Of a DNA stretch of 55,527 bases, positions 1 through 55,527 are shown piece by piece. Source of the stretch: Candidatus Andersenbacteria bacterium RIFCSPHIGHO2_02_FULL_46_16 (GTDB taxonomy: Bacteria; Patescibacteriota; Andersenbacteria; UBA10190); contig MHHQ01000025.1 of assembly GCA_001817065.1 (NCBI GenBank), positions 1 to 55,527 of the forward strand, in the 5' to 3' direction. The translations under genes and the position numbers were made by a program. Position 1 is the stretch's first letter. Each line of letters opens with the position of its first letter. A model generated the notes under the pieces. That model was not told where the DNA came from. It did not search any database and saw nothing but the letters and a program-made list of their open reading frames with translations.

Positions 1-53
1 CCAAGGTAACCTAAAACAACCCTGGCGGGCTGTTTTCAGTTAGGGGGCTTTCC

Positions 54-455
54 TTGACCTGTGAGCGATTACAATTTTTCGAGCATTATGCCGCGCACAT
101 ATACACTCTTTCGGCCACTACAAGTGTATACCAACAGGCTTGCTTAAAGAGACAATTAATTAGGTTTGCGCCAGCTCGTTACATAGATCTATATGCCGAT
201 GAAATTAATAAAAAAATGCCTGGCTTTAATATCGGGAAGAACTCGGTCTATTTATCCGTTTATGACCACCTTTGCGCAACATTAAGCTGGGATGGTTTGT
301 CGCTCAAAAAGCATCGAGTTCCAGTTATCCATCAGGAAACCGATGAAAGCTTATATATCACCAGCGATCAGCTCGATCAAAAAACCCTCCAGCACTTACG
401 GCAGGTTTTCGCCGAGTCAATCTGGGCTACTATGCAGTATTTTGATCTCAACTAG
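54..455 (+). CDS. Hypothetical protein, 133 aa
   Basis: I do not recognise this family. The frame is closed upstream by a stop at 12-14, and the first usable start is a TTG at 54 with an AGGGGG ribosome-binding sequence about six bases ahead, which supports translation. The product is soluble-looking, with no signal peptide or membrane segment, and has several aromatic and charged stretches. It converges with the pyrophosphatase gene, leaving only about ten bases between the two stop codons and no visible terminator. The upstream context lies outside the window. It could be a lineage-specific small protein; function unknown. Confidence 0.55.
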   Translation: MTCERLQFFEHYAAHIYTLSATTSVYQQACLKRQLIRFAPARYIDLYADEINKKMPGFNIGKNSVYLSVYDHLCATLSWDGLSLKKHRVPVIHQETDESLYITSDQLDQKTLQHLRQVFAESIWATMQYFDLN

Positions 456-465
456 CCTTAATAAT

Positions 466-2502
466 TTAGAGGAACAGCGGAGCTAGAGCCAAAGTAAGTG
501 TAGATAGAAGTTTAATCAGAACGTGCAGAGAAGGACCTGCCGTATCTTTGAATGGATCCCCCACAGTGTCGCCAGTAACCGCTGCCTGGTGAGCTGGTGA
601 TTTCTTTCCGCCAAGATTGCCAGATTCAATCCATTTCTTAGCATTATCCCATGCTCCGCCGCTGTTATTCATTAGAGTTGCCATTAGGATACCCGCAATT
701 GTGCCGACCATTATCAAACCTGCTTCAGCTTCTGCCTTAAGTGTCATACCTACGACTACAGGTACGACTACAGCCAGTAAGCCGGGCAAAACCATTTGTC
801 GCAGTGCTCCTTGCGTAGTGATGTCCACTGCTCTCGAATAATCTGGCTTTTCTGTTCCCTGCATAATTCCAGGATGCTCTTTGAACTGTCGTCGCACTTC
901 ATTAATAATCGAATAGGCAGCTTTACTGACCGCTCGGATAGCCAGTGACGAAAATACGAAAACTAGAGTAGCGCCAATTAAAGCCCCCACAAATACTTCC
1001 ACTTTAGCCAGATCCACTACTTCAAGATGTACTTCTTCTAAATATGCTGAAAACAGCAAGAATGCCGCTAAGGCAGCCGAACCAATCGCATAACCCTTGG
1101 TTAACGCTTTAGTGGTGTTTCCTGCCGAATCTAATTTGTCCATGATTTCGCGTGTTTTGCCACTTTCACCTGCCATCTCCACGATACCGGCTCCATTATC
1201 CACAATCGGTCCAAAAGTATCCATCGCCAAAATATAAGCCGCCGTCGCCAACATACCCATCGTAGCCACAGCTGTGCCGTAAAGTCCTCCGCCCGGAACA
1301 TTAGCAAGTCCTCCTAAATAGTACGAAACAAGTAACGCTCCACAAATTACTGCCACTGTTGCTCCAGTTGATTCTAGGCCTACCGCATAGCCGCTAATAA
1401 TATTAGTCGCATGACCAGTCTGTGACGCTTCGGCAATCTCTCTCACCGGGCGATACTTAGCCTCAGTATAGTATTGCGTAATGTAAATGAAGATGATGCT
1501 GGTAATGATGCCAACCAGACCACACCAAAAAAACCACATATTTCCCAACATCTGTTGTGTGACAAAATAGAAAGCTACTGTAGCCAAGCCTGCTGTCACG
1601 AAATATCCACGGTTGAGAGCTGTCATCGGATCATCACTCTCCTTAGCGTTCGCAAATAATATTCCAACCATTGAAGCTAGTAGTCCAAAAGCACGCAGCA
1701 CCAAAGGAAAGAAAATGCCGGATACCCCAAAAACAGGAAATAGAGCCACCCCTAAAATCATTGCCCCAATGTTTTCTGCGGCAGTTGATTCAAATAAGTC
1801 GGCTCCGCGCCCGGCACAATCCCCAACGTTATCTCCCACTAAATCCGCTATGACTGCAGGATTGCGTGGATCGTCTTCCGGAATTCCCGCTTCGATTTTA
1901 CCCACCAAGTCTGCACCTACATCAGCCGCTTTAGTATAAATACCGCCACCCAGTTGCGCGAATAGCGCTACCAGTGACGCCCCAAAGCCGTATCCGACAA
2001 TTAGGGCTGGTATCTCCTGAGGGGTATAGCCCAATAAACCATAGATTGCGAACAACACCACGATTCCCACCAGACTCAACGATACAATTGTCATGCCTGA
2101 TACTGCTCCACCGCGCAGCGCTACCGTTAATGCCTGATTAAAACTTTCCCTGGCGGCTGCCGCAGAACGCACATTTGTTCGTACAGCAATAGACATGCCA
2201 ATGATGCCAGACAGGGCAGAGGACACAGCACCAAAAATAAATGCCACTGCCGTTTGCCATCCCAGGGTAACCTCCCCGATCATGCCATACATCACCACTA
2301 AACCAGCCGCTACCAAAAAAGTAATTACGCCAATTGTCCGATACTGACGCTTTAAGAAAGCACGCGCCCCCTCTTGAATAGCCTGTGCTACCTTTTTCAT
2401 TTCGGACGTACCCTGGTCTTTTTTCAATATCCAATCTACTAACCAGGCCGCATACGCTAAACCTAAGATAGATATGCCAAACGAAACTATAAGTGGACTC
2501 AT
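466..2502 (-). CDS. hppA: Membrane-bound K+-independent H+-translocating pyrophosphatase
   Basis: This integral membrane pump hydrolyses pyrophosphate and exports protons. The 678 residues form a polytopic protein, the usual size for the family. The substrate and Mg2+ site is visible as DVGADLVGK near residue 194, DNVGDCAGRGADLFES near 224-239, and GDTVGDPFKDTAGPS near the C-terminus. The subtype motif reads GNTTKALT at about 461-468: Lys and Thr at these positions mark the K+-independent class in characterised enzymes, and those are proton pumps. It follows rpsI in the same orientation, so it may be co-transcribed with the ribosomal block. No Shine-Dalgarno precedes the ATG, only an A/T-rich run. 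Confidence 0.96.
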   Translation of the reverse strand: MSPLIVSFGISILGLAYAAWLVDWILKKDQGTSEMKKVAQAIQEGARAFLKRQYRTIGVITFLVAAGLVVMYGMIGEVTLGWQTAVAFIFGAVSSALSGIIGMSIAVRTNVRSAAAARESFNQALTVALRGGAVSGMTIVSLSLVGIVVLFAIYGLLGYTPQEIPALIVGYGFGASLVALFAQLGGGIYTKAADVGADLVGKIEAGIPEDDPRNPAVIADLVGDNVGDCAGRGADLFESTAAENIGAMILGVALFPVFGVSGIFFPLVLRAFGLLASMVGILFANAKESDDPMTALNRGYFVTAGLATVAFYFVTQQMLGNMWFFWCGLVGIITSIIFIYITQYYTEAKYRPVREIAEASQTGHATNIISGYAVGLESTGATVAVICGALLVSYYLGGLANVPGGGLYGTAVATMGMLATAAYILAMDTFGPIVDNGAGIVEMAGESGKTREIMDKLDSAGNTTKALTKGYAIGSAALAAFLLFSAYLEEVHLEVVDLAKVEVFVGALIGATLVFVFSSLAIRAVSKAAYSIINEVRRQFKEHPGIMQGTEKPDYSRAVDITTQGALRQMVLPGLLAVVVPVVVGMTLKAEAEAGLIMVGTIAGILMATLMNNSGGAWDNAKKWIESGNLGGKKSPAHQAAVTGDTVGDPFKDTAGPSLHVLIKLLSTLTLALAPLFL

Positions 2503-2588
2503 ATTAATTTGATAAATAAATAAAATAAGTTATAAATCACTACTAATTACTTTAACTTGTCTGCTTATGCTTCATGTTTGCTATTACT

Positions 2589-3005
2589 TTATCGCTTGGA
2601 GAACTGCGGTGCTCGTCTGGCTCTTTTCAAACCTGGCTTTTTTCGTTCTTTTACTCTAGCATCCCTTGTCAGCATCCCGTTACTTTTTAATTGAATCCTC
2701 CATTCCGCGTTTGCAGCCAGTAATGCTCGTGCTAATCCATGCCTTACCGCATCCGCTTGCGCGTGCTTCCCTCCACCTTTAACCTTCACGGTCATGCCAT
2801 ATTGTTCTGCCGTCGAAGTTAAATCCATCGGAGCCAATGCAATCTTCTGCATATCAACCGTCGTAAAATACTCTTCGAATTTTTCTCCATTAACAATCTT
2901 TTCCGCTGCTTTATCAGTCAGCTTTACCTGCGCTACCGCTGATTTACGTCGGCCCACACCAAACAATTTACTTCTCGCCGCTGCTTCTTTTTGTTTATCT
3001 TCCAT
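2589..3005 (-). CDS. rpsI: 30S ribosomal protein S9 (uS9)
   Basis: Small-subunit protein whose C-terminal tail reaches the P-site tRNA. The 138-residue product has the family core GRRKSAVAQVKL near the N-terminus, a GGGKHAQADAVRHGLARAL segment, and the characteristic basic tail ending LKRARRAPQFSKR. An N-terminal extension of about 15 residues precedes the core. It follows rplM directly, the usual L13-S9 pair. The start codon is preceded by an A/T-only stretch with no Shine-Dalgarno. Confidence 0.97.
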   Translation of the reverse strand: MEDKQKEAAARSKLFGVGRRKSAVAQVKLTDKAAEKIVNGEKFEEYFTTVDMQKIALAPMDLTSTAEQYGMTVKVKGGGKHAQADAVRHGLARALLAANAEWRIQLKSNGMLTRDARVKERKKPGLKRARRAPQFSKR

Positions 3006-3033
3006 AATATATATTAATAAATTTCTCTCTAGT

Positions 3034-3429
3034 CTAATAAGGATGTTCTTTCCCTTTAAAAAGCAATAAATTAGTCATCATGCGCGCTCGCAACTTATTC
3101 TTGGGCAGCATCCCGAATACAGCTTGTTCGATGATGACTCTTGAATCTCGCTTTCTCTGCTCGGCTACGTTCCTTGATTTGATGCCGCTCGGATAACCGC
3201 TATAGTGCCGATACACTTTTGTCATCTCTTTATTTCCTGTTAGCGCCACGCCGTCCGTATTCATCACCACGACCTTGATATCCATTAACTTGTTATTCCT
3301 ATTCCCTACGACTCCTTTACCCATCAGTAGGCTGGCTACCTGTGTGGCCAATCTGCCCAATATCTTATCCTGTGCATCAATCACGACGTACTTGCTTGAT
3401 TTCGAGCTGATTTTTTCTGCTGTTTTCAT
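3034..3429 (-). CDS. rplM: 50S ribosomal protein L13 (uL13)
   Basis: Early-assembly large-subunit protein. The 131-residue product shows the family landmarks: VVIDAQDKILGRLATQVASLLMGK near the start, the MDIKVVVMNTDGVALTGNK strand region, YRHYSGYPSGIKS, and the AVFGMLPKNKLRARMM segment. Length is slightly below the usual 140-145. It lies between rplQ and rpsI on the same strand with very short gaps, so co-transcription is likely. Confidence 0.97.
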   Translation of the reverse strand: MKTAEKISSKSSKYVVIDAQDKILGRLATQVASLLMGKGVVGNRNNKLMDIKVVVMNTDGVALTGNKEMTKVYRHYSGYPSGIKSRNVAEQRKRDSRVIIEQAVFGMLPKNKLRARMMTNLLLFKGKEHPY

Positions 3430-3435
3430 AACGGT

Positions 3436-3789
3436 CTATTCAATTATCTCTACCCGAACTTTTTTAGCACCATCGCTGCTAGTTACTGGTAATTTGGCTA
3501 AACGCAAAAACCCGCTCTGGCGCTTAGTCTGCTTAGTTGCCCGCGTGATTAATTCCTCAGCCCTGGCATTACTTCCTAATTCGCTGATTAAATCCCGTCG
3601 TACCGCCAATGTCATTTTTTGTTTGGCCTTGGTTACTAGTGGTTCAAAGTACTTTCTAAGTTCTTTTCCTTTCGCCTCGCTGGTTACTACATAACCGCTC
3701 TTCACTAAACTCACGCACATGTTCCGAAACATCGACTTTCGCGCGCTCTTATTTCGACTCAATGTCCTAAATCTTTTCTTATGCCGCAT
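3436..3789 (-). CDS. rplQ: 50S ribosomal protein L17 (bL17)
   Basis: The 117-residue product begins MRHKKRFRTLSRNKSARKSM, the standard L17 N-terminus, and carries the conserved AKGKELRKYFEPLVTKAK and RRDLISEL segments. The open frame extends 47 codons further upstream into rpoA, but the start at 3789 is preferred because it matches the family N-terminus and has a GGGGG Shine-Dalgarno about nine bases ahead; it also leaves an 18-19 base gap after the rpoA stop. It is one of the few genes of this block with a clear ribosome-binding site. Confidence 0.95.
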   Translation of the reverse strand: MRHKKRFRTLSRNKSARKSMFRNMCVSLVKSGYVVTSEAKGKELRKYFEPLVTKAKQKMTLAVRRDLISELGSNARAEELITRATKQTKRQSGFLRLAKLPVTSSDGAKKVRVEIIE

Positions 3790-3808
3790 ACGAATATCCC
3801 CCTTTGCT

Positions 3809-4774
3809 TTACTTGTTATCTTCTGCCTCTGGGTGAGTCTTCGCGTACTTATCGCTAGCTTCAATAATGTCATGTACCGCCTTTTCGCCCAGCCCCGGTA
3901 TATCCTGAATCTGTTCTTCCGACAAATCAATTACCTGCTCGACTGCCGTAATGCCAACTCTTTCGAGGGCATTGTGGACGCGCGATGGCAACTGCAGTAA
4001 GTTCAGCGTATTTTCAGTCTGCATTTCCTCTTCGCTTTCTTCTGCTTTCTCTTCCACAACTTCTGGCCTCTCGCCCGTCAGTTTATCTGCAAAATCACCC
4101 GTTAATTCCTTGAAATGATCAGTTAGAATTGACGCAGCCTGATTAAGAGCATCCTTTGGTGTGATCGTCCCGTCAGTTTCGATGTGCAATAGTAATTTAT
4201 GATAGTCCGTTGCTTGACCCACCCGCACATTTTCCACTTTAAAACTAACTCGTACCACTGGTGTAAAGATCGCATCAAGTACTATCGTGCCAATTGGTTC
4301 TTGCTCCGTATTCTGCAACTCCAGCGGCTTATATCCTCGTCCTTGTTCCACCGTACAACGCAGTTCCAATAAGGCTTTTTTATCCGTTAAGGTGGCGATC
4401 GGTGCTGTCTCGTTCCCGATACTAACCTCCGGGGGTAATTCAAAGTCACTGGCGGTAACTTTCTTATCTCCTTGCACCTTCAGTCTAATAACAATCGGTT
4501 CTGCGCTAGTCGAGGATAGTCGAACTCTCTTTAAATTCAACGTCAGGCCGATCATATCTTCCTTAATGCCTGGCAAAGTCGTGAATTCATGGTCCACCCC
4601 TTCAATTTTTACCTTCGTGATAGCCGCTCCGGGCAGAGATGATAATAGCACCCGTCGCAACGCATTGCCTACCGTCGGACCGTATCCAGGATAATAAGGA
4701 TAAATACTGAAAGTCGCGCTATTCTTATCTTCTTCCTCGGTGTTTATTTGTTCTGGTAGGTAAATGGGTTCCAT
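3809..4774 (-). CDS. rpoA: DNA-directed RNA polymerase subunit alpha
   Basis: The 321-residue product has the N-terminal assembly domain (residues about 1-230, with TVGNALRRVLLSSLPGAAIT near the start), an acidic Glu-rich linker, and a C-terminal helix-hairpin-helix domain ending IPGLGEKAVHDIIEA. In the C-terminal domain the segment SRVHNALER keeps an Arg and Asn that align with E. coli Arg265 and Asn268, which contact UP-element DNA, so UP-element recognition is likely retained. It sits in the classical rpsD-rpoA-rplQ order. Confidence 0.97.
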   Translation of the reverse strand: MEPIYLPEQINTEEEDKNSATFSIYPYYPGYGPTVGNALRRVLLSSLPGAAITKVKIEGVDHEFTTLPGIKEDMIGLTLNLKRVRLSSTSAEPIVIRLKVQGDKKVTASDFELPPEVSIGNETAPIATLTDKKALLELRCTVEQGRGYKPLELQNTEQEPIGTIVLDAIFTPVVRVSFKVENVRVGQATDYHKLLLHIETDGTITPKDALNQAASILTDHFKELTGDFADKLTGERPEVVEEKAEESEEEMQTENTLNLLQLPSRVHNALERVGITAVEQVIDLSEEQIQDIPGLGEKAVHDIIEASDKYAKTHPEAEDNK

Positions 4775-4797
4775 AATGTAATTTAAAATTTAAGTTC

Positions 4798-5322
4798 TTA
4801 TCTAGACAAAAATTCGACGATCTCCTGAATGGCCACGCCAATCCCCGCCCGATCAACTGATGGTTTGCCAATCACTTTAAAACCATAATTTTCTACATCT
4901 AATACTAACCAATCCGCTACCTGCGCATTTTGCATCCGCTTATCAAAATTTGTGAAGTATGACTTTTTGCGTTTGCTTTTCTTCACCTGCACTTCATCGC
5001 CTTGGCTTAATATAATAGACGCAATATTGACTGATCGTCCGTTGACACTAAATAATCCATGACTGGCCATTTGTCTCGCTTGCGCTCTCGTAGTAGCAAA
5101 ACTTGCCCGATAGATCGCGTTGTCTAATCGTCGTTCTAATCGTTCGATCAGTGCTGCTCCTGTCTCGTCGGTGGATTTCTTCGCGGCCTTGTAATAATTC
5201 TTTAGTTGCGCTTCTGCAATGCCATAAATTTCCTTCAGATTCTGCTTTTCTTCTAGCTGCGCTCCGAAACGACTTTTTGGCTTACGTCGACCCCTAGATT
5301 GTTGTTGTGCTCCTGCTGTCAT
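4798..5322 (-). CDS. rpsD: 30S ribosomal protein S4 (uS4), N-terminally short
   Basis: S4 is a primary 16S rRNA-binding assembly protein. The 174 residues match S4 from the KPKSRFGAQLEEKQNLKEIYG segment onward, followed by the S4 RNA-binding region (RLDNAIYRASFATTRAQARQ, then GLFSVNGRSVNIAS). E. coli S4 is 206 residues; here roughly the first 30 residues are missing and replaced by a short Ala/Gln-rich lead. The rpsK stop lies nine bases upstream in the same frame, so no longer N-terminus can be encoded. There is no Shine-Dalgarno; translation is probably coupled to rpsK termination. Confidence 0.94.
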   Translation of the reverse strand: MTAGAQQQSRGRRKPKSRFGAQLEEKQNLKEIYGIAEAQLKNYYKAAKKSTDETGAALIERLERRLDNAIYRASFATTRAQARQMASHGLFSVNGRSVNIASIILSQGDEVQVKKSKRKKSYFTNFDKRMQNAQVADWLVLDVENYGFKVIGKPSVDRAGIGVAIQEIVEFLSR

Positions 5323-5331
5323 GGTCGTAGT

Positions 5332-5727
5332 TTAAACCCGGCGTTTTTTAGGCGCTCTCACACCATTGTGAGGAATAGGGGTTATGTCTTTAATTAAAGT
5401 CAATGTTAACCCCGCTACGTTCAGTGATCTAATCGCTGCTTCACGGGCGCTGCCAATTCCTTTAACGAAAACCGATGCTTCCTGCACGTTGTATGGCTTC
5501 AATTTATTCATTACATCAGATACTGCTTGTTGGGCAGCATAAGGCGTGGCTTTCCTTGTCCCGCTAAAACCAACATGCCCGGCGCTGCTTTGTGCCAAAA
5601 CATTTCCCTGCACATCGGTAGCTGAAATCAATGTATTGTTATAGCTGGATTTTATATATATCCTGGCTTGTCTCACCGTCGCTACTTTTTTATTCTTTTT
5701 GCTTGGTTTTGCTTTATTACCGCTCAT
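5332..5727 (-). CDS. rpsK: 30S ribosomal protein S11 (uS11)
   Basis: Platform protein of the small subunit. The 131-residue product carries the family core from ARIYIKSSYNNTLISATD through SSAGHVGFSGTRKATPYAAQ, VFVKGIGSAREAAIRSL and the C-terminal ITPIPHNGVRAPKKRRV. A Lys-rich N-terminal tail of about 17 residues precedes the core. It is followed nine bases later, in the same frame, by rpsD. Only A/T-rich sequence precedes the ATG. Confidence 0.97.
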   Translation of the reverse strand: MSGNKAKPSKKNKKVATVRQARIYIKSSYNNTLISATDVQGNVLAQSSAGHVGFSGTRKATPYAAQQAVSDVMNKLKPYNVQEASVFVKGIGSAREAAIRSLNVAGLTLTLIKDITPIPHNGVRAPKKRRV

Positions 5728-5775
5728 ATAATGCTAATTATTTTTCTCTATGTTAAACATGCCAGACTAACTATA

Positions 5776-6168
5776 TTAGGTCTTTTCCGCTGAGGCTTTG
5801 CGACCGCTGCCCGCCGTCTTCCTGACGTTGCCCCTGACTGTTCTTGAATTTGTTTTTGTTCGCTGGCCTCGCACTGGTAAATTTTTGCTATGCCGCAGAC
5901 CCCGGTAAGTTCCTACATCCTTCTGGTGTTTGATGTCCTGCATAACAGACCGTCTCAAGTCTCCTTCTACTTGGACATGCTCTTCTATATAATCCCGCAA
6001 CATCTTTTCTTCTTCTGGACCTAGCTCTTTGGTCTTTAAGCTTTCATTAATCCTAAGTTGACCAAGAATCTTGCTGCTTAGCGATTTACCAATGCCATAA
6101 ATACTCATTAGGCTAATGACGATTCTCTTATTATCCGGCAAATTTACTCCACTAATACGAATTGGCAT
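5776..6168 (-). CDS. rpsM: 30S ribosomal protein S13 (uS13)
   Basis: Head protein that contacts the P-site tRNA and the inter-subunit bridge. The 130-residue product starts MPIRISGVNLPDNKRIVISL, has the helix-hairpin-helix IYGIGKSLSSKIL, the LRRSVMQDIKHQKDVGTYRGLRH segment, and the basic tail with RGQRTKTNSRTVRG. A Ser/Ala/Lys extension ends the protein. It lies between rpmJ and rpsK in the normal order. Confidence 0.97.
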   Translation of the reverse strand: MPIRISGVNLPDNKRIVISLMSIYGIGKSLSSKILGQLRINESLKTKELGPEEEKMLRDYIEEHVQVEGDLRRSVMQDIKHQKDVGTYRGLRHSKNLPVRGQRTKTNSRTVRGNVRKTAGSGRKASAEKT

Positions 6169-6198
6169 ATAAATTAATAAATCATTAACTATACTTCC

Positions 6199-6312
6199 TT
6201 AGCCCTGTCTTTGCTTGTGACGAGGGTTCTCGCACAATACCCGCACTCGTCCCTTTCGCCTCACCACAGTGCACTTAGCACATATTTTTTTTACCGATGA
6301 TTTTACTTTCAT
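6199..6312 (-). CDS. rpmJ: 50S ribosomal protein L36 (bL36)
   Basis: A 37-residue protein read directly from the minus strand: it begins [14 protein letters not shown] and ends [10 protein letters not shown]. The zinc ligands Cys, Cys, Cys and His are all kept (CAKC, then LCENPRH), so this is the zinc-binding C+ form. Only two bases separate it from the infA stop, and it precedes rpsM, the standard position. Confidence 0.96.
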
Positions 6313-6314
6313 AT

Positions 6315-6533
6315 TTATTCCATTCGCTGAACAATGCGTCCTTTGGTCAGGTCGTAAGGTGACATTTCTACCCTAACCCTATCGCCTGGTAATATCCTTA
6401 TTCGATGGACTCTCATTCTACCGCTTAGGTGAGCCATGATTTCTTGACCGCTATCCAATGTTACCTGGAATTGCGTATTCGGAAGACTTTTCTCCACCTC
6501 TCCCTCCACGCTCACAGAATCTTGTTTAGACAA
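6315..6533 (-). CDS. infA: Translation initiation factor IF-1
   Basis: The 72-residue product is a single S1/OB-fold domain: [21 protein letters not shown], then [25 protein letters not shown] and [15 protein letters not shown]-1 occupies the A site during initiation. The only start that gives the family N-terminus (MSKQDSV) is a TTG codon at 6533-6531, and there is no Shine-Dalgarno. It is the first gene of the leftward ribosomal block, about 100 bases downstream of a consensus-like promoter. Confidence 0.95.
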
Positions 6534-6638
6534 TTTGCTTTATTTAAAAAATAATCCCTCGCTCGATAAAACTTGGGACTATCAGCTGCTCTTCTATACT
6601 GCACCTGCTTACCCAAAGTCCTGTCGTGCGATTTCCAT

Positions 6639-6668
6639 ATCTTAGTATAAACATACCATTTCTGTCAA
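6639..6668 (-). promoter_or_regulatory. Sigma-70-type promoter of the infA-rpmJ-ribosomal operon
   Basis: On the minus strand TTGACA (6668-6663) is separated by 18 bases from TAAGAT (6644-6639). Transcription would start near 6632, giving a leader of about 100 bases before infA. The leader contains a possible imperfect stem (ACTTTGGG with CCCAAGT) followed by a short T run, which might act as an attenuator; that part is weak. Confidence 0.6.
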
Positions 6669-6711
6669 CCACGCATGCTTGTACGAGCTCACAAGACTGA
6701 AATGACGCCTG

Positions 6712-6882
6712 GCACAGCCGGCCCTATTCGCTCATTCTCTCTTCTCTCTCGCCCCAGCGGCTCGTTGAGAGGAGTTCGGCCTGGTTGCCACGCCTGCGCA
6801 TACAGCCTACCGTCCGGCAGGCAGGCTTCGGCGGGGACCAGGCCGAAAAGACCTCACAATTCGCTCCTAGCACTGGCTGTGC
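6712..6882. ncRNA. Structured element, possible non-coding RNA of unknown class
   Basis: Nested complementary segments enclose 171 bases. Outer arms: GCACAGCC at 6712-6719 with GGCTGTGC at 6875-6882. Inner arms: TTCGGCCTGGT at 6775-6785 with ACCAGGCCGAA at 6837-6847 (11 of 11), extended by TTGAGAGG and CCTCACAA (7 of 8 pairs). The apical part carries a GGCAGGCAGG-type hairpin. I compared it by eye with RNase P RNA, SRP RNA and tmRNA landmarks and found none. Strand is undecided. It may instead be nested palindromic repeats. Confidence 0.35.
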
Positions 6883-7054
6883 GATGCTGGGCTAGCTAGG
6901 TTACTCGGGCTGGTGATTAGATACGCTTAGACTATACAAGGCTCATAGCGTATAAATTGCCAATTTTTACCGTTCTTGATCTTTATCTCAATTCAATCCT
7001 TTGACTTGGGTAGCGAGTGGAAATTTGGATGTTGTCATTTAGGGTATAATTATT

Positions 7055-8503
7055 TTATATTTTCTTTTCTGATTCTAGTTGAATATCCACCCGTTTCTCT
7101 ATGCGAGGTATCGATTTAACCCAGAAGGGCCAAAGCTGTATGTCTGTCGATCTTACTCCTGGCAGCCCTTCCAGGTATTCCCTAGCTTCCTCCAAGGATC
7201 GTCCGGCTAATTTTTGTCTTAGTGTATCGACGGACAAGTTAGGTACGGTACTGTGTATTACCCGTACTGCCACAGTTGCCTGTGCATCGTCCCAATTAAT
7301 TTCTTTTACTGTAACGCTAAAAGAAATCGGTCCTGGGAAAAGCATATAATCCTTATCGAGCCGTTCTTCCAGTTTTTTCTTCATCTCCTTGTCAAATATC
7401 TCTTTTTCAAAACCAATAACCCGCACGACCACCTGACTTTGCCAATCAAATACCGGAAGTTTCTCCCCTTCCTTGCTGGCCGCCTCAAAGCTTACGATTT
7501 CTGTATTCCAGCTTTCTTCTAATAGCTCCCATCCTTCTGGTAGTTCATCTTTAATCTGCTGCTCTGCTTGCTGACGAGCTTGATTACCTGCCTCTTGTCT
7601 GGCTGCTGTTAAGTCTGCCGCGCCCACCACTGCCACTGATTCTCCACTCCCGCCGGTCAGTTTTTGTTTAGCGTCGGCCCAAACCACCTGTTTCGATTGC
7701 TCATCAAAAACAACGAAATCAAGTCGTTGCGGCTCAATGTTCCCAGCATCTCCTTCCTCGGCCGCTAGTACCTCCACCTGCATCCGCCCATTCGGTGACA
7801 CTATAGCGTGTTTTTGCATGTAAAATAAAATTCCGTCTTTAGTCTCTAGGCGGCTAAATTCCTTAATCTTTTGTTCGGTTGACGTATTGTTCACAACTTC
7901 CACTATCCCGCTGCTTTTACTGCCAATTACTTCACGATTTTGGACTTGCCAACTCCCCTTCGTTGCAATTTCCCGATAAAAACTAGTACCTGGTATCACC
8001 TTATTATTATCATTAGCCTGACCGATCAAGACTTCCTCATCGGCCAGTAGCGGAGCCGTTCTAAGCTTCAAACTGATAGTGGTCGTCGGTAAAAAAATAA
8101 TACTCGATATCAGCGCCGCAATAATTACTAACCCGATTAGGCCGATCATTATTTTACGTTCCCCTTTTCCCATCCAAACATGCTGTTTCTTAACTAGCGG
8201 AGACTTGGCAAACAGCGGCCTACTTTCCTCTTTTTTGACCTCCTCGGATTCTTTAATGTCTGATACTGGTTCCTCAGTTTTTACGTTTGCCAGTGGCACA
8301 GTTTTACCGCCCAGATCCATGACTTTTTTCCGCTCAGACCTACCTGCCTTAGCCTGATTTGTGTTAATCTGCTTAATCCTTTCTTTGCTTGCCTGGCTTG
8401 CCTCAAATAATTCGATTTCCTCCACCTGACCCATGTCCAGTGGGGGTAAGCTAGCCTTCTTATTATTACCACTGCTACGCTTAATATCTCGCATCATTCT
8501 CAC
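7055..8503 (-). CDS. Baseplate J/gp47-like single-pass membrane protein
   Basis: The 482-residue product has a cytoplasmic Lys/Glu-rich N-terminal third, one membrane helix (KIMIGLIGLVIIAALISSI, about residues 118-140) and a large exported region. After the helix, the segment from GIVEVVNNTSTEQKIKEFSRLETKDGI through VEVLAAEEGDAGNIEPQRLDF resembles the baseplate-J/gp47 fold annotated in many Patescibacteria proteins, where it is not phage-linked. A Gln/Ala/Arg-rich helical stretch follows, then a beta-rich C-terminus. It is the last gene of a leftward run. The function is unknown; a surface-anchored role is inferred from topology. Confidence 0.72.
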   Translation of the reverse strand: MRMMRDIKRSSGNNKKASLPPLDMGQVEEIELFEASQASKERIKQINTNQAKAGRSERKKVMDLGGKTVPLANVKTEEPVSDIKESEEVKKEESRPLFAKSPLVKKQHVWMGKGERKIMIGLIGLVIIAALISSIIFLPTTTISLKLRTAPLLADEEVLIGQANDNNKVIPGTSFYREIATKGSWQVQNREVIGSKSSGIVEVVNNTSTEQKIKEFSRLETKDGILFYMQKHAIVSPNGRMQVEVLAAEEGDAGNIEPQRLDFVVFDEQSKQVVWADAKQKLTGGSGESVAVVGAADLTAARQEAGNQARQQAEQQIKDELPEGWELLEESWNTEIVSFEAASKEGEKLPVFDWQSQVVVRVIGFEKEIFDKEMKKKLEERLDKDYMLFPGPISFSVTVKEINWDDAQATVAVRVIHSTVPNLSVDTLRQKLAGRSLEEAREYLEGLPGVRSTDIQLWPFWVKSIPRIEKRVDIQLESEKKI

Positions 8504-8734
8504 TTTGCCTTATTGTATTTACCTCTCAATATTCTACCTCAAATTTTAAACAAATTCAGTTTTCCCCAGCGCCTCTGTCTGCCTCATTACTCCCGCAAAC
8601 CAAACCAGACCGTTTAATATATACTACGTCCCCGACATCGCCTGGTTTATTCTATTTGGACCTCTCTTAAGTCCTCTTGTCCAACAAATATAGCTTAGAA
8701 TGTTCTAAACTCCAATAACATCGCTCTTCTGGCT

Positions 8735-10552
8735 TTACTGCTCCACCTGCTTGGTTTCATAACCCCTCCTGCCAGGTTCTAGTATCGCCTTGATCCGTCT
8801 TGTCCCAGCGGCCGTCGCTTCCTCTTTTATTATCTTAAACCGGCCCAAATCACCAGTATTCTTCACGTGTGGTCCGCCACATATTTCCATAGAAAAGTTG
8901 CCTATCTTATATACGCTAACCTTGTCTCCATACTTTTCCTTGAATAATCCCACCGCTCCTATTTGTCGAGCATGATCTACTGTCGTTTCTGTCCGCTCCA
9001 CATCAAGTCTATCTTCAATGGCCCTGTTTACCATCTCTTCAAGCTTACTGATTTCACCCTTCGTCAGCTTGCGGTCATAATTAAAATCGAACCGTAATCG
9101 CTCGGTTGTAATATTGCTGCCTTTTTGACTCACCTGTTCTCCCAAGAGTTTGCGCAATGCTGCGTGTAATAAATGCGTTGCCGTATGATATTGCTGTGCT
9201 GTTACGCTTTGATCCATCAGTCCCCCTTTAAACTTTTTTATCGATCCTGCTCGTGACCTCGTCTGGTGCTCAGCAAACTTGCGTCGAAATCCCGGTAAGT
9301 CCACTCCCTTCCCTTTTTCCCGAGCCATCTCAGTCGTAATCTCTACGGGAAAACCAAAGCTTTGTAGCAATAACAATAAATCACCCCCGCTAATCTTTTC
9401 CGAACTTTTTTGCTCTATCTCCGCAAACTTTTTCATCCCCCGATTTAACGATCCTTCAAATTTAATAATTTCTTGCTCAACGGCCGTTTGGGCTGCCGGC
9501 AAATTGCCTCTCATCAGCTCGTAGACCGATTCATATTGTAACACCACCGTCTCCATTCCTTCCCGGAATAATCTCGCAAAGTCTCTCGCTCCAAGGCCCT
9601 GGGCCGTCACGACCGTTCGTCTGATCAAGCGGCGTATCACATACCCTTGCTCAGCGTTACTCGGTGTAACGTTATTTTCATCCGTCATTACAAAAGTTAC
9701 GGCCTTAATATGGTCTGCGATGATTCTCAATTTCTTATCTTCAATATCTTTATCCTGAAAATAATCAGTCCTTAACCATTTCATTAAAGGCAGATACGTA
9801 TCGATGTCATAAATACTGTTCATCCCGTTTAACGCCATCACTATCCTCTCTAAGCCCATGCCAGTATCCACATTCTTTTGCTGCAGTGGCGTTAAATTGC
9901 CTGATTCCGCGTGGATAAATTCCATGAAGACGTTATTCCATATTTCCATCCATCGTTTATTCTTTGGGTCAAAAGTTACCGGGGCCGCGTCTTCACCCGT
10001 CCAATAAAATATTTCTGTATCTGGGCCTTGCGGTCCGCTATCATTCCCTCCTGCCGGCCACCAGTTCTCCTGGTTATCTAAGTAGGCGATTCGCTCCAGC
10101 GGAAGTCCCATCATTTGCCATACTTGCGCCGCGGTCTCGTCTCGGGGCGAATTATTATCGCCTGCGAACACGCTCACGGCGATTCTTGCCGGCGAGAGGC
10201 TCAACCATTTTTTTTCTGTTAAGAATTGCCAACTTAATTTTATTGCTTCTTCCTTGCCATAATCTCCAAGCGACCAATTGCCTAACATCTCAAAGACAGT
10301 GGCATGCGTGGCGTCTCCCACCTCTTCAATATCAGTTGTTCGCAAACAACGTTGTACGTTCGTTAGTTTCTTGCCCTGAGGATGAGGCTGACCTTGCAGG
10401 TAAGGCACTAAAGGGTGCATTCCGGCTGTTGTGAATAAGACAGACGGATCGTTTTCCGGCACTAATGAACTGCCTATAATTTGCTTGTGACCATGCTTTA
10501 CAAAGAAAGCTTGGTACTTTTCCCTTAACTCATTACTGGTTATTTTTTCCAT
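8735..10552 (-). CDS. alaS: Alanyl-tRNA synthetase, short form
   Basis: Charges tRNA-Ala. The 605-residue product has the class II catalytic domain (SSLVPENDPSVLFTTAGMHPL near the start; HATVFEMLGNWSLGDYG), the tRNA-recognition region, and a complete editing domain with the zinc motifs HTATH and CGGPH. The protein stops shortly after the editing domain, so the C-terminal DHHA1/C-Ala region of full-length enzymes (about 875 residues in E. coli) is absent. The ATG is preceded by AGGA at suitable spacing. It follows the LOG gene with about 50 bases between. Confidence 0.96.
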   Translation of the reverse strand: MEKITSNELREKYQAFFVKHGHKQIIGSSLVPENDPSVLFTTAGMHPLVPYLQGQPHPQGKKLTNVQRCLRTTDIEEVGDATHATVFEMLGNWSLGDYGKEEAIKLSWQFLTEKKWLSLSPARIAVSVFAGDNNSPRDETAAQVWQMMGLPLERIAYLDNQENWWPAGGNDSGPQGPDTEIFYWTGEDAAPVTFDPKNKRWMEIWNNVFMEFIHAESGNLTPLQQKNVDTGMGLERIVMALNGMNSIYDIDTYLPLMKWLRTDYFQDKDIEDKKLRIIADHIKAVTFVMTDENNVTPSNAEQGYVIRRLIRRTVVTAQGLGARDFARLFREGMETVVLQYESVYELMRGNLPAAQTAVEQEIIKFEGSLNRGMKKFAEIEQKSSEKISGGDLLLLLQSFGFPVEITTEMAREKGKGVDLPGFRRKFAEHQTRSRAGSIKKFKGGLMDQSVTAQQYHTATHLLHAALRKLLGEQVSQKGSNITTERLRFDFNYDRKLTKGEISKLEEMVNRAIEDRLDVERTETTVDHARQIGAVGLFKEKYGDKVSVYKIGNFSMEICGGPHVKNTGDLGRFKIIKEEATAAGTRRIKAILEPGRRGYETKQVEQ

Positions 10553-10603
10553 AACCTTATCCTGCCACCGACTCTACCCTGCCGCAACTATCTACCCCGT
10601 TAC

Positions 10604-11293
10604 CTAAAAATATTTTCTTTCTCTTGATTTCTGGACAATAGCCACCGCTTCTGCCGCACTGTTAACGATGCTATAAACCTGTAAATCCTCGCTATGAATG
10701 GTTCTGTACTGTTCCAATAATTTGGTCCTGATCCAGTTATCCAACTCTTCCCAGTATTCTCTCCCGACGCAAATAATCGGTACATCTTCCATCTTCTTGG
10801 TTTGCACCAGCGTCACCATTTCAAAGAATTCATCTAGCGTGCCAAATCCCCCAGGAAAAAAAATATAAGCTTGTGCCGAAGCCGACAACATTACCTTGCG
10901 CGTAAAAAAATAATGGAATCCAATTCCTTTATTGACGTACATATTACGTCGCTGCTTCGTGGGCAGCTCGATATCCAAACCGACCGACATACCATTGCCT
11001 TCTACTGCCCCCCGATTTGCCGCCTCCATAATGCCTGACCCCCCGCCAGTAATAATAGTGAATCCTTGCTCTGCTAGCCGCTTGGCCATTTTTCTCGCTT
11101 CCTCATACCACTGGGAACCAGGACTCATTAATGCTGATCCAAATACGGTTACTTCTCGACGCAGTGGATATAAAAACTCAAATCCATCGACGAACTCCGC
11201 CATGATTCTAAAAATTCGCCAATTCGCATCTTCCGCAAAATCAAACGGTTTATCTATGCTAACCTTTTGTCCTTCTTTTGCTGTGTCCTTCAT
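10604..11293 (-). CDS. LOG-family protein (cytokinin riboside phosphoribohydrolase-like)
   Basis: The 229-residue Rossmann-fold protein has both family signatures: GGGSGIMEAANRGA near the middle and PGGFGTLDEFFEM, the PGGxGTxxE nucleotide-binding motif. Characterised members release nucleobases from nucleoside 5'-monophosphates; older annotation calls them lysine decarboxylases. An extra N-terminal segment of about 45 residues precedes the core. An AAGGA sequence directly abuts the ATG, too close to be ideal. It sits between the HerA-like ATPase and alaS. Confidence 0.85.
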   Translation of the reverse strand: MKDTAKEGQKVSIDKPFDFAEDANWRIFRIMAEFVDGFEFLYPLRREVTVFGSALMSPGSQWYEEARKMAKRLAEQGFTIITGGGSGIMEAANRGAVEGNGMSVGLDIELPTKQRRNMYVNKGIGFHYFFTRKVMLSASAQAYIFFPGGFGTLDEFFEMVTLVQTKKMEDVPIICVGREYWEELDNWIRTKLLEQYRTIHSEDLQVYSIVNSAAEAVAIVQKSRERKYF

Positions 11294-11333
11294 TCCTTTA
11301 ATTATATCAAGCTAAAACTAAATAGAAACTCCA

Positions 11334-13016
11334 TTACCTAATTTGCGGTGGCAGTGGTCTATCCACTTTTTTATTAGTAATCGTCGGCATAGCGCTTACC
11401 TTTTCTGCTGCGCCTAGCAGTTTCCTGCTCTCTACTTGTCGGTCGGCTTTTACTTTTTCGTAGCATTCCCGGCAATAAACCGGCTGCCCTGCCTTCGGTT
11501 CAAATGGCACGTCTGTGTCCCGCCCGCAACGATCACATTTCACATGGACTAATTTGGGTCGTAACAAACTAGATAAGTCTGTAATTTCTTCTTTGCTCTT
11601 TTCCATCTTCATTTCCTCAAATTCTTTTTCTGCTTTGCTCGGGGCGGGAAGTGCCGGCCGCCTCGCTTGTCGTTCGCGTGGCTGGCTGCTGGGCGGCTGG
11701 CGACGGGCGGTCTTTTGGGTAGCCGCTGCATTAAATACTACACCACTCCATCGGGCAATTTTATCTTCTACAATAGCCCGCGGTCGACCATATCTTTCCC
11801 TTGATACGCTAATAACCGTTTCCTTCTTGCCGTAACCCTCTTTGGTGGGAGCCACAGTTTGCATGCTAAACGCCTTGCTAGTTACACCATCAATCATCAG
11901 TTTGATATATGCATTGTGTTTATCTAAGTTCACCAAGTCTGTTTCCATAAATGTCGGCTCAAACTCCTTCTCGAGAAATTCAGCATCCTCTGCCCCTACT
12001 CTGAAACACACGATTGTACCAGCGTTACCAAACACTGCTCCCCTCACCATCTCATCTTCCATTTGTTCAATGTATTGATGCGCCATCGTCAGGTTCAGCC
12101 GATACTTGCGCGCCTCTGACAATATGCTTGCAAACGATTCGGTAGCAAAGTTTTGGAATTCATCAACATATAAATAAAAGTCCTTTCGTTTTTCCTCGGC
12201 TATTTTTGCCCGATCCATAGCGGCCAGCTGTAGTCGTGTAATTAACATAGCGCCTAGTAGCGAGGAGTTATCCTCACCAATCCGACCTTTGCTCGCGTTG
12301 ATCAATAAAATCTTCTGATTATCCATCACATCACTCATATCGATCGTGCTCTTTGGTTGGGCGACAATGTTACGGATGATCGATGAGGTCAAAAACTGCC
12401 CTACTTTATTTTGAATAGGTGATATGGCCTCTGCTCGGAATCGCTCATTATAATTAGAAAACTCATTAAGCCAGAATGACTTGACTACTGGATCCTGTAT
12501 TTTTTCAATTACTTTCTTTCGATACTGATTATCCCCCAACATCCTCAAGATCCCCAGCATCGTGCTGGAGGGATAATCCAGCAAAGCTAAAATTGTATTA
12601 CGCAAGATGTACTCTAACCGTGGTCCCCACGAGTCAGCCCAGATTTTTTTTAGTGAACCAATCAACCCTGATGACACTAGGTACTTATACTGCGGATCAA
12701 CGGCTTCCAGCACATTAAAACCGACGGGATATTCCACATCAGACGGATCAAAATAAATCACATCATTAATTCTTTCCGGTGGAATAAAATCTAGTAATCC
12801 TTCGGCCATATCGCCATGTGGATCAACCAAGGCCACTCCCTTGCCTCGCAATATGTCCTGTTTGATCATGCCTTCCATTAAGGTAGTTTTTCCCACGCCA
12901 GTTTTTCCAATAATGTAGACGTGCTGTCGGCGGTCATCACTATAAATACCAAACTGACGTTCTTGGCCGCGAAACTTCGTTACTCCCATTACTGTTATGT
13001 CTTGGTCCTCAGTCAT
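11334..13016 (-). CDS. HerA/VirD4-like membrane-partnered ATPase with C-terminal zinc ribbon
   Basis: The 560-residue protein has a Walker A motif GKTGVGKTT at about residues 37-45, ALVDPHGD shortly after, and a Walker B region FYLYVDEFQNF near the middle, typical of DUF87/TraG-like DNA or protein translocation ATPases. After a Pro/Arg-rich linker the C-terminus carries KCDRC and YCREC separated by exactly 17 residues, the CxxC-x17-CxxC ribbon frequent in Patescibacteria. The upstream gene encodes a membrane protein, and the two are probably translated together (36 bases apart). No relaxase or other conjugation gene is present. Role inferred: a membrane-associated pump or translocator; substrate unknown. 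Confidence 0.82.
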   Translation of the reverse strand: MTEDQDITVMGVTKFRGQERQFGIYSDDRRQHVYIIGKTGVGKTTLMEGMIKQDILRGKGVALVDPHGDMAEGLLDFIPPERINDVIYFDPSDVEYPVGFNVLEAVDPQYKYLVSSGLIGSLKKIWADSWGPRLEYILRNTILALLDYPSSTMLGILRMLGDNQYRKKVIEKIQDPVVKSFWLNEFSNYNERFRAEAISPIQNKVGQFLTSSIIRNIVAQPKSTIDMSDVMDNQKILLINASKGRIGEDNSSLLGAMLITRLQLAAMDRAKIAEEKRKDFYLYVDEFQNFATESFASILSEARKYRLNLTMAHQYIEQMEDEMVRGAVFGNAGTIVCFRVGAEDAEFLEKEFEPTFMETDLVNLDKHNAYIKLMIDGVTSKAFSMQTVAPTKEGYGKKETVISVSRERYGRPRAIVEDKIARWSGVVFNAAATQKTARRQPPSSQPRERQARRPALPAPSKAEKEFEEMKMEKSKEEITDLSSLLRPKLVHVKCDRCGRDTDVPFEPKAGQPVYCRECYEKVKADRQVESRKLLGAAEKVSAMPTITNKKVDRPLPPQIR

Positions 13017-13052
13017 AAACTTGTCTTACTCTTAATGTTGCTATTCCAGCCC

Positions 13053-14375
13053 TTATACATAAGGCACATTCTCTGGTGCTCCGCCTACCCCCGCCTTCGC
13101 ACGTTCGAAAGCTGGTGCCTTTGAATACTTGGTCGGGAAGTGATATAGCGTCGCCAATTCCTCGTCGCTCATCATGTATCCTTCATCGTATCCCCAAAAA
13201 TCACGCCATTGGTATGCCAGAAAAATTTCTCTTTTACGTCGATACCGGCGCGTTTGCTTCATTACATAATTTGGTCCGTTAGTTTTTGTAGTAGGGTCGG
13301 GCTTGAAACTATTCAAATTATATGTGTTGAATTGTTTAAAGCCGCCAATTGCCCGCGATATATTAGGTTTGGTCAGTTGCCCTAGCGGAGCGACATACAA
13401 GACGCGAATTTTTACGCGATACCCACCCATAGAAATTTTTCGCAGGATACCATCCATCTTAGCTGTATCCCCGGCGCTAATTTTAGGGAAATCTAGGCTA
13501 GATCTAGTTACTGCCTTGCCCGCTTCTAGCGGACCATTCACGCTGGCTTTTATTGCATCGGCTGGCAGTTGGCTTATTACCTCGATGAATTTGCTAAAAA
13601 TACCGCGGCTTTTCTTGGTTTCTTTGCCCGCCAATTTATCTATTTGTTCTCCACCCTTATCTGCCCACTTCCTGATGTCTTTTCCATCAATTGGCCTGAT
13701 GAGTATTTGTATCCAGAATTGCTCATTTTCATTGACATTAGTATAGGCTTCCACTAGGGCTTGATGCGGGTCGATAAACTTTTCTTCCTCCGCAAAAACA
13801 TCCTCGTAATTATGGTATGTCTTCACTGGATAGATATCGTCCTCAGTTAATACTATTTCTGAGCCATACAAGTCGAACGTCTTATCAATCTCCTTGTAAT
13901 CATAAACTTGCGTGTAATCTTGCGTTTCTACCACCTCTGCTTCCGGGTATTGCCCATAAACTACTCCCTCGAAGAAAGTTTTATGCACCGTCGGCACCAC
14001 CAATACATATTTGGCTCGCCCTTTACTGCAGACGAGTTCGCAACTGTACCACGCCTCTAAATAGCCTTCGAAATATCTTTCTACTAAATCCGGGTTTTTA
14101 TGAATACCGTCCAGCACCGCGAAAATATTCTCCATAGCTTTAGGAGTTTGTTCTGAATCCTCCGGTATCGTGACTTGTAAGAATGTCCAACTAATTGCCG
14201 ACACATAATCAACCATTTTGATATATAGATAAACTTTCCATATCACCCAGAGCATCAAATATACAACCACTAGCCAACCCCATCCGAATATTAAATTAGT
14301 GCCCGCTTTAAAAGTCGACGCAAAACCAACCGCCATCATACCGGATTTGATCTCATCAAATTTTAACCGTTTCAT
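13053..14375 (-). CDS. Membrane protein paired with the HerA-like ATPase (CPR-type, unknown function)
   Basis: The product has one or two N-terminal membrane helices (LIFGWGWLVVVYLMLWVIWKV) followed by a large soluble region of about 380 residues containing repeated alpha/beta modules and ending in a Pro/Gly/Ala-rich tail. Similar proteins lie beside HerA-like ATPases in many CPR genomes. I chose the ATG at 14375 over the in-frame GTG at 14399 because a perfect TATAAT sits six bases ahead of it, implying a leaderless transcript starting at that ATG. The GTG start would add eight residues. It heads the leftward cluster ending at the baseplate-J-like gene. Confidence 0.75.
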   Translation of the reverse strand: MKRLKFDEIKSGMMAVGFASTFKAGTNLIFGWGWLVVVYLMLWVIWKVYLYIKMVDYVSAISWTFLQVTIPEDSEQTPKAMENIFAVLDGIHKNPDLVERYFEGYLEAWYSCELVCSKGRAKYVLVVPTVHKTFFEGVVYGQYPEAEVVETQDYTQVYDYKEIDKTFDLYGSEIVLTEDDIYPVKTYHNYEDVFAEEEKFIDPHQALVEAYTNVNENEQFWIQILIRPIDGKDIRKWADKGGEQIDKLAGKETKKSRGIFSKFIEVISQLPADAIKASVNGPLEAGKAVTRSSLDFPKISAGDTAKMDGILRKISMGGYRVKIRVLYVAPLGQLTKPNISRAIGGFKQFNTYNLNSFKPDPTTKTNGPNYVMKQTRRYRRKREIFLAYQWRDFWGYDEGYMMSDEELATLYHFPTKYSKAPAFERAKAGVGGAPENVPYV

Positions 14376-14381
14376 AATCTT

Positions 14382-14387
14382 ATTATA
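14382..14387 (-). promoter_or_regulatory. TATAAT box placed for a leaderless transcript
   Basis: The minus strand reads TATAAT then six bases then ATG (14375). A polymerase using this -10 box would start transcription at or next to the start codon. No convincing -35 element is seen 16-18 bases upstream, so the promoter is inferred from the -10 box alone. Confidence 0.45.
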
Positions 14388-14652
14388 CGTAAAGCTCACC
14401 TTAACCGCGAACCTTTACGATGAATTCGTCATCTTTCTGTCTTTAGATCATCCTCTGTCCAATACAAAGTGTTCATTAAAGCATAAATATTATCCTGGGC
14501 AGACAAACAATGTGTGTCTCCAAAGGATGTAATCTCAACCACATAAATGAGTTTCCAGCTTTTTCCGGCTTTCCTCTGTGTTCTGTCTCCAGGTCTATTC
14601 CTCGACCAAGCTATTTTTGTACCTGACTGTACCGCAACAAGAGCCACCCCAA

Positions 14653-14680
14653 TAAAGCAGCCCTTACTTAAGGGCTGCTT
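14653..14680 (-). terminator. Strong palindromic terminator after the sigma4/HARE gene
   Basis: AAAGCAGCCCTTA at 14653-14665 is perfectly complementary to TAAGGGCTGCTTT at 14668-14680. On the minus strand the stem ends in TTTATT. It begins about 25 bases beyond the stop codon at 14706. The flanking T-rich ends on both strands mean it could work in both directions. The rest of the 14400-14705 gap holds only a doubtful 72-codon GTG frame. Confidence 0.8.
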
Positions 14681-14705
14681 TCCTCTCGTAGATTATTCCT
14701 TTACC

Positions 14706-15782
14706 TTATTTGATGTCTGACAAGTTAGCGTTTTTTAATGTGTACTGATCATCTTCTACCCTGGCAAACTTATCATTATTTTGCAGCCCAAGGATGATGG
14801 TTGTCCGTTTGACCATTCTTTGCTTCATTACCTCGGCTAATAATTCATCTTTTTTCATGGGCTTGCCGGCCTTACTCAAAATCGCTTCCAGTACATCGGC
14901 CACGGTACCAGGTAAAAATCCCCAATCACTTAAGCCATACATGCCTCGTCCCACCAATACGAACCGATTATCTTTGATCAACTCATTATGTACCGTCTGT
15001 TCATGAGCTTTCTTGTGATCGAACTTTACTTCATTGATTTGTGCCGCAATGTCACGGAAGTGCATTGGCTCACCATTGCGGCGCAGGACGATATAAGCTT
15101 TGTCGCCCACCCCGCGTGGAGAGGTTTCCACCCAATCACGCAATCCCCATTCTCCAAAGACCGTTCGTTTAAGTTCTTTACTGGCCTCCAATAATGCCTT
15201 AACACAAGCATCAGGCAGTATTTCCTCCGCTACGGCAACTTGTTCACGTATTTTTAATAACATCTCCTTCTCCATGATTGGATTTTTTGTTTTGCGTAAT
15301 ATACTATCAGCCGTTGTCACTACTTGCTCAACGTATTCGTGATGCAACTGGGGATGCGACCAATGCGGTCTGAACTTCTCAGACCGTGTCACCCGTTCGT
15401 AGTCCGGCAATATATCCAAGAAAAACATGACCATCGTCGCTCCCGGAGCATCGGTAAATCGTTTGCGAAGGACTAACATTAAAAAGTCGTCCGTTAAAAT
15501 TCCTCCGTGCTGAGCAAACACCTCTTCTAGCATGCTGGCAATATTCCGCAATGCGTCTTCGCGTCGCGCTAGCATCTTTTTCGCTTGGGCCTCTATCTGC
15601 CTTACGCGTTCCCTGGTTATGCCGTATTCTTGACCAATACTATCTAATGTCTCAATTTGACCTGATTCCAAGCCGTAACGTCGTCTTATAATATCCTGGG
15701 ATCTCAAATCTAATATGCTTAAAAGCACTCGCACAATCTCGTTGAGTTCACTCGCCTTGCTTATTCTTCTTTCTTGCTCCAT
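14706..15782 (-). CDS. Sigma-70 region 4 / HARE-HTH regulator
   Basis: The 358-residue protein opens with a region-4-like helix-turn-helix: LDLRSQDIIRRRYGLESGQIETLDSIGQEYGITRERVRQIEAQAKKML (about residues 24-70) closely follows the -35-binding domain of primary sigma factors. It lacks regions 1-3. Two later segments (HFRDIAAQINEVKF and KKDELLAEVMKQ, about 230-330) resemble HARE winged helices of RNA polymerase delta subunits. Known in CPR as a sigma-like HTH protein; likely an RNA polymerase-associated regulator. Two promoters and an operator-like palindrome lie upstream and a terminator downstream, so it is a single-gene unit. Confidence 0.8.
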   Translation of the reverse strand: MEQERRISKASELNEIVRVLLSILDLRSQDIIRRRYGLESGQIETLDSIGQEYGITRERVRQIEAQAKKMLARREDALRNIASMLEEVFAQHGGILTDDFLMLVLRKRFTDAPGATMVMFFLDILPDYERVTRSEKFRPHWSHPQLHHEYVEQVVTTADSILRKTKNPIMEKEMLLKIREQVAVAEEILPDACVKALLEASKELKRTVFGEWGLRDWVETSPRGVGDKAYIVLRRNGEPMHFRDIAAQINEVKFDHKKAHEQTVHNELIKDNRFVLVGRGMYGLSDWGFLPGTVADVLEAILSKAGKPMKKDELLAEVMKQRMVKRTTIILGLQNNDKFARVEDDQYTLKNANLSDIK

Positions 15783-15840
15783 AAGTTAAAAAATTGCCTA
15801 TAACATTAAATATAAATCGCGTTTTTTACCCTATGCTTAC

Positions 15841-15869
15841 AATATAGACCTTACTTGACCATATGTCAA
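15841..15869 (-). promoter_or_regulatory. Promoter P2 of the sigma4/HARE gene
   Basis: Minus strand TTGACA (15869-15864), 17-base spacer, TATATT (15846-15841). The -35 is perfect and the -10 matches five of six. The start codon lies about 50 bases downstream. It is one of the best promoter matches in the window, and its -35 lies inside the palindrome at 15853-15871. Confidence 0.75.
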
Positions 15870-15871
15870 GT
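15853..15871. promoter_or_regulatory. Operator-like palindrome over the P2 -35 box
   Basis: ACTTGAC at 15853-15859 and GTCAAGT at 15865-15871 form perfect 7-base arms with a 5-base spacer. The site covers the -35 hexamer and part of the spacer of P2, where a bound dimer would block polymerase. A regulator is not identified; autoregulation is an inference. Confidence 0.5.
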
Positions 15872-15903
15872 TTTTGTGCCGGTAGTTTCCTGCACAACCT
15901 CAC

Positions 15904-15932
15904 ACTATAGTGAACGCCTAATAAATTGTCCA
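15904..15932 (-). promoter_or_regulatory. Promoter P1 of the sigma4/HARE gene
   Basis: Minus strand TGGACA (15932-15927), 17-base spacer, TATAGT (15909-15904), five of six matches in each hexamer. The -10 lies inside the 10-base perfect palindrome CACTATAGTG. It is stacked 63 bases upstream of P2. Confidence 0.6.
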
Positions 15933-15974
15933 GTAGCACTTACTGATATTATGTCAAAGCGTTCTGACAGTTAT

Positions 15975-17303
15975 CTATATGTGCCATAAGCTTCTTAGCG
16001 CTCGATCCAAATCACCCGCGCTGAAAGCGATTGCAACAGCAAACTTATCGGCGGCTTTTGTTAAGATATTCATAATATCATCGTCTTTGCTCAACTGCTT
16101 AATGAACTTTTTCTCATCCCGTAACCCGGCTAGCAGTTCCGCACAGATCTCATTTCCCTTCTCCGGGCTCTTTTCTCTCCCTCGCGGTATAAAAACAGGT
16201 AACAATATTACGCCGTCAGCCTTTTTCAAGGCGTCAATAAACCCCGGTAAAAACCTTTTTAGTCTTTCCTGAGTGTGTGGTTCAAACAAAACAACGATCT
16301 TTTTTGTTGGGTATTTCTCTCTCGCCCCTTGTATAGTGCTGCTAATCTCCGTGGGATGGTGCCCATAATCACTAATCACATCCATCCCACGCCACTCTCC
16401 CAGTTTCTCAAATCGTCGTTTGATTCCAGAATAGGACGCTAACCAACCAGCCACCTTTTTTTCTCCAGCCCCCGCTTCCATTGCTACTCTCATGGCAATT
16501 AAACCATTAGTCTTCATGTGATCTCCCGGTACACTAAGAAACAAATTGTTGGCCGTTTGATCCTCTAGGGCAACTGTCTCCTCTGGCCAGTCGATGGCGG
16601 CATGCTGATCTTGCACTGATTTCAACGTAATGACGCAGCCCCGCCCGTTTCTTCTCCTGATAAATTTGCTGTAGGCTGACTCCATGTGCTCAAGCGAGGT
16701 AAAATAATCTGGGTGGTCGAAATCAATGGACGTTATGGCGATAACGTCCGGATTTAGGGTCAAGAAATGCTCCCGGTATTCATCTGCCTCCAGCAGTAGT
16801 ATATCGCTTTTCCCCATTCTGGCGTGCCCTCCTCCCCATTCCCGCATGGCTGCACCGATTAAAACGGTCGGATCTAACCCTGCCGCCACCATAATGTGTG
16901 CTGCCATCGCACACGTTGAAGATTTCCCGTGTGTGCCGGTGATCGCGAACACGTGATATCCGCGCGCAAAATTACCTACTGCTGTTTGGTAATTAATTTC
17001 CCTTGAGTTTTTTCGTGCTGCTAGACGGACAAGGTGATTGTCGGGCACCGCATCAGAAAAAATCACCTCATCGTAACTGTTAAGTTGCTCCAGCAGCAGC
17101 TCTTCATTAAGTAGCACAAAAGGCTCATCCTTTAGTATTTTTTGCGTTGCTTCTAGCTCCGCATCAGTACCATAGACACTTACACCTGTCTGGCTTAAGA
17201 GGTATGCTAAACCTCTCATTCCGCTTCCGCCGATTCCTACCATCCCTACCTTTTTGCCTGAATTATCTATTTTCATGCTCCGCGCTGCTAATCTTTCCCG
17301 CAT
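15975..17303 (-). CDS. murC: UDP-N-acetylmuramate--L-alanine ligase
   Basis: Adds L-Ala to UDP-MurNAc in the cytoplasm. The product (442 residues from the first ATG) shows the Rossmann motif VGMVGIGGSGMRGLAYLL, the ATP-binding ITGTHGKSSTCAMAAHIM, and the family segment DYGHHPTEISSTI in the C-terminal domain. The first ATG overlaps murG by 41 bases. A second in-frame ATG at 17276 gives the more typical N-terminus MKIDNSGKKVGMVGIGG and may be the real start. It ends the leftward wall cluster. Confidence 0.93.
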   Translation of the reverse strand: MRERLAARSMKIDNSGKKVGMVGIGGSGMRGLAYLLSQTGVSVYGTDAELEATQKILKDEPFVLLNEELLLEQLNSYDEVIFSDAVPDNHLVRLAARKNSREINYQTAVGNFARGYHVFAITGTHGKSSTCAMAAHIMVAAGLDPTVLIGAAMREWGGGHARMGKSDILLLEADEYREHFLTLNPDVIAITSIDFDHPDYFTSLEHMESAYSKFIRRRNGRGCVITLKSVQDQHAAIDWPEETVALEDQTANNLFLSVPGDHMKTNGLIAMRVAMEAGAGEKKVAGWLASYSGIKRRFEKLGEWRGMDVISDYGHHPTEISSTIQGAREKYPTKKIVVLFEPHTQERLKRFLPGFIDALKKADGVILLPVFIPRGREKSPEKGNEICAELLAGLRDEKKFIKQLSKDDDIMNILTKAADKFAVAIAFSAGDLDRALRSLWHI

Positions 17304-18498
17304 TAATATCTTTTTCGTCCTGTTGTATCGATTGAAATGGCACCATACCGCGGGCTAGCTTGAATGTTAACTGTGCAATCTCTCTGGCGGCATTGGGGTA
17401 ATCAAAACGTGCAATATTTTGCTTTAGTACTTCCCGAATCTCTTGATCATTTAAAAGATTATAGATATTTTGTAACAAAATATTACGTCCTAAGTTTTCT
17501 TGGCTGATCACTCGCACCGCTTCCGCCACCTCCATCAACTGAGCGTTGGCTCTTTGATGGTCTTGAGCTGCCAGTGCCAACGGAATAATTATGGCGGGCT
17601 TTCTCAATCGTGCTAGCTCCGCTAAAGATGTCGCCCCAGCCCGTGACACTACTAAGTCCGCTGCCATCAGCGCTGCCCCCATATGATCTGTTAATGTCCC
17701 AAACAGTTTATAAGCATGCTGTCGGCCAGCTGATTGGATTATTCGATCCGCTCCCGATTTAACCGTAGCCAAATTATTTACACCGGCCAAATGTATAATC
17801 CCGGCTTTCTTTATTAACTCCGGTAAAATCTGCAATGTTAATTCATTTACCTTCTCGGCTCCTTGACTGCCTCCCATAATCAAAACTACCGGTTCATTCT
17901 CGCCAAAACCGAACAATCTCTTGGCTCCGGAGCTGTTTTCCCTAGCCAGTCCTTGGCGGACCGGTGTACCGGTGACAATAGTTTTTCGCTTGTGGTATCC
18001 CATTCCATGCCGGGTTGCCGCAAAACCCACCGTAATAACTTGCGCCCAGTTGGCCATCAATTTATTGGCTAAGCCCATTACCGCATCTGATTCATGTAGT
18101 AATAGAGGTACCCGAAAAATAAAGGCTGCCAAACCAACCGGCACGCTGCCATAACCACCCTTGCTAATCACGACGTCTGGCATTATTCGCCACATGTGCC
18201 ACATTGCCATAATAATACCTACAGGCATACGCCACAGCACGTCTGTCACTGTTTGCATCGCTAGGTAACGTCGTAATTTACCAGCTAGTATATTAGTGGT
18301 TTTCAACCCCAATCGTTCACAAAACTCTTTACTTTGGCTATCCATTACTCCCAGAAAATATAAATCTAATTTGTTTCGTTCAATCCAAACCGGCAAATTA
18401 TCTTTTGTTTCCAGGTGCACTCGTCTCAACATTTCTACTAAGGGTTCAAAGGGAATCATGTGCCCTCCCGTCCCGGCACCTGTCAATACTATACGCAT
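17263..18498 (-). CDS. murG: UDP-GlcNAc:undecaprenyl-PP-MurNAc-pentapeptide GlcNAc transferase
   Basis: Makes lipid II on the inner face of the membrane. The 411-residue GT28 protein starts MRIVLTGAGTGGHMIPFEPL, the conserved Gly-rich loop, and contains VLIMGGSQGAEKVNELT and the UDP-GlcNAc-binding VVSRAGATSLAELARLRKPAIIIPL with the following AAQDHQRANAQLM. It is some 50 residues longer than the E. coli enzyme, with insertions in the N-terminal half. A/T-rich sequence without a Shine-Dalgarno precedes the ATG. Confidence 0.95.
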   Translation of the reverse strand: MRIVLTGAGTGGHMIPFEPLVEMLRRVHLETKDNLPVWIERNKLDLYFLGVMDSQSKEFCERLGLKTTNILAGKLRRYLAMQTVTDVLWRMPVGIIMAMWHMWRIMPDVVISKGGYGSVPVGLAAFIFRVPLLLHESDAVMGLANKLMANWAQVITVGFAATRHGMGYHKRKTIVTGTPVRQGLARENSSGAKRLFGFGENEPVVLIMGGSQGAEKVNELTLQILPELIKKAGIIHLAGVNNLATVKSGADRIIQSAGRQHAYKLFGTLTDHMGAALMAADLVVSRAGATSLAELARLRKPAIIIPLALAAQDHQRANAQLMEVAEAVRVISQENLGRNILLQNIYNLLNDQEIREVLKQNIARFDYPNAAREIAQLTFKLARGMVPFQSIQQDEKDINAGKISSAEHENR

Positions 18499-18618
18499 AA
18501 TAATATATCTATAAAACTTAACTCTAAATATAACATTTTATCGCTTTACTCGCTTCCATATATCTTCACAGATTAAAAACGAACCATTGCCATCTCGCTG
18601 CGTATTCTTCTAAAGTGA

Positions 18619-18656
18619 GCCTCCGCGGACTAAAGTCCGCGGCTTCTAGCGGAGGC
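18619..18656. repeat. REP-like hairpin between murG and ftsW, copy 1
   Basis: CCGCGGACT at 18623-18631 pairs with AGTCCGCGG at 18634-18642 across two bases, and an overlapping pair GCCTCCG (18619-18625) with CGGAGGC (18650-18656) can form an alternative stem. The 18499-18734 gap otherwise shows only a second hairpin. Confidence 0.7.
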
Positions 18657-18693
18657 GAAACCCCGCACCGAAAGCCCAACGACGACCATTCAT

Positions 18694-18713
18694 CCCCGGA
18701 ATAAATTCTGGGG
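18694..18713. repeat. REP-like hairpin between murG and ftsW, copy 2
   Basis: CCCCGGAAT and ATTCTGGGG flank a two-base centre, with one mismatch or wobble. It resembles the short palindromes with an AA or TAAA centre seen elsewhere in this window. Confidence 0.65.
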
Positions 18714-18734
18714 CCTTCTGGTGCTGGGGTAACT

Positions 18735-19853
18735 TTAATCACGGCTGTATTGGCTGATATTCAGCAGTACGCCTGATGCGAATAGTAGTGTCGCAAGCGC
18801 TGAGCCGCCGTAACTAATAAACGGTAGTGGAATACCAGTTAAAGGTGTGATCGCTAAAATAGACCCGATATTTATAAATGCCTGTAATAAAATCCACGCT
18901 GTAATACCAGTCGCTAATAGTCTGCCGAATACATCAGGTGCCTGCCTGGCTATTTGCCAGCCCCGCCAACCGATTAGCGCAAATACCAGTATCACCAACA
19001 CAGACCGGACCAATCCGAACTCCTCCGCAATAACAGCAAAAATTGCATCGCCCGCTGGTTCCGGTAAGTAATAGTATTTCTGCCGGCTGCGTCCAAATCC
19101 CAGTCCCCACAATCCTCCCGTGCCCACCGCCAATAACGCTTGATTAATTTGATAACCAATGCCTTGTGGATCTAGCTCTGGATGCAAATAAACCATAATG
19201 CGTTCTAAGCGATAACGTGCTGTGTTTAAAAATAAACCAAAAACAGCTAAGCTGCCTAAGCCAATTATCATTAAGTGCCTTAATTTAAAACCGGCCACAA
19301 AAATCATGCTGGCTGCAACTAACGTAATGAGCAGCAACGTGCCCATGTCAGGTTGCATCATGATTAGCGTACCAATTATCGCCAGAATTATTAAAAACGG
19401 AATGACACTTTTTTTAAAATCCTTTACATCTTCACCTTTCTTTTCTAACAAGGCAGCTAAATATAAAATAAACGCTAATTTTGCCACCTCGGAAGGCTGT
19501 AAGGTAATAGGACCTATACCGATCCAGCGTGATGCTCCACCCGATGAAACCTGCAAACCTGGCACAAATACTAATATCAGCAAGAACAGCGCTAGGGCAA
19601 TTGCGGGAAAGGCTAATTTCCGCCAATATCGATAGGGTACAAAATAGCCTAATAAGAATAAACTAAAACCGATTAAACCACCGTATAGCATCTGATGCTT
19701 CACAAAATAAAAGGCATCATTAAAATACCTTTGGGCCAAAACAGAAGACGCTGATGCCAGCATTAACCAGCCGAATAAAGTTATCCCTGCTATCGCCAGC
19801 AGCAGCAGGTGATCTCCGGCGTGCTTTTGTAATTGTTTTAGCTGATTAGGCAT
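18735..19853 (-). CDS. ftsW: Peptidoglycan glycosyltransferase FtsW (SEDS family)
   Basis: Septal lipid II polymerase. The 372-residue polytopic protein has about ten membrane helices, the conserved segment GGASRWIGIGPITLQPSEVAKLAFILYLA, a long extracellular loop, and the C-terminal signature PLTGIPLPFISYGGSALATLL. Its place between murD and murG argues for FtsW rather than the related RodA. The ATG overlaps no neighbour and has no Shine-Dalgarno. Confidence 0.92.
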   Translation of the reverse strand: MPNQLKQLQKHAGDHLLLLAIAGITLFGWLMLASASSVLAQRYFNDAFYFVKHQMLYGGLIGFSLFLLGYFVPYRYWRKLAFPAIALALFLLILVFVPGLQVSSGGASRWIGIGPITLQPSEVAKLAFILYLAALLEKKGEDVKDFKKSVIPFLIILAIIGTLIMMQPDMGTLLLITLVAASMIFVAGFKLRHLMIIGLGSLAVFGLFLNTARYRLERIMVYLHPELDPQGIGYQINQALLAVGTGGLWGLGFGRSRQKYYYLPEPAGDAIFAVIAEEFGLVRSVLVILVFALIGWRGWQIARQAPDVFGRLLATGITAWILLQAFINIGSILAITPLTGIPLPFISYGGSALATLLFASGVLLNISQYSRD

Positions 19854-19874
19854 AGGTGTACTTAAACGCAGTTG

Positions 19875-21296
19875 CTAATTTCCTGACAAATCATGGACTG
19901 CAGCCTTGAACCGATTGCCTCTATCAAATTCATTTTTAAATGATCCAAAACTAGTTGCACCGGGCGACAATAACACCACTTCGCCTGCTTGTGCTATTGC
20001 TGCCGCCCGTTTCACCGCTTCCGTCATATCTTTAACCTTTTCACTTGTCTGCGTTCCGCCAGCTGCCTGATAAGCCTGTCTCATTTTATCCGACGCATTT
20101 CCAGGCAACCAAATCATCGCTTTGATATTGGCTTGGGTTTCTCTTTCCGCCCACTGCCCAAACTCCAGATCCTTGTCATTACCTCCTAATATATGAATCA
20201 GCTGTTTTGAGCTTAGCGCATCCAATGCTGCTATGGTTGCGTCCGGCATAGTCGCCGCTGAATCGTTGATATACTCGACGGCGTCGATAACCGCTACTTT
20301 CTCCATGCGATGCGGGAGCAATCGGACTTTTTGCACCCTTGCTCTAATTAGTTCTTTCGACATTCCTTGCTGCCAGGCTAACAAGATAGCCGGGAGCAGA
20401 TTGCGTACCTCATGCGCATGTCGTACCGGCAGGTCTTGAACGGCCATAACAATTTCTTCCTTGTCTGACCAACGCACGACCACCTGATCGTTCTCGATAA
20501 ATATCCCCTTGGTTTGATAATCCTTCAAGGAATAACTGCCTACTCGACCAACTAAATCCTTAGCCCAATCCCGCAAAATTTTATCGTCGAAGTTTAATAA
20601 AGCAAGATCATCCGCCCCTTGGTATTTTACCAGCGTTTTTTTTGTGTCAATGTATTGTGCCCAAGAATCATAGGTGTTCAAATGGTCGCGATAAATTGAG
20701 GTAACCACTGCTATTCCGGGGCTCATTTCTCGCCTGTCTAGCGGCTCCAAGCGCCAGCTGGATAGCTCAAATACCACCTGCTCATCATTGCCCAATTGAT
20801 CTAAACCAGCTAGTGGTGCTGTTCCCTCTACACCAATAATTTTTACATCTAGTACCTGTCCTATAGCCGCTGTAGTTGTAGATTTACCCTTTGATCCAGT
20901 GACTCCAATAATTCTTTTTTTATCAAACCATTGAAAGAACAAACTGCTATCCATCTCAATCTTAACACCCCTGCCTCTAGCTAATTCTAAATATGGCGAG
21001 CGGCGGCTCACGGCCGGATTCATAATCACTAAATCTGTCTCTGTAAAATCTTTCTCGCGATGTTTGCCCAGTACCCATTCAATGCCTGGGTCACCGCCAA
21101 GCTGTTCTATACTCCCCTGTAAATCTACTCGGCTCTTCAGGTCGGTCACGATTAGCTGCGCCCCATGCTCGCGTAACCATTTGATATTACCCAGTGCCCC
21201 ACCGTGTTCTCCTAAGCCCATCACGGTAATCCTTGTTCCCTTCAAGTCTGCCACTTCCCGCACTGCTTTATGTTGCTCGTCGTTATTCATTCTCAC
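19875..21296 (-). CDS. murD: UDP-N-acetylmuramoyl-L-alanine--D-glutamate ligase
   Basis: Adds D-Glu to UDP-MurNAc-L-Ala. The protein has RITVMGLGEHGGALGNIKWLREHG near the N-terminus, the ATP loop IIGVTGSKGKSTTTAAIG, and the C-terminal HILGGNDKDLEFGQWA and VVLLSPGATSFGSFKNEFDRGNRF signatures. The first codon of the frame is GTG at 21296; the ATG at 21290 two codons later is an equally good start, giving 471 residues. It follows mraY by about 40 bases. Confidence 0.95.
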   Translation of the reverse strand: MRMNNDEQHKAVREVADLKGTRITVMGLGEHGGALGNIKWLREHGAQLIVTDLKSRVDLQGSIEQLGGDPGIEWVLGKHREKDFTETDLVIMNPAVSRRSPYLELARGRGVKIEMDSSLFFQWFDKKRIIGVTGSKGKSTTTAAIGQVLDVKIIGVEGTAPLAGLDQLGNDEQVVFELSSWRLEPLDRREMSPGIAVVTSIYRDHLNTYDSWAQYIDTKKTLVKYQGADDLALLNFDDKILRDWAKDLVGRVGSYSLKDYQTKGIFIENDQVVVRWSDKEEIVMAVQDLPVRHAHEVRNLLPAILLAWQQGMSKELIRARVQKVRLLPHRMEKVAVIDAVEYINDSAATMPDATIAALDALSSKQLIHILGGNDKDLEFGQWAERETQANIKAMIWLPGNASDKMRQAYQAAGGTQTSEKVKDMTEAVKRAAAIAQAGEVVLLSPGATSFGSFKNEFDRGNRFKAAVHDLSGN

Positions 21297-21335
21297 AAGC
21301 GCAATTCTTATTTAGTCGTAGCCTTTACGCGATAT

Positions 21336-22403
21336 CTACATGCCTAGCAAACCGACCAGTAGGCCGATTGCTGCACTTACTGCGGCGATTATCCAAAAAC
21401 GCATGGTTACTTTTGTTTCCGGCCAGCCCACCGCTTCAAAGTGATGGTGTAAGGGGGCCGATAAAAACACTTTCTTGCCTCGCCATTTCTTAGAAGCGAC
21501 CTGAATAATAACTGACGCTGACTCCAACACCAACGGAAAAGCAATAATCGGCAAAACTAAGGCCGAGTTTGTCAGCATTGCAATAATACCCAGCGTTGTT
21601 CCCAGGCTCATTGCCCCTGTATCGCCCATAAAAAATCGCGCTGGATGCACGTTAAACCATAAAAAGGCTAACAGTCCTCCCCCGATTGCTGAACAGAACA
21701 CGGCCAACTCCATTCTCTCCATCCCAAAAGATAAGGCGGCGTAAGCGCTGTAGCAGAACAATAATATCCCGCCCGCCAAACCGTCTAATCCATCTGATTC
21801 ATTTACTGAAAAAGCGGTAGCCACAATGACAAACAAAAACAGCGGGATATACCATAAACCTATTTCATAGTCTCCAAAATAGGGCACGTGCAATACGCTC
21901 CAATTCAATTTGAAATAAAACCACCAAGCCCCAATTGCTGCCACCGCCGTGTATAACAATAACCGGTGCTTCATGTTCAGTCCCCCGCCGGCTGGCCCAA
22001 TTTTTTTTACGTTTAAGTAGTCATCCACTAAGCCAACCATCGCTGATCCCAACAAAGCACCTAACGGTAACAACGTTTGTGCTCGACTTAAAAAATTTAG
22101 TTGCGTTGTAATCCAGGAGGGCCAGATTATATGGATCAGCCAAAAGAATCCTGCCATAATTACCACCGATCCCCACACTATGATCCCTCCGCCAACCGGT
22201 GTGCCTGCCTTACCAGCGTGAAGTTTGGAATAAATTGGTGTTTGGCCGGTAGCCCGGATGTTTTTTCCAAAATGATATTTATATAAATAATGCGTCAGCA
22301 GAGGCGTCATACCAAAAGCCACTATAAAAGTAATGGTTCCCACGATGACGATACGGCCAACGTTGATTACTAACTCCAAATTTTCAAACTCATGCATATA
22401 CAT
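21336..22403 (-). CDS. mraY: Phospho-N-acetylmuramoyl-pentapeptide transferase
   Basis: Forms lipid I by transferring phospho-MurNAc-pentapeptide to undecaprenyl phosphate. The 355-residue membrane protein contains the family motifs VGLVDDYLNVKK, the catalytic-loop segment SVNESDGLDGLAGG, and the cytoplasmic APLHHHFEAVGWPETKVTMRFW (HHH). The N-terminus carries an extra 25-residue stretch before the first helix. It is the first Mur-pathway gene of this leftward cluster. Confidence 0.95.
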   Translation of the reverse strand: MYMHEFENLELVINVGRIVIVGTITFIVAFGMTPLLTHYLYKYHFGKNIRATGQTPIYSKLHAGKAGTPVGGGIIVWGSVVIMAGFFWLIHIIWPSWITTQLNFLSRAQTLLPLGALLGSAMVGLVDDYLNVKKIGPAGGGLNMKHRLLLYTAVAAIGAWWFYFKLNWSVLHVPYFGDYEIGLWYIPLFLFVIVATAFSVNESDGLDGLAGGILLFCYSAYAALSFGMERMELAVFCSAIGGGLLAFLWFNVHPARFFMGDTGAMSLGTTLGIIAMLTNSALVLPIIAFPLVLESASVIIQVASKKWRGKKVFLSAPLHHHFEAVGWPETKVTMRFWIIAAVSAAIGLLVGLLGM

Positions 22404-22462
22404 ATCTTAATACAAAATTCCATCCACATCTTTTCTCTTAAACATAACCAGCTGCCATTGGT

Positions 22463-23365
22463 TTACGGCCACACATAGCTTCGCTGTACCCATTCCACTA
22501 CTGTTTTAATATCTTGAAACCGATCCTCACTCCCGAGCACCACCGCACCTATCCTTTGTCCCTTATCCCCATATGTCATAACGACCAGGTTTTCACCTGC
22601 CTCATTCGTATACCCTGTTTTTGCCGCTAACACTGGGAAATAAGTCCCGAGTAGCTTATTAGTAGATTTATATTTACGGCTGCTGCCGCCCTGTGTAGTT
22701 AATACACTATCTTCCGATACTAAAAAATTACGTAACACCTTATCACGATAAGCCAGCCTGAACAACTCCTTAATGTCTCGGGCCGTGGAATATTGTTCAC
22801 CGCCTGCCAAACCCGTAGCATTGCTAATCTTCGTTGAATAGATTCCGTTCCGTTTAATAAAATCATTCGCTGTCCGGACAAATTCATCTTCTGACCCCGA
22901 TAAACCTATCGCTAAACTCACCATCGCATCATTAGCCGACGAAATAAGTCCCGCTGCCAACAAATCATATGCCGTTGCCGCATCTCCTGCTGGCAGTTTA
23001 ATATTAGCACCCAACCTTTGTGCCCTAAGCACCTCTAGTGGTATTATCACCAATGTATCGAGCGGTAAATATTTCCTCACCGTTAAGGCGGATACCAGTT
23101 TACTCAAACTAGCTACCGGACGGCTATCGTCCGGATTCTTTTCGTAAAGTATGGTACCTGTTTCCTCGTCCCATACCAGCGCCGCCTTGGCGGAAAGCAA
23201 GACGTCAATTGATTCTCCTGTTTTGATCGGATATATTCGTTCACCAGCTATTCCGGCCACCGCACCCGCATTGGCTAGCACCATTTTTTCCTTCAAGCAA
23301 TCATCACTTTGGTTGCTCGCCAAAAGACAACCCACAAAAATGGCAGCTAGGCTAATTATCGACAT
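22463..23365 (-). CDS. D-alanyl-D-alanine carboxypeptidase (peptidase S11)
   Basis: Trims pentapeptide side chains of peptidoglycan outside the cytoplasmic membrane. The 300-residue product has a short hydrophobic N-terminus that could be a signal anchor or, through FVGC, a lipoprotein signal. All three active-site motifs are present: SLSK (with the catalytic Ser), SSAND and AAKTGYTNEAGENLV. The C-terminal beta domain of PBP5-type enzymes is missing, as in short family members. The start overlaps the preceding GT2 gene by 14 bases, so translation is probably coupled. Confidence 0.92.
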   Translation of the reverse strand: MSIISLAAIFVGCLLASNQSDDCLKEKMVLANAGAVAGIAGERIYPIKTGESIDVLLSAKAALVWDEETGTILYEKNPDDSRPVASLSKLVSALTVRKYLPLDTLVIIPLEVLRAQRLGANIKLPAGDAATAYDLLAAGLISSANDAMVSLAIGLSGSEDEFVRTANDFIKRNGIYSTKISNATGLAGGEQYSTARDIKELFRLAYRDKVLRNFLVSEDSVLTTQGGSSRKYKSTNKLLGTYFPVLAAKTGYTNEAGENLVVMTYGDKGQRIGAVVLGSEDRFQDIKTVVEWVQRSYVWP

Positions 23366-24191
23366 AGTTGTGCTGATTTATTGCGGTCCGCCCAGTGGCC
23401 TGGTTGCGGTACTTGTAGAAATATTTCACTGCTGACCAAATGTGTTCCCGCATCACCCAGTTGGTCGCGAGGCCCCAAAAACCGCCATGCTCGCTGGTCC
23501 TTTGGTGGTAATGCGAAAATTTGACGGCTGGTAAATATAATACCTTCCAACCCCTCAACCAAAACCTTCGGCACCAATCTACGTCCTCGAAGTATAAGAA
23601 AAACCTTTCATCCATTCCGCCGACTTGCTCCAATGCCTTTTCGTTCACCATCAAACACGCTCCCATCAACCAATCAACTTCGGCAGCAACTTTATGGTCA
23701 TAATCCTTCATCAAAAATTTTCGCACCGCTTTCCTCCCTTGTTTCGTTTTGCCTAACCACGTGCGCCGATAAACTATCGTCATCGGTCGATAGAATTCAT
23801 AACAGGAATATTGCAACCGGCCATTAGGTGACAACAACTTGCCGCCTGCTATGCCGACAGGGGGATTAGCTTCCATATAGTTGACCATCGTCGTAATTGC
23901 GCCGTCTAGTACTATAATGTCTGGATTTAATACTAATCTAAATTGTCCAGTTGTTTCTTTTAATCCAATATTCACTCCCCCGGCTAGTCCGACGTTAGTC
24001 GCATTGCTAATTATTTTAATTTCCGGCCACTCAGATTGTAATAATTCCACACTCTCATCTGATGATGCATTATCCACCACCACGATTTCGAATGACCAGG
24101 GAAGCGACTGCCCAAAGATAGACTTTACACACGCCCGCGTCAGCTGCCCAGTATTGTAGTTAACTATAATTATTGATAATTTATTTTTCAT
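23352..24191 (-). CDS. Family 2 glycosyltransferase (rhamnosyltransferase-like)
   Basis: The 279-residue protein starts LSIIIVNYNTGQLTRACVKSI, the GT-A nucleotide-binding strand, with VVVDNASSDESVELL, a FRLVLNPDIIVLDGAI donor-site DxD equivalent, and the acceptor-side YFEDVDWCRRFWLRGWKVLYLP. This pattern is typical of WbbL-like rhamnosyltransferases that build surface glycans; the sugar is not determinable. It is the second of two adjacent GT2 genes. Confidence 0.88.
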   Translation of the reverse strand: MKNKLSIIIVNYNTGQLTRACVKSIFGQSLPWSFEIVVVDNASSDESVELLQSEWPEIKIISNATNVGLAGGVNIGLKETTGQFRLVLNPDIIVLDGAITTMVNYMEANPPVGIAGGKLLSPNGRLQYSCYEFYRPMTIVYRRTWLGKTKQGRKAVRKFLMKDYDHKVAAEVDWLMGACLMVNEKALEQVGGMDERFFLYFEDVDWCRRFWLRGWKVLYLPAVKFSHYHQRTSEHGGFWGLATNWVMREHIWSAVKYFYKYRNQATGRTAINQHNYVDN

Positions 24192-24219
24192 CTCTTTACT
24201 GTCTAGCTTCTATCTTCAC

Positions 24220-25194
24220 TTATTGTCGGCCTCCTGTTTGGTCGACCCTTTTTCTCATTATTTTCGGTACGCCCTTAATAATTTCTATCCATAACCCCAG
24301 CAACGGCCAGTATACCGTGCCGAGTAGCACAAAACCAAATATGCGCATATCAACAAACAGCTCATGTTTTAACGCGTCTTTAACGGATGAGTTCTTCAGT
24401 ATCATCCAAATCCAGTTACGCAAGCTATACCTAGTTCTTTGGTCAGTAACCTTTACTACTAAATAAACCATTTTCTCGGGTAAACTGTCTGTTCTTTTTT
24501 GGCCAAAACCGCGCGGATGAATGCCTTGTAGGACGGGAATATACTTGCATACCCACCCTGCATGGCGCAGCCGCCAGCCCAAATCCACATCTTCTTTGTA
24601 AGCGAAAAAATCCTCATCAAAGATTTGCCCGTTTATATCTCTGATATTATGCAATGCTGCCATCCGATAGCACCCCGCCGCCCCAGTGACAGCCGCCACC
24701 TCAATGCTCTGATTATACTGCCTTACGTCAATTTCTCCCTCGCCGCGATCTGCTCCGTTCAGCGCTAAGGTCATGACCACCCCCGTGGAATCAATAATAT
24801 CTTTTCCCTGACTATTTCGTCCTTTTAAAATCTTGCCCTGCACTGCTCCCACCCTTGCTTCTTCAAACACCCCAGTTAACTGGGGTAAACTATCGAGATC
24901 CAATACCAGGTCTGGATTATGCAGCATCACCAACGACGTGGTGCAATGCTTAAACCCAAGATTGTGTGCGGCTGCAAAACCGGTATTACGATCCAATTCA
25001 ATAACCTGTGCGGCAGGTAACATCTTCTTTACCGTTTCCACTGATCGGTCAGCCGAGTTATTATCGATATATCTAATAATTATTTCTTTTGGGCACAGCT
25101 TTAATCGGTCTAGCGCTGCGGGCAAAGCAGCTGCACTATTCCAACCGACTATTTGAACTGTTAGTGATTGATCCATATTAGTTTCTTGAGCCAC
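24220..25194 (-). CDS. Family 2 glycosyltransferase
   Basis: The 324-residue product has TVQIVGWNSAAALPAALDRL, IRYIDNNSADRSVETV, the donor-site segment LVMLHNPDLVLDLD, and YKEDVDLGWRLRHAGWVCKYIP. It ends with a hydrophobic stretch (FGFVLLGTVYWPLLGLWIEI) that may anchor it. The frame begins with GTG at 25194; the ATG at 25176 (MDQSLTVQIV) is the more likely start. It is divergent from the MurF-like gene across 110 bases. Confidence 0.87.
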   Translation of the reverse strand: MAQETNMDQSLTVQIVGWNSAAALPAALDRLKLCPKEIIIRYIDNNSADRSVETVKKMLPAAQVIELDRNTGFAAAHNLGFKHCTTSLVMLHNPDLVLDLDSLPQLTGVFEEARVGAVQGKILKGRNSQGKDIIDSTGVVMTLALNGADRGEGEIDVRQYNQSIEVAAVTGAAGCYRMAALHNIRDINGQIFDEDFFAYKEDVDLGWRLRHAGWVCKYIPVLQGIHPRGFGQKRTDSLPEKMVYLVVKVTDQRTRYSLRNWIWMILKNSSVKDALKHELFVDMRIFGFVLLGTVYWPLLGLWIEIIKGVPKIMRKRVDQTGGRQ

Positions 25195-25304
25195 TTCTTA
25201 ATACTATATGACCTTGCTAAAATTACGTCACTTCACTACTTATAAGTCATAACTTGTTTAATCCAACGTAACGTATATACCCCATCTATCCCTAAAATAC
25301 AATT

Positions 25305-26852
25305 ATGGACGTGATTACCCCATTCAGTTTTTTATTTGCCACTCCGACGATTATATTTTCGTGTTTGTCGCAAATCTACTTATGGCAACTTAAAGAATAT
25401 CGCTGGGATCGCCTGCGCGTCGCGCTAGGTGATCGCCCCCTTTCCTTGCCTCTGGTTTTCTTGTATTCCGCTTATGCATTAACTCTAGCCGCTTGGTTGT
25501 TTGATCTGCCTCTCTTGGCATTGGTTGCTATCATGCAATTTTTCCTCCTCTACCTCTGGCGTACTTTTACGCTTGGTATTTATCGTCCGCAGTGGACGAC
25601 TAAAGCCCGTCTGATTGGACTCGTGGATGCGGTTTATTTGCTCCTCCTCTGGGCATTCACCCTTTTGTCGGCCCACAGTCCATCTGTCAAACTAGCCCTA
25701 TTAATCGTTTTGGTTGTTCCGTTAACTGCTTTAAGTGTTGGCTTAGTTAATCTACTGACCCATTCCCTCAAGCAGCGGACGATAGCACGCAGTAAAGACT
25801 TGCGTCAGTCGCTCGGCCAGCTGACTGTCATCGGCATCACCGGCAGTTATGGAAAAACTACTACCAAACATATTCTGTCTCACTTAATACCATCAGCCAC
25901 CGTTTCTCTTGAACATCGCAATTCCGCGTACGTTATAGCGCTAGATATGCTGCAGCAATTAACTAGCGCCACTAAAATTTATATCGTGGAAATGAGTGCC
26001 TACCGACCAGGCGAGATAGCAAAACTAGCTGCTTTAACTAAACCCACCCTTGGCACCATCACGCATTTAGGCAACCAACATTTAGCTTTATTCGGATCAG
26101 TGACTAGCTTAGTTAGAACTAAATGGGAACTAATCACTGCTTTGCCTAAGAATGGTATTGCCGTTCTCAATGCGGATGATCCCCGGCAAGTGGCGCAAGC
26201 AAGGTCCTTTAAAGGATTAACGCGTTGGTACTCCACCTCTCAGCCGGCCGATGTCTACGCCGATCAGATATCTATCCTGCCAGACAAAATAAACTTCTGT
26301 CTGCATTTATCATCTCATTCCTTCCCGGTTTCTATACCATTGCTTAGCGAAGCTTACCTTTCCAGTGTCCTGGCAGCCCTTGCCACCGCCAGTGCTATCG
26401 GTCTATCAGCTGATGACATTGTTAGCCGCCTTTCCTCCATCACTCCCTACCCTCGTACTATGGAATTAGTCGCCGGCCGAAGCGGTGCCTCAATCATTGA
26501 TGACAGTTATTCGGCCAATGAGCAATCAGTGCTAAATGCCATCCGCCACTTGCAGCGATTTCCCCAGACTGACCGACGGATAATCATGGTTCCTTTAATT
26601 GAACTAGGCGGAAGCTCCCGAGCAGTCCATCAGCGCCTGGGACAAGCTCTAAAAGATTCGGGGGCGCAAGTTTTCGTCTACGGCCAGGCTCGGCACAATG
26701 ATCTTAAGCAGCCCTACTTTACTAATCCTGATTTAATTATTAAACTCGCTTGTCAGAACTTAACGGCCAATACCGTCATTTTACTGGAGGGACGCATTCC
26801 GCACGCGATCCGTCATGCGCTAATAAACAAAGATCCAAATTTATTTAAGTAG
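25305..26852 (+). CDS. Membrane-anchored MurF-like Mur ligase
   Basis: Residues 1 to about 155 form four or five membrane helices, absent from ordinary MurF. The Mur ligase part follows: ATP loop VIGITGSYGKTTTKHIL near 178-194, EMSAYRPGEIAKLAALTKPTLGTITHLGNQHL, AVLNADDP, and the C-terminal IIDDSYSANEQSVLNAIRHLQ and VFVYGQARHNDL. Family relation suggests D-Ala-D-Ala ligation to UDP-MurNAc-tripeptide, but the anchored form might act on another substrate. The ATG is preceded by TAAAAT six bases away, so the transcript may be leaderless. Four bases separate it from the aminotransferase gene. Confidence 0.85.
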   Translation: MDVITPFSFLFATPTIIFSCLSQIYLWQLKEYRWDRLRVALGDRPLSLPLVFLYSAYALTLAAWLFDLPLLALVAIMQFFLLYLWRTFTLGIYRPQWTTKARLIGLVDAVYLLLLWAFTLLSAHSPSVKLALLIVLVVPLTALSVGLVNLLTHSLKQRTIARSKDLRQSLGQLTVIGITGSYGKTTTKHILSHLIPSATVSLEHRNSAYVIALDMLQQLTSATKIYIVEMSAYRPGEIAKLAALTKPTLGTITHLGNQHLALFGSVTSLVRTKWELITALPKNGIAVLNADDPRQVAQARSFKGLTRWYSTSQPADVYADQISILPDKINFCLHLSSHSFPVSIPLLSEAYLSSVLAALATASAIGLSADDIVSRLSSITPYPRTMELVAGRSGASIIDDSYSANEQSVLNAIRHLQRFPQTDRRIIMVPLIELGGSSRAVHQRLGQALKDSGAQVFVYGQARHNDLKQPYFTNPDLIIKLACQNLTANTVILLEGRIPHAIRHALINKDPNLFK

Positions 26853-26856
26853 ACAC

Positions 26857-28095
26857 ATGCCCATCACTATTTCTCTTTCGCCCAACATGCAGCCAGACGA
26901 TCTTTTCATTGTCTTTAAGACATTGTTTTCGCCCTGGCGCTGGTCCGATGGACTAATTAATCGTAAAATTGTCCGCCTCATTTCTTCTCGTTTAGCTAAT
27001 CGCCCTACGGCCCTGGTTAGTTCCGGCCGTACCGCTATCTATCGTACGTTGGAAGCACTGAACATTGGTCCAGGCGATGAAGTTATTGTGCAAGCGTTTA
27101 CTTGTTTAGCCGTACCGGCTCCAATTATTTGGCGTAAAGCAAAGCCTATCTTTGCTGATATTAATCTTTCCACTTATAATTTTAATCTGGTCGATGTGGC
27201 AAAAAAAATTAGCCCCCGTACCAAAGCCATTATTGTGCAACATACTTTCGGACTCGCTGGACCGGTCAAAGAATTGCGCCAGCTGGCTGACCAGCATCAC
27301 CTTACTTTAATAGAAGATCTCTCTCACTGTTTTGGTGCCAGCTTAAAGGATCAAGCCCTGGGCACGTTCGGCCATGTGGCTATCTTAAGTTTTGGTCGGG
27401 ATAAGACTATCTCCTGTGTCTTTGGTGGAGCGGTGGCAAGTTTCGATGCCGCTTTTATCCAACGAGTCGAACAAAAGCAAGCGCAACTGCCCAGTCCGCC
27501 TGCCTGGTGGGTTGTCCAGCAACTATTGCATCCCCTATTAATGGCCATTATTATCCCTCTCTATTTTGTCGGCAGCCTCGGTAAAGTATTATTGGTTGCC
27601 GCCCAAAAAATGAAATTATTAAGCATGGCAGTGACTAAAGCGGAAAAGCAAGGACACCAGCCGCCTTTTATTGATTGGCAATTTTCTTCCGCCTTAGGTT
27701 TTTTGTTGCTCAATCAGCTGCGTAAACTAAGCCAGTTTACCACCCGGCGCCAAACCATTGCCCAACGTTATTTCAATCGCCTGCCTATTAGCAAGCAAAT
27801 AAGTCCCCTCAATAAACCAAATTGGTTGCGCGTACCTGTCCGCGTGAAAAATCGTTCATCGTTGTTATCGCGTGCCAAGCAACAGCACGTCTTATTAGGT
27901 AATTGGTATGACCATCCAATAACTCCTGTCACAGCTAAGTCGTCTAACTTCATTGGTTATGTAGTCGGGTCTTGTCCACAAGCTGAATTAGCTGCCGCCA
28001 GGACCATTAACTTGCCCACTCATCCCAATCTCACCGATGAACAAGTTGACCAAATTGCCTCCATTATGTCTACGGCTCGCTGGGCACGCATCTAA
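26857..28095 (+). CDS. DegT/DnrJ/EryC1/StrS-type PLP aminotransferase
   Basis: The 412-residue protein has the fold-type I pattern: TALVSSGRTAIYRTLEALNIGPGDEVIVQAFTC, the FADINLSTYNFN segment, IIVQHTFGLAGPVKEL, EDLSHCFGA, and SFGRDKTISCVFGGAV, where the Lys is the probable PLP-linking residue. Family members usually transaminate nucleotide-linked keto-sugars. A hydrophobic insertion (about residues 225-255) is unusual. Position between a Mur ligase and a FemABX gene suggests a substrate tied to envelope building; the substrate is unknown. Confidence 0.85.
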   Translation: MPITISLSPNMQPDDLFIVFKTLFSPWRWSDGLINRKIVRLISSRLANRPTALVSSGRTAIYRTLEALNIGPGDEVIVQAFTCLAVPAPIIWRKAKPIFADINLSTYNFNLVDVAKKISPRTKAIIVQHTFGLAGPVKELRQLADQHHLTLIEDLSHCFGASLKDQALGTFGHVAILSFGRDKTISCVFGGAVASFDAAFIQRVEQKQAQLPSPPAWWVVQQLLHPLLMAIIIPLYFVGSLGKVLLVAAQKMKLLSMAVTKAEKQGHQPPFIDWQFSSALGFLLLNQLRKLSQFTTRRQTIAQRYFNRLPISKQISPLNKPNWLRVPVRVKNRSSLLSRAKQQHVLLGNWYDHPITPVTAKSSNFIGYVVGSCPQAELAAARTINLPTHPNLTDEQVDQIASIMSTARWARI

Positions 28096-28113
28096 ATATT
28101 TATTCTATAAAAT

Positions 28114-29136
28114 ATGGCTCTAACTATTCGACCGATTACGAACCAGACGCGATGGAACAACTTCGTCACCTCCTGTCCCGTGCAGACTTTCCTGCACTCC
28201 TGGCAATGGGGTCAGGTACAGCAGCAAATGGGCGAGCCAGTGCAGTACTTGGGAATATTTTCCCATGATCAATTAATTGGTGCCGCTTTGGTAATCACCG
28301 TTCAGGCGCGTCGTGGCTGGCATTATTTAATTCCTCACGGTCCATTAGCCGCGGATGACGCCACTATTTATCGTATTATTCCCGCCTTAATTCACCACTT
28401 GCAACATCAAGTCCCTCATCGGATTGCCGCCATTCGCATCGCTCCCTTGTTAGTTTCCTCACCAGTTACCGACGATTTCTTTCCGCGTCACAGCTTCATC
28501 TCTGCTCCCTTGCATGTCCATGCTGAACTAACTTTGGTTTTAGACATTAATCATTCTGATGAAGCGCTGCTAGCTGGCATGCGTAAAACCACTCGTCAGT
28601 CGATTCGCAAAGCCCAAGCGCAAAACGTTACCACCTCCATCGTCACCAATGATTCCGCCCTGTCCAATTTCTGGCAGCTATATCAACAAACCAAACAGCG
28701 CCATCACTTTATTCCCTGGTCATATGACATGCTCGCCGCCCAACTTAAAACCTTCTCCTCCACCAACAGTGTTTTCACTATCACCGCCCAGCACCAAAAC
28801 CGCACTGTGGCCGCGGCCATACTCATCCACTTCGGCTCAACCGTTTATTATTATCACGGCGCCTCAGTCAAGTTACCCAGCTCCATTCCGGCCAGTCAGT
28901 TGATTCAATGGCGTGCGATTCAGGCTGCGCGGGCACGGCAAGCCACCCTCTATAATTTTTGGGGAATTGCCCCGGATGATCAGCCTCATCACCCTTTTTC
29001 CGGGATCACAACCTTTAAGAAAGGATTCGGCGGACGCTCGATCAATTATGCGCACGCTCAAGACCTTCCCCTTAATTGGCGCTACTGGCCCCTTTGGAGT
29101 GTGGAGAAGTATCGGCAACTGAAAAAAGGATTTTAA
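28114..29136 (+). CDS. FemABX-type peptidoglycan-bridge peptidyltransferase
   Basis: The 340-residue protein has two GNAT-like halves. The C-terminal part carries TIYNFWGIAPD-like and FKKGFGGRSINYAHAQDLPLN segments (residues about 285-320), the typical FemABX end, while the N-terminal half has FLHSWQWGQVQQQMGEPVQYLG. Characterised relatives add amino acids from aminoacyl-tRNA to lipid II stem peptides. It is the last gene of the MurF-like/aminotransferase/FemABX trio. No Shine-Dalgarno; an A/T-only stretch precedes the ATG. Confidence 0.88.
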   Translation: MALTIRPITNQTRWNNFVTSCPVQTFLHSWQWGQVQQQMGEPVQYLGIFSHDQLIGAALVITVQARRGWHYLIPHGPLAADDATIYRIIPALIHHLQHQVPHRIAAIRIAPLLVSSPVTDDFFPRHSFISAPLHVHAELTLVLDINHSDEALLAGMRKTTRQSIRKAQAQNVTTSIVTNDSALSNFWQLYQQTKQRHHFIPWSYDMLAAQLKTFSSTNSVFTITAQHQNRTVAAAILIHFGSTVYYYHGASVKLPSSIPASQLIQWRAIQAARARQATLYNFWGIAPDDQPHHPFSGITTFKKGFGGRSINYAHAQDLPLNWRYWPLWSVEKYRQLKKGF

Positions 29137-29160
29137 AAAAAGGACCGGCAACAGTCCTTA
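29135..29160 (-). terminator. Rho-independent terminator overlapping the NusG-like stop codon
   Basis: On the minus strand AAGGAC and GTCCTT (29159-29154 and 29145-29140) form a stem with an 8-base loop, followed by a T run of about seven. The stop codon of the leftward NusG-like gene lies in the stem's left arm. It also sits at the end of the convergent FemABX gene. Confidence 0.7.
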
Positions 29161-29715
29161 CGCTTCTACTAATACTTTGTCTCTTTGGAGATCTATCGAA
29201 ATATCTCCGCTGGTCAGTATTCCCGATACCACTAATCGTCGCGACGTTGGTTCTTCATCGATTAATCGTCCGCATATCCCGCATAATGGCCCTGACGATA
29301 CTTTCACCAGCTGCCCCAATCGAGTATTACTCTCTAGTCTTATTGACCGTTGGCTTTGCATAAATTGCCAGGTCATACAAAGCCGTCCCAGCAGCGTCCC
29401 TTTATCAATAACTGGATTCATACAGACTACATGCGAGCTGGGAAATACATAGTGTGGGGTATCTTCATCACCGGCGATAAATATGTAACCCGGATAAAGC
29501 GGTATGTTGCAGGTTATTTTTCTTCCTCGGATCTTCTTTTCAATGACCATAATAGGCAAGAAAAATTTTTCTCCCTTACTCGTTAACTCTTTTGCCACTG
29601 CTTTTTCTGCCCGGGACCTTATCCTGGCTAACCACCATTTGAAACTGATCGCTGTTTCTTTATTTGACAGTAAATCTTGCGGATTAATGACAGTTTCTAT
29701 ATCAACGTAAACCAT
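29158..29715 (-). CDS. NusG/RfaH-like transcription antitermination factor
   Basis: The 185-residue protein has the NGN domain (FKWWLARIRSRAEKAVAKELTSKGEKFFLPIMV, then NIPLYPGYIFIAGD) and a C-terminal KOW-like module (LGQLVKVSSGPLCGICGRLI). Specialised NusG paralogues of the RfaH/UpxY type sit inside polysaccharide loci and help polymerase read long operons; position beside a polymerase gene and glycosyltransferases fits that. An AAGGGG ribosome-binding site six bases before the ATG fixes the start. The house-keeping nusG would normally lie near rplK, which is not in this window. Confidence 0.8.
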   Translation of the reverse strand: MVYVDIETVINPQDLLSNKETAISFKWWLARIRSRAEKAVAKELTSKGEKFFLPIMVIEKKIRGRKITCNIPLYPGYIFIAGDEDTPHYVFPSSHVVCMNPVIDKGTLLGRLCMTWQFMQSQRSIRLESNTRLGQLVKVSSGPLCGICGRLIDEEPTSRRLVVSGILTSGDISIDLQRDKVLVEA

Positions 29716-29787
29716 TCTATACCCCTTATTCCTGGTTTGTGTGTGAAAAGAGCATTTTGCTAAGTTACGAATATTCCTCTTGATAGC

Positions 29788-31248
29788 TTATTTCTTTTCA
29801 TTTATCAAAACCATTTGCGAGCTTGCCCCTACCAAACCAGCCACAATCCAAAACATTGCATTGGTCGGCCAGATGTCCCAGATATCGATAAAAAATGCCT
29901 GTACCACAAAAGCTGCCAAAAAACCCACACCCCACAAACTTATTATCTTTCCTTCGCGCCCCATCTTTTTCATATCAACTGCACCCGTCCGCAAAAAACG
30001 CCAATATATCCAGCCATAAAGCAGCAATCCCGTTAAACCCATCTCTACCCCAGTCTTTAGGTACTGGTTATCCACCAAAGTACGATTTTTAGTTAACTGC
30101 ACATCGCGGCTATTGCCCACGGCTATATCGTATAGCTCAATGTCATTTTGTCGGAAATTTTGTACCAACACATCTCCTAAACCCTGGCCAACCATTGCTT
30201 CCCAGTTAGTCATTGGTGCAATCAAGCGCGCCATAAACTCAAGCCGCTCCCGATTACTAGCGTAGCGGGGATCAACAAACGAGCGCACATACAGACCAAT
30301 CGGCGTAAAGCGGCTTGCACCAATAACCCCTACCACGCCAACTACTCCCAAACCGATCACGATTTTAAGCATTGTTCTTTTCGATATTTTTTTAGCCACC
30401 CCTGTTGCCCCCCAGTTAGTCACCATTACACCAATACCAACTACCAATCCTATCCAAACTGCCCGAGAATAGGTTAGCCAGATAAACGGCAAGCTCATCA
30501 GCCAAAGTAGTAACCAACCCGCCCTCTTCCCCGCCGGTTTGCTATAGGCAGCCAACGCTGCCACCAATAAACTAATACTTACCGCATACTGTCCAAAAAT
30601 GCTGGGATGAGCCAGTGTACTTGAAATCCTCGGGATCCATATCTGCCGTACCGGATCAAATCTTAGTACCGCACTATCCATTGCCCACCACCACTGATAA
30701 ACGCCTTGCAAATAAACTACTAAGGAGGTCGCTAGCAGCCAATATAAACGTTGCTTCATTAGTTTTTTACTATGGGGCAGATACAGCACGCCAAAATATA
30801 ATAAAACATATAAAATAATATCCCGCGCTCTCAGCACTCCTAGCAGCAGCCCATTGTCCGCCCTCACCATCTCGATTATTGTCCATATTACTAACCAAAC
30901 GATTGGAGCTGTTAAAGCTGCCCGCCGATAAGGCAAAGTTTGTTTAATCAACGGCCACAGAAATTGCCTCATAAACAGAGTTAAAATAATCACATCCTTA
31001 ATTAATGTAGCCGTCCCGATGGTCTGTGTAATTTTTAACATCGGCAATAATGGCGCCAGCACGATTAAGAGCCAAAATCCTGGCTCGGGATTATCCCACA
31101 CCCACCACGCTGTCGCCATAAACAACAAGCAAAAAAATCCTAGCTGCCAGCTAAAAAACAGCGCGATAAAGGCCGCGACCAACCCGCCAATTATTATCCA
31201 AGCCAAGCTTGCTTGCACTTCCCTTTGCCACCAAGACTTTATACTCAT
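29788..31248 (-). CDS. O-antigen ligase/polymerase-like membrane protein (Wzy/WaaL type)
   Basis: The 486-residue protein has about 11-12 membrane helices and a large loop with LAHPSIFGQYAVSISLLVA and a following TYSRAVWIGLVVGIGV segment, matching the Wzy_C/O-antigen ligase pattern. It would polymerise or ligate lipid-linked glycan repeat units on the outer face of the membrane. Its ATG overlaps the stop of the upstream GT2 gene in an ATGA arrangement, so the two are translationally coupled. Confidence 0.85.
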   Translation of the reverse strand: MSIKSWWQREVQASLAWIIIGGLVAAFIALFFSWQLGFFCLLFMATAWWVWDNPEPGFWLLIVLAPLLPMLKITQTIGTATLIKDVIILTLFMRQFLWPLIKQTLPYRRAALTAPIVWLVIWTIIEMVRADNGLLLGVLRARDIILYVLLYFGVLYLPHSKKLMKQRLYWLLATSLVVYLQGVYQWWWAMDSAVLRFDPVRQIWIPRISSTLAHPSIFGQYAVSISLLVAALAAYSKPAGKRAGWLLLWLMSLPFIWLTYSRAVWIGLVVGIGVMVTNWGATGVAKKISKRTMLKIVIGLGVVGVVGVIGASRFTPIGLYVRSFVDPRYASNRERLEFMARLIAPMTNWEAMVGQGLGDVLVQNFRQNDIELYDIAVGNSRDVQLTKNRTLVDNQYLKTGVEMGLTGLLLYGWIYWRFLRTGAVDMKKMGREGKIISLWGVGFLAAFVVQAFFIDIWDIWPTNAMFWIVAGLVGASSQMVLINEKK

Positions 31249-32141
31249 AGCTGCTCTGTTTTTATTTTATGCTGCCATTGCTTAACCGAGGCCGGTATCC
31301 ACAGTAATACATTGATTACGCTCATTATGTATAAGCCCATCACTACCGGTGTGCTTAGATGCTTGCGTGCGTAGTGCAGTATACTCTTTAGCCACGGCCA
31401 ATTTTTTCGTATACCCACCACTTGCCGAAAACTTACCCCGCCCAAATGAATTCCACATGCTCTAGGCGTGTACCACACCTGCCAGCCGAGGTCGTAGGCG
31501 TGTCTGCAATAATCCACTTCCTCAAACCAGACAAAATATCCTTCATCTAGTTGGCCGACTTGCTGCCAACACTCCCGTCTGATGAGGAAAAACGCTCCCA
31601 TCACTTGTGGTACAACTTGCTCTTGGCCATAATCAATTTTTGCCTCCTTAACCTGCGATCCCAGCTTGAGCATGTATAATGCTATTTCTTTCCCCCCGGG
31701 AAAGTTCCGTACTGATGGCTGCAAAGTCTGGTCAGCGTTTAATATCCTTGGCCCCACAATACCAATTCGCTCCGATTTTTTAAATACTTCCAGCATCCCT
31801 AATAACAACCCCGGCAACGCTACTGTGTCAGGATTAAGCAGCAACGCATGCGCCTGCGAGCCTCGCTGCTCCAGACGCCGTAACCCAATATTATTCGCGG
31901 CAGCAAACCCTGCATTCCTTTTATTCATAATAAAGCGCACAGCTGGCTGATTGCCCGTATCTGACACTGCTAGTTTGGCCACTGCGATTGAACGGTCGCT
32001 AGAGGCATTGTCGATTACTGTCACTTCTTCAATTAAATCTTTCTCCGGCAAATCCGCCAACGAGTGCAAACAATCCGCCAAGCATTGGCCGGTATTCCAA
32101 TTCACAATAATAATCGCAATTTTTTGCTCCTGCACAGTCAA
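31245..32141 (-). CDS. Family 2 glycosyltransferase (rhamnosyltransferase-like)
   Basis: The 298-residue protein contains IAIIIVNWNTGQCLADCLHSL, VTVIDNASSDRSIAVA, HALLLNPDTVALPGLL, and YFVWFEEVDYCRHAYDLGWQVWYTP. The C-terminus ends with a membrane-like helix (VVMGLYIMSVINVLLWIPASV). The only upstream start is TTG at 32141 (GTG at 32135 is possible). Downstream overlap with the Wzy-like gene shows they form one operon. Confidence 0.87.
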   Translation of the reverse strand: MTVQEQKIAIIIVNWNTGQCLADCLHSLADLPEKDLIEEVTVIDNASSDRSIAVAKLAVSDTGNQPAVRFIMNKRNAGFAAANNIGLRRLEQRGSQAHALLLNPDTVALPGLLLGMLEVFKKSERIGIVGPRILNADQTLQPSVRNFPGGKEIALYMLKLGSQVKEAKIDYGQEQVVPQVMGAFFLIRRECWQQVGQLDEGYFVWFEEVDYCRHAYDLGWQVWYTPRACGIHLGGVSFRQVVGIRKNWPWLKSILHYARKHLSTPVVMGLYIMSVINVLLWIPASVKQWQHKIKTEQL

Positions 32142-32187
32142 TGATTTAAACTAGTAAAAACTTAGTCTTTCTCCTACTTTATATCTA

Positions 32188-32943
32188 ATGACCGATTTAC
32201 AACAAATTAAAACTTATTTGGATGAATATCTGGCGCTCGCCGAGTTTGCGGATGACTCTTGGAATGGTTTGCAGTATGCCGGATCTCCTCAAGTAAGCAA
32301 AATTGCTTCCGCGGTTGACGCGAGCGCCAAGTCGTTTGCTGCCGCGGCAAGTCATGGCGCGAACTTTCTGCTCGTCCATCATGGACACTTTTGGCGGCAG
32401 GCCAATCCATCATTGGTAGATTGGCAAAGAGATCGTCTTTCCTTGCTCAGTAACCATAATTTATCCCTTTATGCGGCTCATTTACCCCTCGATCAACATC
32501 CCGTTGTTAGTAACAATGCCCAGATTCTTAACTTGCTTAAAGCTAAACCGACTCGTGGGTTTTATCCTCATGCCAATATTAATATCGGCTGGATTGGTCG
32601 CATTAAACCCACTCCTTTATCGTCTATCGCCGACCAATTAAGCCGAAGTCTAGCGACGGCCTGTCGGGTCTTGCCATTCGGCAAAAAACTTGTGACAACC
32701 ATAGCCGTCTGTTCCGGTGGCGGATCCTACGCTGGTTTCTTTTCAGCATTAGCCGCTGGCGTGGACCTCTACATTAGCGGTGATCCAGTTTATATCGATC
32801 CCACTGCACAGGAAGCCAAGATGAATGTCATATTTGCCGGACACTATGCTACTGAAACACTTGGCGTACAAGCCTTAGCAGCGCACCTGTCACAGCAATA
32901 TTCGCTTGAGCATATCTTTATTGACTTGCCGCCTATTAATTAA
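32188..32943 (+). CDS. Nif3-like dinuclear metal-centre protein
   Basis: The 251-residue product has the family metal-binding motifs: LLVHHGHFWR near residue 58-66, AAHLPLDQHP in the middle, and FAGHYATETLGVQALA near the C-terminus. The family (YbgI/YqfO, DUF34) is widespread and annotated as GTP cyclohydrolase I type 2, but its function is unsettled. A -10-like TACTTT lies seven bases before the ATG. Divergent from the GT2 gene by 46 bases. Confidence 0.92.
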   Translation: MTDLQQIKTYLDEYLALAEFADDSWNGLQYAGSPQVSKIASAVDASAKSFAAAASHGANFLLVHHGHFWRQANPSLVDWQRDRLSLLSNHNLSLYAAHLPLDQHPVVSNNAQILNLLKAKPTRGFYPHANINIGWIGRIKPTPLSSIADQLSRSLATACRVLPFGKKLVTTIAVCSGGGSYAGFFSALAAGVDLYISGDPVYIDPTAQEAKMNVIFAGHYATETLGVQALAAHLSQQYSLEHIFIDLPPIN

Positions 32944-32947
32944 TTTC

Positions 32948-32975
32948 GCCGGATCATATCTGCCTAATATCCGGC
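32948..32975. terminator. Hairpin between convergent genes
   Basis: GCCGGAT at 32948-32954 pairs with ATCCGGC at 32969-32975, extended by TTTC with GAAA after a one-base bulge. It sits five bases after the Nif3-like stop. No T run follows on the plus strand, so the termination role is uncertain. Confidence 0.45.
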
Positions 32976-32981
32976 TGAAAT

Positions 32982-33017
32982 AAAAAACAGAAGGCAAATT
33001 ATAGATAATCTACCTTC
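32982..33017 (-). terminator. Rho-independent terminator of the 210-aa unknown gene
   Basis: On the minus strand GAAGG and CCTTC form an outer stem and ATTAT/ATAAT an inner one, with three-base internal loops, followed by TGTTTTTT. It is about 35 bases beyond the stop at 33050. Confidence 0.6.
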
Positions 33018-33049
33018 CATGTGTGCTTCCCATTAGACTTAGTGCTATA

Positions 33050-33682
33050 TCAAATCGCTTGGATGACAACATTCGCTGATGGAGCGCCGAAACCAGGATA
33101 ACGAGCAATCTTACTACGACTGGCAATCATTATTGTGTCATTATTTCCTTGCAAAGAAATCATATTGCCGAGACTGTCACATGACCTGACAATGTCCAGG
33201 CTGTGGTGCCACAGAACAAATGGGAATACACAGCAATGGACTATTGCTTCCCAACTGTTATAACCGATCCTTCCTTCCTTTCGTATCTGCTCATCTGCGG
33301 TAGCCGGGTCTAGTCCCAATCTCGCCCGTCCATCTTCTACGTCTAACAATAAGTGCGCGTCACAAATAGGTGCATCCATACTCGCTCGCAGCCACTTCCC
33401 ACTAACGGTGCACACATTTCTGTCACCAAATATTTCCATCCGCGGCATGTTCCCCGCAATGTGAATTTTCGACGGCAGCCTCGGCACAATCAGGAAAAAG
33501 CTTCCCTGCTCATTCGGAATCCATCGGCATAGCTCGTCGACCTCATTGGACATTAACACAAACCCCATATACCGCAGCCTTTTTACTTGATAACAGAATA
33601 GCTGCTCCGAGGTCATATAAACAACAGGTTCAAAATAAGCATGATACATTGCGGGCGAAACCGTTAACATCGTCTCGTTCAT
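33050..33682 (-). CDS. Hypothetical protein, DUF5701-like, 210 aa
   Basis: Function unknown. The C-terminal half, from IRKEGRIGYNSWEAIVHCCVFPFVL through HHSLDIVRSCDSLGNMISL to RYPGFGAPSANVV, follows a pattern I associate with DUF5701-type proteins that are common in Patescibacteria; this is recalled similarity, not a search. No membrane segment or signal peptide. I chose the ATG at 33682 because GGAGG lies five bases ahead; the frame runs four codons further. A TTGACA promoter about 50 bases upstream and a terminator downstream make it an independent unit. Confidence 0.7.
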   Translation of the reverse strand: MNETMLTVSPAMYHAYFEPVVYMTSEQLFCYQVKRLRYMGFVLMSNEVDELCRWIPNEQGSFFLIVPRLPSKIHIAGNMPRMEIFGDRNVCTVSGKWLRASMDAPICDAHLLLDVEDGRARLGLDPATADEQIRKEGRIGYNSWEAIVHCCVFPFVLWHHSLDIVRSCDSLGNMISLQGNNDTIMIASRSKIARYPGFGAPSANVVIQAI

Positions 33683-33730
33683 AACAACCTCCAATCTTGT
33701 TTATGCAAAGATCAAATGTACAACTGCCCT

Positions 33731-33760
33731 ATACTAAAACAATAGGTTCCCAGCTGTCAA
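33731..33760 (-). promoter_or_regulatory. Promoter of the 210-aa unknown gene
   Basis: Minus strand TTGACA (33760-33755), 18-base spacer, TAGTAT (33736-33731). The -35 is perfect and the -10 matches four of six. Transcription would start about 40 bases before the start codon at 33682. Confidence 0.6.
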
Positions 33761-33821
33761 AAACATACCTCCGCCTGGTCGGTTCGTCCCCAAGGCATCG
33801 GTTTTCAACTCAAGATACTCC

Positions 33822-33848
33822 AAAAAAAAGCCGATCAGATAGATCAGC
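33822..33848 (-). terminator. Rho-independent terminator overlapping the stop of the 154-aa gene
   Basis: On the minus strand GCTGATC (33848-33842) pairs with GATCGGC (33836-33830, one wobble) across a TATCT loop, followed by eight T residues. The TGA stop at 33846-33844 is part of the stem. Confidence 0.8.
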
Positions 33849-34308
33849 TGCCGGCGATAGATGCTAAAATTGATTCCTTAATGAACTGATCATTCAACTC
33901 CTTTTCCCTCTGCAATATTTTCTCGATCCAACCTTCATCTAACCGATCCATCAAATCTCTCTGTAGCAGAATACTTTCATCACTTACGGCAAGCAACAGG
34001 CCGCCATATGTCTGAATGTTCTTGAGCAAGCTTACTCTGAATTTACAGCACGCTCCATGTTGATCATGACATCTCAAAATAGTTTTCGCCTGTATATGAA
34101 GCATTATGTTTTCCGGCCAATGAAACACCATGATTCCTTTCCCGCAGCGGCAATAACCAGTATTGCGAAGATTATTGCATGGCAGTGCAGCAAGGGGGTC
34201 CCAGCCAACTGTGTCCAGTAGATCCGGTTTGCCTTCCCTGTTCCCCTTCGGCCACATTATCCCGTCATCTTCTCCGAACAAAATAAAGGGAATCAACACA
34301 TTACTCAT
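33844..34308 (-). CDS. Hypothetical protein, 154 aa
   Basis: Not recognised. The protein has Cys/His-rich stretches (LPCNNLRNTGYCRCGKG and ILRCHDQHGACCKF, residues about 45-100) that could bind a metal, and a charged helical C-terminus. No signal or membrane segment. The first ATG of the frame (34314) lies inside the GGAGG sequence; the ATG at 34308, six bases after GGAGG, is the proper start. A terminator overlaps the stop codon. It precedes the 210-aa gene but is transcriptionally separated from it. Confidence 0.65.
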   Translation of the reverse strand: MSNVLIPFILFGEDDGIMWPKGNREGKPDLLDTVGWDPLAALPCNNLRNTGYCRCGKGIMVFHWPENIMLHIQAKTILRCHDQHGACCKFRVSLLKNIQTYGGLLLAVSDESILLQRDLMDRLDEGWIEKILQREKELNDQFIKESILASIAGS

Positions 34309-34378
34309 CACCATCCTCCACTTGATAAAAAGAACTTTTTTAACTGCGCTTCTCTAATCACATAATAAACTAAACTCC

Positions 34379-35488
34379 TCAATCCTCAATTATCGCTAGG
34401 GTTTGCGCAGCTGTGCTTTCCCAACTGATATCCTTTATGCGCTCTAACCCTTTTTGCCGCAATGCTTCGCGCCTTTCCATTGCTTCCAAAATGCCTTGCT
34501 TAATATTGCTCACCTCTGTGGCCTTTACCAAGATCGCTGCGTCGCCTGCCACTTCAGGCAGTGATGAATTATCACTTGTGACTACAGGGCATCCGCAGCT
34601 CATCGCTTCTAAAATCGGCATACCAAACCCTTCATACAAGCTAGGTAGGACAAATACAGCTGCTCCCCAATATAAAGCCCGCAGCGTATGATCATCTACT
34701 CTACCGAGTTGTTGAATCCGCTCCTTTACTGGCGATTCATTAATGGCGTCATCAATTGATTTTCTCATCCACCCATGGCTACCAGCTAGTATTAACTGAC
34801 ATGTTTTATTTTCTGCCGCGATTAAATCAAAAGCATTAATCAGCCTAACTAAGTTTTTACGGGGTTGAATCTGTCCGACATATAAAATATAAGGCTGGCT
34901 ATTATCAAAACGTTGACGAACCACATCACGCCCATCTTCTGCCTCATGCGTATCTCTTGGTAGCCGAAACTTATCTTTATCTAAACCGTGTCCGACAACT
35001 ACGACATTCTTTGTTCTTCCGTAGTACCTAGCTATGTCCGCAGCGGTAGCCTTCGATACGGCTATAATTTTAGTTGCCTGTTGGCTGACTTGTGCGCTAA
35101 AAATATGCAGCAGCAGCCAATCCTTATAGGTAAATTGTCGGGGAAATTTATGCACGGCTAAATCATGTATCACAGCGATCGTTTGCATTCTTTTCGGCCG
35201 CCATATTGGCAATTGTTGAATAGGCATGAATAAACGGTCTGGCCGGTATCGATATAGTTCCCAGGGCAACCGGCACTGTGTCCAATACTTAGGCCACGGC
35301 GACCTTAAAATTTTAACGTTGCTAGCTGTTATTTCTTGCTCAATTTCTTTCGACAATGACGGACAAAAGTACAGCCATTCATGTTGCCTGCCTAATTTAG
35401 GTAACCGCTTAGCTAACTCCATTGTGTATCTAGTCGTACCGTCCGCACGATTGCTAGCTAAATCAGATACATCAAAACCAATTTTCAT
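34379..35488 (-). CDS. Family 4 glycosyltransferase
   Basis: The 369-residue GT-B protein begins MKIGFDVSDLASNRADGTTRYTMELAKRL and has IAVIHDLAVHKFPRQFT in the N-terminal half, ILYVGQIQPRKNLVRLINAF at the domain junction, and the donor-site FVLPSLYEGFGMPILEAMSCGCPVVTSDNSSLPEVAGDAAILV with the EX7E glutamates. It probably adds a hexose or mannose to a lipid-linked glycan. It lies downstream of the flippase-transferase fusion on the same strand. Confidence 0.92.
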   Translation of the reverse strand: MKIGFDVSDLASNRADGTTRYTMELAKRLPKLGRQHEWLYFCPSLSKEIEQEITASNVKILRSPWPKYWTQCRLPWELYRYRPDRLFMPIQQLPIWRPKRMQTIAVIHDLAVHKFPRQFTYKDWLLLHIFSAQVSQQATKIIAVSKATAADIARYYGRTKNVVVVGHGLDKDKFRLPRDTHEAEDGRDVVRQRFDNSQPYILYVGQIQPRKNLVRLINAFDLIAAENKTCQLILAGSHGWMRKSIDDAINESPVKERIQQLGRVDDHTLRALYWGAAVFVLPSLYEGFGMPILEAMSCGCPVVTSDNSSLPEVAGDAAILVKATEVSNIKQGILEAMERREALRQKGLERIKDISWESTAAQTLAIIED

Positions 35489-35593
35489 AGTGTTAGCGTA
35501 ACAAAACTTTGCTCTGGTATCGGGCTGCCCCTTGTCTTCTTTCTGGCCATAGTTCTCCCGCGCCTCGCCCCATAGTTCGCTCTCGTTTCATGT

Positions 35594-38320
35594 CTATAAG
35601 TCGTTGATCAATTTAATCAGCTTGGCCACTCGATTATCCCAGTCGTGATAGCTGGCTTCCTTGATTCTTTCTGCACGCCCTTTATCTGGTGCTCGTAAAC
35701 CCTTCTCAATTTTACCGATAAAATCCCGCTCGCTTTTTGCATAACCGATTAATTTATTATATTCCCTGAGCTCCGGCACTCCCGTCACCACGGTCGGCTT
35801 CCCTGTGGCCATAAATTCCCAGAATTTTAAGGGAAAGCTAGCTGCATTATATTTATTGGACCGGTATGGTATCAGGCACACATCAAAACAATACACATAC
35901 TGTGGTACTTGCGCCTTGGCGATTGTGCCCAGCAAATGCACATTCTTTAATTGCGCGAATTTTTTTAACAGTTTCTTCTTTCGATCTACGACCGGCGCAC
36001 CGATAAACACAAAATTCCAGCCAGGTTTTTTTTGCGCAACTTTGTACAACAATTCAAAATCAACCTTATATTCGTCCAACGCTCCGACCGATCCGATGAT
36101 CGGTTTACGTATACTCATTAATTCCTTTGGACAAATCGTTGACGGATGGCTGAATAGTTTTGTATTTCCGGCATTTAGCACCAATCTTACGTTGCGGCCT
36201 GGCTTTCTTTTAGTATTGAATAGACGTTTTGATGTCACTGTAATTAAATCAGCTCGTGCCATGATCTGCTCCTCTTCGTCTTCTACCCGTTCTGCATTTC
36301 TGTCTACACCGGCTTGGGCTGCGTGGTCATCCACACAATCATAAACCACGCTGTCATTTTTAAACGCCGATAAAAATTCCACTGCTTCAGTATCATAAAT
36401 CCATATAATCCTCTCGCCTGGGCGCCAACCCAGCACTGCAGCCCAACCTAAAACATTATATCTATTTAACAAATGGTTGATCTTCGCAATCGCGCTAAAT
36501 TCCCGTGATCCGGGAATTAAGTTAAATTGTGCTTTAACCCATATATTCTCATTTATTTTTTCGTACCAAAATAAACGCTTGGCATAAGACATAAGTTTTA
36601 ATGGCCTGCCTATATTTCTTCCAATATATTTTACAATCCACACCCTAGGCTCAATATAAAATACTGGCATTTTCTCACTTATTCTGGACATAACATTTTG
36701 GCGGTTTGTCCATGTATTTGATTTATATTCTGCCCCGGCAAAACAGATAATCTTTATTGGTCCATCAGACACTCGCCCGATCTCCTTACCTCGACTAACC
36801 AGACTGAATTCCTTTACGCTTGGGATTAACTGACTTTTTCTCGCTCCCCACCAGACAAAGCCGCCAAGCAAGACAAATATTATTAATCGCCAAATCAAAG
36901 ACGGATCAAATAGCAACCAGCCAAAGCTGCCCCCAAGGAGCAGCAAAAACACGAACAATTGCCTAGTTAACACACTCACGCCAAACTTAATCTTGGCTAT
37001 CGCCACCATTAATATATAGGCTATTATAGCTCCGGCTAACACTGCCCAAGCGGATAGCAATGGATTGGGATTCAAGAACAACAACCCCAGCATGATAATT
37101 CCGGTTACGCCCGTCATCGACAGATAAGTATAAGCACGCAGTCTTGGTGCGTCAGCCGGCACAAACACACTGCTCGTCCCGATATCAACTAAGGTATACA
37201 AGAAGAAACCCAGAGTCATCACTAATATTATTTTATGGGCTGCCAGGTATTCTACTCCAATAACATAGTTCAAAATTTCTGGAGTAAAGAACAATAGTAT
37301 CAGCGCAATACCCATCATCAGTATCAGCACGCGCTGCATATTCCGTGTTACAATTCTAGCGAACTCGTCCCTTTGCTTAGTGTACAAGGAGCTCATCCAG
37401 GACAGATTCACCTCCGATAGTGCCATAGCGATAATGGTCAATTTTGAGCCGAAGGTTTGTGATACATTAAGGTAACCTAGCTGATCGGCCGACAAGACAC
37501 CACCTAGCATTAATATTGGTAATCGTTGCCAAAGAATAAAAAATATCCTCGCCGCATACATGTAGGCTCCTATTCGCATCACTCGCCAGCCGTATTTCTT
37601 TATATCCGACCAATTGGGCAATTCTAGATTTTCCTTCAGCATGCGCATTATTAAGAGAAATAATAATGCCACCATTAATAAGGTAGTTAACACAATCGCC
37701 CAGAAGAAGCCGGCTACGCCAAAGCGCCACACCATCCAACCAAACACCGCTACATTTATCGCTGCTGTTATAATTTGCACCACGTATAGCTCGACAAACT
37801 TTTTCATGCCTGTCAGAGTTGCACCCATTACGTCCTGTAATCCTTGTAATACCAGCACACCCGTAAAAACTTCCAGGAATGTCTGTATTTCCGGCCGGCC
37901 ATAAACTCGGCCCGCTATCAATCCGGCGGTCAGCAATAAACCAACCGATAAAGGTATCGTCACCATTTGCCGTACCAAATGAGATACCCAAAACACCTTG
38001 CCGATTTCTCGTTTATTATCGAGCACCGCGATTTCTCTAATTGCTCCATCCACGATGCCCAGATGCTGCGAAACACCAATTACTCCTCCAATGGACATGA
38101 CTAGTCCTACCAAACCGTACTCGGCCGGTGAAAACAGCCTAATGACAATAATACTCTGCACAATACCCAACACCGTGGTGACTGCCTTAGCCCCGATCGA
38201 AATTATTTGAATTCTGCCTAATTTTGTTGGCATGCCACTTATTTTATTAAATAGTACATCATGATCCACGCTTTCCCTGCACTCGTCAATCGTCATGGTA
38301 CACGATTTACATAGACTCAA
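35594..38320 (-). CDS. Flippase fused to a GT-B glycosyltransferase
   Basis: The 908-residue product joins two usually separate proteins. Residues about 30-485 form a 12-14 helix Wzx/MVF flippase (PTKLGRIQIISIGAKAVTTVLGI, then repeated helices up to FVWWGARKS). After a short linker, residues about 515-905 form a cytoplasmic GT4-like domain: IKIICFAGAEYKSNTWTNRQNV, VYDCVDDHAAQA, PIIGSVGALDEYKVDFELL, and CLIPYRSNKYNAASFPLKFWEFMATGKPTVVT, similar to TuaH-type transferases. The first 29 residues may be untranslated, since the flippase proper begins at the third Met (about 38233). No frameshift is needed to join the parts. Confidence 0.88.
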   Translation of the reverse strand: MSLCKSCTMTIDECRESVDHDVLFNKISGMPTKLGRIQIISIGAKAVTTVLGIVQSIIVIRLFSPAEYGLVGLVMSIGGVIGVSQHLGIVDGAIREIAVLDNKREIGKVFWVSHLVRQMVTIPLSVGLLLTAGLIAGRVYGRPEIQTFLEVFTGVLVLQGLQDVMGATLTGMKKFVELYVVQIITAAINVAVFGWMVWRFGVAGFFWAIVLTTLLMVALLFLLIMRMLKENLELPNWSDIKKYGWRVMRIGAYMYAARIFFILWQRLPILMLGGVLSADQLGYLNVSQTFGSKLTIIAMALSEVNLSWMSSLYTKQRDEFARIVTRNMQRVLILMMGIALILLFFTPEILNYVIGVEYLAAHKIILVMTLGFFLYTLVDIGTSSVFVPADAPRLRAYTYLSMTGVTGIIMLGLLFLNPNPLLSAWAVLAGAIIAYILMVAIAKIKFGVSVLTRQLFVFLLLLGGSFGWLLFDPSLIWRLIIFVLLGGFVWWGARKSQLIPSVKEFSLVSRGKEIGRVSDGPIKIICFAGAEYKSNTWTNRQNVMSRISEKMPVFYIEPRVWIVKYIGRNIGRPLKLMSYAKRLFWYEKINENIWVKAQFNLIPGSREFSAIAKINHLLNRYNVLGWAAVLGWRPGERIIWIYDTEAVEFLSAFKNDSVVYDCVDDHAAQAGVDRNAERVEDEEEQIMARADLITVTSKRLFNTKRKPGRNVRLVLNAGNTKLFSHPSTICPKELMSIRKPIIGSVGALDEYKVDFELLYKVAQKKPGWNFVFIGAPVVDRKKKLLKKFAQLKNVHLLGTIAKAQVPQYVYCFDVCLIPYRSNKYNAASFPLKFWEFMATGKPTVVTGVPELREYNKLIGYAKSERDFIGKIEKGLRAPDKGRAERIKEASYHDWDNRVAKLIKLINDL

Positions 38321-38351
38321 CTTGACAGCAATAACTCTTGATAGTACTACA

Positions 38352-38530
38352 CAACTATAGATGTCACATTATGAAATGCCACTCTTAAATAAACGGGTGG
38401 CGGCGCGGGGGACCCCCACCGAGCGCCTGCAGGCTGCCCGCCTGGCAGGCCGAAGCCGTCGGGTGGGGGTGCAGCGCCGACAGGGCCCGTCACTATATTT
38501 GTGGCATTTCATAATGTGACTTCCATAGTT
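38352..38530. mobile_element. 179-bp foldback (MITE-like) element
   Basis: The left arm 38352-38381 and right arm 38501-38530 are inverted copies with 28 of 30 identical bases; the inner 20, GTCACATTATGAAATGCCAC, are perfect. The interior is very GC-rich and folds further (ACCCCCACC with GGTGGGGGT, CGGCGC with GCGCCG). It sits between two divergent genes. No clear target duplication is seen at the edges, so the mechanism is open. Confidence 0.7.
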
Positions 38531-38604
38531 CTCTTCACTTGGGTTTATGTGTCGTACGTTTGTCACATACTCAACATATTCCCGCAATAACGAAAGGACT
38601 TGTT

Positions 38605-39294
38605 ATGACCAAGTCCGCCCTACTTCAAGGCGCTCGAATCTTGGAACTTTTCGCGAGGTTAAGATGTACCTCACAGCAAGTGGACCGCTTATTAGACAGC
38701 GGCATTCTAGAAACATTTTTAGAGATCGCCGATGCACCAGAATTTGCCAGGCTCGATCGGGAAACATTGCGCGCTAAATTTAGTCTTCCCAGCCAGTCAT
38801 GCGAATACAGAATTACCCATCTCGGCGAGGTGACAATCGCTGACCACGAAACGCTTGCCAGCATGGCTCTAACGGCAGACTACGGTGGATTTCAGACGCA
38901 CATTGATGCTATCTGCCGGCACAAAGTCACAGTACGCGGTTCTCGCCGGCTGCACTTAGTTCAACCGATCACCCGCATGGATACCAGCGAAGCGCTGCAG
39001 GCTCTATCCAAAGAAGACAGCGTTGAGCTCGCGCAAGTGGAGGACCTGATGGCAGTAGGCATGCATCCAAAATTTAAGCATGTTGTCTGTCAAGGAGAAG
39101 TAATCAGTTTGGCCTCCCCAATCATTCACGAGGGAAAAAAGTGTGCGCCACGTCTCATTGACCTAAATGGTAGAATATGGCTCGACTTTGCTATCTTTAA
39201 CCGGGTATGGTCCAGCTCCAGTACCTTTCTGCTCGTCGAGAAAAGGTCAGCCACTCAATCTCCCGCAGCCGCCACTTCAACTTCAGCTGTTTAA
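38605..39294 (+). CDS. Hypothetical protein, 229 aa
   Basis: Family not recognised. The product is soluble, acidic, with a helical N-terminus (RILELFARLRCTSQQVDRLLDSGILETF) and a mixed C-terminal half ending in a Ser/Thr/Ala-rich tail. The ATG at 38605 has AAAGGA six bases ahead and is preferred over an upstream frame extension to 38539. The TTGTTATG leader resembles the one before the 210-aa unknown at 33682. A terminator lies about 140 bases downstream. Confidence 0.65.
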   Translation: MTKSALLQGARILELFARLRCTSQQVDRLLDSGILETFLEIADAPEFARLDRETLRAKFSLPSQSCEYRITHLGEVTIADHETLASMALTADYGGFQTHIDAICRHKVTVRGSRRLHLVQPITRMDTSEALQALSKEDSVELAQVEDLMAVGMHPKFKHVVCQGEVISLASPIIHEGKKCAPRLIDLNGRIWLDFAIFNRVWSSSSTFLLVEKRSATQSPAAATSTSAV

Positions 39295-39432
39295 AAACAG
39301 AACTGTAATCTGTTACGAGCATGGCTTGCCCTCTCTAATCGACCTTCCTGCTTAATAAAACTCCGTGAACGCTCATCTCACCGGCTGAGCAGAAAATTTA
39401 CCAGCCAAGTCCCCGACTCAATTGCTCCTTCT

Positions 39433-39469
39433 CCCTCCTGAAGACCACGATCTTCTTGAGGGATTTTTT
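39433..39469 (+). terminator. Rho-independent terminator after the 229-aa gene
   Basis: CCCTCCTGAAGA and TCTTCTTGAGGG pair in ten of twelve positions across a six-base loop and are followed by ATTTTTTA. It separates the 229-aa gene from the IS200-type unit. Confidence 0.7.
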
Positions 39470-39489
39470 ATTACACCTACGCAAAACTG

Positions 39490-39998
39490 CGGGCGTAAGC
39501 CCGTAGATGGAGACCAGCTGCTGTCTTCTCTGGTATGTTTAGAGCATGGACTATCGAAGACAGAACCACGCGGTGTATTACACCAGGTACCACCTCATAT
39601 TCACGACCAAATTTCGTCGCAAGCTACTCAAGGGCGGTATGGGCGCATACCTAACATACTTAATACGAGGAGTTCAGCGTCATTGTCCAGAGATACAGAT
39701 CATTGATATTAATACAGACCAAGATCATGTGCACATACTGTTGTCGATAGCACCTAAGCTGGCAATTGCAGACGCTGTTCGAAGCATCAAAGCTAATACC
39801 GCCCGTCAGATGAAGAGAAAATTCCCTTTCTTAGAACAAGGATACTTCGATAACAGATCAATTTGGTCGATTGGGTACTTTGTATCAACTGTCGGAATCA
39901 ATGAGTCGGTGATCAGAAAGTACATTGAATTACAAGGCAGAGAAGACAGCGGCCAAGCTGTGCTTGTGTTAAAAGATGCTACGGGCGTAAGCCCGTAG
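39490..39998 (+). mobile_element. IS200/IS605-type insertion unit bounded by identical hairpins
   Basis: CGGGCGTAAGCCCG occurs at 39490-39503 and again at 39982-39995, both extended on the right by TAGA, bracketing a single tnpA gene and no tnpB. Subterminal hairpins of this kind are the single-strand recognition sites of Y1 transposases. Exact cleavage ends cannot be fixed by eye. Confidence 0.7.
39546..39998 (+). CDS. tnpA: IS200-type Y1 transposase TnpA
   Basis: The 150-residue HUH single-strand transposase starts MDYRRQNHAVYYTRYHLIFTTKFRR. The HUH metal motif is HVH at residues 61-63 (DQDHVHILLS), and the catalytic Tyr is Y126 in SVIRKYIEL. Length and domain content are normal and no frame break is seen, so it may be active. 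The last residues (DATGVSP) and the stop codon are written by the right-hand hairpin of the element. No tnpB or accessory gene follows. Confidence 0.92.
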   Translation: MDYRRQNHAVYYTRYHLIFTTKFRRKLLKGGMGAYLTYLIRGVQRHCPEIQIIDINTDQDHVHILLSIAPKLAIADAVRSIKANTARQMKRKFPFLEQGYFDNRSIWSIGYFVSTVGINESVIRKYIELQGREDSGQAVLVLKDATGVSP

Positions 39999-40006
39999 AG
40001 TTTCAC

Positions 40007-40063
40007 TATTTCGCCCGAATGAATGAGCGCGCCTCTAGCGCGCCATGAATTCTGAGCGAAATA
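40007..40063. repeat. 57-base imperfect hairpin next to the IS200 unit
   Basis: TATTTCGC at 40007-40014 pairs with GCGAAATA at 40056-40063, and GCGCGC at 40027-40032 with GCGCGC at 40038-40043 around a CTCTA loop; the arms between are partly complementary. Confidence 0.55.
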
Positions 40064-40068
40064 ATAAC

Positions 40069-40130
40069 CCTGCCTACCGGCAGGCAGGCCCGCCTTGCCC
40101 GCCGTAGTCCTGAGCTTGTCGAAGGACGTA
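40069..40130. repeat. Two further palindromic repeats
   Basis: CCTGCC/GGCAGG (40069-40074 with 40079-40084) is the same motif type as at about 6810-6826. A second palindrome has arms GTCCT and AGGAC (40107-40111 and 40123-40127) around GAGCTTGTCGA, a motif seen in many unrelated bacterial genomes. The rest of the 39999-40262 gap shows nothing further. Confidence 0.55.
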
Positions 40131-40262
40131 GGCTAGCAACAACATTGCCCGCTCCCATACTCATTCTTGTGCGATGTCTTGAATTATATGTTTCTGATAA
40201 TACTCTTCATTTCTCTTTTTTCGGCTACTCGGCAGATTACTATTGCCATCATCAACTAATGT

Positions 40263-41483
40263 TTATGCCTTTTTAGCCATCCTTTGTATTCCCTTTTCAA
40301 TCACCAAAATTCGCTCACCCCAGGCAAACTTTTGTCTGGCTCTGCTCTTCGCTGCTTCACCTAATTTTTCCCTAAACTTTTTATCCAGAATAATTTTAGC
40401 CATCGCATTCTTGACTGCCCCTGCATCCTCTGGCTCAACCAAGATTCCTGTTCCTCCATCTACCACCGCCTCAGGCACTCCGCCGGTTTTCGTCCCCACT
40501 GCCGGTGTTCCTTGGGCGGCTGCCTCCAGGTAAACCAAACCAAAACCCTCAATGTCCCCAGCTAACTCCCGCGGTGTCATCGCAAATACCATTGCCCCTG
40601 CATACAAAGCAGGCAGATCCTCATTGGGCACCTCGGGTAAAAACAAAACTGACAAATCAATCAATTCGCTTTCCACGCCATTTTGCAATGCGGCTAATTG
40701 TGGGCCATCGCCGACAATAACTAATTGCTGGTTGCCAAACTGCGTTTGGTCTAGCTTAGCGAATGCCTCAATCAATACATCAAATCCTTTGCGGGCAATT
40801 AATCTCCCGACGCTGATTACATACGGCCGTCTTATCTCGTATTTCTTTAATACTCCTAAAATGTCTTCCTCAGTTATCTGTTTAAACATCGCCTCGTCTA
40901 CTCCCGGCCACGCTTTAATAATTTTCTTTTCGTCTATCCCTAAACTAACCAAACTATCTTTCGTCAGGTCGTTTATGCAAAAAACAATACTAGCTCCCTG
41001 GGTTACTTTGTATAGCTTCCTCTTCTCGCGCCAGCTCTTCTTCCAGCTCTCAATTTCCATGCCATACGTGAATATGGCATACGGAATACCCCATTTTCTT
41101 TTAAGCAAGTATCCAACCAGCCCTTCAAACAACCCTTTACCGCAAAGCACAGCATCATATCTTTCTTTACCTGCCAGCTTGCTAATCCGTCGGTACAATC
41201 CCCACCATCGTGGCCGCAATAAATGTCTATAAAATCTCTTTTTTATAACTTTCACCCCTTTACCGCCAGTGCTTTTCTGGAAAGTTACGCTCGACCAAGA
41301 GCTGTCTATCTGTCCCGCAGCTTCCGCTTTATCCCGATTAGCCCTTTCTTTCCTGCCTCCTTTGGGTGCGATAACAGTTACCTCATGTCCTTTCAGCGCT
41401 AAAAAATGCGCTATATGCCAAAGATAGTTTTCAATCCCTCCCACTTGCGGCGCCCAATTTTCTGCTAACAACAACAACTTCAT
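40263..41483 (-). CDS. Family 4 glycosyltransferase
   Basis: The 406-residue GT-B protein starts MKLLLLAENWAPQVGGIENYLWHIAHFLALKGHEVTVIAP. The junction YVISVGRLIARKGFDVLIEAF and the donor-site FAMTPRELAGDIEGFGLVYLEAAAQGTPAVGTKTGGVPEAVVDGGTGILVEPED carry the EX7E pattern, placing it near PimB-like mannosyltransferases. A GGAAG sequence precedes the start. It is downstream of the SpoIID-like gene by 150 bases and may be co-transcribed with it. Confidence 0.92.
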   Translation of the reverse strand: MKLLLLAENWAPQVGGIENYLWHIAHFLALKGHEVTVIAPKGGRKERANRDKAEAAGQIDSSWSSVTFQKSTGGKGVKVIKKRFYRHLLRPRWWGLYRRISKLAGKERYDAVLCGKGLFEGLVGYLLKRKWGIPYAIFTYGMEIESWKKSWREKRKLYKVTQGASIVFCINDLTKDSLVSLGIDEKKIIKAWPGVDEAMFKQITEEDILGVLKKYEIRRPYVISVGRLIARKGFDVLIEAFAKLDQTQFGNQQLVIVGDGPQLAALQNGVESELIDLSVLFLPEVPNEDLPALYAGAMVFAMTPRELAGDIEGFGLVYLEAAAQGTPAVGTKTGGVPEAVVDGGTGILVEPEDAGAVKNAMAKIILDKKFREKLGEAAKSRARQKFAWGERILVIEKGIQRMAKKA

Positions 41484-41634
41484 ACCTATACTTCCATTCT
41501 ATCACGCTGCTTTCCTTAATACTCAATTCATTACTGCTGTCTGGTCACAACTTAAAATCCAACTGAAGCACCCTGTCATATTTGGCGTTTTTGTTATTTC
41601 GGATTTTTTTAGGATTTATGATTTTGGATTTCGT

Positions 41635-43077
41635 TTAATATGCTTTAACCAGTTTCACGCCCTGATAAAAATACTTTAGTATCTTCTGGTAACTCCACCC
41701 GTCTTTATTGGCAAAACCATACGCCCCTTGCGCACTCATTCCCACACAATGCCCACGGCATGAACTAGCTATGTGGTGGGGATCCGCCACTGACTTCTGT
41801 AAATGCGGAAAACGATCCGTATTCCATGCCTCCTTGGCCGATCTAGTTCTTCCATCTGAATCGGAGAAGTATACGGTCGATACTGGACTGTCTCCCTCAC
41901 CGTCCGCAACAATAATACCTTTTACTTTATTAAATACGCTTGCCATTCTTGGAGTTATAATTTCATATTCATAACCCCTGTACAATTGGTCATCAGCCGT
42001 TTTTCCTATGTCATACCCCTTATTAATACTTCTTCCGCCAGTTACTGCTTTGTGATACAGGACATATGTTCGCGCTGCGATGCTTAATGCCTTCAGATAT
42101 TCCTCTGGTCCCTCTCCTGACGTTTCAGCGAGACCTCTTAAGTAATATTCAGTCCGAAGCTCATTTATCGCCCATAATTCACCGCATCCGTCACATTTAC
42201 GTATCTCAATTATTCCTCTGAACTTATTATAGTTTTTACCAGGTATTGTGGCGGATGGATCAGAATAACTCTTTATTTGCATCACTGCCTGGTCTAAAGG
42301 CACCAATCTGATCTTATTGGTGGTGTCAAAACTCACCCCGCTGCCCCGCACGTGATACTTACTATCCGACCAACTTACTTGGACAACATCGTCCTTGCCT
42401 AGTGTGCCAAGTATCTTGCTGCCCCCTTCTCTGATCTGATAACTACCGCTGCTGGTTACGCTTATAGCAGATCCATTTGTACCATAGATACCAATCCTAA
42501 CCTGATCTCCCATCGGATGATTACTAAGCCCCGCCACTGTTTTAGTAGTTACTCCTGTAGCAGCGGCACTTCTGCTTGTCTGACCACATATTGTATCCCT
42601 TCCCATTCTAACCTTTTTTTGCCGATGAAACTGCATAGAACTAATCAACGCATTTTCTGTCTTAATTTCATTACAGCTAATGCGTTTGCGCCACCATGCT
42701 TTTTCCGCATTACTGGGATTATTACCGAATATCTTAATGAACAATGGCAGCACATCCTTTATTATTTGCTGCTTATTATCCGTTTTAGTCACAGCCTTAC
42801 TGCCAGCTTTAGTGCTTGTCTTTCTCGTTCCAACCGACAATCCCTGACCCTTTTGGTAGAACATGGCTCCTAATAATGCGTTCCAATCCTTTTTTTCTCC
42901 ACTGGTGACCCTGCCTGCCCAATAACTATTCTCGTTAACATTCGGATTTCTACCGTAAACAACTCTAAATGCTGCATTCACGCGACTTACCAAATCCTGA
43001 GCATGTACGGGTCTTACTACCGCGACATTAGCCCCAATAATTAGCCCAATTATTAACAATTGTTTTACATTTATCAT
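41635..43077 (-). CDS. Secreted SpoIID/LytB-domain protein with N-terminal repeats
   Basis: The 480-residue protein has a signal peptide (QLLIIGLIIGANVAVVRPVHAQ, cleavage after HAQ). Two copies of a roughly 45-residue module follow: FRVVYGRNPNVNENSYWAGRV and FIKIFGNNPSNAEKAWWRKRI. The C-terminal half is the SpoIID domain (GEGPEEYLKALSIAARTYVLYHK, then YFSDSDGRTRSAKEAW and HCVGMSAQGAYGFA). SpoIID proteins remodel peptidoglycan by lytic transglycosylation of denuded strands; the repeats may bind wall or glycan. A promoter overlaps the leader. Confidence 0.86.
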   Translation of the reverse strand: MINVKQLLIIGLIIGANVAVVRPVHAQDLVSRVNAAFRVVYGRNPNVNENSYWAGRVTSGEKKDWNALLGAMFYQKGQGLSVGTRKTSTKAGSKAVTKTDNKQQIIKDVLPLFIKIFGNNPSNAEKAWWRKRISCNEIKTENALISSMQFHRQKKVRMGRDTICGQTSRSAAATGVTTKTVAGLSNHPMGDQVRIGIYGTNGSAISVTSSGSYQIREGGSKILGTLGKDDVVQVSWSDSKYHVRGSGVSFDTTNKIRLVPLDQAVMQIKSYSDPSATIPGKNYNKFRGIIEIRKCDGCGELWAINELRTEYYLRGLAETSGEGPEEYLKALSIAARTYVLYHKAVTGGRSINKGYDIGKTADDQLYRGYEYEIITPRMASVFNKVKGIIVADGEGDSPVSTVYFSDSDGRTRSAKEAWNTDRFPHLQKSVADPHHIASSCRGHCVGMSAQGAYGFANKDGWSYQKILKYFYQGVKLVKAY

Positions 43078-43085
43078 GCCATTTT

Positions 43086-43114
43086 ATCCTACCCTACATT
43101 GCATCGTTTGTTAA
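43086..43114 (-). promoter_or_regulatory. Promoter of the SpoIID-like gene
   Basis: Minus strand TTAACA (43114-43109), 17-base spacer, TAGGAT (43091-43086). The start codon at 43077 is only eight bases after the -10 box, so the transcript would be nearly leaderless. Confidence 0.4.
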
Positions 43115-43150
43115 CTAATCAATACAGTATAACCGCTCCAATTTTAACGT

Positions 43151-43343
43151 TATAGAGCCCCTCCTCACCCCCTGAACGGGGTGGCGGAATCCCGCGTAGC
43201 AGCCAACTGTCTACCCCGCTTTGTTCCGCTATCGGCGGAGCTACGAGCGGTTATCCCATTCGCACCTTGTCGACCAAAGCCTTGGTGACGACTGATTCAT
43301 CCACCCCCGCCACCGGCGGGGTGGTTTTCTGCGCCGTGGGATA
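43151..43343 (+). repeat. Long inverted repeat, copy A
   Basis: This 193-bp copy is about 90 percent identical by eye to the reverse complement of 48955-49180, with a deletion of some 35 bases relative to that copy near 43247. It contains internal palindromes such as CCACCCCCGCC/GGCGGGGTGG and CACCCC/GGGGTG. No coding potential is evident. The 43078-43457 gap holds this repeat and two promoters. Confidence 0.75.
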
Positions 43344-43406
43344 AACATTACTGCCGATTACCTACTTGACCATGATATACTAAATCTGACGGGAAAATAA
43401 TTAAAT

Positions 43407-43435
43407 TTGACATATTTGCAATTTACAAGCATTAT
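43407..43435 (+). promoter_or_regulatory. Promoter of the GT2 gene at 43458
   Basis: TTGACA at 43407-43412, 17-base spacer, CATTAT at 43430-43435. The -35 is perfect. Transcription would begin near 43443, about 15 bases before the ATG. Confidence 0.6.
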
Positions 43436-43457
43436 ATCCCCTTGTTTGATCAATTAA

Positions 43458-44519
43458 ATGCCAGCCAATCAACACCCTAACGCCCCCTCTATACTTACCC
43501 ATAATGTTATGCTGTCTCAAATCCACCAAGATGCTCTTCAGACGGATGTTAAGTGCCGGTTAGCTATCATCCTTCCGGCCTTAAATGAAGCCAAAACCAT
43601 TAGCGTTGTTATCCGTGGCATACCGCAGGCCATTTCCGGTATTACTGATATAGATATTTTTGTCATTAATGACGGATCAACCGATGACACGGCATCCATT
43701 GCTCGCGCCAGTGGTGCGCATGTTGTTTCTCATGATTCTAACAAGGGAGTCGGCGCGGCCTTTCATACTGGCTTGCGTTCTGCCTTAGCCTCTGGTGCCG
43801 ATATAATCGTTAACATAGACGCGGACGGCCAGTTCAATCCGACTGATATAACCCACCTGATTAAGCCCATTCAATTAGGTAAGGCCGACTTTGTTACGGC
43901 TAGCCGTTTCGCCGATCCAGCTCTCACTCCTCAAATGCCTGCCATCAAGCTTCTCGGCAACCGTCTAATGACTAGCATGATCAATTTCATTACTAAGAAA
44001 AAGTTCACCGACGTTTCATGCGGTTTTCGCGCCTATTCTCGCGAGGCCGCCTTGCGCTTAACGCTGTTTGGTTACTTCACCTATACCCAAGAAACTTTTA
44101 TCGACTTAGCATTCAAGCAAATTAGAATGGTTGAAATGCCGCTGGCTATACGCGGTGTCAGGCAGCATGGCCATTCCCGCGTGGCTGATAACCTTTGGCG
44201 TTATGGTTTAAAAACGTCCACCATTATTTTTCGCGCGGCGCGTGACTATCGACCGCACTATTTCTTCGGTTTGCCCGGCTTGCTCATTTTCGGCAGCGGC
44301 ATCGGCAGCGGCTTATTCTTGTTGCAGCATTTTTTGCGTACCGGCCAAACCTTTCCTTACCGCTCCTTGGTTCAGCTTTCTGGCGTGCTGATTATTGTCG
44401 GCATTCTGCTGCTATTTCTCTCCCTGCTTGCTGACATGATGTATCGCAATCGCATTATTGTTGAAGAGGCCGTTTATCACGCCCGTAAAGCTTCCTACAA
44501 TAATCGTCCCCAGTCTTAA
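43458..44519 (+). CDS. Family 2 glycosyltransferase with C-terminal membrane helices (DPM1/ArnC-like)
   Basis: The 353-residue protein has a GT-A domain (LAIILPALNEAKTISVVIRGI, IFVINDGSTDDTASIA, IVNIDADGQFNPTDI with DxD, DVSCGFRAYSREAALRL) and two C-terminal membrane helices (YFFGLPGLLIFGSGIGSGLFLL and VLIIVGILLLFLSLLADMMY). This architecture fits polyprenyl-phosphate sugar synthases that supply lipid-linked donors for GT-C enzymes, and two GT-C-like genes lie nearby. First of a rightward pair. Confidence 0.9.
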   Translation: MPANQHPNAPSILTHNVMLSQIHQDALQTDVKCRLAIILPALNEAKTISVVIRGIPQAISGITDIDIFVINDGSTDDTASIARASGAHVVSHDSNKGVGAAFHTGLRSALASGADIIVNIDADGQFNPTDITHLIKPIQLGKADFVTASRFADPALTPQMPAIKLLGNRLMTSMINFITKKKFTDVSCGFRAYSREAALRLTLFGYFTYTQETFIDLAFKQIRMVEMPLAIRGVRQHGHSRVADNLWRYGLKTSTIIFRAARDYRPHYFFGLPGLLIFGSGIGSGLFLLQHFLRTGQTFPYRSLVQLSGVLIIVGILLLFLSLLADMMYRNRIIVEEAVYHARKASYNNRPQS

Positions 44520-44556
44520 CTATTTTTGCCTCCTTATAATTCCTAACTCGTCTCCT

Positions 44557-45675
44557 GTGTCAGACCGTCCTCAAGCCCCGCTCAAAGTTTTAATAATCTC
44601 GCGCGCCTGCCGACTATCCGGTGGCGGGATGGAACGATTCGGTCATGATTTTATCCAGGCATTCCAACAGCATCCCGCGCTTTTGGTGGAAACAATCTGT
44701 CATCGTGGATCCCGCTCAACTTCCCCTCTTTTCTCGTTGTTAGTTATACCGCGCGCTTTTTGGCAGTCCCGGCAAGTTGATGTTGTTCATCTCGGCGACC
44801 CCATGCTGTCCTTAGCTGGCTGGTTAATTAAGACAATCTGGCGGAAAAAAATTGCGGTTACAGTCCACGGACTAGATATCACCTATCCTAATGCCTTCTA
44901 CCAGATTTATCTCCGCCTGTTCCTTCGCTCTTTTGATTACTACTTCCCGATTAGTGCTGCTGTTGCCAATTGCCTGCAGCCGTTTCGCGTTTCCGGCCAA
45001 GCTAAAGTCATTAACCCTCCCTTGTCCGTCGACTATTTCGACCCCTCCATAAAGCGCGAGCAACTTTACCAGCTGCTGGGTCGTTACAACCTAAACCAAG
45101 CTAGTCCGCCGGCCTTACTTGCCCCGGCGTATTTATTAACTACCGGTCGCTTGGTAACCCGAAAAGGCCACGCCTGGTTCATTAGCCATGTTATGCCCTT
45201 ACTGCCTTCTCATGTTCATTATTTAGTGGCCGGCACTGGCCCCGCGGAATCTTCTTTACGCCACCTTATCCAAACCCACCATTTAAATGACCGCGTCCAT
45301 CTCTTAGGTCGTGTATCCGATGACGCCCTGCGCATTCTGTACAATACCGTAGACGCGTATGTCCAACCCAACGTCCCGGTAAAAAATGACCTCGAGGGAT
45401 TTGGTTTAGTCGTGATAGAAGCTGCCGCCTGTCAGTTGCCAGTATTTTCTGCTGCGGTTGATGGTTTGCCAGACGCTATCATACCTGGGAAAAACGGTCA
45501 GTTGTTACCACCCAACAATGCCACTGCTTGGCAGGCCGCTTTGCAGCCCCTGATTGCTAGCCCCCAGCCATCCCCCCTTGCCCGTAAGTTTACTCTGCGG
45601 CACTATACCTGGTCGGCATATCTGCGATCCTGGCTGGACACGTTAAGTAACACCGCGACGCCGCACCGTCGTTAA
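44557..45675 (+). CDS. Family 4 glycosyltransferase
   Basis: The domain starts at LKVLIISRACRLSGGGMERFGHDF. I chose GTG at 44557 because the ATG at 44458 would add 33 residues overlapping the upstream gene and lacking family similarity. Other marks: VTVHGLDITYPN, YLLTTGRLVTRKGHAWFI, and DAYVQPNVPVKNDLEGFGLVVIEAAACQLPVFSAAVDGLPDAI with the EX7E pattern. Length from this start is 372 residues. The 3' end overlaps the convergent laccase-domain gene by 33 bases. Confidence 0.88.
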   Translation: MSDRPQAPLKVLIISRACRLSGGGMERFGHDFIQAFQQHPALLVETICHRGSRSTSPLFSLLVIPRAFWQSRQVDVVHLGDPMLSLAGWLIKTIWRKKIAVTVHGLDITYPNAFYQIYLRLFLRSFDYYFPISAAVANCLQPFRVSGQAKVINPPLSVDYFDPSIKREQLYQLLGRYNLNQASPPALLAPAYLLTTGRLVTRKGHAWFISHVMPLLPSHVHYLVAGTGPAESSLRHLIQTHHLNDRVHLLGRVSDDALRILYNTVDAYVQPNVPVKNDLEGFGLVVIEAAACQLPVFSAAVDGLPDAIIPGKNGQLLPPNNATAWQAALQPLIASPQPSPLARKFTLRHYTWSAYLRSWLDTLSNTATPHRR

Positions 45676-46326
45676 AAAATCCTTTACCTCTTCCGCTCGT
45701 CCGGTATCTAATCTTCGCCGATAAGAGGGCAACATTAACATCTCATAGGTGCATCGTCCGTCATAATATATTTTATTGGGGTGTATATCCCAATCATTAA
45801 AAAAATATTGTAAGGCCACCTTGAGCGAGAGATAAATTGACCCGTGGTGCCAATGCGTCGCCCGGCCAAAACGTAACCGAAATCGCCGTAACATATACTC
45901 TTCGCGTAAGAAACTAAAATGATACTCACATATATGCGGCCCGACATATATATAGTCGATTTCTTTCGGTTCCAGATAATTAAGGACATTATCCATCTGA
46001 CCATTTACCAGTGTCTTACGGCTGACGTGCAAAGCGATTGCCTTATTTTCCGTCAAAATAATAACTGGCGCGCAGTCGGCCGTACTAATGCCGGCAATTA
46101 TGCCGCTTTCGTTAGTTATCAAAATCCCGTCTGCCTCTGTCTCTCCGGGCACAACTTGCTCCGCTTTACCAATATTGCCCCCATGTATCTGCTTAACGGT
46201 TAATATTTTCTCTTTAATTGTCGGACTAATTATCTCGTCAATCCGCCATTTTCCAAAATCCTTGCCGTTTTCCTCTTGATGCTCAGTCTTTCCTGCCTCC
46301 TGTTTTATAGAGGGCCATTTTTCCAT
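45643..46326 (-). CDS. Laccase-domain (YfiH/YlmD-type) protein
   Basis: The protein has LTVKQIHGGNIGKAE, GISTADCAPVIILTENKAIALHVSRKTLV and YVGPHICEYHFSF, the HxxC-type metal signatures of the DUF152 family. Members are purine nucleoside phosphorylases or peptidoglycan-editing factors rather than true laccases. I favour the ATG at 46326 because AAAAGG lies nine bases ahead; the frame begins at 46350. Either start overlaps the end of the GT-C-like gene, so the two are coupled. Its 3' end overlaps a convergent gene. Confidence 0.87.
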   Translation of the reverse strand: MEKWPSIKQEAGKTEHQEENGKDFGKWRIDEIISPTIKEKILTVKQIHGGNIGKAEQVVPGETEADGILITNESGIIAGISTADCAPVIILTENKAIALHVSRKTLVNGQMDNVLNYLEPKEIDYIYVGPHICEYHFSFLREEYMLRRFRLRFGRATHWHHGSIYLSLKVALQYFFNDWDIHPNKIYYDGRCTYEMLMLPSYRRRLDTGRAEEVKDFLTTVRRRGVT

Positions 46327-48091
46327 TGTGAAATACCTTTTCATAATCATCTAGTTTCCAATTATCAATCTCATCCTGCCTAATTAACAAATATTCTGCT
46401 TGCTGTAAAGTTTTCATCTGAGCATCTGTATCTCCAGCAAACGCCTTCTTAACGTCTTCTAATAGGTCATCCTGGGGCGCCAACCAGTAATCTGCCCTAA
46501 CCTGCGCTCGTCCCGTAAACATCGGTACATTCCATGGCGCTTCGCTGCGCGTTAATATAACATCGGAAGCAATGGTGTTATCTCGGATAAAATCTAATGC
46601 CTCTTGCTCCGCTAGATCGACTCGTTGTTCATCTTGCCTCATTAAATGGTCATGCGTCCTGGCTCCGCTGATCAAAACTGGCAACAGCACTATCAGCACC
46701 AAGGCTAGGCTTGCTCCACTACGGGCTAACCAGCGCAAGGCACTGCCTGATTCATGCCATAGTCTTTGCCAATCGAAATACCAGCTGATGATCGGCGCTA
46801 ATAATAGCGGGAAGCCAACCATTAAAGCATGGTAAATGAATCTTTCGCTGTTGGCCACGATAATGCTTCTTTGTGATACTAAAAATATCAACAGCGCCAT
46901 ACCCATTAAACCGACGATACAAAGCTCCACCCAATCGCTATTTTCTTGCTGCTTTAAGACGGCCAATCCCAAAATAATTATCACCGGTGCCAGCCGCATG
47001 ATCGACTCGGCCGCTGTATACGAAAAGTGCGGCCAGCCTAACAACACATCGCCCGCCGAGAAGGACTGGAACAAAGAAACCCAGCCAATAATTCCAGCTA
47101 ACCATAACATTCTACCCATAACTCCCTGCCTGGTTTCCATCAATCGTTTTGTGTAGTACACAATTGTGACTGCCACAACAGCCGCTCCAGTCACGGCGTT
47201 AACTAGTAGTAGCACCAGCGTCACTAAGGCGCTAGTTCCCACCCACCAATATTCCCGACTGCTTGTTTCCTGCCCTGCCCTGACCAGCAAGCTTGCGGCG
47301 AGCAGCCACATGCCCATGATAAAAAAATGTGTTTGCGGATAAATATAACTATCCCAAGAAACCGCTAAAACATATCCGATAATTCCCGCTTGAACAAGCA
47401 AAATACCCCATCGCGAACTTATTCCTAACCACATGATTTCCTTATTAGTCGGCTCCGGCCACCAAGCGTCCATCAACAAGAAAAACATCGGTATAGTAAA
47501 AATAATTTGCAGATAGGTTAATGTCGGCAAGAAATGCATCCAGTCCATATTTATCCCGAACGCGTTTAACAGTGTGGCCAGACCACCATGCCATAAAGAT
47601 GGATATTCCAGATACTCATTCGCACTAAAAGGATTCTCGCTAACCAACCCTTTATCCAGCATTGATCTTTGCACGAGCGTGATCATGATCATCGTGTCTC
47701 CGTTATAAAACCCATGCATCACCCATTCGCTATTGTGAAATCCGTTCCGCAGCTGCACTAACCACGCCGCACTGATTACTCCTATCAGTAATACTAAGAC
47801 TGCTAAATCACTTCTCCCGCTACCGGGTGATCGATAAGGCCACGACCATTCTTTTATCCCGATCAACCACGGCACCAAGCCAATCAAAGCACCGGCCAGG
47901 AAAATTAATTCTGTGTTGCCATTTGGCCAGACTGTACGATTGATCAGCGTCAACACTAACCACTGTGCTTCCCAAAATGTTCCGGCACATGCGATGAATG
48001 TCAGCAACCTTTGCTGCCGAAATAATATACCGGCCATTAATAACGAACTTATTGTCAGCACTACCATTGCGGGTATCATAAGATCCATCAT
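46283..48091 (-). CDS. GT-C-like polytopic membrane protein, 602 aa
   Basis: About 12 membrane helices are followed by a soluble domain of about 110 residues (DEQRVDLAEQEALDFIRDN onward). A loop after the first helices contains NGDTMIMITLVQRSML and NPFSANEYLEYPSLWHGG, acidic residues placed like the catalytic loop of GT-C enzymes. Such proteins transfer sugars from polyprenyl-phosphate donors outside the membrane. No known subfamily is recognised. It is divergent from the GT2 gene at 48195. Confidence 0.65.
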   Translation of the reverse strand: MMDLMIPAMVVLTISSLLMAGILFRQQRLLTFIACAGTFWEAQWLVLTLINRTVWPNGNTELIFLAGALIGLVPWLIGIKEWSWPYRSPGSGRSDLAVLVLLIGVISAAWLVQLRNGFHNSEWVMHGFYNGDTMIMITLVQRSMLDKGLVSENPFSANEYLEYPSLWHGGLATLLNAFGINMDWMHFLPTLTYLQIIFTIPMFFLLMDAWWPEPTNKEIMWLGISSRWGILLVQAGIIGYVLAVSWDSYIYPQTHFFIMGMWLLAASLLVRAGQETSSREYWWVGTSALVTLVLLLVNAVTGAAVVAVTIVYYTKRLMETRQGVMGRMLWLAGIIGWVSLFQSFSAGDVLLGWPHFSYTAAESIMRLAPVIIILGLAVLKQQENSDWVELCIVGLMGMALLIFLVSQRSIIVANSERFIYHALMVGFPLLLAPIISWYFDWQRLWHESGSALRWLARSGASLALVLIVLLPVLISGARTHDHLMRQDEQRVDLAEQEALDFIRDNTIASDVILTRSEAPWNVPMFTGRAQVRADYWLAPQDDLLEDVKKAFAGDTDAQMKTLQQAEYLLIRQDEIDNWKLDDYEKVFHNGKMALYKTGGRKD

Positions 48092-48147
48092 CTATCATCT
48101 ACTGTTAAATTTCCAGCTCTTGCCTCTTAAATATTAATGCGTCAATT

Positions 48148-48176
48148 TTGTCCTTTGTTTGTTTCTTGCCTAAAAT
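48148..48176 (+). promoter_or_regulatory. Promoter of the GT2 gene at 48195
   Basis: TTGTCC at 48148-48153, 17-base spacer, TAAAAT at 48171-48176. The expected start near 48183 leaves a leader of about 12 bases and no room for a standard ribosome-binding site. Confidence 0.55.
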
Positions 48177-48194
48177 TCCATTAATTTAATAACT

Positions 48195-48920
48195 ATGCCT
48201 ACCCAATCATCTTCTTTGAGTCTAGTCATCCCTGCTTATAACGAAGCAGCACGATTACCTGCTTTCTTTGCCAGTATAGTTGCGTTTCATCGAGAGCATC
48301 CTTTACTCATGAATGAAATTATTTTAGTGGACGATGGCAGCACTGATGCCACTTCTGATATAGCTCGCCAATATGCTGCTCAGCTGCCGTTAAAATTAAA
48401 CAGATTATCAGTCAATCAGGGCAAAGGGGCCGCTGTTCAAGCCGGAGTCAAGCAGGCCGGCGGTGATTACATAGTTTTTATAGATGCCGATGGTGCGACT
48501 GATATCTCTGAATTGCCAAAAATGATCTCTGCCCTACAAAGCTCTGATATTGCTATTGGCAATCGGTGGTTGCCTGGCTCCCACACCGAGCGCCACTCTC
48601 TCCTACGTCGACTTTCTGGCTGGGCTTACCGGCGCTATATGAGTTTGTTTGGGCTAGGACAAATTGACACTATGTGCGGATTTAAAGGATATCGGCAGCC
48701 AGTCGCACAAACTCTTTTCACCGAACTTATTGAGCCGCGGTGGTTGTTCGATACTGAAGTCGTGTTCAAGGCCGTGCGGGCTGGTTACAAAATTACTAAT
48801 TTTCCCATTCATTGGGAGTCGAAAGACGGCAGCAAACTCAGTACGTTCACTCTCTTTAAATCCGCTCTCGGTATCTATCCGCTGATAGCAAAAATTAAAA
48901 AATCCTCGCAATTGAATTAA
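48195..48920 (+). CDS. Family 2 glycosyltransferase, dolichyl-phosphate beta-glucosyltransferase-like
   Basis: The 241-residue cytosolic protein has LSLVIPAYNEAARLPAFF, IILVDDGSTDATSDIA, NQGKGAAVQAGVKQAGGDYIVFIDADGATD (DxD) and MCGFKGYRQPVAQTLF, typical of the ALG5/DPM1-like group that makes polyprenyl-phosphate sugars. It lacks membrane helices. It ends just before copy B of the long inverted repeat. Confidence 0.9.
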   Translation: MPTQSSSLSLVIPAYNEAARLPAFFASIVAFHREHPLLMNEIILVDDGSTDATSDIARQYAAQLPLKLNRLSVNQGKGAAVQAGVKQAGGDYIVFIDADGATDISELPKMISALQSSDIAIGNRWLPGSHTERHSLLRRLSGWAYRRYMSLFGLGQIDTMCGFKGYRQPVAQTLFTELIEPRWLFDTEVVFKAVRAGYKITNFPIHWESKDGSKLSTFTLFKSALGIYPLIAKIKKSSQLN

Positions 48921-48954
48921 TTAGCTTCTTTAATAACCAGGTTCTGTCTATCTT

Positions 48955-49180
48955 TATCCCACTGCGCAGAAAACCACCCCGCCGGTGGCGGGGGTGGTTG
49001 AATCAGCCGTCGCCAAGGCTTTGGTCGACCAGGTGCGAATAGGATAACCATCCGCTGCCATTCAAAGCTCCGTGAGCAAGGGAGCGTAGCTCCACCGATA
49101 GCGGAGCAAAGTGGGGTTGACAAGTTGGCTGCTACACGGGATTCCGCCATCCCGTTCAGGGGGCGGGATAGGGCTCCATA
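48955..49180 (-). repeat. Long inverted repeat, copy B
   Basis: This 226-bp copy matches copy A (43151-43343) in inverse orientation. It keeps a segment of about 35 bases (around 49050-49090, containing GCTCCGTGAGCAAGGGAGC, a hairpin of its own) that copy A lacks. The copies bracket 5.6 kb of glycan genes. Confidence 0.75.
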
Positions 49181-49232
49181 AATTTGTGATTTTTAAATTT
49201 AATTAGGATTTAATAATTTACCACCGCCATCA

Positions 49233-49254
49233 GGCGGGGTCCCGCCCGAGGCGG
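49233..49254. repeat. GC-rich REP-like palindrome
   Basis: GGCGGG, CCCGCC and GGCGGG follow each other at 49233-49254, so two alternative hairpins are possible. It is one of several repeats in the gap 48921-49627, which also holds copy B, a foldback element and an 8-base palindrome (TTAGTATC at 49512-49519 with GATACTAA at 49535-49542). Confidence 0.5.
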
Positions 49255-49280
49255 GTGAATTTAGTATTTTAAACCTACTT

Positions 49281-49468
49281 ATACCAAGTCCATCTGATTC
49301 GTGCAGTTCCTCTCCCTGCCTGCCCTCTCGAAGCCCCGCCATCAGCGCGAGGGCGAAGTGGGGATAAGGGAGAGTTAGGGTGGGTTTAAACGTAGCTGAC
49401 GCCAAACCCCCTGTTTCCTCCTGGTCAGCCGGATTACTAGCTTGTCACGAATTAAGTGGACTTGGTAT
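49281..49468. mobile_element. 188-bp foldback (MITE-like) element
   Basis: The 23-base ends, ATACCAAGTCCA plus four variable bases plus ATTCGTG, recur inverted at 49446-49468 (19 of 23 identical). The interior is GC-rich with further stems. The architecture matches the element at 38352-38530, though the end sequences differ. Confidence 0.5.
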
Positions 49469-49627
49469 TACTTAAAGGATCCATAAGATTTTTGTCCGAC
49501 ATGCTAACAAATTAGTATCCCGAATTTTTCTTCAGATACTAACTTGCATACAGCCAAATATTGCGCTATATGTCATACTTCATATTAACGTATCCATTTA
49601 AGTTACATCCGTTCCCATCTTCAATTT

Positions 49628-50758
49628 ATGACCATCGCTTTTGCTACAACACAATCAGCTAGCGGCTCCACGCTCATTGGCCGCACTATACCGATTGCTA
49701 AGCATTTAGCCAAGAAGCATGATGTACACCTTCTAGCCTTCACCCCTTTGCCGAAAATCACCCGGATAACTTGCCACCCATCAGGTCACAATCCTTTTAT
49801 TCGCACCCCGTCCGGCAAAAAACGTCTGCGCTCGTTTTCTCTTCTGGCTAATATGCTAAATTCCGCATTCATTATCAACTGGCATCTCTGGCGCATTAAC
49901 CCCGACTTAGTGGTTATTGTTAAAACCATGCCGCATAACGTTCTAGGCGTTCGTCTTTGGCACTTATTCCATCCCAGCCGCAAGATCATTGTGGACGTTG
50001 ATGACTTTGAATTAACCGCCAATCAGTTGACATCTTTATGGCAAAGAGCGGCGATTCACTGGGCACAACGCTGCTCCGCACGCATAGCTAGCCATATTAT
50101 TACCGCCACTCCTTTTTTGTTCGATTATTTTTCCAATCTGCGTCCTCAGTCTAAAGTCTCGCTAATCCCTACTGGTATCTATCCTCATCCCATTCCTCAA
50201 TATTCCACTGCGCCTACCCTGACTTATCTAGGCAGTGTTTCAGTTTCCTCCGGTCATCGGGTTGATTTTTTGCCTTCCGTTATGGCTCATCTAATTAAAT
50301 CCTACCCCCATGCTAAACTTATTATCGCTGGCACCGGCGATGACGAAAACAAACTCAAGCAAGCATTTGCCGCCCGCCATTTATCCTGCTCGGTAGTTTG
50401 GCACGGCCGCTTTACAAACGATGATCTGGCTATGCTCCTAACGAATACTTCCATCATTATTGATCCAATCGATTCCTCCATTGCCAATCGTGCTAAAAGC
50501 AGTTTTCGAGTGGCTTTAGCGGTTAGTGTTGGCCTGCCAGTAGTCACCAGCAATATTGGTTTGCGTCCCTGGTTAATTCCTCCCCAATTACATCATCGTT
50601 TTTTTGCTCAGCCCGATTCCACAGAACTAGCCAAGACCATCACTGCTTTATTAGCCCGTCCATTATCATCCGCTGACCGGCTCAGCCTGATCTCCCATGC
50701 CCGCCGCTTTTATTGGTCAAAGCTGGCCGCCGATTATCAATCTATCATTACCTCATGA
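49628..50758 (+). CDS. Family 4-like glycosyltransferase
   Basis: The 376-residue GT-B protein has TIPIAKHLAKKHDVHLLAF, KIIVDVDDFELTANQ, the junction TLTYLGSVSVSSGHRVDFLP, and IIIDPIDSSIANRAKSSFRVALAVSVGLPVVTSNIGL in the donor half. The canonical EX7E pattern is less clear (an RAKSSFRVA segment occupies the place), so donor or activity may differ from its neighbours. Its stop overlaps the next ATG as ATGA. Confidence 0.83.
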   Translation: MTIAFATTQSASGSTLIGRTIPIAKHLAKKHDVHLLAFTPLPKITRITCHPSGHNPFIRTPSGKKRLRSFSLLANMLNSAFIINWHLWRINPDLVVIVKTMPHNVLGVRLWHLFHPSRKIIVDVDDFELTANQLTSLWQRAAIHWAQRCSARIASHIITATPFLFDYFSNLRPQSKVSLIPTGIYPHPIPQYSTAPTLTYLGSVSVSSGHRVDFLPSVMAHLIKSYPHAKLIIAGTGDDENKLKQAFAARHLSCSVVWHGRFTNDDLAMLLTNTSIIIDPIDSSIANRAKSSFRVALAVSVGLPVVTSNIGLRPWLIPPQLHHRFFAQPDSTELAKTITALLARPLSSADRLSLISHARRFYWSKLAADYQSIITS

Positions 50759-53076
50759 ATTTATTTGCCGCCACATTGCCTGCCCTCATCCCATTGGCCG
50801 CCACACTCCTGCCCGGCTTATTTATGGTCCGCTGGACGAAGCAAGCAACCACATTTATTCCGCAGCTCGCGCGAGCCATTTTATGGAGCATCGCTATTAA
50901 CTCCATGTTTGCCTTGCTTTTATCTGCCTTGTCGCTGCCGCCCGCTTTAACTTTTCTGATTAGCCCTTTAATATTTTTTCTTTTTATTCCCCGAAGACTT
51001 GGCCAATTCGATCAACGAACGACTATGATAGTCCTTACTTCGCTGCTTTTATTTTTAGTAGCTTATGGCGCCTTCAGCCTACCGTTTCTAACTTTTCATA
51101 GCGGCCTTCCTACCGGTGATTCACAAAAATCCATTTATTGGGCTACCTCTATTTTGGCACACCAGGCCTTACCTGATTACGCCAGCTCGATCGCTCAGCT
51201 TAACCGTGATCCGGTTGATTTTTATACGCCCGCATTACATGCGCTGACAGCAGCTGTCATGCAAACAACCCTCTCCTTTTCTGATCCGCTGACCGCTTAT
51301 ATTAGTGTGGGTTTTTTGGCAATCGCCTTATCACTGTCTGTCGTCATCATCGCCCAAGCCACTGTCACTACCATAGCCACTAAACCAGTTCTCCCTCTCG
51401 CCTTGTTTATTACTCCCGTCATTCTGCTGACCCATCTGCGATTTCTGCGGTATTTACGCGAGCCCGGTTATCATTTACAGAACGTGGCCGGCGAACTACT
51501 GATCTTTGGTGGTTTATTTCTGCTCCTCTCGCTTTTACGTAAACCGCGTCATAGCGATTTTTTCTTGTTGATTTTAGTGCTAACGACCTTATTTTTAACG
51601 CACCAATTCTCGGCTTTCTTAGCAGCTTTTGTTCTCCTCCCGCCGTCCGTTGCCCTCGTCTACAGTAATTGGGGGAAAATAAAATCCTCCATGCATTTAC
51701 GGCATTCATCCTCGTTGTTTTTTTTGCTTGCCCTAAGTATATTCATTCTCGGCTGGGCGCTAAAACTGTTGCAAAAAATACCCCACCTATTCAATGCCGA
51801 GCCGCATTTACTCTCTCTCACCCCGCAGATCTCGGACTACTTTAACTTAATGGGCTTCATTTGGTTAACCAGCGGTTTGCTTGGCCTCGTCTATGTCTAT
51901 TACTCCAGCCGGACGATAATCGCTAAATCATTTGTTGTTTCTACTCTACTGCTGCTGTTTTTATCGCAAGCACCTCGTTTATTTATTGATATTCCTCCGG
52001 TGCGTACTCTCTTTTACGCTATCGTGCCTCTCAGTATCGCCTTCGCCCTTCTTTTCGCCTGGGTGATGCAGCGTCTATATCGCCTTCACACTAGCCTCTC
52101 CCTGACCACCGCGACACTTCTGATTTTATTGGTTGGATTACCCATGTTCTTCTCCATAGATCGAGCATTTACCTTATCCCATTCTGTTCGCACCAATTCT
52201 ACTTTATTGCCCGAGCACTGGCCTCTTATATCTTTTCTGCAGACACAGACTGACGGAGCGGCTGTTCTATATGACGATTATAATCGTCGATCATCTTCCT
52301 GGCTTATCATGTCTAAGCATCCCGCCTTCGCTCGTTTATCTTCTGACTTAAAAGTACAAATGCAGGAAGCTAAACAGTCTAGAGTCCGACAAGATCTATA
52401 TTTAAAACAGCTTGATTTTGAAAAAATTTATATGCTTGGTAGTCACCCCGCCATCGCTGCCTTGCTCGCCAAACATAATATTAAATGGTTAATTGGCGTC
52501 AACAATAGTTCGGCTGGAGGTTTAACGAAAAATCCCGTCTTGCAGCCTGTTTTACCCGGTTCTGATCTGACGCTCTTCACTGTTCCTTTAGCGTCCTCGG
52601 AAACAATATCAAATTTATCCGATCATTCTCATTGGCTCATTCGACCTACTACCCTCGTAAATGATATTGGCGATTCCGAAGATACATTTTTACATTTGCC
52701 CGCTAGTCTACGCTCGACCAGACTATCTCCTGCTCAAACTAACAATAACGCTACTTACCGCACAACCACCGCTCCTCTTATTCCTCTCTTCTTTAATGTC
52801 CGCGACTATGTCTCTGTCCTGTGGGATCAGGATGACGATGGTTATGCCGATAACTCGATTCAATTATCCATTAAGACCATTGATTCTATCGGCCAACTTA
52901 ATATCTCCTACGGTGATAACCATTCTCGCCAGATCCTGGCCGATGGCACTCAGGTGACTATCCCTGCGCCAGAGCTTCCCCTGTCTGCCGCCTACGTAGT
53001 CATTACGATCGATAATCCTGCTGAGCAGCCGATCGATCTTGATCTTGTAGCTCTGGGTTTGTCTCGCACTCCTTAA
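50755..53076 (+). CDS. Large GT-C-like membrane protein with Ca-loop and C-terminal domain, 773 aa
   Basis: The start at 50755 is fixed by ATGA overlap with the previous gene; a longer frame from 50713 is unlikely. About 14 membrane helices occupy residues 1 to about 480, with LPTGDSQKSIYWATSIL in an early loop in GT-C-like position. A large external part follows, including an EF-hand/dockerin-like loop (WDQDDDGYADNSI) and a beta-sandwich-like end. Probably a polyprenyl-phosphate-dependent transferase or glycan assembly protein; family not recognised. Confidence 0.65.
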   Translation: MNLFAATLPALIPLAATLLPGLFMVRWTKQATTFIPQLARAILWSIAINSMFALLLSALSLPPALTFLISPLIFFLFIPRRLGQFDQRTTMIVLTSLLLFLVAYGAFSLPFLTFHSGLPTGDSQKSIYWATSILAHQALPDYASSIAQLNRDPVDFYTPALHALTAAVMQTTLSFSDPLTAYISVGFLAIALSLSVVIIAQATVTTIATKPVLPLALFITPVILLTHLRFLRYLREPGYHLQNVAGELLIFGGLFLLLSLLRKPRHSDFFLLILVLTTLFLTHQFSAFLAAFVLLPPSVALVYSNWGKIKSSMHLRHSSSLFFLLALSIFILGWALKLLQKIPHLFNAEPHLLSLTPQISDYFNLMGFIWLTSGLLGLVYVYYSSRTIIAKSFVVSTLLLLFLSQAPRLFIDIPPVRTLFYAIVPLSIAFALLFAWVMQRLYRLHTSLSLTTATLLILLVGLPMFFSIDRAFTLSHSVRTNSTLLPEHWPLISFLQTQTDGAAVLYDDYNRRSSSWLIMSKHPAFARLSSDLKVQMQEAKQSRVRQDLYLKQLDFEKIYMLGSHPAIAALLAKHNIKWLIGVNNSSAGGLTKNPVLQPVLPGSDLTLFTVPLASSETISNLSDHSHWLIRPTTLVNDIGDSEDTFLHLPASLRSTRLSPAQTNNNATYRTTTAPLIPLFFNVRDYVSVLWDQDDDGYADNSIQLSIKTIDSIGQLNISYGDNHSRQILADGTQVTIPAPELPLSAAYVVITIDNPAEQPIDLDLVALGLSRTP

Positions 53077-53123
53077 TATGTTAAATATTCAACCAGCCGT
53101 TCACAAATTTGTCTTTTTACGAT

Positions 53124-54572
53124 ATGAGCCAATCACGTTTTAGCGGAGCAGTCTCTCTTTTTATCGCCCAAGCTGTTGTTCTGTTGCTTGGCTGGATTGC
53201 CCACCCTTTAATCGGTCGTATTCTTGGACCAGGACCTTATGGAATTTATGGTGTGGTTTTATCTATCCAGACAATTTTTGGTTTGTTTCTCGCCTTGGGT
53301 GTTCCTATGGCCATCTCCCGTTTCGTGGCTCAAGACCCCCAGCATGCGCGCAGTATATTAATGCAAGCCTTGCGTATCCAATTAATCATTGCCGTTTCAT
53401 TAGGCGTGATCACTTTTTTGGTCAGTCCCTTGATTGCTTATTCCTTAAACGACGCATCGCTTACTTCTTACTTGCGCTTCGTGGCGATTGTCCTCTTTCT
53501 CCAAGCTGGTTATCCTATATTTGTCCAATTCCTCAGTGGCTTACACCTCTTTAATCGTCAAGCTTTGCTGACTGCCTTCTATGCCGTTATTAAACTAACT
53601 GGTGCGCTTTCCCTAATTTTTGTTTGGCATGTTTATGGCGCTTTTGCCGGCTTTGCCATCGGCGGCCTAGCAGCAGCTCTACTAGGCTGGCATTGGACCA
53701 AGAATATTGGTCTCAGCAATCATATAAAATTACCTCTAAGAAACTTCCTGTCCTTCGCTGGTATTTATGTGCTGATCTCTGTCGGCCTGCAATTATTAAT
53801 TAGCCTCGACCTGTTTATGGTCAAAGCCATTCTCAAGGACAATATTATCGCTGGCTACTACAATGCTGCCGTGACCCTATCTCGTATTTCATTTATGCTG
53901 CTCCAAAGTTTGACTTTCGTTTTGTTGCCTAGTGTTTCGGCTTTGACTAAACCCAGCGCTGATCGCGCCCAAGCCGCCGCCTTTATTAGTGACAGTCTGC
54001 GCTACTTAATCATGCTGATACTTCCGGGTGCCGCCTTAGCTGCCACCACCAGCCGCTCTCTACTGCGTCTCTTTTATTCAGCACAGTACGATCAAGCCGC
54101 TGCGCCATTATCGATCCTCATGATTGGCTTGGCCGCTATTGCATTTTTTCTTTTATTGGCCAATATCGTCTCCGGTGCCGGCCGTGCAAAAGTAGCTCTG
54201 TTTGCCACTATGGTTATGTTGGTAATAAGTCCTTTGCTCGGTTTAGCGTTAATACCGACCTACGGCCTGATCGGTGCTGCATGGCAAACCACCATTGCTG
54301 GCTTGATCGGTTTAGTCGGTTTAGCTGTTTATACTTTTCGGACTTTTCGGCTGCCCGTGCCGTACCAAAGTATTCTTAACATTATTATCGCATCAGTAAT
54401 CGCGGTACTGCCTACCTATTTCTGGCGTGTCTCGTCTTTGATATTACCTCTGCAATATGTTGCCTTGCTATGTGTCTACTTGCTCACCTTGTTCATCTTA
54501 CGGGAAATTAAGCTGCGCGATCGGCAGCTGATAGCCGGTTTACATCCCATTCTTAAATGGATTTCGCAATGA
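53124..54572 (+). CDS. Polysaccharide flippase (Wzx/MVF family)
   Basis: The 482-residue protein has 12-14 helices. Marks include the N-terminal GRILGPGPYGIYGVVLSIQTIFGLFLALGVPMAISRF, the pattern seen in oligosaccharide translocases, and SVSALTKPSADRAQAAAFISDSLRYLIMLILPGAAL. The TTG at 53109 would add five residues; ATG at 53124 is more natural. It would flip lipid-linked glycan units for the downstream machinery. Its stop overlaps the next start as ATGA. Confidence 0.9.
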   Translation: MSQSRFSGAVSLFIAQAVVLLLGWIAHPLIGRILGPGPYGIYGVVLSIQTIFGLFLALGVPMAISRFVAQDPQHARSILMQALRIQLIIAVSLGVITFLVSPLIAYSLNDASLTSYLRFVAIVLFLQAGYPIFVQFLSGLHLFNRQALLTAFYAVIKLTGALSLIFVWHVYGAFAGFAIGGLAAALLGWHWTKNIGLSNHIKLPLRNFLSFAGIYVLISVGLQLLISLDLFMVKAILKDNIIAGYYNAAVTLSRISFMLLQSLTFVLLPSVSALTKPSADRAQAAAFISDSLRYLIMLILPGAALAATTSRSLLRLFYSAQYDQAAAPLSILMIGLAAIAFFLLLANIVSGAGRAKVALFATMVMLVISPLLGLALIPTYGLIGAAWQTTIAGLIGLVGLAVYTFRTFRLPVPYQSILNIIIASVIAVLPTYFWRVSSLILPLQYVALLCVYLLTLFILREIKLRDRQLIAGLHPILKWISQ

Positions 54573-55156
54573 TGAATCGACTTATATTAACAATCTATCT
54601 AGTCTGCCTCTTCATTGTTCTCTTGCTACTAGCTAGTTCTTTTCGCCCTACCCAAGTCGCCATTGGGTCACTTGAAAATATTGATGGCATCCCCTTCCCG
54701 CTAGTTGCTAACCAACCTCTCGTCACGGAAAAGTTAGCTCATACCGATCTCTATCTTAAACATTCTCGTCTTGCCCGAAGCTTGTCGCTCACAATTACTT
54801 TCACGCCCATGGCTATTACAGCCCTAGACATTGGAGTGCGGGAAAATTCATTCTGGCTCAGCTATAATAAAGTAAATATTTGCTGTTCATCTGAAGAATT
54901 AGCCAATCCATCCACTCCCGTCACTAAAACAATCGCTATTCCTATTACAGATAAATTAGCCGATCAAGACGGTTCCCTAGATCTAATGTTTTTTGCTACC
55001 AACCCAACTAACCAAACCACTGAAGATGAGGGTGTTAACGACCGTACTAAGTGGCTGTTAAACGAACTATCCATCGTCAGTCATCCTGCTGTGCCCGACC
55101 TGGCCAGCATGCGCGATTATCTCCGTTCGACCTTAACTCGAGAACGGGCCTTATGA
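54569..55156 (+). CDS. Membrane-anchored unknown protein, 195 aa
   Basis: One N-terminal membrane helix (LILTIYLVCLFIVLLLLASSF) is followed by a beta-rich exported domain with LARSLSLTITFTPMAITALDIGVREN. No known family is recognised. The start follows the flippase stop with ATGA overlap, and its stop overlaps the next gene in the same way, so it is part of one translationally coupled operon. It resembles the following partial gene in layout, suggesting a tandem duplication. Confidence 0.65.
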   Translation: MMNRLILTIYLVCLFIVLLLLASSFRPTQVAIGSLENIDGIPFPLVANQPLVTEKLAHTDLYLKHSRLARSLSLTITFTPMAITALDIGVRENSFWLSYNKVNICCSSEELANPSTPVTKTIAIPITDKLADQDGSLDLMFFATNPTNQTTEDEGVNDRTKWLLNELSIVSHPAVPDLASMRDYLRSTLTRERAL

Positions 55157-55527
55157 AAACAATCTACCGCCTATTTCTAATCGCTGTTTTTTTATTAGCG
55201 GCTGTCGCTCTGTTCTTTGTAAATTCTGATCGGGAGTTCGTCAGCTTCCCGCCTCTAGAAGGAGAGCCAGCCGGCGTTATTCTGCGCTCTGATACAGCCT
55301 ATCAGCAAACACTTACCATCGACCGTCATTCTATTAGCCGCTTATCCCTCTTTTTACGACCCGTCACTGACCAGCCCCTTCCGGCTGACGTCCTTGAGAT
55401 TACCGTATCTTCACCCCATGCCATATTAACTAAGAAGATTATCCCGGTTTCTTTTTTAAATCGCGACGGCGTCACCCAAATCAATTTCACTCCTGCCTTA
55501 GCCACAGAGCCCGGTGATCCAATTACT
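55153..55527 (+). CDS. Partial membrane-anchored unknown protein, cut by window end
   Basis: The ATG at 55153 overlaps the preceding stop (ATGA). The visible 125 residues read MKTIYRLFLIAVFLLAAVAL as a membrane helix, then a beta-rich region with ISRLSLFLRPVTDQPLPADVLEI. Both the anchor and the SRLSLFLRP segment match the layout of the previous gene (ARSLSLTITF). The frame is still open at 55527. Confidence 0.65.
   Translation, partial: MKTIYRLFLIAVFLLAAVALFFVNSDREFVSFPPLEGEPAGVILRSDTAYQQTLTIDRHSISRLSLFLRPVTDQPLPADVLEITVSSPHAILTKKIIPVSFLNRDGVTQINFTPALATEPGDPIT

Follow-up and report, generated by a model that had tools for sequence, protein, structure and literature searches.

The Rickettsia palindromic element (RPE) is a dispersed palindromic repeat for which, to our knowledge, no transposase is known. 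It is about 150 bp long and occurs between genes and also in frame within unrelated metabolic genes, the reading frame staying open across it (PMC10969869). In Rickettsia such in-frame palindromic insertions have been discussed as occurring unusually often, and in a 2024 review a similar mechanism in other prokaryotes was considered conceivable (PMC10969869). In Rickettsia africae an 88-kb inversion is bounded on each side by RPE-6 repeats (PMC2694212). Two further classes of folded repeat are relevant here: the REP, BIME and REPIN sequences with RAYT, of which REPINs are described in PMC3116915, and derivatives of IS200/IS605 (MITE/PATE), the hairpin and guide features of IS200/605 being described in PMC6006769.

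Within the window, the whole 55,527-nt stretch of DNA analysed, an inverted-repeat search identified two inverted copies of one repeat, A and B (Table 1). Two pairs of arms match, one of 100 nt with 93% identity (43249-43348 with 48950-49049) and one of 59 nt with 86% (43150-43208 with 49123-49181). Overall identity is 88.4% across 198 aligned columns, the longest tract identical between the two is 34 nt, and the third stem of B has approximately 32 extra nt relative to A. A covariance model recognises copy A at 43183-43346 (E 2.5e-38), its left end being TTATAGAGCC and its right end GTGGGATAAA. The predicted fold of A has an energy of -63.2 kcal/mol (z -4.9 against shuffles). The closing helix of its right-end domain covaries phylum-wide and the right-end hairpin shows compensatory changes in relatives. 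The original prediction of an inverted pair with internal palindromes is thus borne out. It had also held the repeats to lack coding potential, which is not quite right: the frame used inside genes by relatives contains stops in A and is open in B.

Table 1. Repeats A and B and the surrounding glycan genes, with positions in the window
Feature	Position	Strand	Basis
SpoIID-domain gene, conserved neighbour left of A	41635..43077	-	Pfam PF08486, synteny
Copy A of palindromic element	43150..43346	+	inverted-repeat search, genome search, covariance model
Right-end domain of A, TTATCCCATTCGCA ... TGCGCCGTGGGATAA closing helix enclosing two hairpins	43251..43344	+	fold
Right-end hairpin of A (CCACCCCCGCCACCGGCGGGGTGG)	43301..43324	+	fold
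GT2 glycosyltransferase	43458..44519	+	Pfam PF00535, synteny
GT4 glycosyltransferase	44533..45675	+	Pfam PF00534, synteny
Cu-oxidase_4 ('laccase') domain gene	45643..46350	-	Pfam PF02578
602-aa membrane GT-C-like gene	46283..48091	-	homologue in 10/10 family genomes
GT2 glycosyltransferase	48195..48920	+	Pfam PF00535, synteny
Copy B, inverted	48950..49181	-	inverted-repeat search, genome search, covariance model
GT4 glycosyltransferase, conserved neighbour right of B	49628..50758	+	Pfam, gap lengths

Of the genes between A and B, the predicted assignments as GT2, GT4, Cu-oxidase_4 and GT2 were upheld by Pfam, and a Pfam search with the 602-aa GT-C-like protein gave no match. Across the A and B sites the order and orientation of the glycan cluster are unchanged in each of the nine further family genomes, which are from other genera and showed no empty site at base resolution; the element was absent from the locus in all nine. 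The gap between GT2 and GT4 that contains B measures 707 bp here, compared with 14-28 bp in five insert-free relatives. This difference, together with the element-free loci of the relatives, argues that the A and B sites represent insertion and not ancestral DNA. Also counted in support of insertion is a cytidylyltransferase-like ORF whose final 17 codons and stop come from one short copy of the element. Judged from these sequence comparisons, the glycan locus appears to be old and conserved, with A and B having landed in its gaps.

The repeat was correctly predicted to be dispersed: approximately 21 copies are present in this 1.36-Mb genome of the Patescibacteria, which are very small bacteria. 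The right end matched at 20 places genome-wide against none for a reversed control, and additional divergent copies were recovered by genome search and covariance model. In the window's own genome no gene contains a copy. The similarity of A to B does not exceed that of either to copies located on other contigs, and the remaining copies adjoin unrelated genes. In simulations, one or more inverted pairs spaced within 6 kb arose by chance in 54% of cases (P = 0.54), which suffices to explain the pairing that had been taken as the bracketing of a module. The placement of the repeats around a sugar-polymer gene cluster is a coincidence. A and B themselves probably inserted separately, as copies of a palindromic element that is selfish and non-autonomous and behaves in the manner of RPE.

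The unit is a multi-hairpin sequence of 66-275 nt of the form RTGRAGCYCC...GGRTAAA. Its proposed order is RTGRAGCYCC, a left-end hairpin, one or two middle hairpins, the right-end domain and GGRTAAA, and a single strand would fold as consecutive hairpins. The helix pairs are altered on both sides in 35 of 43 cases. Base pairs are kept at 88.5%, compared with 37-46% when the helices are slid, a level equalled in 0 of 500 shuffles, and pairing of the right end is better with the native upstream sequence than with a foreign one (0 of 5000 permutations). Where REP/REPIN would have a guide tetranucleotide of GTAG type, 5' of the hairpin foot, GGAG or GAAG precedes the left hairpin, with no equivalent at the right hairpin (ATTCATCC). 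Using covariance models, the element was found in 27 of 380 sampled Patescibacteria genomes at E<=1e-5, with 1-5 hits each; weak hits in G001, G003, G009 and G010 consist mainly of one generic hairpin and are not counted as secure members. In G060, G102 and G299 near-identical copies have unrelated flanks. No element match was found in phages and plasmids. On viral contigs the right-end pattern gave 0 matches and the left-end pattern 22 chance matches, all without model support. Scanning 84,980 genomes for exact right ends returned 15 matches, one of which was recognised as real (Patescibacteria isolate B100T3L11), the other 14 being judged chance without individual checks. Rfam, searched at gathering and relaxed thresholds with A, other copies and copies from relatives, gave no match, and such an element is apparently undescribed for Patescibacteria.

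Six copies, all in distant relatives and representing 6 of the 44 distant copies, sit in frame and in sense within protein genes. The interrupted genes encode triosephosphate isomerase (TIM), UvrC, PEP synthase, a Y-family polymerase-like protein, an LPG-synthase-domain protein and a membrane protein. PDB homologues of the TIM align to query residues 9-39 and from 86, with the element at 43-87, and the UvrC insertion reads the element in another frame. In 31 of 58 copies both ends, left and right, lie in a common frame (P = 0.0013 relative to 1/3), and the left-anchored frame is open in only 24 of 58, compared with 25% in the other frames (P = 0.017). Some of the genic copies have recurring peptides in common, GAPR/EAPR on the left and FSAKVDK/LSAKEGK on the right. 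An example of an insert-encoded peptide is GIFSTLPNGAESAEAEISSH. Antisense ORFs that overlie elements in G233, G182 and G300 were judged spurious, and the ORF in G011 is out of frame with the gene upstream, which terminates on reaching the element.

The closest analogue is RPE, a likeness drawn from features: both are about 150 bp in size, palindromic, dispersed, found intergenically as well as in frame in genes, and seen without an autonomous partner. The element differs in its phylum, in that the sampled copies are mostly intergenic and in being an array of distinct hairpins. By this analogy it is probably a selfish, non-autonomous, RPE-like palindromic element of Patescibacteria. It would insert without target duplication and mostly between genes, and would have been amplified to about 21 copies in this genome. 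Genic insertion would be tolerated if the frame is kept and would add about 45-67 residues. Mobilisation would presumably occur in trans, by an enzyme recognising the hairpins.

A realistic possibility, although it falls short of probable, is that the element is a non-autonomous IS200/IS605 derivative or a REP/REPIN that a Y1 (HUH) transposase moves in trans as single-stranded DNA; as a candidate mechanism, this is compatible with the RPE-like explanation. The end hairpins share TCC-stem-GG, the genome has three Y1 genes, two of them of IS200 type, and the hairpin core of the window's IS200, GGGCGTAAGCCC, is the reverse complement of GGGCTTACGCCC in the element hairpins. The intergenic preference and absence of target duplication also fit, as do the subterminal hairpins at both ends, which IS200/IS605 derivatives have too. 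The element nevertheless has several extra conserved hairpins between its ends, and its left-end flank is A/T-rich with no conserved target tetranucleotide. TnpA is not universal: a Y1 gene could not be detected in 5 of the 15 element-bearing genomes, although four of these five are 99-100% complete and one of them contains five copies. None of the 28 Y1 genes checked has more than weak model matches alongside, and no autonomous copy was seen. Close copy pairs on contig C9 were considered as a possible autonomous element and rejected, since the enclosed genes, identified by reading as a ROK-type kinase and a nucleotidyltransferase, are not transposases. Like REP, BIME and REPIN sequences, the element forms extragenic folded repeats with several hairpins, inverted partners and compensatory changes, but its units are 66-275 and not 21-65 nt, its copy numbers are 1-21 instead of hundreds, some copies lie inside genes and several hosts lack a Y1 transposase. 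TnpB/omega-RNA was rejected as the genome lacks the TnpB zinc-ribbon family PF07282.

A conserved structured RNA, regulatory or guide-type and only incidentally multi-copy, would account for the strong covariation and for the excess of G-T over A-C at helix positions on the + strand (61 against 31, P = 0.002). That excess leans on a + strand model, would fit single-stranded DNA too and disappears in copies of the window's own family (28 against 32). As the adjoining gene and orientation are inconsistent, most genomes lack the element and Rfam has no match, this reading is unlikely. A resemblance of GGGTGGCGGAATCCCGCG to a T-box was dropped, having neither Rfam support nor aaRS context. A MITE of a DDE transposase, with terminal inverted repeats and target duplication, is less likely still: there is a subterminal inverted repeat, AATCCC.CGTAGCAGAAAAC/GTTTTCTGCG..GTGGGAT, but the ends proper (RTGRAG and GGRTAAA) are not inverted repeats of each other, and target duplications of 3-10 bp, sought at several offsets in 51 copies, were not above chance. 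The most improbable reading is the one originally proposed, that A and B are recombination sites inverting the glycan module or the ends of a cassette moving as a unit. Inverted copies around genes, as in invertible cassettes, the identical 34-nt tract and the RPE-flanked inversion of R. africae would suit it. The cassette idea is largely refuted because 10 of 10 genomes have the GT-C gene, gene order is collinear and the relatives' loci are element-free. Inversion found no support, as orientation is constant in relatives, B is not the sister copy of A and the repeats are dispersed genome-wide beside unrelated genes. The glycan locus would have been neither mobilised nor, on present evidence, inverted by A and B.

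If RPE-like, the element family constitutes a second case, from a remote phylum that has been little studied; its ends are precise, and the proteins to which it is fused are concrete ones (TIM, UvrC, PEP synthase). A more far-reaching reading, about which we are doubtful, is of a phylum-wide class of mobile elements folding as single strands, independent of RPE, spread by an undescribed enzyme or through RNA and adding peptides in frame to essential proteins. If true, two unrelated lineages of reduced bacteria would have this mode of protein change in common. The covariance model can find further members, and it is now testable whether proteins tolerate or benefit from the inserts and what mobilises elements lacking their own transposase. 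At most a tendency towards terminators as insertion target is suggested: among 60 copies, 9 have an A-run and hairpin next to the right end, compared with 1 among 58 for the left end (Fisher P = 0.017).

The two repeats A and B that flank the glycan genes of the window are both palindromic and GC-rich, and their inverted-repeat arms match at 93% over 100 nt and at 86% over 59 nt. When aligned they are 88.4% identical with ~32 nt extra in B, an insert that is common to eight other copies and lacking from A. The fold of A (-63.2 kcal/mol, z -4.9) and the arms bear out the original prediction of inverted, structured ~200-bp repeats with internal palindromes. The same prediction, that they belong to a dispersed element, was upheld by a search of the window's own genome (1.36 Mb, 32 contigs), which recovered 12-15 long copies and additional short ones on ten contigs; right-end matches numbered 20, against 0 with a reversed control, and a divergent copy was found on contig C26. 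Every copy in this genome is intergenic or at a gene end. At locus L073, 1945-2409 (contig C9, 81944-82408), a short copy gives a cytidylyltransferase-like gene its last 17 codons and stop, and the C26 copy in the same way provides the end of an upstream ORF.

In nine relatives, same-family genomes of which none belongs to the same genus, the glycan cluster is collinear and of equal relative orientation to the limits of their contigs, and spans both repeat sites uninterrupted. Its order is 908-aa flippase/GT protein, GT4, SpoIID, GT2, GT4, Cu-oxidase_4 gene (where detected), GT-C, GT2, GT4, 787-aa membrane protein, flippase and small protein, and the 602-aa GT-C-like gene is present in 10/10 genomes of the family. 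The element was found at the corresponding locus in none of the nine. In the window B lies in a gap of 707 bp, which measures 14-28 bp in five relatives and is longer for other reasons in three more. The absence of A and B from nine collinear loci, together with the short gap in five, shows the repeats to be later insertions into an old locus of unchanged orientation. This comparison disposes of the suggestion that the module moved as a cassette. Its proposed inversion gains no support either: besides the constant orientation, a third copy at C9:83817 resembles each of them at least as closely (89.9% to A, 88.9% to B) as they resemble one another. An inverted pair does flank the genes, but random placement of ~20 copies yields an inverted pair within 6 kb in 54% of cases; close pairs in the genome number 4 against 1.6 expected (P = 0.07). 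Further small GC-rich palindromes (49218-49260 and 49296-49400) adjoin B in the widened gap.

Copies of the palindromic element in the window and inside genes of relatives
Feature	Location	Strand or frame	Basis or remark
Copy A	window 43150-43346	+	inverted-repeat arms, fold
Copy B	window 48950-49181	-	inverted-repeat arms
Triosephosphate isomerase	L224, residues 43-87	sense, in frame	TIM homologues of known structure align at 9-39 and from 86 on
UvrC	L149	sense, in frame	insertion point from family models
PEP synthase	L225	sense, in frame	
Y-family polymerase-like protein	L157	sense, in frame	assigned by reading
LPG-synthase-domain protein	L146	sense, in frame	
Membrane protein	L152	sense, in frame	

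Alignment of the copies gave sharp ends, TATGGAGCCCC on the left and GGTTTTCTGCGCAGTGGGATAAA on the right, and short copies consist of both ends enclosing a single hairpin. The broader consensus runs from RTGRAGCTCC-[GGGCTTACGCCC]-GGTATCTTC through a middle hairpin with loop GGCGGAA and, in many members, a third hairpin (CCCACTTCGC..GCTACGYGGG) to ATCCGCC.GAAGCAGAAA .. CATTCATCC-[hairpin]-GGTTTTCTGCGAAGGCGGATAAA. Of the covariance models, R1 found divergent relatives in two further genera of the family, R2 a compact form in a different family within the order, and R2 and R3 members phylum-wide. With R3, 27/380 sampled genomes scored at E<=1e-5, mostly with one to five hits apiece. Some of the weakest hits, near 1e-5, may be due to chance, and 27 is a minimum because the phylum was sampled in part and the filters were strict. 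Near-identical copies with unrelated flanks occur in three genomes (G060, G102, G299). Two nearly identical copies in G299 (L226, L155) differ by ~51 nt of palindromic sequence in the third stem, present in one of them as in several other members; modules seem to be gained and lost among the middle hairpins. Genomes of this order also have a recurrent generic hairpin beside terminators, CCCCACTTCGCTCC..GGAGCTWCGCGGGGTTAT, with a second stem and an A-run after it (L093, L094, L095, L140-L142; G009, G001, G003, G010), from which the third stem may derive. Claims on terminators and orientation for the element itself come from small numbers and are weak.

The structure of the element is real. Distant members fold into a matching hairpin chain, and among 30 diverse members standard pairs fill 88.5% of helix cells versus 37-46% with slid partners, both sides have changed in 35/43 helix pairs and 0/500 shuffles were as high as the real pairing, in an alignment fitted to the model, which favours this result. 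A test that does not depend on that alignment showed right ends to pair better with the sequence upstream of them, at -23.3 kcal/mol, than with that of other members, at -20.8 kcal/mol (0/5000 permutations, base composition being incompletely controlled). Two partners, the left inner arm and the TTATCCCATTCGCA arm, compete for the right end, which co-varies with both. An excess of G-T over A-C on the + strand (61 vs 31) in the wider set favours this as the folded strand, whereas the window genome's own family shows no excess (28 vs 32).

In six relatives the element lies inside an open gene (see table); family models were used for UvrC because its homologues in the structure library cover just its two end domains. 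In G277 the element encodes the peptide NEAPRVNARGIFS..ESAEAEISSHSS..RFSAKVDK. Left and right ends share one frame in 31/58 copies where 1/3 would be expected (P = 0.0013), and 24/58 copies are open in the left-anchored frame versus 74/290 for other frames (P = 0.017); both statistics were computed once the in-frame cases were known. By this frame analysis, the predicted lack of coding potential is true of A and untrue of B.

The element has no match in Rfam, and no earlier description of it in Patescibacteria or the Candidate Phyla Radiation was found in the open-access literature. It lacks some defining features of each of REP/REPIN, IS200/IS605 and DDE MITE elements. It behaves like the Rickettsia palindromic element (RPE), which is also folded, short (~150 bp) and placed in frame within genes (PMC10969869); the likeness is one of features, and the element is therefore classed as RPE-like and not as an RPE. 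The dispersal, insertion, conserved fold and in-frame genic placement of the element are demonstrated, and no target duplication was found at its copies; it is presumably moved in trans by a hairpin-recognising enzyme. The obvious candidate is a Y1 (HUH) transposase, given that the element has ends resembling those of IS200/605 and that its hairpins share a core with those of the window's IS200. We nevertheless regard this identity as possible but on balance doubtful, as no Y1 gene was detected in five of the 15 genomes that carry the element (four of the five being 99-100% complete) and no target tetranucleotide was seen at the element. The IS200-type Y1 gene of the window (150 aa, 39480-40005) is flanked on both sides by hairpins with core GGGCGTAAGCCC, and this region is missing from the collinear locus of relatives. 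All three Y1 genes of the genome (C25:39573, C7:48176, C1:17109; L032, L031, L033) lie ~3.2-3.6 kb from an element copy, a proximity noticed after the fact that would arise in ~0.1% of cases by chance if independent.

A second dispersed element, with ~45-bp inverted repeats (ACTATAGAYRTCACATYATGA...), occupies 38353-38530 of the window. It was apparently inserted at TA with duplication of the TA, and looks like a Tc1/IS630-type MITE. Further copies lie beside the palindromic copy at C5:86861 (L083) and nested in that at C25:164066-164476 (L080), the palindromic element being interrupted by one copy.
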